This document shows, in pieces, positions 1 through 46,704 of a DNA stretch of 46,704 nt; within the stretch, counting starts at the first letter, position 1; the number at the start of each line of letters is the position of its first letter. Position numbers and translations under genes: made by a program. Source of the stretch: Acidimicrobiia bacterium. Lineage in GTDB: Bacteria; Actinomycetota; Acidimicrobiia; UBA2766. Below the pieces are notes generated by a model. It worked only from the letters and a program-made list of their open reading frames with translations, was not told where the DNA came from and searched no databases. The DNA lies in assembly GCA_020850945.1 (NCBI GenBank), contig JADZDR010000002.1:1-46704 (forward strand). Direction: 5' to 3'.

Positions 1-1
1 A

Positions 2-3000
2 GCCACGACCGACGAGTCCGACCTGATCGTCACCGGGCCCGACGAGGAGGGCACGGCCCGTCTCCGTGTGACCGTCACGGCCACCAAGGACGCCAAGACC
101 CTCTCCGGCACGACCGACATCACGCTCACTGTCACAGCCGCCCCCGGCGGACCGGACTGCGACCGGGACTCCTCGGAGTCGAGCGACTCCGAGGAAGACA
201 CCGAGGAAGACCCGGACGCGGGTGACCCCGTCACCGACTGCCCCTTCGCCTACGCCGGACCCGACCTCGTCGTCGCTCCCGGCGCCACAACCGTGATCTT
301 CGGCTCCGGCGGCCTCGAGAAGGTAGACGACGGGAACGAGAGCACCGATGACGAGAGCGAGACGGACGGACCCGACCTCACCTACGCGTGGACGCAACGC
401 GAGGGCGAGGACGTTCTCGACGCCGGGCAGTCCACCGACGAGGCGGACCTCGCCTTCACAGCTCCCGAAGGAGAAACCTACCTGATCTTCGACCTGACCG
501 TCGCCGACGAATGGTCGAACTCCGCGACGGACAGCGTCATCGTGTACGTCAGCGAGTCCTCTGAGACGTGGGAGCCCGACAACGAGTCCGATGACACCGA
601 CACAACCGACGACGACGACACGGACACAACCGACGACAGTGATACAGACACGACCGACGACGACGACGACACGGACACAACCGACGACAGTGATACAGAC
701 ACGACCGACGACGACGACACGGACACAACCGACGACAGTGATACAGACACGACCGACGACAGTGATACAGATTGGTCGACGGGGGAGGTCGAGGATCTGT
801 TCTGTGCACTGTGGGAGTCGAGTAGCGGGTCGGTGACGATACCCTTCGGCGCCGACGTCGAGGTGACGTTGGACAAGGACGGGGACGACTGCCTGGCAAG
901 CGCGGCGGAGTTGGCCTCTGACGCCGATATCGACATCGCCGCGGGAGTGACCCTCACGTCGCTGTACCTGCGAGCCGACGGATCCGGCGTGGAGGTCTCG
1001 GGGGCGGCAACGGTTGCGTGCGGTTCGTCCGATTCGCTTGAGGTCGCGCTCCGGGGCGAGCTCGACAAGGAGGACGATGCCTACAGCGGTGAGCTCACGG
1101 CAGCGCTCGACGAGGCCGGCGACTGTGCGCTCCTCGATGGCGTGACGATCGAGTCGCTGTCGGGCACGGTCGCCTTCGACGGCAGGGACGTCGACCTGTC
1201 GATCGCGGTCGCCCTCTCGGACTGGACACCCGCCAGCGGGATCGCGGTCACGGATCTCTCGGCCCTCTTCGTGCACGGCGGCGACGGTTCCGAAGTCGAG
1301 CTCGCCGGCAGCGTGGCGGTCACCTCCACCCTCGGCGGCGAATGGTCCGCTGAGCTCGCCGGCAGTTTCGCCTTGGACTCCGGCACGTGGCAGCTCTCCG
1401 CCGACCTCGCTGACACCTGGCAGCCCACCTCGGGGTTCACCCTCGAGGACCTGCGCGTCGAGGTGAGCAACGACGGCGACACGACCACCGGCAGACTCGT
1501 CGGCGACGTCGAGGTCCTCGGAGTCACGGCCAGCGCCACGGTGCAGCTCTCCCCCGACGCCACGGTCGTCGATGTCAAGATCGGCGACTGGATGCCGATG
1601 GGTGGTGTCGCCGCGAGCGACGTCCACGTCCTATACGCCAGTGCCGACACCACCTACGACCCCGAAGGCGACGCGTCCGCAGTCGAGATTGGCGCCGGTG
1701 AGCTGCGGGTGACCGGCGAGTTCCCCGTGCCGTCAGAGATCCGTGACCTCCTCGGCCTCTCGAGCGACACCAAGGGCACCCTGACCGGAACCATCGAGGC
1801 GGGCAGCAGCGACTACGAGCTCACCGTCGCCCTCACGAGCGAGTCCGGCTGGACCCTCATCGACACCGACGGAGGGATCGAGCTCACCCTGACCAGCGTC
1901 GGTTTCCGCATCGCCAACACCGACGGGCTCGCGCTTACGGCCGACGCCTCCCTCACCATCCCGGACCAGCCCGACCCACTCGCACTGAGCGCCGACCTCG
2001 CAGTCGGCCTCGACGGTATCAGCGGCTCGCTCAGCCTCACCAGCGCCTGGACCGACGCCTTCGGCGTCGACGGGCTCACGATCCAAGAAGCGGCGATCGC
2101 CGTCGGTGTGAGCTGGAGCGGCACCCCCTCCGTGGGGGTCGCCGCCACCGCCACCCTGCCCGAGTCCATCCGCACGCCGCTCGGCATGAACGCCGAGGAC
2201 ACGGTCACTGTCGCCGTCAACCTGTCGGCGACGAACCCGTGCTTCGCCCTTGCGATCGGCGCAGACGACGGCGTCGACTCGCTCGCCCTCACCGTCAGCG
2301 ACACCGAGGTCGTCACCGCCGACGTGGTCGACCTCGTGATCGCCCCCGCCGGCTGCAGCATCGGCACCTACGACTACACAGCCGGTATCTCGCTCCTCTT
2401 CCAGGGCGCCCTCCTCGGCGTGACCGTCGACGTCGACGCCACCCTCGATCTCAGCGCTGGCAGTCCATCGTTGGATGCGCACGTCGACGTCGGCACGCTG
2501 AACATCCCCGACACCGGCATCTCGATCCTCGAGTCCAGCGTCGATCTGACGATCTCGCCCACCGACGGGTTCGCCTTCGCCTTCAGCGGTGGCGTGGAGC
2601 TCGGCGACGACTCCACGACCGTCACCGTCGCCGGATCTGTCGAAGCGAACGGGGCCGGTGTCGCCCTCACCCTCGACGGAGACCTGAGCGGTCTCAACTT
2701 CGGCGGCTACGGTCTCCAAGAAGCCCATCTGTATCTCGACGTCGCGATCGGCGCCACCTTCTCCCTGGAAGCCGCGGCCGACGTGACCGTCGCCCTGGGC
2801 GACAACGAGATCAGCGGCTCGTTCGCCTTCACCTTCTCCGGCGGCACCGTCCGCGAGCTCGCCGGCAGCCTGTCCATCGGCACTTGGGACGGCACGTCCT
2901 GTAGCGATGCCATAACGCTCGGTGCCGTCGAGCTGTGCGCCACCGCGACGTTCGACTACCAACGGGGACGTGATGCGTCGTTCACCTTCGCCGGCCTCCT

Positions 3001-4243
3001 CGGCGTCGGTGGACTCAGCCTCGAGGTCGCCGGCGAGCTCGGCGCCACCTACATCGCGCTCAGCACTGCGCTCGAACTCGACAGCGTCGGCAGCTTCGAG
3101 GTCTCCGGCCAACTCGTCACCGCCGACGGCACCGACCGCGAAATCGACGCCGTCACCTGCGCAGCCGACACGTCCACGATGCCGGCAACGGTCTCCATGA
3201 CAGAAACACCCACCGCCGCCGGCGCAGGTGACTTCCACCTCGCCACGACTGCTGACCTCGAGCTCGGCGGCTTCGCCATCGAAACAGACCTCGCCGTGAC
3301 CAGCGTCGGCGACACCTTCGCCATCGTCGCCGCCGGCGACATCAGCCTCGGTGACGCCAGCAGCGCAAGCCTCAGCGGCTGCATCGACAAGAGGACCGAC
3401 GGCTGGACACTCGCCGTCGCCGGCGACGCCGAGCTCGACATCGCCGGCATCGAAGCCACCGGTGCTGTCGCACTCGTGCTCCAACCCGGCCACGGCGTCT
3501 CCGTCGACGGCAGCTTCGACATCGAGCTAGGCACCGTCGTCGAACTCGGCGCCAGCCTCGACGGCAGCTTCAGGGCCGACAGCGACGGCATCAGCTACAC
3601 GCTCGCCGGCGAAGGCTCCCTCAGCGTGAGCGACTGGGACGTCGCCGACGCCTCGTTCTGGTTCTCGAACGAACCGACCAAACGCGGCCTGACCGCCTCC
3701 ATCGATCTCGACCTCGGCGTCACCACCCTCAACGCGGACATCACCTTCGGCGCCGGAGGCACGTTCCTCTTCAGCACCACAGCCGAAATCAACCTCGTCG
3801 TCGCCAGCGCCTCCCTCGGCGTCGAGCTCACCAACTGCCATGACGGCGACTGCACGAGCGGGCGCACGAAAAGCACAAGCCTCTCGATCAACGGTGAGCT
3901 CTACGCACTGGGCTTCCACTTCTCCGTGGCCGCAACCATCGCCGACGACGGCTCGTTCAGCGTCGACATCAAATCCGATGCGGACTTCGTCAGTGGATCC
4001 CTGAACCTCGGGCTCATCGCGATAAGGGCATCGGTCCGTTTCCACGCCGAGCTACACCTCGAGTCCGACGGGAGCGGCATCGAGTGGGACGCCGGGCTCG
4101 GTGGCAGCGTAAGCGCCGGATACAAGTGGGCTGGCGAAGACTGGGTCGACGTCGAAGCAGGTATCGAAGGCACGCTGAGCCCGACCGACCTCGACGTCTA
4201 CATCGAGGTCGACGGGGCCACCTACACCCTCGACCTCATCTAG
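2..4243 (+). CDS. Large Asp/Thr-rich repeat protein, 5' end outside the window
   Basis: The frame is open from base 2, so the gene starts upstream; a GTG at 68 is only an internal codon. About 1,413 codons are present. In order: the end of an Ig-like strand-rich domain; an acidic stretch (about 155-240); a PKD/K319L-like beta domain (about 236-550, with AYAGPDLVV and LTYAWTQ); an Asp/Thr linker (588-772); then over 1,100 residues of alternating polar/hydrophobic strands in recurring blocks that contain motifs such as LSDWTPASGI, LADTWQPTSG and IGDWMPMGG. No LPXTG motif or C-terminal membrane segment is visible. The composition suggests a calcium-binding or surface-exposed secreted protein, but this is inference. 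The extended amphipathic strands could also form a beta-groove or solenoid. No enzymatic motif was seen. The gene converges on the mce operon. The reading frame is certain; the function is unknown. Confidence 0.85.
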   Translation, partial: ATTDESDLIVTGPDEEGTARLRVTVTATKDAKTLSGTTDITLTVTAAPGGPDCDRDSSESSDSEEDTEEDPDAGDPVTDCPFAYAGPDLVVAPGATTVIFGSGGLEKVDDGNESTDDESETDGPDLTYAWTQREGEDVLDAGQSTDEADLAFTAPEGETYLIFDLTVADEWSNSATDSVIVYVSESSETWEPDNESDDTDTTDDDDTDTTDDSDTDTTDDDDDTDTTDDSDTDTTDDDDTDTTDDSDTDTTDDSDTDWSTGEVEDLFCALWESSSGSVTIPFGADVEVTLDKDGDDCLASAAELASDADIDIAAGVTLTSLYLRADGSGVEVSGAATVACGSSDSLEVALRGELDKEDDAYSGELTAALDEAGDCALLDGVTIESLSGTVAFDGRDVDLSIAVALSDWTPASGIAVTDLSALFVHGGDGSEVELAGSVAVTSTLGGEWSAELAGSFALDSGTWQLSADLADTWQPTSGFTLEDLRVEVSNDGDTTTGRLVGDVEVLGVTASATVQLSPDATVVDVKIGDWMPMGGVAASDVHVLYASADTTYDPEGDASAVEIGAGELRVTGEFPVPSEIRDLLGLSSDTKGTLTGTIEAGSSDYELTVALTSESGWTLIDTDGGIELTLTSVGFRIANTDGLALTADASLTIPDQPDPLALSADLAVGLDGISGSLSLTSAWTDAFGVDGLTIQEAAIAVGVSWSGTPSVGVAATATLPESIRTPLGMNAEDTVTVAVNLSATNPCFALAIGADDGVDSLALTVSDTEVVTADVVDLVIAPAGCSIGTYDYTAGISLLFQGALLGVTVDVDATLDLSAGSPSLDAHVDVGTLNIPDTGISILESSVDLTISPTDGFAFAFSGGVELGDDSTTVTVAGSVEANGAGVALTLDGDLSGLNFGGYGLQEAHLYLDVAIGATFSLEAAADVTVALGDNEISGSFAFTFSGGTVRELAGSLSIGTWDGTSCSDAITLGAVELCATATFDYQRGRDASFTFAGLLGVGGLSLEVAGELGATYIALSTALELDSVGSFEVSGQLVTADGTDREIDAVTCAADTSTMPATVSMTETPTAAGAGDFHLATTADLELGGFAIETDLAVTSVGDTFAIVAAGDISLGDASSASLSGCIDKRTDGWTLAVAGDAELDIAGIEATGAVALVLQPGHGVSVDGSFDIELGTVVELGASLDGSFRADSDGISYTLAGEGSLSVSDWDVADASFWFSNEPTKRGLTASIDLDLGVTTLNADITFGAGGTFLFSTTAEINLVVASASLGVELTNCHDGDCTSGRTKSTSLSINGELYALGFHFSVAATIADDGSFSVDIKSDADFVSGSLNLGLIAIRASVRFHAELHLESDGSGIEWDAGLGGSVSAGYKWAGEDWVDVEAGIEGTLSPTDLDVYIEVDGATYTLDLI
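588..772 (+). repeat. In-frame tandem repeat encoding an Asp/Thr/Ser linker
   Basis: A unit of about 48 bp (ACGGACACAACCGACGACAG followed by TGATACAGACACGACC and a variable run of GAC) occurs about three times, at about 620, 671 and 719, spaced by 51 and 48 bp. It encodes runs such as DDTDTTDDSDTDTT. Copy-number differences by whole codons would only lengthen or shorten a flexible acidic linker between the PKD-like domain and the strand-rich region. Confidence 0.9.
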
Positions 4244-4718
4244 CCACTACCCTGCACGTGTCACCGACACAGGCGATGCCGACGACAACGAGATCGCCGC
4301 GTGGACGGAGGGACCGTCACCCGCAGCGACATCGACAGCAAGCGGGATGCCCTCGATCTCCGCGCCCGGACGCGGTGGCTTCTGGCTGATCGGCCGGGAC
4401 ATGTTCGAGCCAGAGGTGCACTCTCGGGAGAATCGCGGCGGCGGCCCCCGGACCGAGCCGCGTCAAGTGCCGGCCACCACACCCAGCCGGGGGCCGGCTG
4501 ACCCGAGTCGACCGGCACGTGGGCCTTCGGCATACCCGAAAGAGCCGGACAGAATGCGACCACTGCACACGCTGGGTCTCGTCTTAGTCGTTATCGAGTC
4601 GCCGACCGGTGACGGCTGCCGAGCACCGCACTGATCGCAGATCGCGACGCTCCTTGATCGCTCACGCCCGAACCCTTGACGTCTTGGAGACTTCCGCCGT
4701 GCAGGCGGGCGGGGATGC
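4244..4718. other. Intergenic region between converging genes, no gene seen
   Basis: These 475 bp separate the end of the large repeat protein (+) from the end of the mce operon (-). Short open frames exist on both strands, but none has a recognisable product or a good ribosome binding site. A weak hairpin (GTGTC-ACC-GACAC, 4258-4270) lies 14 bp after the plus-strand stop and could help end transcription; no T-run follows. No tRNA or other structured RNA was recognised. Confidence 0.6.
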
Positions 4719-5729
4719 TCATCCGGGTGGGAAGAAGATCGCCTCGATCACGTCGGCGAGGATCTTGGCGACGAAGGGGTTGTTGCGTGCCATGTTCTGG
4801 GCCTGCGCGATCGCCGTCTCGTTCAGATCCATCTCGAGGGACGGCACCACGGCAAACAGGGGGAGGCGGTGCTGGAGGAAGGAGCGGAGGATGAGCAGGC
4901 CCCGGTCGAGCCGCTCGATGTACTCGGGGAGGCGGGCGAGCTGCTCGTCGAGTTTGGCGAGGTCGGTGGTGACGAGGATCTCGTTCACGGTCTCGAGCAG
5001 GTTCTTGATGCGGGCGTTGTTGGAGACGAGCGTCTCGCGCAGCCCGGCAAGGGTCCTGTTCACGTCCTCGATCGCCACGCCGAGCTGCGCCGCCTTCCCC
5101 TCCGTTGCCCCCGTGAGGATGTCGAGGTTCTGGATGATCCGCGAGATCGACTCCGCCCGCGTGTTGAGGCCCTCCACGATGAGCTTCGTGTTCTCGGTGA
5201 TGGCTGTGAGGTCTTCGCCCGACGTCTCGAGGAGGGAGCGGACCTCGTCGGCGATCGACTGCGTCTCTTCGGCCGCGGACACCTCCTCGTACAGCGCCGC
5301 CCCCTGGAAGAGGATCTGGTCGAGGCTCGTGTCGCGGTGCGTCTTGGTCATCGCCTTCGACATGTCGAAGGACTTGGGCGAGTTGCCCGTCTCGAGGTCG
5401 AGGAAGAACTCGCCGAGGATCGACTTGAGACGCAGGACGAGACTCGCCTCGGCCGAGAGCGTGAGGTCCGCATCCTCCTGCAGCTCGATGTCGAGGACCG
5501 CGACCTCGCCGCCGCTGTCCGGCTTCACGTTGATCGCCGTGACCTGCCCGACCTTCACCCCCTTGTAGAGGACGGGCGAGTTGTTCGTGAGGCCGACGAC
5601 GTTGTCGAACTCCGCCCGGAACATGTTGTCGGCCTGGCCCCCCGAGCTGCGTGCCATGAACCAGAGGCCGAGGAGCAGGATCGCCACACCGACGACGGAC
5701 GTGACGAGCGGCTTGAGGCGGGCCATCAC
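4719..5729 (-). CDS. mce: MCE-family (MlaD-like) lipid-binding protein, third in operon
   Basis: 336 residues. An N-terminal membrane anchor (about 8-25, VTSVVGVAILLLGLWFMA) is followed by one MCE/MlaD beta-barrel domain (about 38-120, with VLYKGVKVGQV and LRLKSILGEFFLDLE) and then a long helical, coiled-coil-like region to about residue 285. In characterised systems MCE proteins form hexameric rings or tubes outside the membrane that carry lipids or sterols to YrbE permeases. The start overlaps the stop of the preceding mce gene by 4 bp. This is the last gene of the five-gene unit, which ends 475 bp from a converging gene. The substrate cannot be read from the sequence. Confidence 0.93.
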   Translation of the reverse strand: MMARLKPLVTSVVGVAILLLGLWFMARSSGGQADNMFRAEFDNVVGLTNNSPVLYKGVKVGQVTAINVKPDSGGEVAVLDIELQEDADLTLSAEASLVLRLKSILGEFFLDLETGNSPKSFDMSKAMTKTHRDTSLDQILFQGAALYEEVSAAEETQSIADEVRSLLETSGEDLTAITENTKLIVEGLNTRAESISRIIQNLDILTGATEGKAAQLGVAIEDVNRTLAGLRETLVSNNARIKNLLETVNEILVTTDLAKLDEQLARLPEYIERLDRGLLILRSFLQHRLPLFAVVPSLEMDLNETAIAQAQNMARNNPFVAKILADVIEAIFFPPG

Positions 5730-6691
5730 GCTTCACCCCGCAGGGCGGCGAGCAGAGCGTCGATCGTCGGCATGTTCGGAACCGCCAAGTACACGTAGGC
5801 GCCCTTCTCGTTGTTGAGGAGCTTCACGAGGACGCCGCTCATGTGCTCGAGGTCGTTGGCGATCTCGGGGAGGCGGGTGAGGGTGAAGTCGAGCTCGTTG
5901 CGGCGGCGGCTGATGAGCTCGACCGTGTCGATCGAGAGGTCGAGACCGGCCTCGAGGACGGTGAAGTTGTCCTCGAGGAGGCCGTTCGCGGACTGGGCGA
6001 GCGACGCCATCTGGGCGAGGAGGGTGTTGATGTCGGCACCCTTGGACGCCATCACCTCGACGAGCTCGTCCGTGCGCCGCCCCACCGCCGCGAGTGCCTC
6101 CTGCTGGAGAGCCAGCGTCGAGGCGAGCTGCCGGCCGTCGGTCAGGATCTTCTCCACGTCGACGGAGGACTCTGCGATCACCGCCTCCTGCTCGTCGATG
6201 AGGGCGCGGATCTCCGGGTTGTTCCTGAGCCCCTGCAACTCGGCCACAGGTGAGAGCGCATCGGACGGTTCGATCACGTCGCCCACGTCGCGGTAGGGGA
6301 TCTGCGTGGCGTTCGCGGAGAGGGCGGTCTTGGACGTGCCGGGCTCGATCATGACCGCCCGCTCACCCACGATGTTGCGGATCACGACTCGCGTGGAGGC
6401 ATCCTTGTTGAAATCGACCTCCTTCGTGAGCTTGAGGTCCACCTGGACTCCGTCGTCGCTGGGCTCGACTCCCGTGACGACACCGATGGGCACCCCCGAC
6501 GCGGAGAGCACCTCGGTCTTGTTCGACTCGACGCCGGGAGCCGACGGCACGACCGTGACGTACGTCCGGTACGCCTCGGTGAAGAGGCCGCCGTTGGAAG
6601 CCCTCACAGCGAGCCAGGCGAAGACGATCACCGCGCCCACGGAGTAGACGAGGACGTTGAGGACTGTGACCCAGGTACGCCGGTCGTTCAT
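5726..6691 (-). CDS. mce: MCE-family (MlaD-like) lipid-binding protein, second in operon
   Basis: 321 residues. It has a hydrophobic anchor at about 9-28 (VLNVLVYSVGAVIVFAWLAV), an MCE domain at about 40-125 (ASGVPIGVVTG, then TRVVIRNIVGERAVMIEPG), and a predicted helical region of about 170 residues. It is joined by ATGA overlaps to both neighbouring mce genes, so the three proteins are probably made together and form a mixed ring or needle. No Cys lipobox is seen at the N-terminus, so membrane anchoring is probably through the single helix. Confidence 0.93.
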   Translation of the reverse strand: MNDRRTWVTVLNVLVYSVGAVIVFAWLAVRASNGGLFTEAYRTYVTVVPSAPGVESNKTEVLSASGVPIGVVTGVEPSDDGVQVDLKLTKEVDFNKDASTRVVIRNIVGERAVMIEPGTSKTALSANATQIPYRDVGDVIEPSDALSPVAELQGLRNNPEIRALIDEQEAVIAESSVDVEKILTDGRQLASTLALQQEALAAVGRRTDELVEVMASKGADINTLLAQMASLAQSANGLLEDNFTVLEAGLDLSIDTVELISRRRNELDFTLTRLPEIANDLEHMSGVLVKLLNNEKGAYVYLAVPNMPTIDALLAALRGEA

Positions 6692-7707
6692 TCCGCCTCG
6701 AGCTCCTCTTCGGTGGGCAGCGGGATCACGGGGAGCGGCGGCGCCGGGTTCGGGCCGGGCTCACGCAGGTCGCGATCGAGGAGGGTGCCCAACCCCCAGA
6801 AGTTCGCGGGGACGGTGTGCCCCGCCCGGAACAGCCGGTAGGCCTCCATCGAGTTCGTGTACGCGATCTCGGCCACCCGCAGGACCTCTTTGATGTCGGC
6901 CTCGTGCGAAGTCATCACGTCCCGCAGGATCCGCATCGACGCCTCCATCCGCACCCAGTCGGTACGGGCACGGTCGAGGGTCTCCTCGATGCGGGCCTCG
7001 ATCACACGCTTGGTGTCGATGAGGCTGCCGATCTCCCCCATGGCGTCGACGAGGGCGTTCGTGAGGGTCTCGACGTCGCCGATCGTGGCGAGCAGCTCCG
7101 GCTGGCCGGCCACGAGCTGATCGGTCATCGCCCGGATCTGGGCGAGCTGGCTGCGGGCCTCGGCGCCGGCGACGGGCGCGATCTCGCTCGCGGTCTCGAG
7201 GCCGCCCATGACCGTCTCCTCGCCCAGGTTGTCGTAGAGCCTGGCCGAGCCCTCCCCCCCCGAGGACAGACCCGTCACGTCGGCCCCGACGCTGGTCTCC
7301 ATGACCCGCCCTCCCTCGAGCGGCGCCGACGCGGTGCCCGGGTCGAGGTTGACCATCTTCTCGCCGAGGAGGCTCTTGAGGGCGAGCTCGGCGCTCGCAT
7401 CCTCCTTCAGCTCGACGTCGCTGCCGATCTTGGCCGTCACGACGACCTGCGACTCGCCGTCGATCTCCTCGACGTGGATGCCTGTCACCTTGCCGACCTC
7501 GAGCCCGTTGACACGGACCTCGGACGAGCGCGGCGCGACGTTGAGCCCGTCCGCGAACACGAACTCGACGGTGTCCTGGCCGAACGTGAGGAGACCCGAG
7601 CCCGAGAAGCTCCACCAGAGGAACCCGACGAACACGAGGAGGCCGAGCGCGCCGACCATGAGGGCGACCCGGCGGCGGGTGAACGGTGCAAGGAGTGTGG
7701 CATTCAT
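6688..7707 (-). CDS. mce: MCE-family (MlaD-like) lipid-binding protein, first in operon
   Basis: 339 residues from the ATG at 7707, chosen because it overlaps the stop of the upstream permease by 4 bp (ATGA) and puts the membrane helix (about 14-32, LMVGALGLLVFVGFLWWSF) at the N-terminus. The open frame extends further upstream, but that part only reads the permease gene out of frame. The MCE domain (about 42-125) includes VRVNGLEVGKVTGIHVE and LALKSLLGEKMVNLDPG. A helical segment follows, and the protein ends in a Pro/Glu-rich tail. Same presumed role as the other two MCE proteins: the extracytoplasmic part of a lipid uptake complex. Confidence 0.94.
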   Translation of the reverse strand: MNATLLAPFTRRRVALMVGALGLLVFVGFLWWSFSGSGLLTFGQDTVEFVFADGLNVAPRSSEVRVNGLEVGKVTGIHVEEIDGESQVVVTAKIGSDVELKEDASAELALKSLLGEKMVNLDPGTASAPLEGGRVMETSVGADVTGLSSGGEGSARLYDNLGEETVMGGLETASEIAPVAGAEARSQLAQIRAMTDQLVAGQPELLATIGDVETLTNALVDAMGEIGSLIDTKRVIEARIEETLDRARTDWVRMEASMRILRDVMTSHEADIKEVLRVAEIAYTNSMEAYRLFRAGHTVPANFWGLGTLLDRDLREPGPNPAPPLPVIPLPTEEELEAE

Positions 7708-8486
7708 ATCTTCAACGTGTCGCTCAGTCCCCAGAACATGTACGTCATGGCGAGGTTGAGGAGCATCCCGGCCACGATGGAGAGGTCGAGGGCCTTGCCG
7801 ACGGCAAGACCGACGCCGACCGGTCCGCCACTCGCCCGGTAGCCGAGGCTCGTGCAGATGAGAGCGGTGAGGACGGCGAGGACGGTTCCCTTGATCAGCG
7901 CATACGGGAAGTCCACCGTCGCGATCGAACGCCAGAAGAACAGGCCGAACGAACCGAGGCTCATGACGCTGCTCTGGCTGAGGGCGGCGAGCCAGCCGCC
8001 TGCGAACGTCATGCCGATGCAGAAGATGAGAAGAGGCACGGCGGCGATGAGCGTCCCCCACATGCGGGTCGAGAGGAGGTAGCTGTGACTGTCGATGCTC
8101 ATGACCTCGAGGGCGTCGATCTCCTCGGCCACGCGCATCGCGCCGAGCTCGGTCACGTAGCCGGCCCCCGCCGACGCCGCGATCCCGAGGAGGGCGACGT
8201 TGATCGCGATCTCGCGCAGGCCGAGCGCGCCGACGGCGATACCGGCGAGTCCGCGGTCGGCGCCGATCATGCCGATGACGTTCGTCGCCTGCACGACGAG
8301 GGCGAGGCCGATGAAGAAGCAGAGCCACATGCACAGGGGCGCCGTACTGCGGAACACGGCACTCGCCTGGTGGAGCGTCAGCCTCCAGTACTTGAAGCCG
8401 TACCGCATCGCCTTCATGTCGTAGACGATCGACCCCACCGCCGTGAGAGTCGTGCTCTCCATCCGTTGCTGGGCTGCGACACTCAC
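7704..8486 (-). CDS. yrbE: YrbE/MlaE-family ABC permease, second
   Basis: 260 residues, the usual length for MlaE (DUF140) permeases. Five or six hydrophobic segments are visible, for example CMWLCFFIGLALVVQA (about 53-68), LIAAVPLLIFCIGMTFAG and TVLAVLTALICTSLGY. The family's conserved region TELGAMRVAEEIDALEVM (about 112-129), which contacts the ATPase, is present. It forms the membrane channel of a lipid ABC transporter together with the preceding permease. ATGA overlaps on both sides tie it to the other yrbE and to the first mce gene. Confidence 0.96.
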   Translation of the reverse strand: MSVAAQQRMESTTLTAVGSIVYDMKAMRYGFKYWRLTLHQASAVFRSTAPLCMWLCFFIGLALVVQATNVIGMIGADRGLAGIAVGALGLREIAINVALLGIAASAGAGYVTELGAMRVAEEIDALEVMSIDSHSYLLSTRMWGTLIAAVPLLIFCIGMTFAGGWLAALSQSSVMSLGSFGLFFWRSIATVDFPYALIKGTVLAVLTALICTSLGYRASGGPVGVGLAVGKALDLSIVAGMLLNLAMTYMFWGLSDTLKI

Positions 8487-9316
8487 GGCGCGTACGCGAT
8501 CTGGTTGACGATGAACCCGACGAGCGCGATCACGGCGAAGCTCGCGATGATCGAGGCCCGCGTGGCAGCGGCCACTCCGGCCGGCCCGCCCTTGGCCCGG
8601 TCCCCGAAGAAGCAGGCGGAGATCCCGACGACGAGCCCGTAGAGCACTCCCTTGGCGACGAGCACGACGATGTCGCCGGTGCGGAGGATGACTCCGAAGC
8701 CGTTGAGGTACACACCGGCCGACACGCCACGGAGGAGCACGAGGAGGAGGAAGCCCCCGATCAGGGCGGTGATCGTCGCATACAGCCCCAGGATCGGGCA
8801 GCCGAGCATCGACCCGAGGATGCGGGGCAGGTAGAGCCTCGCCCGCGGGCTCACTCCCATCACCTCGGACCCGCTGATCTCGTCACGCACGCGGCGGGCC
8901 CCGATGTCGGCGGCGAAGGCGGATCCGACTGTGGCGGCGGCGACGATCCCTCCGAACAGGGGTCCCGCCTCCCGCACGATCGCGGGCACGAGTCCGACGG
9001 ACCCGAGGCTGCGCATGCCGATGAGGCCGAGGAGGCTGTCGAAGCTGAGGGCGAACGTCATCCCGATCGGCAGCGAGACGAAGACCACGGGGCGCCAGCC
9101 GATCGAGAGGACCTGCTCCAGGCTCTCGAGGATGTCGCGGAGGCGGGGGCGGGTGATGGCGATGGACGAGACGAGGTCGGAGAGGAAGAGGACGAGCTCG
9201 GCGACGCCGTCCTTGGCAGAGCGGGCCCGCTTGCCGAGCGCCCGGAGCGGCCGCGGCAACGCAGGAGCCCGAGTGATCGGGACGTCCCCCTCCAATGCAA
9301 CACGCGTGTCGGCCAC
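8483..9316 (-). CDS. yrbE: YrbE/MlaE-family ABC permease, first gene of the mce operon
   Basis: 277 residues from a GTG at 9316, preceded by GAGGGCGG. After a soluble arm of about 50 residues it has the MlaE fold: IGWRPVVFVSLPIGMTFAL, GLVPAIVREAGPLFGGIVAAA, the coupling segment RRVRDEISGSEVMGV, and hydrophobic segments to the C-terminus. Paired YrbE genes at the head of an mce cluster are the standard actinobacterial arrangement. The ATPase that would energise the pair (MceG/MlaF type) is not in this window; in actinobacteria it is often encoded elsewhere. Confidence 0.95.
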   Translation of the reverse strand: MADTRVALEGDVPITRAPALPRPLRALGKRARSAKDGVAELVLFLSDLVSSIAITRPRLRDILESLEQVLSIGWRPVVFVSLPIGMTFALSFDSLLGLIGMRSLGSVGLVPAIVREAGPLFGGIVAAATVGSAFAADIGARRVRDEISGSEVMGVSPRARLYLPRILGSMLGCPILGLYATITALIGGFLLLVLLRGVSAGVYLNGFGVILRTGDIVVLVAKGVLYGLVVGISACFFGDRAKGGPAGVAAATRASIIASFAVIALVGFIVNQIAYAP

Positions 9317-9370
9317 CCGCCCTCATTCCGTTTCTCCGGCCACACCGGCACCGGACGAAACACACACCAC

Positions 9371-9386
9371 CAGGCTCTGGAGCCTG
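9371..9386. promoter_or_regulatory. Candidate operator palindrome upstream of the mce operon
   Basis: CAGGCTC and GAGCCTG flank a TG dinucleotide, giving a near-perfect 16-bp dyad 54 bp upstream of the first yrbE start codon. Its size and placement fit a dimeric repressor (TetR or GntR type) of the lipid uptake operon. No regulator gene is adjacent, so this rests on symmetry and position alone. Confidence 0.3.
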
Positions 9387-9510
9387 AAACCTCGGAGCGC
9401 ACCCGTAGTCCGGTCGACTCGTTGCAGGATATGTCGCGACCGGAGACGAGTTACCCTACTAACGGGAGATTCGTCGCGCCAGGCCCCGATCCTCCCCTCT
9501 CACCCCCCTC

Positions 9511-9621
9511 CACGTGGGCGTACTCAACCACAACAGATGTGTTTCAGTACGCCCACGTAAGCCCCGGCAACCACGTGGGCGTACTCAACCACAACAGATG
9601 TGTTCCAGTACGCCCACGTAA
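9511..9621. repeat. Two tandem 50-bp inverted-repeat elements
   Basis: Copies at 9511-9560 and 9572-9621 (61-bp period) differ at a single base. Each has perfect 13-bp arms, ACGTGGGCGTACT and AGTACGCCCACGT (9512-9524 with 9546-9558 in copy 1), around a 21-base loop containing CAACCACAACAGATGTG. The 11-bp spacer between copies is unrelated. The elements lie 49 bp after the dapB stop and about 195 bp before the mce operon. They could be terminators, structured RNAs or short mobile palindromic repeats; no T-run follows on either strand. Confidence 0.9.
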
Positions 9622-9670
9622 CACCGAACACGCGCCCACGTGACAGGGGGCACCCAGCGTGAGGCGGGAC

Positions 9671-10450
9671 CTACGTGAGTCCCAGCACCGACTCGAGACC
9701 GACGGTGAGACCGGGGAGGGCGGAGACGGCGCGTACGGCTGCGACCACACCTGGCATGAACGCGGAGCGGTCGAAGGTGTCGTGGCGGATCGTCAGCGTC
9801 TGGCCGGTCGTGCCGAGGAGCACCTCCTGACTCGCCACGATGCCGGGGAGGCGGACGGCGTGCACCCTTACCTGCCCCACCTGACCGCCACGTGCCCCCG
9901 CCAGCGACTCCTCGGAATCGCCTCTCGCCGGCCAGCCGCCCTCACGGGCACGGGCGAGCCGCTCGGCCGTGCTGATCGCCGTACCCGACGGGGCATCCGC
10001 CTTGCCGTCGTGGTGGAGCTCGATCACCTCGGCCCTGTCGAAGAACGGCGCGGCCTTCTCGGCGAAGTGCATCATGAGGACCGCGCCCACGGCGAAGTTC
10101 GGCACCACGACCACGTTCGGAGGGCCGGATCCGAGCCGTGCAGCCAGCTCGTCGAGACGGCCCTGCGTGAAGCCGCTCGTGCCGACGACCGCGTGGATTC
10201 CTGCCTCCACACAGGCCAGGACGTTGTCGAAGGCGGACTCGGGGTGCGTGAAGTCCACGGCGACATCGGCGCCGGCAACGGCCAGGGTGCCGATGTCGGG
10301 GGAGATCTCGAGGCCGGAGGGTGTGATGGACCCGAGCCCCGCCTGCAGGTCCACGGCGGCGACGAGGTCGAGCCCGTCGGCTGCCTCGATCGTCTCGCAC
10401 ACGAGTGAGCCCATCCGTCCCGCCGCGCCGAGCACACCGACTCGCGTCAT
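9671..10450 (-). CDS. dapB: 4-hydroxy-tetrahydrodipicolinate reductase
   Basis: 259 residues from the ATG at 10450, which overlaps the M16 peptidase stop (ATGA). The enzyme reduces the dihydrodipicolinate precursor with NAD(P)H in the lysine/diaminopimelate pathway, supplying peptidoglycan cross-link precursor in the cytoplasm. Evidence: N-terminal nucleotide-binding loop GAAGRMG (8-14), GTSGF (90-94), and the catalytic/substrate signature ELHHDGKADAPSGTA (144-158) with His146, His147 and Lys150. Length is normal. dapB after an M16 peptidase downstream of pnp is a conserved actinobacterial order, although here the pair is separated from pnp by two plus-strand genes. Confidence 0.98.
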   Translation of the reverse strand: MTRVGVLGAAGRMGSLVCETIEAADGLDLVAAVDLQAGLGSITPSGLEISPDIGTLAVAGADVAVDFTHPESAFDNVLACVEAGIHAVVGTSGFTQGRLDELAARLGSGPPNVVVVPNFAVGAVLMMHFAEKAAPFFDRAEVIELHHDGKADAPSGTAISTAERLARAREGGWPARGDSEESLAGARGGQVGQVRVHAVRLPGIVASQEVLLGTTGQTLTIRHDTFDRSAFMPGVVAAVRAVSALPGLTVGLESVLGLT

Positions 10451-11688
10451 GCGACCCGCCCGAGGAGGGCCGCGTCGAGGGGACCGATCGCGGCGAGCGT
10501 GCGGGGCCGCGCGCCCAGCTCGGCCGCGAGCTCGTTCAGCTCGTCGAGCGTGACGGCGTCGATGCGACGCACCACCTCGTCGATGTCGGGAACCTCGTCG
10601 AGCGTGATCTCGGACCGGCCGATCCGTGTCATACGTGCGCCCGTATCCTCCTGGGAGAGGGCAAGGCCCCCCCTCACGTGGCTCTTCGCCGCCTCCAGCT
10701 CGTCCCGCGTGAAGCCTGCCGCGAGCTTGTCCCACTCCGTCGAGAGGACATCGAGGGTCTCCTCTGCCCGCCCCGGAGCGGTTCCGGCGTACGAAGCGAG
10801 CCAGCCCGTCTCGGCGAAGAGCGACCTGTAGGCGTACACCGCATACACGAGGCCGCGCTTCTCCCGCACCTCCTGGAAGAGGCGGCTCGACATGCCGCCC
10901 CCGAAGGTGTGGGCGAGCAGGGCAAGAGCATGCCTACGGGGGTCGTCGCGAGGCATCGCCTCGACACCGAGAACGAGATGGGCCTGCTCCGTGTCCCGCC
11001 TGTCGACCGCTATGGGCAGGGCACCCGCCGGTGCCGGCAGCTCGCGGGCAGGCGCCTCTCCCTCCGCCCCACCCCAGCGACTGTCGAGCTCCGTCACGAA
11101 GGCCTCGGGGTCCACATTGCCGGCCACGGCCAGGATGGTGCGGTCCGGCGTGTACCGGGACGTGAAGTGGTGCCGGATCCCGTCGCGGGAGATGCCTTCG
11201 ATCGACTCGCGTGTGCCGAGCACGGGGAGTCCGAGTGGGTGATCCGGCATGATCGCAGCCGCGAAGGTGTCGTGGACGAGCTCGTCGGGTGAGTCCTCGT
11301 ACATGAGGATCTCCTCGAGGACGACGTTGCGTTCGGAGGCGATGTCGTCCTCCCGCAAGGCCGGCCGCTGCGTTATGTCGGCGAGGATGTCGAGCCCGAG
11401 CACGATGTCGGAATCGAGCGTCCGCACGAAGAAGACCGTGTACTCCTTGGAGGTGAAGGCGTTGAACTCGCCTCCGACGGCGTCGAGGGCGGACGCGATC
11501 TCGAGGGCGGACCAGCGCTCCGTCCCCTTGAAGAGGAGGTGCTCGAGGAAGTGGCTCGCACCCCGCTCGCCCGCGGCTTCGTCCCGACTGCCCACGTCGA
11601 CCCACACCCCGCAGGCCACGGATCGCACACCCGGCACGTGCTCGATGACCACCCGTATCCCGTTCGCGAGAGTTGTCCTTTCGATCAT
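10447..11688 (-). CDS. M16-family zinc peptidase (processing-protease type)
   Basis: 413 residues, typical of the M16B single-unit peptidases found next to pnp in Gram-positive bacteria. The inverted zinc motif HFLEH (46-50, HxxEH) is intact, with the downstream glutamate in ERNVVLEEI (about 119-127). A second, inactive M16 half follows (about 180-380), including the R/Y region GLVYAVYAYRSLF. Such proteins form clam-shell dimers and cleave peptides; the physiological substrate is unknown. A TACGAT -10 box sits exactly 6 bp before the ATG, and no Shine-Dalgarno sequence is present, so a leaderless mRNA is likely. Confidence 0.95.
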   Translation of the reverse strand: MIERTTLANGIRVVIEHVPGVRSVACGVWVDVGSRDEAAGERGASHFLEHLLFKGTERWSALEIASALDAVGGEFNAFTSKEYTVFFVRTLDSDIVLGLDILADITQRPALREDDIASERNVVLEEILMYEDSPDELVHDTFAAAIMPDHPLGLPVLGTRESIEGISRDGIRHHFTSRYTPDRTILAVAGNVDPEAFVTELDSRWGGAEGEAPARELPAPAGALPIAVDRRDTEQAHLVLGVEAMPRDDPRRHALALLAHTFGGGMSSRLFQEVREKRGLVYAVYAYRSLFAETGWLASYAGTAPGRAEETLDVLSTEWDKLAAGFTRDELEAAKSHVRGGLALSQEDTGARMTRIGRSEITLDEVPDIDEVVRRIDAVTLDELNELAAELGARPRTLAAIGPLDAALLGRVA

Positions 11689-11694
11689 CAGGGG

Positions 11695-11700
11695 ATCGTA
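11695..11700 (-). promoter_or_regulatory. -10 box for a leaderless M16/dapB transcript
   Basis: Read on the minus strand, TACGAT is followed by six bases (CCCCTG) and then the ATG at 11688. This places the expected transcription start on the start codon itself. The -35 region is not convincing, which is common in actinobacterial promoters. Confidence 0.5.
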
Positions 11701-11737
11701 GTGGCGCCTCCGCTACTGTGCTCCGGCGGAGGAGCAA

Positions 11738-12508
11738 ATGAGCAGAGTCATGTCCGAAGTGAAGAACGGCGTCGCCGTGGTCGTCCTCAACGATCCCGAG
11801 ACGCGCAACGCTCTCGACCCCGAGATGTCGGCGCAGCTCGCGGCGGCGATCCGCGCATGCGACGCCGATCCCGAGGTGCGGGCACTTGTCGTGACAGGTG
11901 AGGGGAGCGCGTTCTGCTCGGGTGGCAACCTCGGCAGCCTGCTCGAGGCGACCGAGCGCGGCCACGACGCGGCCGGTCTCGAGGACCGGCGGCGGGCATA
12001 CGTGGAGATCTACGCACCCTTCCTCGCCTTGCGTGAATCGCGGGTCCCCACCATCGCCGCCGTCAACGGCTCGGCCGTGGGCGCCGGGCTCAATCTCGCC
12101 TTGGCCGCCGACGTCGCCCTCGCCGCCCGGTCCGCCAAGTTCATCTCCGGCTTCCTCCGCATCGGCCTCCACCCCGGCGGAGGGAACACGTCGATGCTCA
12201 CGGACCGGATCGGCCCGCAGGCGGCGGCCGCTCTCACTCTCTTCGGCGAAGCACTCGACGGTGACGAAGCCGCACGTGTGGGGCTCGTGTGGCGCTGTGT
12301 CGACGACGAGATGCTGCTCGTCTCCGCGCGGCACATGGCCGAGGCGGCGGCGTCCTTCCCCACGCGGGCCACGATGCGTGTGAAGGAGACGCTGCGCCTC
12401 GCGCGGCGAGCCGACTTCGCGACCGTCCTCGAGGCGGAGGTGACCGCGCAGATATGGACGACGACCCTGCCGGAGACAGCGGAGCTCCTGCGGGCGATGC
12501 GCCGCTGA
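11738..12508 (+). CDS. Enoyl-CoA hydratase/isomerase (crotonase) family protein
   Basis: 256 residues from the ATG at 11738, preceded by GGAGGAG at good spacing; a second ATG 4 codons later lacks such a site. The crotonase fold is clear: oxyanion-hole segment AFCSGGNLGSL (about 62-72) and AAVNGSAVGAGLNLALAADV (about 107-126). The position that carries the catalytic acid in hydratases reads LRIGLHPGGG, a histidine in place of Glu/Asp, so ordinary hydratase activity is doubtful and another acyl-CoA reaction is possible. It forms a two-gene plus-strand unit with the amidase four bases downstream. A TACTGT box at 11714-11719 may be its -10. Confidence 0.9.
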   Translation: MSRVMSEVKNGVAVVVLNDPETRNALDPEMSAQLAAAIRACDADPEVRALVVTGEGSAFCSGGNLGSLLEATERGHDAAGLEDRRRAYVEIYAPFLALRESRVPTIAAVNGSAVGAGLNLALAADVALAARSAKFISGFLRIGLHPGGGNTSMLTDRIGPQAAAALTLFGEALDGDEAARVGLVWRCVDDEMLLVSARHMAEAAASFPTRATMRVKETLRLARRADFATVLEAEVTAQIWTTTLPETAELLRAMRR

Positions 12509-12512
12509 CACG

Positions 12513-13976
12513 ATGGGAACGAGCTCGCCACTTGCGTTCGCTCCCGCCGTCGAGTGCCTTGCGATGCTGGCGTCGGGGGAGGTGTCGAGCCGTGAGCTCC
12601 TCGACATGTACCTCGAGCGCAACACGCGTTTCGGCGGCACCCTGAATGCCGTCGTGACCTTCGACGCCGACCGCGCGCGGGCTCGTGCCGCTGCCGCTGA
12701 CGACGCGCACGTGCGGGGTGAGAGCTGGGGTCCACTGCACGGCCTGCCCATGACCGTGAAGGACGAGCTGCCGACTGCAGGGATCCGCAGCACGTACGGG
12801 TCGCCCCGTCACAGCGGCAACGTGCCCGACGCGGACAGCGTGCCCGTGCGCAGGCTGCGTGCGGCCGGGGCCGTCATCTTCGGGAAGACCAATCTGCCGG
12901 CGTACGGATCGGACGTGCAGACCTACAACAGGCTGTTCGGGACCACGAACAACCCGTGGGACGTGACACGGACACCGGGTGGTTCCTCGGGTGGGGCAGC
13001 AGCGGCGCTTGCCGCCGGTCTCACGGCCTTGGAGGTCGGGACCGACATAGGGGGCTCGATCCGCACCCCCGCTGCCTACTGTGGCGTCTACGGTCACAAA
13101 CCCACGTGGGGCATCGTTCCCAATCCGGGACGGGTGGACGACCCTCCTGGCTATTACGTCGAGTGCGACATCGCGACCGCGGGACCCATGGGCCGATCGG
13201 CTGCCGATCTCGACCTCGGCCTCGGTGTCCTGGCCGGACCCGACGACGACACGGCGGTGGCATGGCGTCTCGACCTTCCCGCCCCCCGCCACGGACGTCT
13301 CGACGCATTCCGGGTCGCCGCCTGGCTCGACGACCCGTCGTGTCCGACCGAGCCCGAGGTGCTCGAGACGCTCGTCGGTGCCGTGGCGTCGCTGCGGGAG
13401 GCCGGGGTCCGCGTCGACGAGACGGCGCGGCCGCCGTTCCCGCTCTCCCGCGCATACGACGTGTACCGGCGCCTCCTCTACTCGTCCCTGTCACGGGCGA
13501 TGCCGGCACCGTCGGCCCTCGCACCGCTCGCCCACCTGCTTCCGCCCGGCCACGAGGTCCTCCGGGCGGCACGTGCGTACGGAGTGAGCCACGCGAAGTG
13601 GCTCGCCTGGAACGAGGAGCGCCGCCAACTCCAGGAGGGATGGGCGGGCTTCTTCCGCGAGTGGGATGTCCTGATCACGCCGGTCACGCCGGTGCTGCCC
13701 CTCCACCACGACCATCGGTATCCGCTGATGATCATGCGGGACATGCCGTCCGCGCTCGGGGCCGGGACGCGGCCGTACATCGATCAGCTCGCGTGGGTGG
13801 GCGCGGTGGGCGGCTGCTATCTCCCCGCCACGTCCGCCCCCGTGGGGCAGGCGGCTTCAGGCCTGCCGGTCGGGGTCCAGGTCGTCGGCCCCTACCTGGA
13901 GGACCGCACGCCACTGGCCTTCGCCCGCCTCATGGCGGCTGTCCTGGGCGGATTCACGCCGCCGCCCGGATACTGA
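12513..13976 (+). CDS. Amidase signature family hydrolase
   Basis: 487 residues, full length for the family. The Ser-cisSer-Lys triad is intact: Lys83 in MTVKDEL, Ser158 in GGSSGG (156-161) and Ser182 in GTDIGGSIR (177-184). The last two are 24 residues apart, as in fatty-acid amide hydrolase. The C-terminal part keeps GLPVGVQVVGPYLED. It probably hydrolyses a carboxamide; the substrate is unknown, and no gatB or gatC partner lies nearby, so it is not the GatA subunit of the tRNA amidotransferase. It follows the crotonase gene with a 4-bp gap and converges on pnp across a hairpin cluster. Confidence 0.95.
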   Translation: MGTSSPLAFAPAVECLAMLASGEVSSRELLDMYLERNTRFGGTLNAVVTFDADRARARAAAADDAHVRGESWGPLHGLPMTVKDELPTAGIRSTYGSPRHSGNVPDADSVPVRRLRAAGAVIFGKTNLPAYGSDVQTYNRLFGTTNNPWDVTRTPGGSSGGAAAALAAGLTALEVGTDIGGSIRTPAAYCGVYGHKPTWGIVPNPGRVDDPPGYYVECDIATAGPMGRSAADLDLGLGVLAGPDDDTAVAWRLDLPAPRHGRLDAFRVAAWLDDPSCPTEPEVLETLVGAVASLREAGVRVDETARPPFPLSRAYDVYRRLLYSSLSRAMPAPSALAPLAHLLPPGHEVLRAARAYGVSHAKWLAWNEERRQLQEGWAGFFREWDVLITPVTPVLPLHHDHRYPLMIMRDMPSALGAGTRPYIDQLAWVGAVGGCYLPATSAPVGQAASGLPVGVQVVGPYLEDRTPLAFARLMAAVLGGFTPPPGY

Positions 13977-13995
13977 GTCGAGGGTGCGAGGGTCC

Positions 13996-14124
13996 GAGGG
14001 CGCAGCCCTCACGCGAGCGAAGCGAGCCCAGGGGGTTCCAAAGGGGGTGCGGGCACCCCCTTTCACTGCGGGCTGTGCCCGCAGTTCCGAGCCGCAGGCT
14101 CGAGGGTGCGAGGGCGCAGCCCTC
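13996..14124. terminator. Cluster of five short hairpins between amidase and pnp
   Basis: Five perfect inverted repeats fall within 129 bp: GAGGGC-GCA-GCCCTC at 13996-14010; an 11-bp stem AAAGGGGGTGC/GCACCCCCTTT with two loop bases at 14040-14063; ACTGCGGGC-TGT-GCCCGCAGT at 14065-14085; CGAGCC-GCA-GGCTCG at 14088-14102; and a second copy of GAGGGC-GCA-GCCCTC at 14110-14124. Three have the same GCA loop. The genes on both sides read into this stretch, so a two-way terminator is the simplest role. Only the 11-bp stem has T residues in its 3' arm, and there is no true T-run. Confidence 0.7.
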
Positions 14125-14127
14125 ACA

Positions 14128-16725
14128 TCAGATGTCGTCGTCGAAGCTGTCCTCGACGGAGACGACTTCGCGATCGGGCTTGGGGGACCGATTCTCGTCC
14201 GGCCGGCCACCCCGGTCACGGTCACGGCCGCCACGGTCGCCGCGATCGTCGCCGCGCCCTGCCCGCTCCCGGCCCCGATCCCGGTCACGGTCGCGATCCC
14301 GGTCACGGTCGCGGTCACGGTCGCGGCCTCGATCGCGATCCCGGTCACCGCCGCGTTCGCCGCCGGAGCGACCCCCGCCCCGTTCGCCTCTCTCACGACC
14401 GCCACGGTCCCGGTCACGGCCACCCCGGTCCCGGTCACGGCCGCCCCGGTCCCGGTCACGGCCACCCCGGTCCCGATCGCGGCCGCCCCGATCACGGTCG
14501 CGACCGCCCCGGTCCCGGCTGCCCCGCTGTTCCTTCTCCCGCTCCATGCGGGCCTCGATCTCCTCGGGGGAGGCAACGGACCCTTCCGGGCCTGCGATCG
14601 GGAAGAGGTTCACGCGACCCTGCATGTCGATGTCGTCCACGCGCACGGTCATCTCGTCTCCGACTTCGAGCACGTCGCGCACGCTCTTGAGGCGGCCGCT
14701 CGTGCCGAGCTTGGAGATGTGGACGAGGCCGTCCCGGCCCGGGAGGATGTTGATGAAGGCACCGAAGTCGGTGATGTTGACGACCTTGCCCGCGTACTCC
14801 TTGCCGATCTCGGGTACGGGCGGGTTCGCGATCTGGCTGATCCAGTCGATCGCCGCCTGCATCGACTCGCTGTCGGTCGCACCTACGCGAATCGTGCCGT
14901 CCTCGTCGACGTCGATCTCGGCCCCGGTCTCGCGCTGGATCTCCTGGATCACCTTCCCCTTGGGGCCGATGACGTCGCCGATCTTGTCGACCGGTACCTC
15001 GATCGCCTCGATGCGCGGTGCTGTGGCTGCCACCTCGGGACGCGGCTCGGGGATCGCGTCGCGCATCACGTCGAGGATCTGGAGCCGTGCCGCCTTGGCC
15101 TGGTCGAGAGCAGCCGCGAGGACCGCCGACGGGAGGCCCTGGATCTTCGTGTCGAGCTGGAGTGCCGTCACGAACTCCCGCGTCCCCGCCACCTTGAAGT
15201 CCATGTCGCCGAAGGCGTCCTCGGCTCCGAGGATGTCGGTGAGCGTGACGTACTTCTCGCCTGCGTGCACGAGGCCCATCGCGATCCCGGCCACCGGTGA
15301 CTTGATCGGAACGCCTGCGTCCATGAGGGCGAGGGTCGAGGCGCACACCGAGCCCATCGAGGTCGAGCCGTTGGACGAGAGGACCTCGGAGACGAGCCGC
15401 AGCGCATAGGGGAACTCGTTCTCGGTCGGTACCACGGGCAGGACGGCCCGTTCGGCGAGCGCACCGTGGCCGACCTCGCGGCGCTTCGGACCCCGCATGA
15501 AGCCCGTCTCGCCCGTCGAGAACGGCGGCATGTTGTAGTTGTGCATGTACCGCTTCGAGTCCTCGGGGTGGATCGTGTCGATCGGCTGCGCCATGCGCAA
15601 CATGCCGAGCGTGCAGATGTTCAGGACCTGCGTCTCGCCCCGCTGGAAGAGTCCGGAACCGTGTGCACGGGGGATGACGCGAACCTCGGAGCTCAACGGC
15701 CGGATGTCCGTCGTGCCCCGCCCGTCCATGCGCAGGCCGTCCTCGGCGATGCGTTCCCGCACGTAGCGCTTCTCGAGGGACCGCAGCGCCGCCTTGATCT
15801 GCTTCTCCTGGTCCGGGAAGTCGGCGGCGAGCGCCGTGCAGACCTCGGCTGCGAGTGCGTCGTTCGCGGCGCTCCGCTCGCGCTTGTCGGCGATCTGGAT
15901 GATCTCACGCAGCCGGCCGCCGGCGACTCCCTCGGCCCTGTCGACGATGTCGCCGGTGTAGTCCCGGAACAGGTCGTACTCGAGAGGCACCGTCTCCACC
16001 ATGTCGCGCAGGCGGAGTTGCAGGTCGATCAGCTCCCCGATCGGCCCCTTGGCGATCTCGAGCGCCTCGACGAGGGACTCCTCGTCCGGGCGGCGATGCC
16101 CTTCCTCGATCAGGTCCCAGGCGTGCTCGGTCGCGCCCGCTTCGACCATCATGATGTCGATCTCGCCGGCGTCGTTGCGTCGGCCCGCCACGACGAGGTC
16201 GAAGACCGCCTCGTCCAACTGCTGGTACGTCGGGTTCGCGATCCACTCACCTTCGACGAGGGCGAGGCGGACACCGCCGATCGGGCCGTCGAAGGGCATG
16301 CCCGAGATGGTGAGGGCGGCCGACGCCGCGTTCAGGGACGCGATGTCGTGCGGGTTCTCGTGGTCGACCGAGAGCACGGTCGCGATGATGTGCACCTCGT
16401 TGCGGAAGCCGTCCGGGAACGCGGGACGCAACGGTCGGTCGATGAGGCGGCAGAGCAGGATCGCCTGCTCGCTCGCCCGGCCCTCCCGCCTGAAGAACGA
16501 GCCGGGGATCCTCCCCACGGCATACATCTTCTCCTCGACGTCGACTGTGAGCGGGAAGAAATCCTGGCCTTCACGCGCGCTGCGTGAGGCGGTGGCGGTG
16601 GCGAGGACCTGTGTGCCCCCGACCGTGATCACGACGGCGCCGTTGGCCTGCCCGGCCAGGCGTCCCGTCTCGAGAGTCCACTCCCGTCCGCCGATCTGGG
16701 CGGACGTGTGTGTGGTTCCTTGCAT
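14128..16725 (-). CDS. pnp: Polynucleotide phosphorylase with long RD/RGG tail
   Basis: 865 residues, roughly 140 longer than usual. It is the phosphorolytic 3'-5' exoribonuclease of mRNA decay. Domains: first RNase PH repeat (about 12-145, with GQDFFPLTVD and GRIPGSFFRREGR), linker domain, second RNase PH repeat (about 330-540, FQRGETQVLNICTLG and SNGSTSMGSVCASTLALMDAG), KH domain (about 575-640, IGPKGKVIQEIQRETGA) and S1 domain (about 645-715, GKVVNITDFGAFI). Residues 728-865 are a low-complexity tail of RGGRDRD-type repeats ending in an acidic SFDDDI. The ATG is preceded by GGAGGAG. It follows rpsO, as in most bacteria. Confidence 0.98.
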   Translation of the reverse strand: MQGTTHTSAQIGGREWTLETGRLAGQANGAVVITVGGTQVLATATASRSAREGQDFFPLTVDVEEKMYAVGRIPGSFFRREGRASEQAILLCRLIDRPLRPAFPDGFRNEVHIIATVLSVDHENPHDIASLNAASAALTISGMPFDGPIGGVRLALVEGEWIANPTYQQLDEAVFDLVVAGRRNDAGEIDIMMVEAGATEHAWDLIEEGHRRPDEESLVEALEIAKGPIGELIDLQLRLRDMVETVPLEYDLFRDYTGDIVDRAEGVAGGRLREIIQIADKRERSAANDALAAEVCTALAADFPDQEKQIKAALRSLEKRYVRERIAEDGLRMDGRGTTDIRPLSSEVRVIPRAHGSGLFQRGETQVLNICTLGMLRMAQPIDTIHPEDSKRYMHNYNMPPFSTGETGFMRGPKRREVGHGALAERAVLPVVPTENEFPYALRLVSEVLSSNGSTSMGSVCASTLALMDAGVPIKSPVAGIAMGLVHAGEKYVTLTDILGAEDAFGDMDFKVAGTREFVTALQLDTKIQGLPSAVLAAALDQAKAARLQILDVMRDAIPEPRPEVAATAPRIEAIEVPVDKIGDVIGPKGKVIQEIQRETGAEIDVDEDGTIRVGATDSESMQAAIDWISQIANPPVPEIGKEYAGKVVNITDFGAFINILPGRDGLVHISKLGTSGRLKSVRDVLEVGDEMTVRVDDIDMQGRVNLFPIAGPEGSVASPEEIEARMEREKEQRGSRDRGGRDRDRGGRDRDRGGRDRDRGGRDRDRGGRDRDRGGRERGERGGGRSGGERGGDRDRDRGRDRDRDRDRDRDRDRDRGRERAGRGDDRGDRGGRDRDRGGRPDENRSPKPDREVVSVEDSFDDDI
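14205..14530 (-). repeat. Low-complexity repeat DNA encoding the PNPase tail
   Basis: Short units of CGGTCACGGTCACGGCC/CGGTCCCGGTC type recur through this stretch of pnp, encoding alternating Arg-Asp and Arg-Gly-Gly. Two sub-blocks are visible: RGGRDRD units (about 14380-14520) and an uninterrupted RD run (about 14275-14335). Slippage here would lengthen or shorten a disordered RNA-binding tail without breaking the frame only in steps of three bases. Confidence 0.85.
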
Positions 16726-16812
16726 CTGAGTCTTGCTCCTCCGGATATGCGGCGGGAGCGGCTGCCTCTGAGCAGCGAATCGACGAAGCGGGCGGCGTGT
16801 GCCACCCGGTGT

Positions 16813-17070
16813 TCAGCGCCGGAGACCGAGTTGGTCGCGAATCGCCCGGTACCTCTCGACGTCTGTGCGCGTGAGGTAGTCGAGCAGACGCCGGCGGCGC
16901 CCTACGAGCATGCGCAGGCCGCGGCGCGTGTGATGGTCCTTGGCGTGCGTACGGAGATGCTCGGTGAGATGTGTGATGCGCTCCGTGAGCAGGGCAATCT
17001 GGACCTCAGGGCTGCCCGTGTCTGAACCGTGCAGCCTGTGCTCTTCGATGATCTCTTGCTTCGTGGGCAA
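16813..17070 (-). CDS. rpsO: 30S ribosomal protein S15
   Basis: 85 residues, slightly shorter than the usual 88-89. The sequence carries the family's 16S rRNA-binding signature: [19 protein letters not shown] (about 13-31) and [18 protein letters not shown]. The start codon is TTG at 17070, supported by AAGGAG five bases upstream. S15 binds the central domain of 16S rRNA early in 30S assembly. It precedes pnp by 87 bp, the classic rpsO-pnp pair. Confidence 0.98.
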
Positions 17071-17124
17071 GGACGCTCCTTGCTGCCTTCTCTTGTCTTC
17101 TTTCAGGTTGTTTTCGACGGATGG

Positions 17125-17130
17125 ACGCTA
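17125..17130 (-). promoter_or_regulatory. Possible -10 box for rpsO-pnp
   Basis: On the minus strand the 106-bp gap between ribF and rpsO contains TGTGC-TAGCGT, an extended -10 type sequence. It would give a leader of about 48 bases with the AAGGAG site near its end. No good -35 was found. Confidence 0.3.
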
Positions 17131-17176
17131 GCACACCCCGCGAAACGGCCTCGCATCCACGGCCGAGGCGTGTCGG

Positions 17177-18148
17177 TCAGCGGTCCTCGAGGATCGCCCG
17201 CACGGCCTCGACATCCCGCCCGATCTGGTGCTTGAGGGCGTCCGCGGACTCGAAGCGCTGCTCAGCCCGAACATGGGAGATGAACGCGACGTCGATCGCC
17301 TCGCCGTAGAGGTCACCGGCATAGTCGAGGAGGTGCGCCTCGATGAGCGGGCGGGCATCACCGCCCTGCTCCCGGAACGTCGGTCGCACACCGAAGTTGA
17401 CGATCGCGTCCCGCCACGTGCCGAGCTCGGCGTGGCCGAGGTCCTTCTCGTGCACGATGCGCACGCGGGCCGCATAGACGCCCAGCGGGGGTAGGCACAT
17501 CCCCTCGCCGACGTCGGCGTTCGCGGTCGGGAAGCCGAGCGTGCGCCCCCTCCTGTCGCCTTCGACGACCAGGCCACGCACGTCGTGGGGGCGGGTCAGG
17601 GCGTGCGCGGCCGAGTCGAGGTGCCCGTCCAGCACGGCCTCGCGCACCGCCGTCGAGGAGTACTTGCCGTGAGGACCCGACACGATCTCGACGGGAAGGA
17701 CCTCGAAGCCGAGATCCCGGCCGAGACGCGTGAGGAGGCCGACATCCCCTTTCGCATGTCTTCCGAAGCGGAAGTCCTCCCCCACCATGACGGCCTTCGT
17801 GTGGAGGCGGTCGACGAGGATCTCGCGCACGAACTCCTCGGCCTCCTGCGCGGCACGCTCACGATCGAAGAGGAGGACCATCCCGTAGTCGAGCGAGGTC
17901 TCGTCGAACAGCTCGAGCTTGCGCTCGAGGTTCGTGAGGCGAGGCGGGGCGTGTCCCGGCCGCAGCACCTCGAGCGTGTGCGGCTCGAACGTGACGATCG
18001 CGGTCGAGGCGCCGATCTTGTCGGCCGCGGTGCGCAGGCCCTCGATGACGGCGCGATGACCGACGTGGACTCCGTCGAAGTTCCCGATCGTGACCACGCA
18101 ACCCTCGGGTGGTCGGGGACGTGCTTCGAGATGGTCGATGACTTCCAC
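17177..18148 (-). CDS. ribF: Bifunctional riboflavin kinase/FAD synthetase
   Basis: 323 residues from a GTG at 18148; the enzyme makes FMN and then FAD from riboflavin. The FAD synthetase half has the nucleotidyltransferase motif TIGNFDGVHVGHRAV (about 20-34) and VGEDFRFG. The riboflavin kinase half has GRTLGFPTANA (about 200-210) and GVYAARV with NFGVRPTF. The start is uncertain: the GTG gives a family-like N-terminus but lacks a ribosome binding site. A TTG at 18217, four bases after the truB stop and preceded by GGAGG, would add 23 residues. It lies between truB and rpsO, a common order. Confidence 0.95.
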   Translation of the reverse strand: MEVIDHLEARPRPPEGCVVTIGNFDGVHVGHRAVIEGLRTAADKIGASTAIVTFEPHTLEVLRPGHAPPRLTNLERKLELFDETSLDYGMVLLFDRERAAQEAEEFVREILVDRLHTKAVMVGEDFRFGRHAKGDVGLLTRLGRDLGFEVLPVEIVSGPHGKYSSTAVREAVLDGHLDSAAHALTRPHDVRGLVVEGDRRGRTLGFPTANADVGEGMCLPPLGVYAARVRIVHEKDLGHAELGTWRDAIVNFGVRPTFREQGGDARPLIEAHLLDYAGDLYGEAIDVAFISHVRAEQRFESADALKHQIGRDVEAVRAILEDR

Positions 18149-18218
18149 TTGGGGCCGTTTCGAGGTGAACTGGGGAGGGCTCGGGCTCCGGGTCGGGTCG
18201 GCGTGCCCCCGCCTCAAG

Positions 18219-19106
18219 TTAGACCGCCTCCCGCGGCGCGACACAGCCGATGCGGACACCTGTTTGCGCCGGTTCGTGCACGGCGAGGAGGGCTCCGGCG
18301 TGGAGGAGCGCGGTGGGTCCGGCGATGGTCAGACCGGGTAGCACGCGACCGGCGAGGACGGCGTCGACATCGACGGAGGCGACCTCGACGCGTTCGAGTC
18401 CGAACGTCGCGTCGGCGGCGGGACGCAGGAGCCCTCGTCCCTCCGCGTCGAGCCGAGGTAGAGACACCGCGTCCTCCACCCGATAGGGTCCGATCCGCGT
18501 GCGACGCAGGCCGGACAGGTGGGCTGCGCCTCCGAGCACACGGCCGACGTCGTCGGCGAGCACACGCACGTACGTGCCGGACGAGACACGGGTCTGGATC
18601 CTGGCCCGCACACCGTCGAGCGAGACGAGGCTCAGCTCGTGGACCGTGACCCGACGCGGCTCACGTTCGACCGACTCCCCTCTTCGCGCCTTCTCGTGCA
18701 GCCTCTCCCCTCCGACCTGCACGGCGGAGACCATGGGTGGCGTCTGCTCGATATCACCGACGAACGACGCGAGGGCGTCCTCGAGAGCGTCTCGCACGAC
18801 ATGCATCTCAACCCGTCTCACGACCTCGCCCTCGGCATCGAGGGTGTCCGTGGCCGTCCCGAACGTGATCTCGCCCTCGTAGGTCTTCGTGAAATCCCCC
18901 GAGTAGCGCAGGACGCGAGTCACCCATCCCACGCCCACGAGGAGGAGTCCGGTCGCCATCGGGTCGAGCGTGCCCGAATGCCCGACTCGGCGCAGGCCGA
19001 GTGCGCGCCGGACTCGGGCGACGACGTCGTGACTGGTGACACCGGCCGGCTTGTCGACGGTGAGGAAACCGGCGATGCGCGGGTCGTCACTGCGTCTGCG
19101 GCCCAT
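18219..19106 (-). CDS. truB: tRNA pseudouridine-55 synthase
   Basis: 295 residues. The N-terminus DKPAGVTSHDVVARVRR (18-34) and the catalytic motif VGHSGTLDPMATG (41-53), with Asp48 as nucleophile, identify TruB. It makes pseudouridine 55 in the T-loop of tRNAs. The RNA-binding segment TKTYEGEITFGTATDTLDAEG and a C-terminal PUA-like part follow. The gene lies 14 bp after nrnA within the infB-rbfA-truB-ribF run. Confidence 0.98.
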   Translation of the reverse strand: MGRRRSDDPRIAGFLTVDKPAGVTSHDVVARVRRALGLRRVGHSGTLDPMATGLLLVGVGWVTRVLRYSGDFTKTYEGEITFGTATDTLDAEGEVVRRVEMHVVRDALEDALASFVGDIEQTPPMVSAVQVGGERLHEKARRGESVEREPRRVTVHELSLVSLDGVRARIQTRVSSGTYVRVLADDVGRVLGGAAHLSGLRRTRIGPYRVEDAVSLPRLDAEGRGLLRPAADATFGLERVEVASVDVDAVLAGRVLPGLTIAGPTALLHAGALLAVHEPAQTGVRIGCVAPREAV

Positions 19107-19120
19107 ACCCGTCCTGCCGG

Positions 19121-20122
19121 TCAGTCCTCGGCACGCAGCCGGGGGTCGAGGGCAGCCCGCACCTGCTCGCGGGCCGTCTCGAACGACTCAGCGTCGAAGC
19201 CCGCCGCGTCGTGGTGCCCTCCCCCGCCGAGCGCGGCGGCGATACCGCCGAGGTCGACTGCACCGCGGCCGCGGAGGCTGGCCTTGACCCTTCCGTCCAC
19301 GAGCTCTCGAAAGAGGCACGCCACCTCGGCGTCGCGGACACGCCGCAGGGTCTCGACGAAGTCCTCGATATCGGCCCGGTCGACGCCGTGCGCCTGCAGG
19401 TCGAGATTGGTCACGTAGGAGGAGACGAACGAGAGCTCGCAGTCGTGTTCCATGCGCACGAGGACCTCACCGAGGAGACGCAGCGCCGCCAACGGGGCCG
19501 CACCCCAAATCCGGGCGGCGACGAGCGCGCCGTCTGCCCCGGCGGCGACGAGGCGGGCGGCGTACGCGAACGTGGCGGCGTCCGCCCGGAAGCTGAACCG
19601 TCCCGTGTCGGCCGCGAGGGCTGCGTACAGGCAGGTGGCAATGGGCGGTGTGAGCTCGACGTGCATCGTCTCGAGGAGGGCGGCGACTACGTTGCCGGAC
19701 GAGGCGGCATGCGGGTCTATCAGGTGGTGTGCACCGAAACCCGTGTTGGTGCGGTGGTGGTCGACGACGACGACGGTACCGGCGAGATCCGCGTGGTGCC
19801 TGAACTCGTGGAGTCGATCCAGGTCCGCGGCATCGAAGGTCATGAGGACGTCCACGCGCTCGGGGAAGTCGTCGGGGGGGACGAGCTCGGCGGTGCCGGG
19901 CAGCCAGGCAAGGCCCGGCGAGAGCCTGAAGGGGCGGGGGAACGAAGACACGACGGAGCAGCCGAGCTGGGCCAGGCCGTGGTGCATGGCGAGCAGGGAG
20001 CCGAGCGCGTCCGGATCGGGGTTCACGTGGCACGTGAGGCCGATCCGGCCGGCGGCTTCGAGGACGGCACCCACCTCGGCATAGGGGAGCGACGGATCTG
20101 CCGGGAGGTCGGCACACATCAC
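19121..20122 (-). CDS. nrnA: DHH/DHHA1 phosphoesterase, NrnA-like
   Basis: 333 residues. DHH-family metal motifs: HVNPDPDALGS (32-42), FDAAD (96-100), VVDHHRTN (119-126), and the DHHA1 signature GGGHHDAAGF near 306-315. NrnA-type enzymes degrade oligoribonucleotides from the 5' end and dephosphorylate pAp; some relatives hydrolyse cyclic di-AMP products. The start codon overlaps the rbfA stop (ATGA), and the location between rbfA and truB is usual for Gram-positive nrnA genes. Confidence 0.93.
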   Translation of the reverse strand: MMCADLPADPSLPYAEVGAVLEAAGRIGLTCHVNPDPDALGSLLAMHHGLAQLGCSVVSSFPRPFRLSPGLAWLPGTAELVPPDDFPERVDVLMTFDAADLDRLHEFRHHADLAGTVVVVDHHRTNTGFGAHHLIDPHAASSGNVVAALLETMHVELTPPIATCLYAALAADTGRFSFRADAATFAYAARLVAAGADGALVAARIWGAAPLAALRLLGEVLVRMEHDCELSFVSSYVTNLDLQAHGVDRADIEDFVETLRRVRDAEVACLFRELVDGRVKASLRGRGAVDLGGIAAALGGGGHHDAAGFDAESFETAREQVRAALDPRLRAED

Positions 20123-20496
20123 TCGTCCCGTACGTCCTCGTCGCCCCCGCCCTCCGCGGGGGGAACCTCGATCGCGGCGAGCGCGTTGTCGATGGCCTCC
20201 CCGTGGAGGATCCCGGGATCGACCTCGAAGCGCAGTCGCGGTGTGCGCCTGATGTGGAGGCCGTCGTTCACGCCGGCCTGGAGGCGACCTCGCGCGGATT
20301 CGAGTCCGGCGCGGGCCTGCTCGCGTCTCTCCTCGTCTCCGAGGAGGTCGAAGTACACGGTCGCGACGGAGAAGTCTCCCGAGACGTCGACACCGGTGAT
20401 CGTGACGGACTCGATGCGGGGATCGGTGAGGCGGGTGATCTCGGTAGCGATGATCTCACGCATCGCCTCGGCAACCCGGTCCATGCGCTGTGACAT
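20119..20496 (-). CDS. rbfA: 30S ribosome-binding factor A
   Basis: 125 residues from the ATG at 20496, chosen because it is preceded by AAGGGCG and yields the family's normal N-terminus (MSQRMDRVAEAMREIIATEI). An upstream ATG at 20553 would add 19 unrelated residues. The KH-like fold motif ITGVDVSGDFSVATVYFD and the LRFEVDPGILHG region are present. RbfA helps mature the 5' end of 16S rRNA and supports cold-adapted ribosome assembly. The C-terminus is Gly/Asp/Glu-rich. It lies downstream of infB and a DUF503 gene, as in many Firmicutes and actinobacteria. Confidence 0.96.
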   Translation of the reverse strand: MSQRMDRVAEAMREIIATEITRLTDPRIESVTITGVDVSGDFSVATVYFDLLGDEERREQARAGLESARGRLQAGVNDGLHIRRTPRLRFEVDPGILHGEAIDNALAAIEVPPAEGGGDEDVRDE

Positions 20497-20553
20497 ATCG
20501 CCCTTACTGTAGGTCGCAGCAATGCCCCGTCCGACTCGCGCTCCGGACGGCAA

Positions 20554-20838
20554 TCACTCGAGCCAGGAGACCTCCCACGCGAGGACCTCGACGTCTGGCT
20601 GGGCCCGCAACCAGCGCTCCATCGCGTTGAGCTGCTTCGTGAGCTGGAAGCTCCCGCCGGAGACGGCGGCGAGGCCGAGCGTCGCGCGGCGATGTTGGTC
20701 CTGGTGGTCGACCTCGGCCACCGCCACCTCGAACTTGCCCAGACCCGACTGCACGCGCCGGAGGATGTGGCGCTTCTCCTTCAGCGAGTTGACGAGTGGG
20801 ATCCGCAGATCGACACGTACGGCGACGGCAAACATCAC
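20554..20838 (-). CDS. DUF503 (YlxP-like) protein
   Basis: 94 residues with the family's hallmark VDLRIPLVNSLKEKRHILRRV (about 8-28) followed by FEVAVAEVDHQDQHRRATLGLA. DUF503 proteins form a small ferredoxin-like fold; the Bacillus relative YlxP lies between infB and rbfA, as here, and has been linked to ribosome assembly, but the molecular role is not settled. The gene follows infB by 22 bp. Confidence 0.95.
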   Translation of the reverse strand: MMFAVAVRVDLRIPLVNSLKEKRHILRRVQSGLGKFEVAVAEVDHQDQHRRATLGLAAVSGGSFQLTKQLNAMERWLRAQPDVEVLAWEVSWLE

Positions 20839-20860
20839 TCTTCGGGTTGGATGCAGGACC

Positions 20861-23299
20861 TCAGCGCGGGACTTCCCTCATCTCGTACGCCTCGATGACG
20901 TCGCCTTCCTTGACGTCCTGGAAGTTCTCGACACCCATCCCGCACTCGTATCCCTGGTTCACCTCGCGGACGTCCTCCTTGAAGCGCTTGAGCGACGAGA
21001 GGCCCCCTTCGAACACGACAGCACCGTCACGCACGACGCGCACGCGGGCGTTGCGGGTGATCTGGCCGTCGGTGACCATGCATCCTGCCACGACCCCGGC
21101 GCGGGGCACCTTGAAGAGGGCACGCACCTCGGCCTGGCCGAGCACGATCTCCTCGAACTCGGGAGCGAGCAGGCCCTTGAGCGCCTTCTCGATCTCGTCG
21201 ATCGCCTCGTAGATCACACGGTACGTGCGGATCTCGACGCCCTCCTCCTCGGCCAGGGCCCGGGACTGCCGATCCGGCCGCACGTTGAAGCCGATCACGA
21301 GGCCACCCGAGGCGCCGGCGAGCCGCACGTCGTTTTCGTTCACGCCGCCCACGGCACGATGGATGACCTTGGTCTTGACCTCGTCCGTGTCGAGTTTGCC
21401 GAGCGCGTCCGTCAGGGCTTCGAGTGATCCCTGCACGTCGGCTTTCACGACGAGCACGAGCTCGGCGACCTCGCCTGCCTTCACCTGGTCGAAGAGACTC
21501 TCGAGCGTTAGGCCCTGGGGTGTCGCCACGAGTTCGGCCCGCCGATCCCGCTGTGCGCGGATCTCGGCGACGTGGCGGGCCTGTCGCTCGTCGGCCACGA
21601 CCTTGAACTCGTCCCCTGCCTGGGGTACCGACTGGAACCCGAGGATCTGGGCTGGCATGGCGGGACTGGCCTCGTCGAGGGGCCGGCCGTTCTCGTCGAG
21701 CATCGCCCGCACGCGTCCGTACGCGCGTCCGCAGACGATGACGTCCCCGCGACGCAGCGTCCCCTGGCGCACGATGACGCTCGCCACCGCTCCTCGGCCC
21801 TTGTCGAGGTGGGCTTCGATCGCGACACCACGAGCGGGCACGACAGGGTTCGCCTTGAGCTCCTCGAGCTCGGCTACGACGGCGATCGTCTCGAGCAGAC
21901 CGTCGATGTTCAACTGCTCCTTCGCCGAGAGGTCTACGAACTCGGTGTCACCACCCCACTCCGACGGGATCAGCTCGTATTCGCTGAGTTGCTGGCGCAC
22001 ACGGCTCGGGTCGGCGTTCGGCTTGTCGATCTTGTTCACCGCGACGATGATCGGCACACCGGCGGCCTTGGCATGGTTGACCGCCTCGACCGTCTGGGGC
22101 ATGACTCCGTCGTCGGCCGCCACGACGAGGACGGCGATGTCGGTTACCGACGCCCCTCGCGCGCGCATGGCCGTGAACGCGGCGTGCCCGGGCGTGTCGA
22201 TGAACGTGATCGGCTTGCCGTCCGTCTTGACCTGGTACGCACCGATGTGTTGCGTGATACCGCCCGCCTCGCCGGCCGCGACGTTCGCCTTGCGGATCTG
22301 GTCGAGGATGCTCGTCTTGCCGTGGTCGACGTGGCCCATGACCGTCACGACCGGTGGACGTGGCTCGGCGTTCTCGTCGGCGGCGAGCTCCGCCTCGATC
22401 TCGGCCTCGACCCCTGCCTCTGCCTCTGCAGCCGAGACGAGCTCGACCTCGATGCCGAACTCCTCGGACAGGAGCTCGACCTCCTCGTCCGTCATGGACT
22501 GGGTCGCGGTCTTCATCTCACCGAGGTCCATCAGGGCCTTCACGACATCGGCGGACGATTTGCCGACGAGCTCAGCGAACTCCTGGACGGTCGTGCCGTG
22601 CTCGACCTCGAGGGCGCTCGTCTCCGCCTCCCCGGCGGACTCCTCACGCGCCGCGGCCGGTGCCTTCCCGTCGGGAGCGGCCTCCTCCGGGGTCTCTGCA
22701 GGCGCGGGCTCGGGCGTCTCGGGCTTGCGCTTCTCCTCCGCCGGTCCCGCCTCGGGTCGGGTTTCGGGCGGTTTCGTCGCAGGCGCAGCTCCTCGGCGCG
22801 GCTCGCCGGAAGGGGGCTTCTGCTCCTTCGGAGGAGTTGGTCGCGCCTCGGCCGGCGACATGACCTCGGGCTCCTTGGGTGCAGGCGGCTCTGCCTCGGC
22901 GGGTTTGCGCCGCGGCGGCAGCTGCAGGGGCGCGTCGGACGCCGGCTTGGGGGCCGGGGGACGGGGCTTGGGCTTTCGCTTGCTGCGCTGCGGGGACAGG
23001 TCGATGATGTTCGACGCGTCGACGGACGCGGGCGGTTCGTCAGCGGACTCAGGCGGCGTGGAGGTAGCCCTCGCGGTCGCGGCTCCCTCTGTGGCGGGGG
23101 GGGTGGCCGCAGCCTCGCCGGAAGCCTGGCCGGCACCCGCTGCGGGAGTGCCTGCAGCCCGGACGCGAGCCGCGTCCTCGTCGGTGATCGAACTCGAGTG
23201 GGACTTGACCGAGATCCCCATCTCGCCAAGGCGCGCGATCAGTTCCTTGTTCGGGATACCCAGTTCCTTGGCGAGCTCATAGACCCGGACCTTGGCCAC
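20861..23299 (-). CDS. infB: Translation initiation factor IF-2
   Basis: 812 residues starting with GTG. The N-terminus [21 protein letters not shown] is the first IF2_N module; a disordered Pro/Ala/Glu/Lys-rich region (about 50-230) leads to a second IF2_N module (about 235-290). The GTPase domain has GHVDHGKT (322-329), DTPGH (368-372) and NKID (422-425), followed by domains II to IV that bind fMet-tRNA. It directs initiator tRNA to the 30S P site and promotes subunit joining. The start overlaps the end of rnpM by 23 bp, so the two are likely coupled. Confidence 0.98.
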
Positions 23300-23606
23300 T
23301 CGTGTCCTCTCCGATCAATTCCTCGAGCTGTCTTCGCATGCGCTCGGACTCCATACTGCTTCGGCCCTCCCCGTTTCCCCTGCCTGCGCTCCGGCCCGTG
23401 TGTGCTGGATCGAGCCGCAGGGCCCGGATGTGAGCCCGCTTCTTCAGCGCACGGTCCAAGCATGCAGTCGACGGACACAACCAGGCGCCACGGCCGGGAG
23501 CGGTCCTCTCCAGGTCGAGAAAGACCCGGTCGCCGCATGCAGCCAGCCGCACCAACTCGGCAGACGACCGCTTTCGACCACAACCAATGCACGTCCGCTC
23601 GGGCAA
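23277..23606 (-). CDS. rnpM: YlxR/RnpM (DUF448) RNA-binding protein
   Basis: 109 residues from a TTG at 23606. The conserved motif [19 protein letters not shown] (3-21) and the later [19 protein letters not shown] identify the YlxR family. A Bacillus homologue binds RNase P RNA and modulates its activity, hence the symbol. It lies between nusA (3-bp gap) and infB (overlap), the family's typical place. The last 35 residues are Gly/Glu-rich and probably disordered. Confidence 0.93.
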
Positions 23607-23609
23607 AGG

Positions 23610-24848
23610 CTACCCCGAAGTCTCCTCTCCGGCCTCATCATCCACGCCGGCAACCGAGGCCTCGCCGCCGCCGGCCTCTCCGACCGCCTCGTCTCGCACC
23701 GTTCCCTCTTCGGCCGCGGCGCTCTCGGGAGCAGGCGTCTCGGCCTCCGCTCCTGCCTCCTCGGTCGCGACGCTCTCGGGAGCGGCCTCGTCCTCGGCCC
23801 CGACCTCGGCCTCCACCGCCTCGCCGCCGTCTCCGTCGGTGCCGGCGTCCTCCACAAGTGCGGCTGCTGCCGGCTCCGGCTCAGGCACCACCTCGGGCTG
23901 GTCGGAGCGGATGTCGACGCGCCACCCCGTGAGGCGGGCGGCCAGCCGCGCGTTCTGCCCCTCCTTGCCGATCGCGAGCGAGAGCTGGAAGTCGGGGACG
24001 ATGACCTCGGCCGTGTGCGTCTCATCGTCGATACGCACTTCACGGACCTTGGCGGGCGAGAGTGCCTTGGCGATGTAGTCCCTGATGTCGTCGGAGAAGG
24101 GAACGATGTCGACCTTCTCGCCGCGCAGCTCGTTCACGATCATGCGCACACGGCTCCCCCGCGCACCGACACAGGCTCCTACGGGATCGACGTTGGGATC
24201 GGTCGAATCGACGGCGATCTTGGTGCGCGCGCCCGGCTCCCTCGCGATCGCCCGCACCTCGACGACTCCGTCCGCGATCTCGGGAACCTCGAGCTCGAAG
24301 AGCCTGAGGACAAGGCCGGGGTGCGTCCTCGAGACCACGATCTGGGGCCCCTTGGCCGTCTTGCGCACCTCGACTATGTAGGCCTTGAGCCGGGCACCCT
24401 GCTCCACGCGCTCGTAGCTGACCTGTTCGGACTGGGGCATGAGCGCCTCGACCTTGCCGAGGTCGAGGAGCGTGTAACGGGCATCCTTCTGCTGCACGAT
24501 CCCGGTGACGATATCGCCCTCTCTGCCCTGGTACTCCTCGTACTTGAGTTCCCGCTCGGCCGCCTGCAGCTTCTGTGTGAGGACCTGCTTCGCGGTCTGG
24601 GCGGCGATGCGGCCGAAGTCATCCGGTGTGTCGTCCCATTCCCGCAGAACGTTCCCGTCGTCGTCGACCTCCTGGGCGAAGATCCGGATGTCGCCGTCCT
24701 CGAAGCTCACACGTGAGTCCTCGAAGGCCTGGGGCAACCGCTTGTACGCGGCGAGCAGCGCCCCCTCGAGGGCGTCGACCAGCGTCTCGTAGTCGAGGCC
24801 CTTGTCGCGGGCCATCATCTGGAGTCCTTCGACGATCTCGGTGTTCAA
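23610..24848 (-). CDS. nusA: Transcription termination/antitermination factor NusA
   Basis: 412 residues. Order: RNA-polymerase-binding N-terminal domain (1-125), S1 domain (about 130-200, [21 protein letters not shown]), KH1 (about 205-270, [19 protein letters not shown]) and KH2 (about 275-340, [19 protein letters not shown]). Residues from about 340 form an acidic Glu/Ala/Val tail; the Gram-negative AR repeats are absent, as expected in this group. NusA controls pausing, termination and rRNA antitermination. The start codon overlaps the rimP stop by 4 bp. Confidence 0.98.
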
Positions 24849-25375
24849 CTTGTCTTCCCTTGCCTGGCCGGCTCGTGACCCCGCTGTACTTTCGAGCCAC
24901 CGCGAATCTCGGCTTCCCAGTCGACCACGGTGCGTGCCCTCGAGATGTCCGCGTACGCGATGCGTACGGCTGCCCCGTCCACGGTCGACCCCTCTCCGCC
25001 GTGCACTTCGATCCCGTCGCCGTCGGCGTCGACGAGGGTGCCGTGGAACGTGACGCCGTCGACGCGCCGCACCTGGACCTCGGATCCCACGGCGTGACGG
25101 AAGTGGGCCGCATTGCGCAGGGGCCGCTCGAGGCCGGGTGACGCCACGTCCAGCCGGTAGGGACCGGGCACCGGATCCGCGGAATCGAGGGCGACGGAGA
25201 CCCTCTCGGACACGGCTGCACAGTCGTCGACGGTCGTGCCCCCGGGCTTGTCCACGGTTATCGAGATGACACGCCCGCGCCCACTCCCCTTCACCTCGAC
25301 GTCATAGAGGGAGATCTCCGGCATGCCGGTGAGCGCGCGGGCAACAACCAGCCCGACCGCCTCCCGTGTGTCCAT
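24845..25375 (-). CDS. rimP: Ribosome maturation factor RimP
   Basis: 176 residues from the ATG at 25375, preceded by AGGAG five bases upstream; the open frame continues further but has no better start. N-terminal domain with YDVEVKGSGRGRVISITVDKPGG, the DDCAAVSERVSVALD helix and the VASPGLERPLRNAAHF motif, then an Sm-like C-terminal domain. RimP acts in late 30S assembly. It heads the rimP-nusA-rnpM-infB run; a terminator-like hairpin in its leader suggests that expression of this unit is attenuated. Confidence 0.96.
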   Translation of the reverse strand: MDTREAVGLVVARALTGMPEISLYDVEVKGSGRGRVISITVDKPGGTTVDDCAAVSERVSVALDSADPVPGPYRLDVASPGLERPLRNAAHFRHAVGSEVQVRRVDGVTFHGTLVDADGDGIEVHGGEGSTVDGAAVRIAYADISRARTVVDWEAEIRGGSKVQRGHEPARQGKTS

Positions 25376-25418
25376 GCCGACTCCTGTTCTGCGTTCCACG
25401 CCGTGCTGCCCACAGACG

Positions 25419-25447
25419 AAAAAGACGCGGGCTCTTGCCCACGTCTT
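25419..25447 (-). terminator. Intrinsic terminator/attenuator between ispG and rimP
   Basis: Read on the minus strand: AAGACGTGGGC, loop AAGA, GCCCGCGTCTT, then a run that completes TTTTT. The stem is 11 bp with one G-T pair, followed at once by the T-run, the layout of a factor-independent terminator. It lies 85 bp downstream of ispG and 44 bp before the rimP start, so it could end the ispG transcript or act as a conditional stop in the leader of the rimP-nusA-infB mRNA. Downstream leader bases CTGTGGGCAGC could compete for the 3' arm. Confidence 0.8.
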
Positions 25448-25531
25448 CCCCAATCACGGTGGCTACCGCGCGACGTTGTGACGAGGCATCGTACCATGCC
25501 GCGAAAGACCCGGCGCTGTACCGACCGCCTC

Positions 25532-26758
25532 TCAATCACCGTGCGCGATCTCGCGGGCACGGGCGGCCTGTTCGACCGCATGGTTGGGGTCCTGGTCTGC
25601 CGCGAGGCGATCGGCACGGATGCGCGCAGCCGACGCCGCCGCCTCTCTGTCGGCGTGGGCGAGCCTGGCCTCGAAGCCTTCTTCGCGCAGGCGTTCCGCC
25701 TCCTCGACGAGGGCGTCGACGATCTCGGGTTCGGGGACCACGCGCACGACCCTGCCCCGGATGAAGAGGTGCCCCTTCTCCTTCCCGGCGGCGATCCCGA
25801 GATCGGCACCCCGAGCTTCACCCGGGCCGTTCACGACGCATCCCATCACGGCGACCTGGTAGGGGAACCCGCGTTCGTCGAGGCGTGTCTGCGCCTCGGC
25901 CGCGAGGGCGATGACGTCGACCTCGGCCCGCCCACAACTCGGGCACGCGATCAGGTCGAGACCCCTGCGTTCCCTGAGACCGAGTGTCTCGAGGAGGAGC
26001 TTGCCCGCCTTCGCCTCCTCGACCGGATCGGCCGTGAGCGAGTAGCGGATCGTGTCACCTATGCCATCGAGGAGGAGGCTGCCGATTCCGGCAGAGGACT
26101 TGACCAGGCCTGCCGGCGGGGGGCCCGCCTCTGTCACGCCGAGATGGAGGGGATAGTCGACCTGGCCTGCCATGAGCCGGTAGGCGGCAACCATGAGCGG
26201 CACGTTCGAGGCCTTGAGCGAGATCACGATGTCGTCGAAGTCGACCTCGCGCAGGTAGGCGATCTCCTGGTGTGCGGACTCGACGAGAGCCTCCGGCGTC
26301 GGCTCGCCGTACTTCTCGAGAAGGTCCTTGTCGAGACTGCCCGCGTTCACGCCGATCCGGATCGGTACACCCCGGTCGCGGGCTTCGGTGGCTACGGCCT
26401 TGATGTGGGCGGGCTTGCGGATGTTGCCGGGATTCAGCCTGATCTTCTGCACGCCCGCCTCGAGGGCGGCGAGCGCGAGCCGGTACTGGAAGTGGATGTC
26501 CGCGACGACGGGTACGGGTGAACGAGGGACTATGTGGGCGAGGGCAGCGGCAGCATCCTCGCTGTCGCATGTGATCCGTACGATGTCAGCCCCGGCGCCG
26601 GCAAGCGCATAGACCTGGGCGAGCGTTCCGTCCACGTCCACCGTCTTCGTGGTGGTCATGGACTGCACAGAGACCCGTGCCCCCCCACCGATCTCGACGT
26701 CACCGACGCGGACGCAGCGGCTCTGCCTCCGTTCGGGCAACTGCGACTCGATCTGCAT
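25532..26758 (-). CDS. ispG: (E)-4-hydroxy-3-methylbut-2-enyl-diphosphate synthase
   Basis: 408 residues. This iron-sulfur enzyme of the MEP isoprenoid pathway turns MEcPP into HMBPP. TIM-barrel part: VQSMTTTKTVDVDGT (31-45), RITCDSEDAA (61-70), ADIHFQYRLA. The C-terminal reductase part supplies the [4Fe-4S] ligands Cys272 and Cys275 in ACPSCGR and Cys307 in MGCVVNGPGEA, with the conserved Glu314. The Ala/Asp-rich C-terminal extension is about 30 residues. A TAGAGT box ends 6 bp before the ATG and no Shine-Dalgarno is visible, so it may also have its own leaderless promoter. dxr of the same pathway lies upstream beyond rseP. Confidence 0.98.
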   Translation of the reverse strand: MQIESQLPERRQSRCVRVGDVEIGGGARVSVQSMTTTKTVDVDGTLAQVYALAGAGADIVRITCDSEDAAAALAHIVPRSPVPVVADIHFQYRLALAALEAGVQKIRLNPGNIRKPAHIKAVATEARDRGVPIRIGVNAGSLDKDLLEKYGEPTPEALVESAHQEIAYLREVDFDDIVISLKASNVPLMVAAYRLMAGQVDYPLHLGVTEAGPPPAGLVKSSAGIGSLLLDGIGDTIRYSLTADPVEEAKAGKLLLETLGLRERRGLDLIACPSCGRAEVDVIALAAEAQTRLDERGFPYQVAVMGCVVNGPGEARGADLGIAAGKEKGHLFIRGRVVRVVPEPEIVDALVEEAERLREEGFEARLAHADREAAASAARIRADRLAADQDPNHAVEQAARAREIAHGD

Positions 26759-26764
26759 GAGGCC

Positions 26765-26770
26765 ACTCTA
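26765..26770 (-). promoter_or_regulatory. -10 box for a leaderless ispG transcript
   Basis: On the minus strand, TAGAGT is followed by GGCCTC and the ATG at 26758, the same six-base distance as before ffh and the M16 peptidase gene. It lies in the 30-bp gap after rseP. The upstream CTGAGG is only a poor -35. Confidence 0.45.
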
Positions 26771-26788
26771 GGAGCCCCCGCGGATGCC

Positions 26789-28132
26789 TCAGAGGCGGGG
26801 CGGGTCCGAGATGTCGAGATAAAGGGATGAGACGAAGATCACCATGAGGAACATGAGGACGGCGATCGTGATCGGCATGAGGTGACGCTGGTCGAACTCG
26901 AAGGGGCGGCGCCGCACCTTCGACACGACCGCCTCCGTGCCGAGGACGGCGAGATGGCCGCCGTCGAGCGGGAGGAGGGGAAAGAGGTTGAACATCCCCA
27001 CGAAGACGTTGATCACGATCACGAGGTAGAGGAAGGGGAGCAGCCCGCGTGCCACGACCTGCTGCGCGACGTTGGCGATCCCGACAGGTGAGCTCATGCG
27101 GTAGTCGGTCCGGCTCTCCCCGCCACCTATCTGATCGACGATCTTGGCCACGTTCGACGCCGCGAACGTGTCACGCACCGCCACGAGGTTGCCCCACCGG
27201 ATGCCGCCGAACCACTCGAAGGTCTCCGGCACGGCTCGGATCACGCTTGTCTTCTCGGCCACCTCGCGCGGCCCGACCCCGAGGAACCCGATCGTCTCGC
27301 CGCCCTCCTCTCGCTCTTCGAGGGTCGTGTCGAGGGTCATGGTCTCGGAGTTGCGCTCTACGACGACCTGGATCGTCTCGCCGGGGTGGCGGCGCAGCTC
27401 ACCGCTCACGTCCTCCCACGCGTCGACTTCGACTCCGGCGACTGAGACGATGCGGTCACCGGGCTCGATCCCGGCGGCCACGGCGGGGGAGTCCGCCTCG
27501 ACGCGGTCCACGGTCGTCGTTGGCGTGGCGACACCGATGAACACGAGGATCACGAAGAGGAGGACGAGCGCCGTCGTGAAGTGCGTGACCGATCCCGCCA
27601 CGAGGACGATCGCGCGCTGCCAGCGCTTCGCGTCCTTGAACGTGCGGCCCTCGAACCTCGGGTCCACGTCCTCGTACTGGCTCATGCCCACGATCTTCAC
27701 GTAGCCGCCGAGTGGGAAGAATGCCTTGATGCCGAACTCGGTGTCACCCCTCTGGAAGGACCAGAGCCGCGGGCCGAACCCGACGAAGAACTCCCGCGAT
27801 GCGATCCCGAACCTCTTCGCGGTCCAGTAGTGGCCCCACTCGTGGAAGAGCACCATGGGAACGATGAGCCCGATGAACAGAAGCGTTGCCGGCCAGACCC
27901 GCGGGTTGAAGAAGCTCGCGATCGTGACCGCACCGAGCATCACGGCGAGGACGATCAGCCCCGTACGCCGGTCCGCCCGAGCCGCCGCCGCCTCGTCACG
28001 CTCGACGGGGGCCGTCCCCGCTCCATCCGGCTCGGCATCCACCGTGAACCCGGTCGTCAACTCGGTGGACAGGAACTCGCCCGTGGCAAGGGATTCGTCT
28101 CCCGGCACTCCCGTGCCTGGTCGCTCGTGCAC
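26789..28132 (-). CDS. rseP: RseP/RIP site-2 membrane metalloprotease
   Basis: 447 residues from the GTG at 28132, chosen for the AGGAG five bases upstream; an earlier ATG inside dxr has no such support. About 55 disordered residues precede a membrane helix (58-74). The zinc motif HEWGH (97-101) lies in the next helix, a PDZ domain (about 200-285, AAGIEPGDRIVSVAGVEVD) follows, and the third metal ligand is in NLFPLLPLDGGHL near the C-terminus, followed by a final membrane helix. Such proteases cut membrane-bound regulators such as anti-sigma factors within the bilayer. The dxr-rseP-ispG order is typical for actinobacteria. Confidence 0.96.
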   Translation of the reverse strand: MHERPGTGVPGDESLATGEFLSTELTTGFTVDAEPDGAGTAPVERDEAAAARADRRTGLIVLAVMLGAVTIASFFNPRVWPATLLFIGLIVPMVLFHEWGHYWTAKRFGIASREFFVGFGPRLWSFQRGDTEFGIKAFFPLGGYVKIVGMSQYEDVDPRFEGRTFKDAKRWQRAIVLVAGSVTHFTTALVLLFVILVFIGVATPTTTVDRVEADSPAVAAGIEPGDRIVSVAGVEVDAWEDVSGELRRHPGETIQVVVERNSETMTLDTTLEEREEGGETIGFLGVGPREVAEKTSVIRAVPETFEWFGGIRWGNLVAVRDTFAASNVAKIVDQIGGGESRTDYRMSSPVGIANVAQQVVARGLLPFLYLVIVINVFVGMFNLFPLLPLDGGHLAVLGTEAVVSKVRRRPFEFDQRHLMPITIAVLMFLMVIFVSSLYLDISDPPRL

Positions 28133-28137
28133 GTCGT

Positions 28138-28142
28138 CTCCT
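28138..28142 (-). promoter_or_regulatory. Ribosome binding site fixing the rseP start
   Basis: AGGAG, five bases before the GTG at 28132, inside a leader reading GAACAGGAGACGAC. The same AACAGGAG context precedes rimP and rpsB, which supports the GTG over the upstream ATG at 28204. Confidence 0.7.
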
Positions 28143-28155
28143 GTTCCCGGCACTC

Positions 28156-29310
28156 TCAGGGGACTCGGGCCGCGAGCAGCTCCGCTGCCTGCCGCCTCGC
28201 CCAAGCCCCCGTTTCGACAACCGCGGTGACATCTACCGGATCATGCGGTGTGTGGCGTTCGAGGACTCCTTCGACCACACGAGGTATGTCGAGAAAACCG
28301 CATCGACCCTTGAGGAATGCGTCGACGGCTTCCTCGTTGGCCGCGTTCAGGACCGCCGGCGCCGTACCGCCGGCCCGGCCTGCAGCATATGCGAGGCGGA
28401 GGGAGGGGAACGCGTCGATGTCCGGGGCCTCGAACGTGAGCGCGCCGAGTTCCGACCAGGCGACCGCTCCGATCGGGTCGTCGAGGCGTTCCGGCCACGC
28501 CAGCGCCCATCCGATCGGCTGGCGCATGTCGGGCAGGGCGAGTTGCGCCTTCGACGAGCCGTCGACGAGTTCGACTATCGCATGCACTATCGACTGCGGG
28601 TGGACGACGACGCCGATGCGATCGAAGTCCAGCCCGAATAGCTCGTGTGCTTCGAGCACCTCGAGTCCCTTGTTGAACAGCGTGGCCGAATCGACCGTGA
28701 TCTTCGCACCCATCTGCCATGTGGGATGGCGCAGCGCCTCCGCCACGGTCACATCCGCGAGATCGACAGCCTTCCTCCCCCGGAAGGGCCCACCCGACGC
28801 CGTGAGCACGAGGCGGGCGACGTCGTCGGTGTCTTCGCCGTGCAATACCTGCGCCGAGGCAGCATGCTCGGAGTCGACGGGCAGGATCCGCCCGCCACCG
28901 GTGTCGCGAGCACGGCGCACGACGGGACCCCCCGCCACGAGGCTCTCCTTGTTCGCGAGGGCGAGGGTACGGCCGGCCTGCACGGTCGCGACCGTCACCT
29001 CGAGTCCTGCGACACCGACCACACCGTTCAGGACCACGTCGCATTCCGTCTCGGTCGCGAGCCGGACGAGGCCGTCCCCTCCCGTGAACACGGACGTGCC
29101 GTGAGGCAGGTCGGACGGAGACGGGGCGTCGACTTCGGCGACGCACACTGCTTCCGGCCGGAACTCGTGTGCCTGGGAGCACAGGGTGTCCACGGACCGA
29201 GCCACGGCGAGGCCGACGACGTCGAACCTCTCGGGATGGCGTCGGCAGACGTCGAGGGCCTGTGCGCCGATCGACCCGGAAGACCCGAGGATCACGACAC
29301 GGCGTCTCAC
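28156..29310 (-). CDS. dxr: 1-deoxy-D-xylulose-5-phosphate reductoisomerase
   Basis: 384 residues, normal length. NADPH-binding loop ILGSSGSIGAQALDV (7-21); substrate and metal site around ALANKESLVAGG, LPVDSEH (Asp/Glu metal ligands) and TASGGPFRG; then HPTWQMGAKITVDSATLFNKGLE. It makes MEP, the committed step of the non-mevalonate isoprenoid pathway. The start codon overlaps the cdsA stop (ATGA). Confidence 0.98.
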   Translation of the reverse strand: MRRRVVILGSSGSIGAQALDVCRRHPERFDVVGLAVARSVDTLCSQAHEFRPEAVCVAEVDAPSPSDLPHGTSVFTGGDGLVRLATETECDVVLNGVVGVAGLEVTVATVQAGRTLALANKESLVAGGPVVRRARDTGGGRILPVDSEHAASAQVLHGEDTDDVARLVLTASGGPFRGRKAVDLADVTVAEALRHPTWQMGAKITVDSATLFNKGLEVLEAHELFGLDFDRIGVVVHPQSIVHAIVELVDGSSKAQLALPDMRQPIGWALAWPERLDDPIGAVAWSELGALTFEAPDIDAFPSLRLAYAAGRAGGTAPAVLNAANEEAVDAFLKGRCGFLDIPRVVEGVLERHTPHDPVDVTAVVETGAWARRQAAELLAARVP

Positions 29311-31037
29311 TCAGTGACCCCGAGTACCGTGAGCACGGCGTACGCAGCGGGAAGGACGAAGAGCACTCCGTCGAAGCGGTCGAACATCCCGCCGTGCCCG
29401 GGGAGGAACGAGGCCACGTCCTTGATCCCGAAGCTGCGCTTCACGAGTGACTCGGCGAGATCGCCGAGGATGCCGAACACGACGATCGCGGCCGTGAGGG
29501 CCGCCATGTCCGGCCACGAGTGGAGGAAGGGGACTTCGTACCAGGAGCCGGGCAAGATCACCACCACCGCCATCGCCACGAATGTCGTGGCGACTCCGCC
29601 GAGCAGTCCCTCGAGCGTCTTGTTCGGACTGATGTCCGGCATGAGGCGGCGGGTCCCGATCGCGGTCCCCCACGCATAGGAGGCCACGTCGAAAACGATG
29701 GCGAGGATCAGGGTCACGAGGATGATCGCGAATCCGTTCTCGAGGCGAAGGATGAGGAGGGCGAAGGCGCCGAGGAGGCCGACGTGGACGATTCCCGTGA
29801 GGGCCATGGATTCCGCGAGCGGCACGGTGGGCCGCTCACCCGGCCGGTAGAACCAGAGCACGACGGCCAGGGACCCGGCCGCCGTGAGGATCCCGACAGC
29901 CTCGAGGCCATACAGGTAGGCGAGGACGCCGAGTGCAGCCACGGCTGCGACACCCACGAGAAACGGTGACCGCACGAGGAGGTCGCCCCAGTCGAGCCCC
30001 TCTTCGGCCGTGTGCACGGGTGGGACGGCGGTCTCGTCCGCCGCGATGTCGGTGCTGCCGACCCCCTCCGCAGCCGGATTCGACTGCGGACGCCGCGCCA
30101 GGGCGCCAGGATCGGCGCGCAGAGCGGGGGTCGCGACACGGTAGAGGAGGATGAAGACCTCGGCGGCAACCCATGTGATGAGAATCACTGCGAGTGTTGC
30201 GACACCCCCGCGGCCGAGGAATATGAAGACCAGGGCCACCGCCCCGAACACGAGGCCGGTGATGACCTTCGTGATCACACCCGACCGGGCATCGACCGGC
30301 TCGGGCAGTTCCTGGGGCATCCCCGGCGCGGGTCCCACATCGGCCTCGATGCGCCGCGCGACTCCTTGCGCGGGCACCTCGCTCCCGCTCGCAGCCCCCG
30401 TCCCGGCATCACCGTCAGCAATGACCCTGATGAGAGGCGCTTCCTCCCCCGTGGTGGCCGGGGGTGTCTCCGGGCTCGGGACTGATGGTGGAGGGGCCGG
30501 CCCTGCTGACTCTCCATCGACCTCCGCGCCGACGGCGGCATCCGGCCGGATCTGCTTGGTCGGAACCTGCCGCGATCGGGTGGGGCGCTCACCGGTCCGC
30601 ATCTCGAATGTCGAGTCCGCAGTCGCGGGCTCACTCTCGGCCGCGGCGTCACGGTCCGGATCTCCCCCCGCAGCACCCGTACGCATCTGTGGCACCCGCA
30701 GCGTGCGCAGACCCGGCTCGGCATCTCCGGCCGGCGGTGTCTCCGCTTCCGGCTCTGCGGGTTCGGGAGGGGACGGGCTCTCGAGTCGATTGTCGGGTGG
30801 ACCCGGCCCTCCGAGTGGTACGGGGGCTTCGTCCTCCGGCCCGTCCGCCGTATCGGAGTCGGGTACATGCGATGCCTTCCCGGCGGCCGGGTCCTTCGCC
30901 CCCGAGAAGAGATCGGGCTGCGTCGCGTTGCCGTCTTCGGGCACGTCGTCACGTTCGCCCTCGGGCGGGATTATGCGGAAGTTCGCGTCGTTCGGCTCTG
31001 CTCCGCCGGCCTCGTCGTCGTTCTCGCTGTCAGCCAT
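29307..31037 (-). CDS. cdsA: Phosphatidate cytidylyltransferase with long disordered N-terminus
   Basis: 576 residues, about twice the enzyme's usual length. The first 250 or so residues are Pro/Glu/Asp/Gly-rich with no domain visible. From about residue 257 (VITKVITGLVFGAVALVFIF) there are eight or so membrane segments, and the CTP-transferase signature SLVKRSFGIKDVASFLPGHGG continues into MFDRFD near the C-terminus. CdsA makes CDP-diacylglycerol for phospholipid synthesis in the membrane. The last 320 residues alone would be a complete enzyme; whether the extension is translated depends on the start at 31037, and internal starts are possible. Confidence 0.94.
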   Translation of the reverse strand: MADSENDDEAGGAEPNDANFRIIPPEGERDDVPEDGNATQPDLFSGAKDPAAGKASHVPDSDTADGPEDEAPVPLGGPGPPDNRLESPSPPEPAEPEAETPPAGDAEPGLRTLRVPQMRTGAAGGDPDRDAAAESEPATADSTFEMRTGERPTRSRQVPTKQIRPDAAVGAEVDGESAGPAPPPSVPSPETPPATTGEEAPLIRVIADGDAGTGAASGSEVPAQGVARRIEADVGPAPGMPQELPEPVDARSGVITKVITGLVFGAVALVFIFLGRGGVATLAVILITWVAAEVFILLYRVATPALRADPGALARRPQSNPAAEGVGSTDIAADETAVPPVHTAEEGLDWGDLLVRSPFLVGVAAVAALGVLAYLYGLEAVGILTAAGSLAVVLWFYRPGERPTVPLAESMALTGIVHVGLLGAFALLILRLENGFAIILVTLILAIVFDVASYAWGTAIGTRRLMPDISPNKTLEGLLGGVATTFVAMAVVVILPGSWYEVPFLHSWPDMAALTAAIVVFGILGDLAESLVKRSFGIKDVASFLPGHGGMFDRFDGVLFVLPAAYAVLTVLGVTE

Positions 31038-31071
31038 TGTCCCCTCGCGCGGCTGTCGTATTCGTGCCCTC

Positions 31072-31632
31072 TCAGTCCTCGAGGAGCTCCTCCTCCTTGT
31101 GGGCGAGAAGCTCGTCGATCTCGCTCACGTGGAGGTCCGTGAGGGCCTGCAGGTCCTTCTCGCTCCGGTGCAGCTCGTCTTGGGAGATCTCGTGCTCGTG
31201 CTCGGTCGCCTCGAGCCTCTTCTTCGCTGTGTGGCGGAGGTTTCTGATCGCGACACGTCCGTCTTCGGCCTTGTGGCGCACGACGCGCACGAGCTCCTGG
31301 CGACGCTCACCCGTGAGGGGTGGGAAGTTGAGGCGCACGAGGTTGCCGTCCGTCGACGGGTTGAGGCCGAGATCGGATTCGCGGATCGCGCGCTCGACGG
31401 CCGATACCGCCTGACGGTCGTACACGTTGATGACGAGAACACGGGATTCGGGGACCGAGAAGCCGGCGATCTGCTGCAAGGGTGTCTCGGTGCCGTAGTA
31501 GTCGACCTTCATCCGCTCCACGAGCGCAGGCGACGCGCGGCCGGTGCGGATACCGGCGAACTCCTCCTTGGTCACCTCGACGGCCTTGTGCATCTTCTCT
31601 CTCGCCGTCGCGAGGATCTCATCCACGCTCAA
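31072..31632 (-). CDS. frr: Ribosome recycling factor
   Basis: 186 residues, standard size. The triple-helix bundle is evident: [25 protein letters not shown] (about 28-52), [54 protein letters not shown]. It splits post-termination ribosomes with EF-G. It overlaps the pyrH stop by 4 bp and completes the rpsB-tsf-pyrH-frr run. Confidence 0.98.
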
Positions 31633-32492
31633 TCTCGACCACCTCCGACTCCGCCCCCCGGATCGTCGTGCACGAGCGTACCGATCCTCTCACCCCACAC
31701 GACGCGACCTATGTTGCCCTCCACCGAGAGATCGAAGACGACTATCGGCAGCGAGTTGTCGCGGCACAGGGCGATGGCGGCGGCGTCCATGACCCTGAGG
31801 TTACGTTGCAGCACGTCGGTGAACGAGACGTCACTGAGCCGCGCGGCGGCAGGGTCGGTGCGGGGATCCGACGTGTAGACACCGTCCACGTTCGTTGCCT
31901 TGAGGATGACCTCGGCACCGATCTCGGCCGCACGCAGGGCGGCTGTCGTGTCGGTCGTGAAGAACGGGTTCCCCGTGCCGCCCGCGAAGATCACCACACG
32001 CCCGAGCTCGAGGTGTCGCATCGCCCGGCGCCGGATGAACGGCTCGGCAACCTGTTGAACTGTGATCGCCGACTGCACCCGCGTCGGCACACGCTCACGC
32101 TCGAGTGCGTCCTGGAGGGCGAGGGCATTGATCACCGTGGCAAGCATGCCCATGTTGTCAGCCGTGACGCGCTCCATGCCGGTCGCGGCATCCGAGAGGC
32201 CCCGCCAGATGTTGCCGCCACCGACGACGCACGCGACCTGCACGCCTCGCCTGTGCAGGTCGGCGAGCTGGCTCGCGTACGAGGCGACGACGGCGGCGTC
32301 GATGCCCCGCCCCGATCCGGGCCCGGCGAAGGCCTCACCGGAGAGCTTGAGGAGGATCCGCCGCCACGCCGGGGGATCGGAGTCGTCGATTCCGGGGGGT
32401 GGGACGTCCTCGAGGCTCGTCGTCCCCACATTCGCCTCGGCGTCGCCCGCGTCGTCGGCGACAGGGCGTGGAGCAGGCGCAGACGCTTCCAT
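31629..32492 (-). CDS. pyrH: UMP kinase
   Basis: 287 residues. The amino-acid-kinase fold starts at about residue 44 ([14 protein letters not shown]), followed by [40 protein letters not shown] and [14 protein letters not shown]. It phosphorylates UMP to UDP. The first 43 residues are an Ala/Pro/Asp-rich extension not found in most homologues; GAGGAGG lies upstream of the ATG, supporting this start. It follows tsf by 17 bp. Confidence 0.97.
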
Positions 32493-32509
32493 TCCCCGTC
32501 AGGCCCTCC

Positions 32510-33370
32510 TCATGCGGGGTCCGGCCCGTCCGCTCCGCTCCCGACCTCGAAGATCGCGAAACGGCGGATCTCGGCGCCGGGCACGGTGTCCTCGAGCCAT
32601 CGCGCGATCGTCTTCTTCTCGTCCTTGATGTACGCCTGCTCGACGAGGACCCGCTCCTTGTACAGCTTGGCGACGGCTCCTTCGGCGATCTTGGGCACGA
32701 TGTCCTCGGGCTTGCCCTCGTTGCGGGCCTTCGCCTCGGCTATCGACCGCTCCTCGTCGAGAAGCGACGCTGATACCTCGTCACGTGTGAGGAACTCGGG
32801 CCGGGCGAACTGGATGTGCATCGCGAGCTCGTACGCGACGGGTTCGAGCGCTCCGGGGTCGGCGCCATCGACCTCGACCAGCACGCCCTTCTTCGCCCAA
32901 CCTCCCGCCCGGTGGAGGTAGGCGACGACCACTCCGTCCTTCGCGTCGTAGGCCGCCGAATCACGCAGCTCGATCTTCTCGCGGAGGTCGACGGCGGCAT
33001 CCTCGACGAGCTTCTCTATCTCGGACGCGAGCTCACCCTCGACCTCGGCACCGCTCCCGTACTCGAACACCTTGTCCGCCACGGTGGCCGCGAGGGTCCC
33101 GAATCGCTCGCCCTTGGCGACGAAGTCCGTCTCGCAACTGAGCTCGACCATGACACCGCGCCGACCGTCGTCGCTGACGCGGGCCTCGACGAGCCCTTCG
33201 GTTGCCGCTCTTTCGGCCCGTTTGCCAACGGCGGCCAGCCCTTTCTCGCGCAGGAGCTGCTTCGCGGCCTGTACGTCTCCGTCCGTGTCGACGAGAGCCT
33301 TCTTGCAGTCCATCATGCCGGCGCCGGTCTCCTCGCGCAGGGCCTTGACGTCTGCTGCTGAGATGGTCAT
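32510..33370 (-). CDS. tsf: Elongation factor Ts
   Basis: 286 residues from the ATG at 33370, preceded by GAGGAG; the frame is open further upstream but reads shadow sequence. N-terminal UBA-like module AADVKALREETGAGMMDCKKAL (5-26), then the dimerisation core with VELSCETDFVAKGERF and the second half with MHIQFARPEFLTRDEV. EF-Ts exchanges GDP for GTP on EF-Tu. It directly follows rpsB (40 bp). Confidence 0.97.
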   Translation of the reverse strand: MTISAADVKALREETGAGMMDCKKALVDTDGDVQAAKQLLREKGLAAVGKRAERAATEGLVEARVSDDGRRGVMVELSCETDFVAKGERFGTLAATVADKVFEYGSGAEVEGELASEIEKLVEDAAVDLREKIELRDSAAYDAKDGVVVAYLHRAGGWAKKGVLVEVDGADPGALEPVAYELAMHIQFARPEFLTRDEVSASLLDEERSIAEAKARNEGKPEDIVPKIAEGAVAKLYKERVLVEQAYIKDEKKTIARWLEDTVPGAEIRRFAIFEVGSGADGPDPA

Positions 33371-33410
33371 GTGTTCGCGTGCTCCTCGATGTCGATCGCC
33401 TGATGTGGGC

Positions 33411-34415
33411 TCAGTCGCCGGACCCGGAGGTCTCGGCCTCGGCGGGGGGCTCGACTTCCTCGGCCACTTCCTCGGCCACTTCCTCGGCCACTTCCTCGAC
33501 TGCCTCGACCGCTTCCACTGCCTCGACCACCTCGCCGGCAGCACCCGCGTCGGCTGCGCGTGCCGCCTCTTCGCGGGCGAGACGGCTCGCCTCCTCGGCC
33601 TCTTCGCGCGCACGCTGCTCCTCGTACGTCGCGGCGTCGTGCACGGCCTGCTGGTGGGCGAGCTCCGCTTCGACGTCGTAGCGGCGCATCTGGCCCGAGG
33701 CGCCGTAGCGGTCGTGGAGCTGGTGGCCCTCCTCGACGGCGTCGGAGATGACCCGCGCCATGAGGATGCCGGCGCGGATCGCGTCGTCGTTGGAGGGGAT
33801 CCCGTACTGCACCTCGTCGGGGTCGCAGTTGGTGTCGAGGAGGGCGACGACGGCGACGCCCTTCTTGTTCGCCTCCGTGACCGCGATCTGCTCCTTGCGG
33901 GTGTCGATGACGAAGATGGCGTCGGGCACCTCGGTCATGTGCTTCATGCCGCCGAGGTAGCGCTCGAGCTTGTCCCGCTCGCGGCGCAGGCGCAGCGCCT
34001 CCTTCTTCGGCAACTCGTTCAGGGAACCCGAGGCCTCCATCTCGTCGAGCTCGAGGAGGTAGTCGATGCGACCCTTCATCGTCTGGAAGTTCGTGAGCAT
34101 GCCGCCGAGCCAGCGGAAGTTCACGTACGGCATGGCAACGCGCTCCGCCGAGGCCCGGATCGCGTCCGTCATCTGACGCTTCGTCGACACGAACATGACC
34201 GTGCCGCCGTCGGCCACGAGATCCCGCACGTACGTATATGCCTTCTCGATGCCCTCGAGGGTCGCACGCAGGTCGATGATGTAGATGCCGTTGCGCTCCC
34301 CGAGGATGTACTTCTTCATCTTCGGGTTCCAGCGGCGTGTCTGGTGGCCGAAGTGAACGCCGGCCTCGAGCAGCTCACGGATCGAGACGACGCCCGACCG
34401 CTGTGTATCCGTCAC
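33411..34415 (-). CDS. rpsB: 30S ribosomal protein S2 with acidic C-terminal tail
   Basis: 334 residues from a GTG with AACAGGAG upstream. The S2 core includes [23 protein letters not shown] (15-37), [12 protein letters not shown], and [32 protein letters not shown]. From about residue 240 the protein runs into a helical, Glu/Ala-rich tail that ends in repeated [10 protein letters not shown] units. Many actinobacterial S2 proteins have an extra C-terminal tail, though this one is long. The repeat DNA (33440-33510) is visible as recurring TCGGCCACTTCC. Confidence 0.97.
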
Positions 34416-34500
34416 GGATGCTCCTGTTCTGTGGGTGGTTCGCCTTGCGCCGAATCATCGTCGGGACCTGCCTGTAGGCATGGAGCCGGCCCCGTACTCG

Positions 34501-34536
34501 CCCTGCGTCTCCGGCTCGGCCGGGCACCACGCAGGG
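34501..34536 (-). promoter_or_regulatory. Hairpin in the rpsB leader
   Basis: CCCTGCGT (34501-34508) pairs with ACGCAGGG (34529-34536), and an inner CCGGC-TCG-GCCGG helix (34511-34523) sits inside, giving a bulged hairpin 86 bp before the rpsB start. A TACCTT box (34571-34566, minus strand) upstream could be the -10, which would put the hairpin in the mRNA leader. S2 represses its own mRNA in other bacteria, so this is a candidate control element; the match to any known leader was not established. Confidence 0.4.
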
Positions 34537-34637
34537 AGATCCGATCGGCGTGTGTGATGCAGGCCAAGGTAGCAGCGCCCGGGTTCACCACCGCCATCGG
34601 GAACCTGCTGGGGGGCGCGTGGACACCCCGAGCCCGC

Positions 34638-35186
34638 TCACGCCGTGAGGTGAATACGGGGCAGGGGAAGGAACCGGGTGGGGTCGAGGTAGCGGCCGTT
34701 CAGGGACACGCTCAGATGCAGGAGTGCCGCGTCACCGACGAGGTGTTCGACACCGCCGGCGATGACCTCGCCTGCGGCCACCGTGTCGCCCCCCCGCACA
34801 CCGACCCGGTCGAGGCGTCCGTACCTCACCACGAGGCCGCTGCGATGCCGCACCGTCACGTACCACGTGCCCGCGACACGCCCCGCGAACGTGACAACGC
34901 CACCGAGGCCGGCCCGGACCGGTCGGCCGGAGCCCGCGAGGAGGATGCCGACGTGACCCGGTCCGAACGGGGAGGCAGGCGGATCCCAGCCCCGCACCAC
35001 GCGCCCCGGGACCGGACGCACGTCGAATCGGTCCGGTTGGGGTTCGGCGCACGCGGGCCGCCCTCCGGTGAGGATCGCGACGACGGCGGCGATCACGACA
35101 CACAGGGTGACGGGATGCCGGGTGGCGTTCAGACGTCGTGCATGCGTGAGCGCAGCATGAGGACGGCCTTCGTGTGCATCTGGCAC
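34638..35186 (-). CDS. Secreted M23-fold (LytM-like) protein, probably inactive
   Basis: About 182 residues from a GTG at 35186 that overlaps the end of whiG; the start is uncertain, with a GTG at 35096 the alternative, and neither has a ribosome binding site. From 35186 the N-terminus is a signal peptide: basic residues, hydrophobic [16 protein letters not shown] (26-41), cleavage near ACAEP. The rest follows the M23 barrel ([39 protein letters not shown], cited in part). The metal-binding positions are altered: the H-x3-D motif reads HVGIL, the usual YxHL is YGRL, and HxH is LHL. It may therefore bind or regulate peptidoglycan rather than cut it. M23 genes beside rpsB and whiG recur in actinobacteria. 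Confidence 0.75.
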
Positions 35187-35899
35187 ACGCGGGATTCCGT
35201 GACCCCGAGGACCTGGCCGATCTCGGCCAGGGTGAGCCCCTCGTAGTAGTAGAGGGTGATCACGATCTTCTCGCGTTCGGGCAGGCGGTTGATCGCCTCG
35301 GCGAGCAGATGCCGTAACTCCTCGACCTCGAAGGCAGTCGTGGGATCCTGGCCCTGTGTGTCGGCCAGCGTGTCGCCGAGGGTGAGATTCTCGCCCCGCT
35401 CCGACCCCATGCCGATCAGCTCGTCGAGGGCGACGAGGCCGACGAAGGAGATCTGGTTGAAGATCTGGTGGAAGTCCTCGAGTGAGATGCCGAGCTCCTC
35501 GGCCACCTCGGGGTCGGTCGGGGTCCGACCCAACTTGTTCTCCAGCGTGCTGTATGCACGTTCGACCATGCGTGCCTTTGCCCGCACGCTGCGGGGCACC
35601 CAGTCGTACGAGCGGAGCTCGTCGATGATCGCGCCCCGGATCCGGCTGATCGCGTAGGTCTCGAACTTGATCCCCCGCTCCATGTCGAACTTCTCGATCG
35701 CGTCGATCAGTCCGAACATCCCGTAACTGACGAGGTCGGCCTGTTCCACGTTCGAGGGCAGGCCCACGGAGACCCGACCCGCCACGTACTTCACGAGGGG
35801 CGCGTAGTGGACGATCAGTTTGTCGCGAATCTCCTTGCCTCCGGAATCCTTGTACTCGGACCAGAGATCCTGGATATCGCTTGCGCTGTCGACGCCCAT
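35129..35899 (-). CDS. whiG: WhiG/FliA-family RNA polymerase sigma factor
   Basis: 256 residues from the ATG at 35899; the upstream frame lacks similarity. Sigma-70 region 2 covers about 25-95 ([53 protein letters not shown]), region 3 about 100-170, and region 4 about 195-250 ([23 protein letters not shown], then a helix-turn-helix [16 protein letters not shown]). In Streptomyces WhiG controls early sporulation; in motile bacteria the same family (FliA) controls flagella. No flagellar or spore gene is in the window, so the regulon is open. A TATACT box lies at 35969-35964. Confidence 0.95.
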
Positions 35900-35963
35900 G
35901 TTCCGCCCGAAGGTGCAGTGTGCGAGTCCTGTCCGCAGACTCGGCCGGAGCGGCCGTGCCGGG

Positions 35964-35969
35964 AGTATA
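35964..35969 (-). promoter_or_regulatory. Possible -10 box for whiG
   Basis: TATACT on the minus strand, 64 bp before the whiG ATG, in the 102-bp gap after dprA. It matches the vegetative -10 consensus at five of six positions; the -35 region is G-rich and not recognisable. Confidence 0.45.
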
Positions 35970-36001
35970 GAACCGCCCCGAGCCACCCCCGCCCGGACCC
36001 G

Positions 36002-37123
36002 TCACTGTGCCCTCACGACGGACGTCGGCGTGGGAGCCTCCACCAGACCGAGTTGCTCGAGCCGGCCGAGGGCGGCGAGAACGGCGACGAGGGGTTGCGA
36101 GGTGAAGCGGGCCACACCGTCCACCGACTCCGGCGTGTAGGGCACGGCCTCGAGCACTGCAACCTCGACCTCGGTCAGGTCGGGGTGGGGCGAGCTCCCG
36201 TCTCCACGTCCTGCTCGCGGGCGGGCAGCAAGGTGTTCGAGGCCGAGAGCGACGAGGACGTCCTCGACGCCGCGGCACACGAGGGCGCCGTCGGCAAGCA
36301 GGGCATTCGTCCCCTCACTGTGCTCCGACCACGGGGGCCCGGGCACAGCCATGACCGGGCAACCGAGCCGCAAGGCATGCGCCGCCGTGGACAGAGAGCC
36401 ACCCCGGGCGGCGGCCTCGACGACCACGACAACCGAGGCAAGACCGGCGATGAGCCTGTTGCGGATCGGGAAACGCCAGCCCGGCGATCCGCACGAGGCA
36501 GGCACATGGCTCACGAGGCCCCCTCCTGTCGCGAGGATCGCCGCCGCGACGTCGCGGTTCGCGGCCGGACCCGGCCGGGCGACTCCACCGGCCAGCACGG
36601 CCACGGTCTGTCCCCCCGCCGACAGCGCCCCCTCGTGCGCCGCCCTGTCTATGCCGAATGCGAGACCGCTCACGACGCAGAGACCCGCTTGCGCGAGGTC
36701 CCGACCGAGGGCGCGGGCGAAGTGGCGCCCACCCGACGAGGCCTTGCGCATCCCGACGACGGACACACACGGCGACCGCGGAAGCTCCCCTCGCACGGAC
36801 AGGACACACGGCCACCCCGCCCCTGCCGTCAGCAGCGACGCGAGGGGTTCGGTCCCCGCGCGGACGAGGTAGCCGTCGCACGCAGCCAGATCCGCGCGCA
36901 TCGTGCCGGCCATGCCGGGCTCCTGTAGTCGCGTTGCCGCCTCCGTGGTCGTCGCCCGCCGCCCGGGGGGGATCATCCCGGCGAGATCGTCGCCTCCGGC
37001 GACGAGGTGGGCGAGGGCAGCTCCCGCCCGCGGCCACCGGCGGGCGAGCTCGGCGAGCGCGGCGAGATTCACGTGCGGAAGCCCTCCGATCCCCAACCAG
37101 AGGATGTCGTCCATGTCCGTCAC
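36002..37123 (-). CDS. dprA: DNA-processing protein DprA
   Basis: 373 residues from a GTG at 37123, which overlaps the comM stop as GTGA and has GGGGAGGG five bases upstream. The Rossmann core is clear: VSVVGMRKASSGGRHFARAL, VVSGLAFGIDRAAHEGAL, TVAVLAGG, FPIRNRLIAGLASVVVVVEAA, and GGSLSTAAHALRLG, followed by VMAVPGP. An N-terminal SAM-like region and a C-terminal winged helix (about 315-365) flank it. DprA loads RecA on incoming single-stranded DNA during natural transformation. It is intact, unlike the neighbouring comM. Confidence 0.96.
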   Translation of the reverse strand: MTDMDDILWLGIGGLPHVNLAALAELARRWPRAGAALAHLVAGGDDLAGMIPPGRRATTTEAATRLQEPGMAGTMRADLAACDGYLVRAGTEPLASLLTAGAGWPCVLSVRGELPRSPCVSVVGMRKASSGGRHFARALGRDLAQAGLCVVSGLAFGIDRAAHEGALSAGGQTVAVLAGGVARPGPAANRDVAAAILATGGGLVSHVPASCGSPGWRFPIRNRLIAGLASVVVVVEAAARGGSLSTAAHALRLGCPVMAVPGPPWSEHSEGTNALLADGALVCRGVEDVLVALGLEHLAARPRAGRGDGSSPHPDLTEVEVAVLEAVPYTPESVDGVARFTSQPLVAVLAALGRLEQLGLVEAPTPTSVVRAQ

Positions 37124-38625
37124 GACCACCCTCCCCTGCCGTCGTCGCCGGCCGGCATCCGCAGGCGCCACGCGAGATGTACGTGTTGCGCCTCGATCCG
37201 CTCCTCACCGTCGAGGTCCGCAATCGTCCTCGCGACCTTCTGGAGCGACGTGAGACCGCGCGAACTCACGGACTCGGCGTGGCTGCGTACGGCCATGGCG
37301 GCATCGGCCGTCAGCCCCACACACGCACGCAACTCGGCACCGTCGAGTCCGGCGTTGAGGTGCGTCGGGCCCTGCCTCTCCTCCTGCCGGCCACGCGCGC
37401 GCACAACCCGCTCTCGCATGCCGGCGGACTGGGCCGTGACCTCGTGGTCCAGGACCCGGTCGGGGTCTTCCACGTTGACCGGGACACAGATGTCGATGCG
37501 GTCCATGAGCGGCCCGCTCATCCTCCGCCGGTAGCGGGCGTGGGCGACGTGGTCGCACGTGCAGGGCCTGCGGGCCGACCCGAGGAAACCGCACGGGCAC
37601 GGGTTGGAGGCGGCAATGAGCATGAAGCGGGCGGGGAAGCGCACGCGGGCGGCACGCCGGCTGATCGTGACCTCACCATCCTGCAGTGGCTGGCGGAGTG
37701 CATCGAGGACGGAAGGTCGGAACTCGCCGAACTCGTCCATGAAGAGGACCCCGCAATGCGCGAGGCTCGCCTCGCCCGGCGTGATGTGGGCACTGCCGCC
37801 ACCCACGAGGGCGTGCACCGAGGCGGAGTGGTGCGGACTCCGGAACGGTCGGGCCCGCATGAGCCCCTTGCCCGTCCCGACGAGTGAGTGCACGAGCGAG
37901 ACCGCGATCGCCTCGTCGGAGCCGAGAGGAGGCAGGATCCCCGGCACGCGCCGGGCGAGCATCGTCTTGCCGATGCCGGGTTCTCACACGAGAAGGCAGT
38001 GGTGCGCGCCGGCGGCAGCGACCTCGAGGGCGAACTTCGCGGTCTCCTGGCCTGCGACCTCACCGAAATCGGCGACGATCGGTTCCGACCCGGGTGCTCC
38101 TGTGATGATGTCCGTGGGGGGAGGCAGCCCGGCGGCGAGGGAGGTCAGGTGTCGCAGTCCGATCACGTCGAGACCGCTGACGGCGCCTGCCTCGACCACG
38201 TTGGCGTGGGGTACGAGAATGCCCTTCACCCCCTCGCGATGGGCGCAGAGCGCGGCCGACAGGACACCGGGCACGGCTCGCACGTCTCCGTCGAGGCCGA
38301 GCTCACCCACCACGAGGTGGGAAGGTGCCCACTCACCTTCGATCTGGCCGTCTGCGAGGAGAATGCCCACGGCGATCGGCAGGTCGAACCACGATCCCTG
38401 CTTGCGGAGTCCGGCCGGGGCGAGATTGACCGTGATCTTCTTCAGGGGCCACGTATAGCCGGACGTGACGATCGCCGCCCGCACGCGTTCCCGTGCCTCG
38501 CGCACGGCCGTGTCGGGCAGGCCGACGAGGGTGAAGCCCGGGACACCGGAGCCGATCTGGATCTCGGCCCTGACCGGATGGCCGTCCACGCCGATCGTGG
38601 CCACCGAACGTACGACAGCGAGCAT
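37120..38625 (-). pseudogene. comM: comM (YifB-type Mg-chelatase-like ATPase) interrupted by an in-frame TGA
   Basis: One frame of 502 codons, from the ATG at 38625 (GGGGGAG upstream) to 37120, is broken only by a TGA at 37986-37984. Before it: the N-terminal domain (VRSVATIGVDGHPVRAEI, FTLVGLPDTAVREARERVRAA, NLAPAGLRKQG, FDLPIAVGIL) up to HHCLLV. After it: EPGIGKTMLARRVPGILPPL, then RPFRSPHHSAS, GVLFMDEFGEF (Walker B), ASNPCPCG and RIDICV to a normal C-terminus. The stop replaces the first glycine of the ATP-binding loop (GGA to TGA, one base). ComM is a branch-migration helicase that aids recombination of transformed DNA. Both halves are otherwise undamaged, so the change is recent or a base-call error. 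Restart at the ATG at 37962 would lose the loop. Confidence 0.93.
37129..37136 (-). promoter_or_regulatory. Ribosome binding site fixing the dprA start
   Basis: GGGGAGGG lies five bases before the GTG at 37123 and inside the last codons of comM. It makes the GTG a better start than the upstream codons and implies translational coupling to comM. Confidence 0.6.
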
Positions 38626-38798
38626 GGCACTCCCCCTTCGCGCAGAGATGCGTGGTCGGGGGAAGTCGCATCCGGGGGAAGCACAGGCCGCAAGGAGCCG
38701 TGTGGGACGCAGCCTACTCCGACGCTGTGACACGTGGCGTGGGACGCGCCCCGTCCCCCGATCGTCCCGTTACGGGACCCGGGCCCGCGTGGCCGCGG

Positions 38799-39599
38799 TC
38801 ACCGTCCCGTGTAGTGCCCGGGCCGACGTTCGAGCCATGCACGCATGGCTTCGCCCACGTCGTCGGTACCGAAACATGTCGCCTGAGCCCGGGCCTCGAA
38901 CTCGAGCGTCTCGTCCATCGTCCACGTGGACGCGCTGTTCAGTCCGTGCTTCATGAGACCGAGGGGCACGGGGGGGAGGGAGGCGAGCTCCGCCGCGTAG
39001 CTCTCGACATGGGAGAGGAGCGTGTCGTCGGGCACCACCTCGAGGACGAGTCCGAGCGCGGCGGCCTCCGCGGCGCTGATCATGCGCCCTGTGTAGGCGA
39101 GGTCCTTCGCCCTCTGGAGGCCGACGAGCCGTGGCAGCAGCCACGTCCCGCCGAAGTCGACGCTGAGGCCGCGTTTCACGAAGATCTCCGTGAACCGCGC
39201 GCTCTCGGCTGCGAAGACGATGTCGCAGCCGAGGGCGAGGTTCATGCCCGCACCCGCGGCCACGCCGTTCACGGCCGCTATCGACGGCTTGGCGAGGTGG
39301 GCGAGGGCGCGGGCGCCGCGGGTGATCTCGCGCATCCACTGCGCCCCCTCGAGCGGGCCGAGCCCGGTCATCTTGCCGTCGGCATCGTCGTCGGTGAGGT
39401 CGGCACCTGCACAGAACGCGTCGCCCGTGCCGCGCACAACGAGCACGCGGTCGTCGTCCCTGTTCGCCACGTCCTCGATGAAACGGGCCAGATCCCGGAA
39501 CATGGCGGAGCTCAAGGCGTTCTTCTTCTCGGGTCGCGCGATCGTGAGGGTCGCGACGCCCGCATCCCGATCGAGTCGGAGGTGCTCCTCGTCCGCCAT
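38799..39599 (-). CDS. Enoyl-CoA hydratase/isomerase, PaaG-like
   Basis: 266 residues from the ATG at 39599 (AGGGG upstream); the open frame extends through the palindrome at 39821 but that part is noise. Crotonase motifs: DAFCAGADLTDDDADG (about 62-77), AAVNGVAAGAGMNLALGCDI (about 110-129). The active-site segment VKRGLSVDFGGTWLLPRLVG carries Asp rather than Glu, as in PaaG-type isomerases of phenylacetate degradation and related short-chain isomerases. No other paa gene is nearby, so the pathway is unknown. It is one of two crotonases in the window and interrupts the yraN-comM order. Confidence 0.92.
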   Translation of the reverse strand: MADEEHLRLDRDAGVATLTIARPEKKNALSSAMFRDLARFIEDVANRDDDRVLVVRGTGDAFCAGADLTDDDADGKMTGLGPLEGAQWMREITRGARALAHLAKPSIAAVNGVAAGAGMNLALGCDIVFAAESARFTEIFVKRGLSVDFGGTWLLPRLVGLQRAKDLAYTGRMISAAEAAALGLVLEVVPDDTLLSHVESYAAELASLPPVPLGLMKHGLNSASTWTMDETLEFEARAQATCFGTDDVGEAMRAWLERRPGHYTGR

Positions 39600-39664
39600 T
39601 CGCCTGCCCCTCTCTCCTGCGTCCCGTGAAGGCTCCACCCCGGTCTGCTGCGCGGGCCGCAAGG

Positions 39665-39670
39665 TAGCAT
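39665..39670 (+). promoter_or_regulatory. -10 box for a leaderless small-protein transcript
   Basis: TAGCAT followed by five bases (CGGCC) and then the ATG at 39676. No ribosome binding site lies between, so transcription probably begins at the start codon. The spacing resembles that before the M16 gene, ispG and ffh. Confidence 0.45.
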
Positions 39671-39675
39671 CGGCC

Positions 39676-39798
39676 ATGGGTTTCGATCCGTATCGTGGCG
39701 CTGACGGGCAGGGCACCCCGAACCGATTCGACATCGTCGTCGCCGCGGTCACCGTCCTCCTCATCTGCGGTTTCGTCGCCTGGGCTCTGTTCTTCTGA
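39676..39798 (+). CDS. 40-residue single-helix membrane protein
   Basis: Short frame: a polar N-terminus (MGFDPYRGADGQGTPNRFD) then one membrane helix, IVVAAVTVLLICGFVAWALF, to the C-terminus. The sharp polar/hydrophobic boundary, the TAGCAT box 5 bp upstream and the position divergent from the crotonase gene support a real gene. The same frame continues upstream without a stop but with no plausible start or similarity. Function unknown; similar tiny membrane proteins act as subunits or regulators of membrane complexes. Confidence 0.6.
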   Translation: MGFDPYRGADGQGTPNRFDIVVAAVTVLLICGFVAWALFF

Positions 39799-39820
39799 GA
39801 CCGGCGCTTCCCAGCCAGCT

Positions 39821-39862
39821 CTGGGTACCTGAGCGGCGATATATCGCCGCTCAGGTACCCAG
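39821..39862. repeat. 42-bp perfect palindrome, copy 1
   Basis: CTGGGTACCTGAGCGGCGAT at 39821-39840 continues through the centre ATAT and returns as its exact reverse complement to 39862. No mismatch occurs over 21 + 21 bases. It lies between the small membrane-protein gene (+) and yraN (-), 22 bp after one stop and 29 bp before the other. An identical 42-bp core is present at 44823-44864. Transcribed, it would fold into a 19-21 bp hairpin; no T-run follows, so a standard terminator is not assured. Confidence 0.97.
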
Positions 39863-39891
39863 ATCGAGGGGATCCGCCCAGAAGGCGTCCC

Positions 39892-40260
39892 TCAGAAGGC
39901 ATCCCGCAGCACGCGCCCCACGACGTCACGGTCGCGCACGAGGACCTCGACCACGTCGAACCGGCACCCCTCGACCCCCGCACCGCGGCCGTGCCGGGAC
40001 AGCCACGCACCTGCCCCGCGGCGAAGTCGGCGCTGTTGCGTCTCCGTCACGGCCTCCGCCGGCAGGCCGAACGCGGTGCTCGAGCGGGTCTTGACCTCGC
40101 AGAAGGCGAGTGTCGGCGGGTCGTCGTCCGTGTCGTAGGCGATCACGTCGATCTCGACGCCGGCGACGACGGTGTTGCGCGACACGATCCGGTAGCCGAG
40201 GCTCTCGAGGAGCTCGCACGCGCAATCCTCGCCGATGCGCCCGATCTCGTGTGCGTCCAC
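39892..40260 (-). CDS. yraN: YraN/UPF0102 family protein
   Basis: 122 residues from a GTG at 40260 (GGAG upstream). The Holliday-junction-resolvase-like fold is indicated by GRIGEDCACELLESLGYRIVSRN (7-29), then EIDVIA with Asp38 and CEVKTR with Glu55 and Lys57, the PD-(D/E)xK pattern of nucleases. The function is unproven in most species; the usual link is to DNA repair or recombination. It precedes a crotonase, comM and dprA, and yraN-comM-dprA is a frequent order. Confidence 0.94.
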   Translation of the reverse strand: MDAHEIGRIGEDCACELLESLGYRIVSRNTVVAGVEIDVIAYDTDDDPPTLAFCEVKTRSSTAFGLPAEAVTETQQRRLRRGAGAWLSRHGRGAGVEGCRFDVVEVLVRDRDVVGRVLRDAF

Positions 40261-40306
40261 CGTGCTCCACCCGGATTCGACTCACCTCAGGGTCGCCGCG
40301 ATCGGG

Positions 40307-40603
40307 TCAGTAGTCCTTGCTGCCCAGCTCCTCGACGTTCACGTCGCGGAAGGTGACGACCCGTACCTTCTGCACGAACCGGGCGGGACGGTACATGTCC
40401 CAAACCCACGCATCCTCGAGGAGCAACTCGAAATAGACGCGGCCGTCGGCGTTGCGGATCTGCATGTCGACCTCGTTCGCGAGGTAGAAGCGACGCTCGG
40501 TCTCGACGACGTACCGGAACATGGGGAGTACGTCGCGGTACTCCTTGTAGAGCTTCAGCTCGATCTCGGTCTCGTACTGTTCGAGTTCCTCTTCGGCACT
40601 CAC
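40307..40603 (-). CDS. DUF2469 protein
   Basis: 98 residues from a GTG at 40603 with AAGGAG five bases upstream; longer versions of the frame read into lepB. Features: an acidic N-terminus (SAEEELEQYETEIELKLYKEYRDVL), then VETERRFYLANEVDMQ and VYFELLLEDAWVWDMYRPARF. The family is nearly restricted to Actinomycetota and typically lies between lepB and yraN, as here. No biochemical role is established. Confidence 0.93.
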   Translation of the reverse strand: MSAEEELEQYETEIELKLYKEYRDVLPMFRYVVETERRFYLANEVDMQIRNADGRVYFELLLEDAWVWDMYRPARFVQKVRVVTFRDVNVEELGSKDY

Positions 40604-40628
40604 CGCGTCTCCTTGCCCGGCGCGAAGC

Positions 40629-41477
40629 CTACCCTGCACCGGGGACACACCGTTCCGCAGCTCGCGGAAGGCCGGGGGCGCCGCTGCCGGGCCCGCGCAG
40701 GGCGCCGAACCGGGAAGGCGGCCAGACCCGCACGAAGGCCTTGCCGACCACCGCATCAAGGTCGACGAAGGCGCCATTCGCCTCGCGACGCGAGTCGAGC
40801 GAGTTGTTACGGTGATCGCCCAACACGAAGTACTTGCCGGCGGGCACGACGACGGGGCCGTACGGCACAAGAGGGTCATGGCCATCCGTGAACACGTACG
40901 GCTCCTCGAGCGGGTTTCCGTTCACGACGGCGATGCTCCTCTCGTCGTCGCCGGCGCCGACGGCTCTCACCTCGACCGTCTCCCCCGGTAGGGCGACGAC
41001 ACGCTTGATCAGATCCTCGGGCCGGCCTGCCCCACCGAGCCAGGGGACCGCCTCGCGCAGGGAGCGGCCGACCTGGATGAACACGGACGCGCTCGGCACA
41101 TCCTCGCCCCCGGCCTCCCAGTTACGAAACACGATCACATCGCCCCGGGCCGGCTCCCCGACGACATATGCGAGCCTGTTCACGAGGACGCGGTCATTGC
41201 AGAGGAGAGTCGTCTCCATCGAACCGGACGGGATGTAGAAGGCCTGGACGACGAAGGCCTTCACGAGGACCACGAGGACCAGGCCTACGAAGAGGAACAG
41301 CGGCAACTCGCGCAGGAACGACCTGCGTCGTCTGTGCTTGCCCGCATACCGGCCCCGGGAGGATGGGCCTGCCTGATCCCCGTCGGTGTCGTCGACCTCG
41401 ATCCGGGTGGGTTCCTCGGAGATGAACGGGGTGGAGTCGGACCCTGCGGCCAGGGTCGGCTCGACCTCCGTGGTCAA
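40629..41477 (-). CDS. lepB: Signal peptidase I, first of two
   Basis: 282 residues from a TTG at 41477 that overlaps the rplS stop (TTGA). About 52 disordered residues precede one membrane helix (about 57-78). The catalytic Ser86 is in IPSGSME and the Lys158 base in [13 protein letters not shown]; box E is [11 protein letters not shown] (about 229-239). The enzyme removes signal peptides on the outer face of the cytoplasmic membrane. It shares a 44-bp identical stretch with the second lepB, so the two are duplicates on either side of rplS. The last 25 residues, Gly/Pro-rich, differ between them. Confidence 0.96.
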
Positions 41478-41812
41478 CGCTTCTCTTTGACCTTGGCGGC
41501 CTTTCCCACGCGGTCACGCAGGTAGTAGAGCTTCGCGCGACGCACGTCACCCTTCGTGATGACCTCGATCTTGTCGACGGTGGGTGAGTGGAGAGGGAAC
41601 GTGCGCTCGACACCGACACCGAAGGAGACCTTGCGCCCCGTGAACGTGGCGCGGACACCCGAACCCTGTCGCTTCACCACGACACCCTGGAAGACCTGGA
41701 TACGCTCGCGTCCACCCTCGGACACCTTGACGTGGACTTTGAGCGTGTCACCGGGTGCGAATGCAGGGACGTCTCGGAGATGCTGCTGATCGACGATGTC
41801 GGTCGGGTTCAC
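41474..41812 (-). CDS. rplS: 50S ribosomal protein L19
   Basis: 112 residues from a GTG with AGGAG upstream. Family signatures: [15 protein letters not shown] (16-30), [16 protein letters not shown], and [19 protein letters not shown], then [21 protein letters not shown]19 sits at the subunit interface. It is flanked by two lepB genes and belongs to the rpsP-rimM-trmD-rplS set. Confidence 0.98.
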
Positions 41813-41913
41813 CTGGGCTCCTGGGGCAGGGCGAAGAGCGAGTGTACCAGCCGCTGTGGAGATCGTCTCTATCCACTTCCTGCGTCGCTGCGGTCGCCGT
41901 CCACCCCTGAACT

Positions 41914-42747
41914 TCAGTCCGCCTTGAACGTCATGCCGTTGCAGAGCCGGGCCTCGGGTTCGTCGGGGGGGCCGCCGAGCCCGCCGAAGCGCGAGACGGG
42001 CCAGAAGCGCACGAACGCCCGCCCGACTATCGCATCCTCGTCGACGAACAGGCCGTCGCCCTCCTGGCGGGAGTCGGCCGAGTTGTTCCTGTGGTCACCC
42101 ATCACGAAGTAGTGGCCCGGGGGCACGGTAACCGGCCCGAAGTCGCGGCGACCATCGTCTCCGTCGACGAAGACGTAGGGCTCGTCGAGGGCCTTTCCGT
42201 TCACGATCGCCCGCGAGTTCTCGACCTCGACCGTGTCGCCCGGCAGGCCGATGACGCGCTTGATGAGGTCCTCGTCGCCCCCGCTGCCGAAGCCCGCCCC
42301 CTCGCGCAAGGCCATCGCGATGTTGCGGGGAAAGGGAGTCGGCTCGACGTTCTCACGCGTGCCTCCTTGCGGGTCCCGCCAGTTGCGAAAGACGATCACG
42401 TCCTTGCGGGACGGGCCACCGCCGACGTAGGCAAGGCGGTTCACGAGCACACGGTCGTTGCAGAGGAGAGTCGTCTCCATCGAACCGGACGGGATGTAGA
42501 ACGTCTGCACGAGAAAGCCCTTCACGAGCATCACGACGAGGAAGCCGATCCCCGCCATGAGGAGGAGCTCCCCCAGGAAGGACCGCTGCTTCGATGGCTT
42601 CTTGTCCTTGCGTCCGCCTTTCCGCTCACCTTCGGACAACAACGCGGTGGCCTCGGCGTCCGCGAAACCCCCGCTTCCGCCACCGGCAGCCGGGGCCGGG
42701 CGCGGAAGCGGGTCCTCAGCGGTGCTGTCTCGCGTGTGCTTCGCCAC
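41914..42747 (-). CDS. lepB: Signal peptidase I, second of two
   Basis: 277 residues from a GTG at 42747. A disordered Gly/Lys-rich N-terminus of about 55 residues leads to one membrane helix (about 59-82). Catalytic Ser89 is in IPSGSME and Lys163 in [24 protein letters not shown] is box E. The C-terminus carries a Cys (RLCNGMTF). Having two paralogues suggests differing substrates. A TACGAT sequence 34-39 bp upstream of the start may serve as a -10; no clear ribosome binding site is seen. Confidence 0.96.
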
Positions 42748-42817
42748 AGGGGTACCCGGGAATCGCGGAAGGTCCGAACGATCGTATCAGCGGTAGCGGC
42801 CCCGGCTTCCGTCGACC

Positions 42818-43501
42818 TCATTCCCTGTCGGCGTCCGTCCCGAGGAGGTCGGGCCGGTGTCGCGCGGTACGGCGCAGGGACTCCTCCCGGCGCCACGCCT
42901 CGATGCGGGCGTGGTCACCGCTGCGCAGTACCTCCGGCACGGCGTGCCCCTCCCACACCGCGGGACGCGTGTAGCAGGGGGCCTCGAGGAGGCCGGCCAC
43001 GTGGGATTCGACTGTTGCGGACTCGGCATTGCCCATCACGCCGGGCAGGAGGCGTGTCACGCCCTCGATCACGACAAGGGCAGCCACCTCGCCACCGGCT
43101 ATCACGTAGTCACCTATCGACACAGCCTCGAACCGCCTCGCGTCGAGGACACGCTGATCGATGCCCTCGTAGCGGCCGCAGAGGAGGGTGATCTCCTCCT
43201 CGGCCGCGAGCTCTGCAAGCAAGGTGTGATCGAGACGCCGGCCCCACGGCGCGAGCACGAGGCGGCGCGCGGACGTCGGGGTCGTGTCGACGGCGGCGGC
43301 GACGACGTCCGCACGCAGGACCATGCCCGGTCCCCCACCGAAGATCTCGTCGTCGACCTGGTGATAGGCACCGCGGCCGAACACGCGCAGGTCGACGGGG
43401 ACGACGTCGACGATCCCCCGTTCTACGGCCCGACCGAGCAGGGCGGTGCGACTGTGGGCCGTGACGAGTTCGGGGAAGAGCGTGATGACGCAAATGCGCA
43501 T
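42818..43501 (-). CDS. trmD: tRNA (guanine-37-N1)-methyltransferase
   Basis: 227 residues from the ATG at 43501 (GGAGTG upstream); the upstream frame reads rimM out of frame. SPOUT knot: LLCGRYEGIDQRVLD, SIGDYVIAGGEVAALVVIEGV and the LLPGVMGN loop. N-terminal ICVITLFPELV and FGGGPGMVLR are also diagnostic. It places m1G37 next to the anticodon and prevents +1 frameshifts. It follows rimM by 4 bp. Confidence 0.98.
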   Translation of the reverse strand: MRICVITLFPELVTAHSRTALLGRAVERGIVDVVPVDLRVFGRGAYHQVDDEIFGGGPGMVLRADVVAAAVDTTPTSARRLVLAPWGRRLDHTLLAELAAEEEITLLCGRYEGIDQRVLDARRFEAVSIGDYVIAGGEVAALVVIEGVTRLLPGVMGNAESATVESHVAGLLEAPCYTRPAVWEGHAVPEVLRSGDHARIEAWRREESLRRTARHRPDLLGTDADRE

Positions 43502-43505
43502 CGGG

Positions 43506-44018
43506 TCACTCCGGGACGAGGCCGGGTATGGGCCGGGCCACGATCTCCGTCGCACCGGGGGTGAGCGGATCGAGGAAGGCCGACACCATCGGGATCTGGA
43601 ACTCCCGATCCTCGGGGTCGCGAACGACGAGGATGTCGTGGGCCGGGTTCGCCAGGACGGCGGCCACGACGCCGAGCTGCGTGCCGTCCGGACGCCGCAC
43701 GGGCAGGCCTTCGAGGTCGACTGCCCAAACCGATCCGACCGGGGGTTCACCCGCGTCCTCACGCCTGATGTGGAGCGAACGACGTCTCAGCGCCTCGGCC
43801 CCGGAGCGGTCGGACACACCGGTGAAAGCCACGAGCAGCTTGCCCTTGTACGGGGTCGCGTGCCGGATCTCGAGCTCGGTACCGTCATCGAGGAGGACAG
43901 TCCGTCCCACCTCGAAGCGGGGCTGGTCTGTGAGGGCAGAGACGATGACGCTGCCGTGGATCCCGTGTGCCCGGACCACCCGGCCGATCACGAGTGTGCC
44001 CGCGGGCGGGTCCGGCAC
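43506..44018 (-). CDS. rimM: 16S rRNA processing protein RimM
   Basis: 170 residues from a GTG at 44018, seven bases after the khpA stop; an upstream ATG at 44069 would overlap khpA by 44 bp and add 17 residues. The N-terminal barrel has VIGRVVRAHGIHGSVIVSALTD, the linker ALRRRSLHIRRED, and the C-terminal PRC-barrel GSVWAVDLEGLPV and AHDILVVRDP, ending in the family's FLDPLTPGATEIVARPIPGLV (cited in part). RimM helps mature the 30S head and binds S19. Confidence 0.95.
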   Translation of the reverse strand: MPDPPAGTLVIGRVVRAHGIHGSVIVSALTDQPRFEVGRTVLLDDGTELEIRHATPYKGKLLVAFTGVSDRSGAEALRRRSLHIRREDAGEPPVGSVWAVDLEGLPVRRPDGTQLGVVAAVLANPAHDILVVRDPEDREFQIPMVSAFLDPLTPGATEIVARPIPGLVPE

Positions 44019-44025
44019 CGTAGGC

Positions 44026-44430
44026 CTAGTCGTCGATCTCGACGGTCGCGCTGTAGCCGTCCCGACCACCGGCTGCCTTCACGAGCGTGCGCAGGGCGGT
44101 CGCGACCCTGCCTCGCTTGCCGATGATCTTGCCCATGTCCTCCTGGGCGACGGAGACGTGGAGTGTGAGGCGGCTTCCGTTCTCGTCCGGTTCGATCTCG
44201 ACGGCATCCTCGTCGTCGACGATCGCCCGGATGCAGACGTCGAGGACACGCTCGGCACACGTGACGTCGTCGAACTCCTCGTCGTCGTCCTCGTAGTCGT
44301 CTTCTTCGGTGCCGCCGGCTGTGTCAGCGGCTGTGTCCGCGGGCGTGTCCGCGGCGGCGTCGAGGTCGTCGTCCTCGGCCGCGTCGCCGGAATCCTCGTC
44401 GGCGCCGATGGTCCGTACGTCGTCAGTCAT
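44026..44430 (-). CDS. khpA: KH-domain RNA-binding protein KhpA with acidic N-terminus
   Basis: 134 residues from the ATG at 44430, which lies within the rpsP stop region (8-bp overlap). The C-terminal 75 residues are a complete KhpA/YlqC protein: the KH loop GKIIGKRGR (100-108) in [20 protein letters not shown], preceded by [18 protein letters not shown]. The first 55 residues are Asp/Glu/Ala-rich and disordered, unlike the usual 75-80-residue form. KhpA binds many RNAs with KhpB and affects cell elongation in streptococci. The rpsP-khpA-rimM-trmD order is standard. Confidence 0.94.
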
Positions 44431-44698
44431 CGGATCCCGGACCACCTTCGAACTCGGCCATGGCACCGCTGATCTCGAGGAGTTTGGCGACGGCCGCGGT
44501 CGGTTGCGCTCCGGTGCGGAGCCACTTCAGGGCCTTCTCGTTGTCGACGACGATCGTCGAGGGGTCGGTCCGCGGGTTGTAGTGGCCGAGGATCTCGAGG
44601 AAGCGGCCGTCTCGGGGAGCACGGGAGTCGGCCGCCACGATCCGATAGGACGGCTGCTTTCTCTTGCCGGTTCGCGTGAGGCGGATCTTTACCGCCAT
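44423..44698 (-). CDS. rpsP: 30S ribosomal protein S16
   Basis: 91 residues from the ATG at 44698, preceded by [26 protein letters not shown] is the family's N-terminus; [20 protein letters not shown] and [19 protein letters not shown] follow. S16 is needed for early 30S assembly. A TAGAGT box 77-82 bp upstream may be its promoter. Confidence 0.98.
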
Positions 44699-44774
44699 GT
44701 GGTCACTCCTTGGTGAGAGCGGGACAGGAATACGCCGGGGCGCCGGAGGCGGTTGGCACCCACGTCGGTGCCGA

Positions 44775-44780
44775 ACTCTA
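44775..44780 (-). promoter_or_regulatory. Possible -10 box for the rpsP operon
   Basis: TAGAGT on the minus strand, identical to the boxes before ispG and ffh, here with a leader of about 70 bases ending in AAGGAG. A TCGACG at 44805-44800 is a weak -35 at 19 bp. Confidence 0.4.
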
Positions 44781-44820
44781 TCAGGACGTCCCACGTGTCC
44801 GTCGACCCGGACGCCCAAGC

Positions 44821-44866
44821 GTCTGGGTACCTGAGCGGCGATATATCGCCGCTCAGGTACCCAGAC
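44821..44866. repeat. 46-bp perfect palindrome, copy 2 of the 42-bp element
   Basis: GTCTGGGTACCTGAGCGGCG starts at 44821 and its exact reverse complement ends at 44866. The inner 42 bp (44823-44864) are identical to 39821-39862; here the symmetry extends two bases further on each side. It lies between ffh and rpsP, both on the minus strand, 9 bp after the ffh stop and just upstream of the possible rpsP promoter, so it would form a strong hairpin at the end of the ffh mRNA. Confidence 0.97.
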
Positions 44867-44875
44867 CACGTGAGG

Positions 44876-46234
44876 TCACTGCCCGAGACCCTCCAACTGG
44901 GAGAGGTCGACGCCGAGGCCCCGCAGGAGCTTGCCCTTCTTGCCGCCGAGGAGCCCCTTCATCATCTGCTGGACGGACTTGAACTCCTTGAGGAGCGCGT
45001 TCACGTCCTGAACCGTCGTGCCGGAGCCGTGGGCGATACGGCGACGACGGCTGTGCTTGATGATCTCGGGATGCACACGCTCTTCCCGGGTCATCGACTG
45101 GATGATCGCCTCGATCTTGACCATCTCGCCTTCGTCGATCTCGACGTCCTTGAGCTGCTTGCCGAGGCCGGGGATCATGCCCAGCATGGACGTGAGCGGC
45201 CCCATCTTCTTCACCTGCTGCATCTGTTGCAGGAAGTCCTCGAGCGTGAACTGCGCCTTGCGCAGCTTCTCCTGCATCTCCTGGGCCTGCTCCACGTCGA
45301 AGGCCTCCTCGGCCTTCTCGATGAGCGTGAGCATGTCCCCCATGCCGAGGATGCGGCCGGCAAGGCGGTCGGGATGGAACGGCTCGAAATCGCCGAGCTT
45401 CTCACCTGTCCCGGCGAAGTAGATGGGTTTGCCGACGACCTCCCGGACGCTCAACGCCGCCCCTCCGCGTGCGTCCCCGTCGAGCTTCGTGAGGACGACG
45501 CCGTCGATGGGAATCTCGGCGTTGAAGTGCTGGGCGGTCGTGACGGCGTCCTGTCCGATCATGGCGTCGATCACGAGCAGTGTGTGGTCAGGTTGCGTGG
45601 CGTCCACGACCCGGGCGAGTTGCGCCATGAGCTCGGCGTCGATGGCGAGACGACCCGCGGTGTCGACGATCGCGACGTCGCGGCCCAGGCTCCGGGCCGC
45701 CTCCACACCGGCCTTCGCGACCGGAACGGGATCGGCGCCGGCCTCCGCCCCCTCGGTGTACACGGGGACGCCGACCCGCTCCCCGAGGACCTCGAGCTGC
45801 TGCACAGCCGCGGGCCGCTGCAGGTCGCACGCGATCAACATCGGAGTCGCACCCCTCCCCTTCAGGAGGTGGGCGAGCTTGCCACATTGCGTCGTCTTTC
45901 CCGAACCCTGAAGCCCCGCCATGAGGATCACCGTGGGAGGCGTCGAGGCCATCTTGAGCTTGACCGACTCCCCCCCGAGGAGCTCGATGAGCTCCGTGTG
46001 CACGATCTTGACGACCTGCTGCGCCGGAGTCAGCGACTTCGACACCTCCGACGAGAGGGCCCGCTCGCGAACGCGGGTGACGAAGTGCTTGACGACCTTG
46101 AAGTTGACGTCTGCCTCGAGGAGGGCGAGGCGCACCTCGCGCAGGGCGGCATCGATGTCCTTCTCAGTGAGGCGGCCCTTGGTGCGGAGCTTGTCGAAGA
46201 CGCCTTGGAGTCGATCCGACAGTGATTGGAACAC
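44876..46234 (-). CDS. ffh: Signal recognition particle protein (SRP54)
   Basis: 452 residues from a GTG at 46234. N domain (1-90), GTPase domain with GLQGSGKTT (107-115), [15 protein letters not shown] and [11 protein letters not shown], and the Met-rich M domain (about 325-430: [46 protein letters not shown]). Ffh with 4.5S RNA targets nascent membrane proteins to FtsY. The GTG is six bases after a TAGAGT box, with no ribosome binding site between, so the mRNA is probably leaderless. It diverges from thiC. Confidence 0.98.
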
Positions 46235-46240
46235 GCTTCG

Positions 46241-46270
46241 ACTCTACAGTCCGCGCGCGGTGTGGTTGAA
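46241..46270 (-). promoter_or_regulatory. Promoter for a leaderless ffh transcript
   Basis: On the minus strand TTCAAC (46270-46265) and TAGAGT (46246-46241) are 18 bp apart, and the GTG start follows six bases after the -10. This is the best-formed of the window's leaderless-type promoters because a -35 is recognisable. Confidence 0.55.
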
Positions 46271-46286
46271 TGGCGTGCAGACACGA

Positions 46287-46388
46287 CGACGCGGGAGCCC
46301 ACACGGGCTGAGAGGACGCACTCCGGGCAAGACATCGGAAGCGTCGACCGCACGAACCTGATCCGGGTAATTCCGGCGAAGGGAGCTC
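46287..46388 (+). ncRNA. TPP riboswitch (thi box)
   Basis: The conserved elements occur in order: GCCC-acac-GGGC stem (46297-46308), CTGAGAG (46308-46314), and the 3' part ACCTGATCCGGGTAATTCCG leading to GCGAAGGGA (46356-46384). These match the thiamine pyrophosphate aptamer. The conserved AAGGGA at its 3' end doubles as the ribosome binding site, seven bases before the thiC ATG, so ligand binding would hide the site and lower ThiC synthesis when TPP is plentiful. No separate expression platform is visible. Confidence 0.95.
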
Positions 46389-46390
46389 GG

Positions 46391-46704
46391 ATGACCGAGA
46401 TACTCGACCTCAGTGCGACGGCGGGCCGCGCACCTGGCCGGAACCGGCGGCGCAAGGTGTACGTGGGCGGAAGTCGTCCCGACATCCGCGTACCAGTCTG
46501 CGAAGTGGAGCTCGATCCCTCCCCTCTGGCAGAAGGGCAGGTCCCGAACCCCCCGTTTCGCCTCTACGACACGAGCGGTCCCGGCTCCGACGTGCACGCC
46601 GGCCTCCCCCCGCTTCGCCGCCCCTGGATCCTCGAACGAGGTGACGTCGCCGAATACGCGGGGCGGCCGGCCCGGCGACGCGACGACGGCCGCGGAGCCG
46701 TCCG
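46391..46704 (+). CDS. thiC: Phosphomethylpyrimidine synthase, N-terminal part
   Basis: The first 104 codons are in the window; the gene continues to the right. The N-terminus has ThiC hallmarks: [20 protein letters not shown] (22-41), [16 protein letters not shown] (about 53-68), [19 protein letters not shown] and then GRP. ThiC is a radical-SAM enzyme that makes the HMP pyrimidine of thiamine from AIR; its active-site cysteines lie near the C-terminus, outside the window. Control by the upstream TPP riboswitch fits this role. Confidence 0.95.

Follow-up and report, generated by a model that had tools for sequence, protein, structure and literature searches.

The gene comM encodes a Mg-chelatase-like AAA+ helicase (ComM, also YifB) that assists the integration of imported DNA. 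In 22% of Acinetobacter baumannii strains it is a pseudogene, in most cases through AbaR or other elements; earlier reports describe loss of the gene in the Pasteurellaceae (PMC11472951), and such loss reduces transformation without abolishing it (PMC11472951; PMC12955456). Nonsense mutations have also been reported in competence genes of Aggregatibacter (PMC6963787). At the level of the protein, disruption of the Walker A motif, which occupies residues 218–225 of Legionella ComM (PMC11612176), is summarized as eliminating both DNA binding and helicase activity (Nero et al. 2018, via PMC11612176).

The window, by which we mean the whole 46,704-nucleotide stretch of acidimicrobial DNA analysed here, encodes a ComM that shares its domains with the Legionella protein (PDB codes: 8rxd, 8rxk, 8rxs and 8rxt; PMC11612176) over its full length, but has a stop codon where the latter has Walker A residue 218 (Table 1). 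The locus resembles the A. baumannii and Pasteurellaceae pseudogenes (PMC11472951) in that a single-copy comM appears to be lost with comEC and dprA left intact; it differs in that those losses mostly involve AbaR islands, IS and other elements, whereas the window has one point nonsense codon, and in that it belongs to a high-GC lineage not known as transformable. We consider it probable, albeit far from certain, that comM is a recently inactivated gene, in which a nonsense mutation truncates ComM before the ATPase motor.

Table 1. Coordinates of comM, its neighbours and the other domain-interrupted genes of the same genome (window positions unless a locus is given)
Feature	Position	Strand	Remarks
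comM	37120..38625	-	ChlI/Lon-like, AAA+ Mg_chelatase and Mg_chelatase_C domains; 501 codons, one interruption
In-frame TGA, codon 214	37984..37986	-	Replaces first Walker A glycine
N-terminal fragment, standard code	37984..38625	-	213 residues; Lon-like domain and linker, without ATPase motor
C-terminal open frame	37120..37962	-	280 residues; begins at first post-stop ATG, codon 222
dprA	36002..37114	-	Intact; likely ATG 5 bases past comM terminal stop
Sigma-70 family factor (WhiG-like position)	35129..35899	-	Downstream neighbour
UPF0102/YraN family gene	39892..40260	-	Upstream neighbour
UTP-glucose-1-phosphate uridylyltransferase, UDPGP (PF01704)	L049:6453-7910 (G000:C5)	+	TAG at 7617, residue 389 of 486
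HsdR N-terminal domain gene	L055:14033-15910	-	TGA at 14888, inside domain
Mutator-family transposase	L065:1094-1630	-	TAG at 1253, inside domain

On the plus strand, positions 37984–37986 read TCA, giving TGA on the minus strand; within a frame that runs from the ATG at 38625–38623 to the terminal TGA at 37122–37120, this is the sole other stop, flanked by the residues HHCLLV-stop-EPGIGKT. A preliminary description had placed the TGA exactly at the first Walker A glycine, in a frame otherwise open on both sides, and both statements hold: there is no further stop in the reading frame, and the position is confirmed by the sequence and by alignment to relatives and to Legionella ComM. With the stop written as X, Pfam recognizes the domain order of ComM, namely, ChlI (PF13541; residues 21–142), Mg_chelatase (PF01078; residues 186–385, E 1.4e-80, across the stop) and Mg_chelatase_C (PF13335; residues 399–489). 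The Walker B (DE) and zinc-binding (CPCG...C.C) signatures are present, as FMDEFGEF and CPCG...CTC, respectively. The Walker A signature G-x-P-G-x-G-K-[ST] is not encoded as a single chain: its first glycine is TGA, and E-P-G-I-G-K-T remains. The stop thus lies inside a conserved domain whose homologues in relatives are intact, as in a nonsense pseudogene, and a search of the genome for a second comM copy found none.

The preliminary description had also proposed a comparison of comM in related genomes. In an alignment built with tblastn, the column of codon 214 is glycine in all 29 aligned relatives of the same class, the closest of which, from the same family, is 53% identical and has the motif GEPGSGKT. 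Moreover, Legionella ComM (PDB code: 8rxd) aligns nearly end to end (E 1.9e-104), with its residue 218 at codon 214. A named genome collection yielded only distant comM relatives (36–41% identity), and the window's own genome may be absent from it. As previously stated, the glycine codon GGA lies one base from TGA, and it is the only glycine codon that does so; it makes up 12% of the glycine codons in the genome and 7 of the 56 that remain in comM. A stop could arise in comM by 95 other single-base changes, so the occurrence of this one in the Walker A motif needs no special cause: its location carries no special meaning, and the striking of so conserved a spot is a fair draw.

Across the class, comM was found at E 1e-30 or better in 284 of the 395 genomes searched, and among the approximately 150 strongest matches listed, seven have a stop inside the match, of which only that of the window is internal. 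The six other genomes, each flagged with one TGA, were rejected as cases of interruption: these are natural terminal stops at residues 484–491. No comM was found in the assemblies of a same-genus genome (G001) and a same-family genome (G003), because the relevant contigs (G001:C487, L111; G003:C26, L112) end inside dprA; the comM locus is simply unassembled in both. That both break inside dprA may be due to chance, or to strain variation at the locus. On single contigs of three further genomes (G208:C1, L180; G126:C1, L181; G350:C373, L182), comM is split into different frames, near codon 218 in G208 and at two places in G126; these splits are either frameshifts or assembly indel errors. The viral contigs searched contained no exact match to the comM stop site.

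Apart from the stop, comM shows no decay. Excluding the stop, 49 of 51 invariant columns are kept (16 of 17 upstream and 33 of 34 downstream), and codon-position GC is similar on either side. With so little lost, and with the composition alike in both halves, the change is therefore either recent or an error. The surroundings of the gene are also as expected: a sigma factor, dprA, comM, an enoyl-CoA hydratase, UPF0102, signal peptidases and a tRNA m1G methyltransferase, with rpsB, tsf, pyrH and frr downstream. The neighbouring dprA, described earlier as intact, does have an open frame, as does comEC, which is also present in the genome. Elsewhere in the window, its strongest coding signal belongs to a 1391-residue ORF (68–4243, plus strand) with no Pfam match at E 0.001.

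One reading of the conserved downstream half is that UGA is read through, by a near-cognate tRNA or a suppressor, to give low-level full-length ComM, and the preliminary description had raised this. However, such conservation is equally expected of a mutation too recent for decay, and the genome offers the idea no support. We found no suppressor or selenocysteine tRNA: the 44 tRNAs form the standard set, with no UCA anticodon among them, and the tRNA-Sec model RF01852 gave no match above its cut-off in the genome. Release factor 2 (prfB) is intact, with a score of 486 bits and an open frame, and UGA is the main stop of the window, terminating 36 of its 41 scored genes. We therefore regard read-through as very improbable; the more elaborate version, in which inefficient read-through at the Walker A glycine sets ComM dosage, with mostly the truncated Lon-domain product and little full-length helicase, is one to which we give hardly any credence.

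The same observations bear on the genetic code itself. In the code 25 organisms (SR1/Gracilibacteria), UGA is decoded as glycine, and the window's comM is like them in having TGA where glycine is expected; unlike them, its genome has RF2, has no tRNA-Gly(UCA), and uses TGA as its main stop codon. Additionally, of the four stops that interrupt a domain in this genome (see below), two are TAG. Both reassignment of UGA, to glycine or another residue, and selenocysteine were accordingly rejected. These results apply to the assembled genome, which is 98.5% complete, and in it UGA is a stop: given the intact RF2, the standard tRNA set and the prevalence of TGA as terminator, recoding is effectively excluded, and we attach next to no probability to it, in line with the earlier judgement that a code change was unlikely.

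The main rival is that the base arose as an error in the assembly or its consensus, or came from a minority strain in a mixed-strain consensus, with comM intact in most cells; we regard this as possible, though somewhat unlikely. The genome is a draft of 97 contigs, and probably a metagenome assembly, from an order with only four genomes. The gene differs by a single base, and its freedom from other decay is equally expected from an error. On the other hand, a random base change in comM would give a stop in ~2% of cases (95 of about 4500). A codon-usage scan of 844 kb, taken as sampled stretches, found 23 stops with in-frame coding sequence on both sides, and a further nine at relaxed thresholds. 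Pfam was applied to 20 of the 23 and eight of the nine, and most proved to be junctions of two genes sharing a frame; in four genes, comM and three others (two TAG and one TGA; Table 1), one domain extends across the stop. Of these three, two are mobile-element or defence genes, as is often so for real pseudogenes. The third is the conserved chromosomal gene for UDPGP, of which the same-genus genome G001 has an intact copy; a point stop in a second such gene of the same sample (L049:7617) could indicate base errors, rather than two independent losses. However, at the ~2% given above, two nonsense errors in 844 kb would correspond, by our estimate, to ~1 error per 10 kb, which is high for a consensus at good coverage. 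In a control of 418 kb from G002 and G005, no domain-spanning stop was seen among the candidates scanned, which were 10 of the 12; about two would be expected in 418 kb at the rate seen here, such that the difference is not significant and the control is too short to tell. A search for literature on premature stops in draft assemblies found nothing.

Taken as a recent nonsense mutation, the stop is presumably present in the living cell, beyond the assembly, and would have arisen through a single G to T change on the coding strand, converting GGA to TGA at codon 214. Translation would then end past the Lon-like domain, and the resulting 213-residue fragment would lack the AAA+ motor. A second fragment might be produced by re-initiation at codon 222, but this would be without the whole Walker A motif, and so it could not yield an ATPase. 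The branch-migration activity of ComM would be lost, and divergent or long heterologous DNA would be integrated less efficiently after uptake; DNA uptake itself and RecA/DprA-dependent recombination should otherwise still be possible. A polar effect on dprA, through lost translational coupling, is conceivable because of the proximity of its likely start codon to the end of comM. The preliminary description had proposed a fresh loss-of-function mutation, with loss of efficient transformation. The former is the best fit to the conserved columns on both sides of the stop; the latter is a plausible consequence of comM loss in a lineage whose transformability is itself putative.

Elsewhere in the class, comM is interrupted by quite different means, although these do not explain the TGA of the window. 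In G144 (G144:C25, L179, 1116-3497 and 8116-8790), the gene is broken at residue ~290 by an insert of ~6 kb, the whole of which lies on one contig, with the junction GEISMAQ / MAHGGVLFLDE. Fused in frame to the N-terminal half of ComM, the insert's first ORF contains Resolvase, Recombinase and zinc-ribbon domains. In G352 (G352:C61, L183, 1-203) and G374 (G374:C78, L192, 1573-1768), a Resolvase N-terminus begins just past the same comM codon, and the contig then ends. The break is thus at one codon common to all three genomes (GEISLAH / HGVLFLDE), just before Walker B, with a serine recombinase gene beginning directly at the junction, and we infer that it is likely to be a serine-integrase attachment site. 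Another G374 contig crosses the site unbroken alongside the Resolvase-bearing one, such that occupied and empty sites may coexist in that genome. Contigs of G179 and of G329 also end at this codon, in G179 with foreign sequence preceding the right half. Our literature search found no report of serine-recombinase elements entering comM at this codon.

The comM stop is ordinary in kind, whether it marks a broken gene or a base-call error, and neither it nor the recombinase insertions alter the understanding of the genetic code. The insertions, sharing one comM codon, would extend the role of comM as an integration target past the proteobacterial examples. The stop, if real, provides a point-mutation case from a poorly sampled high-GC lineage, and joins the pattern that few competence genes are lost as easily as comM.
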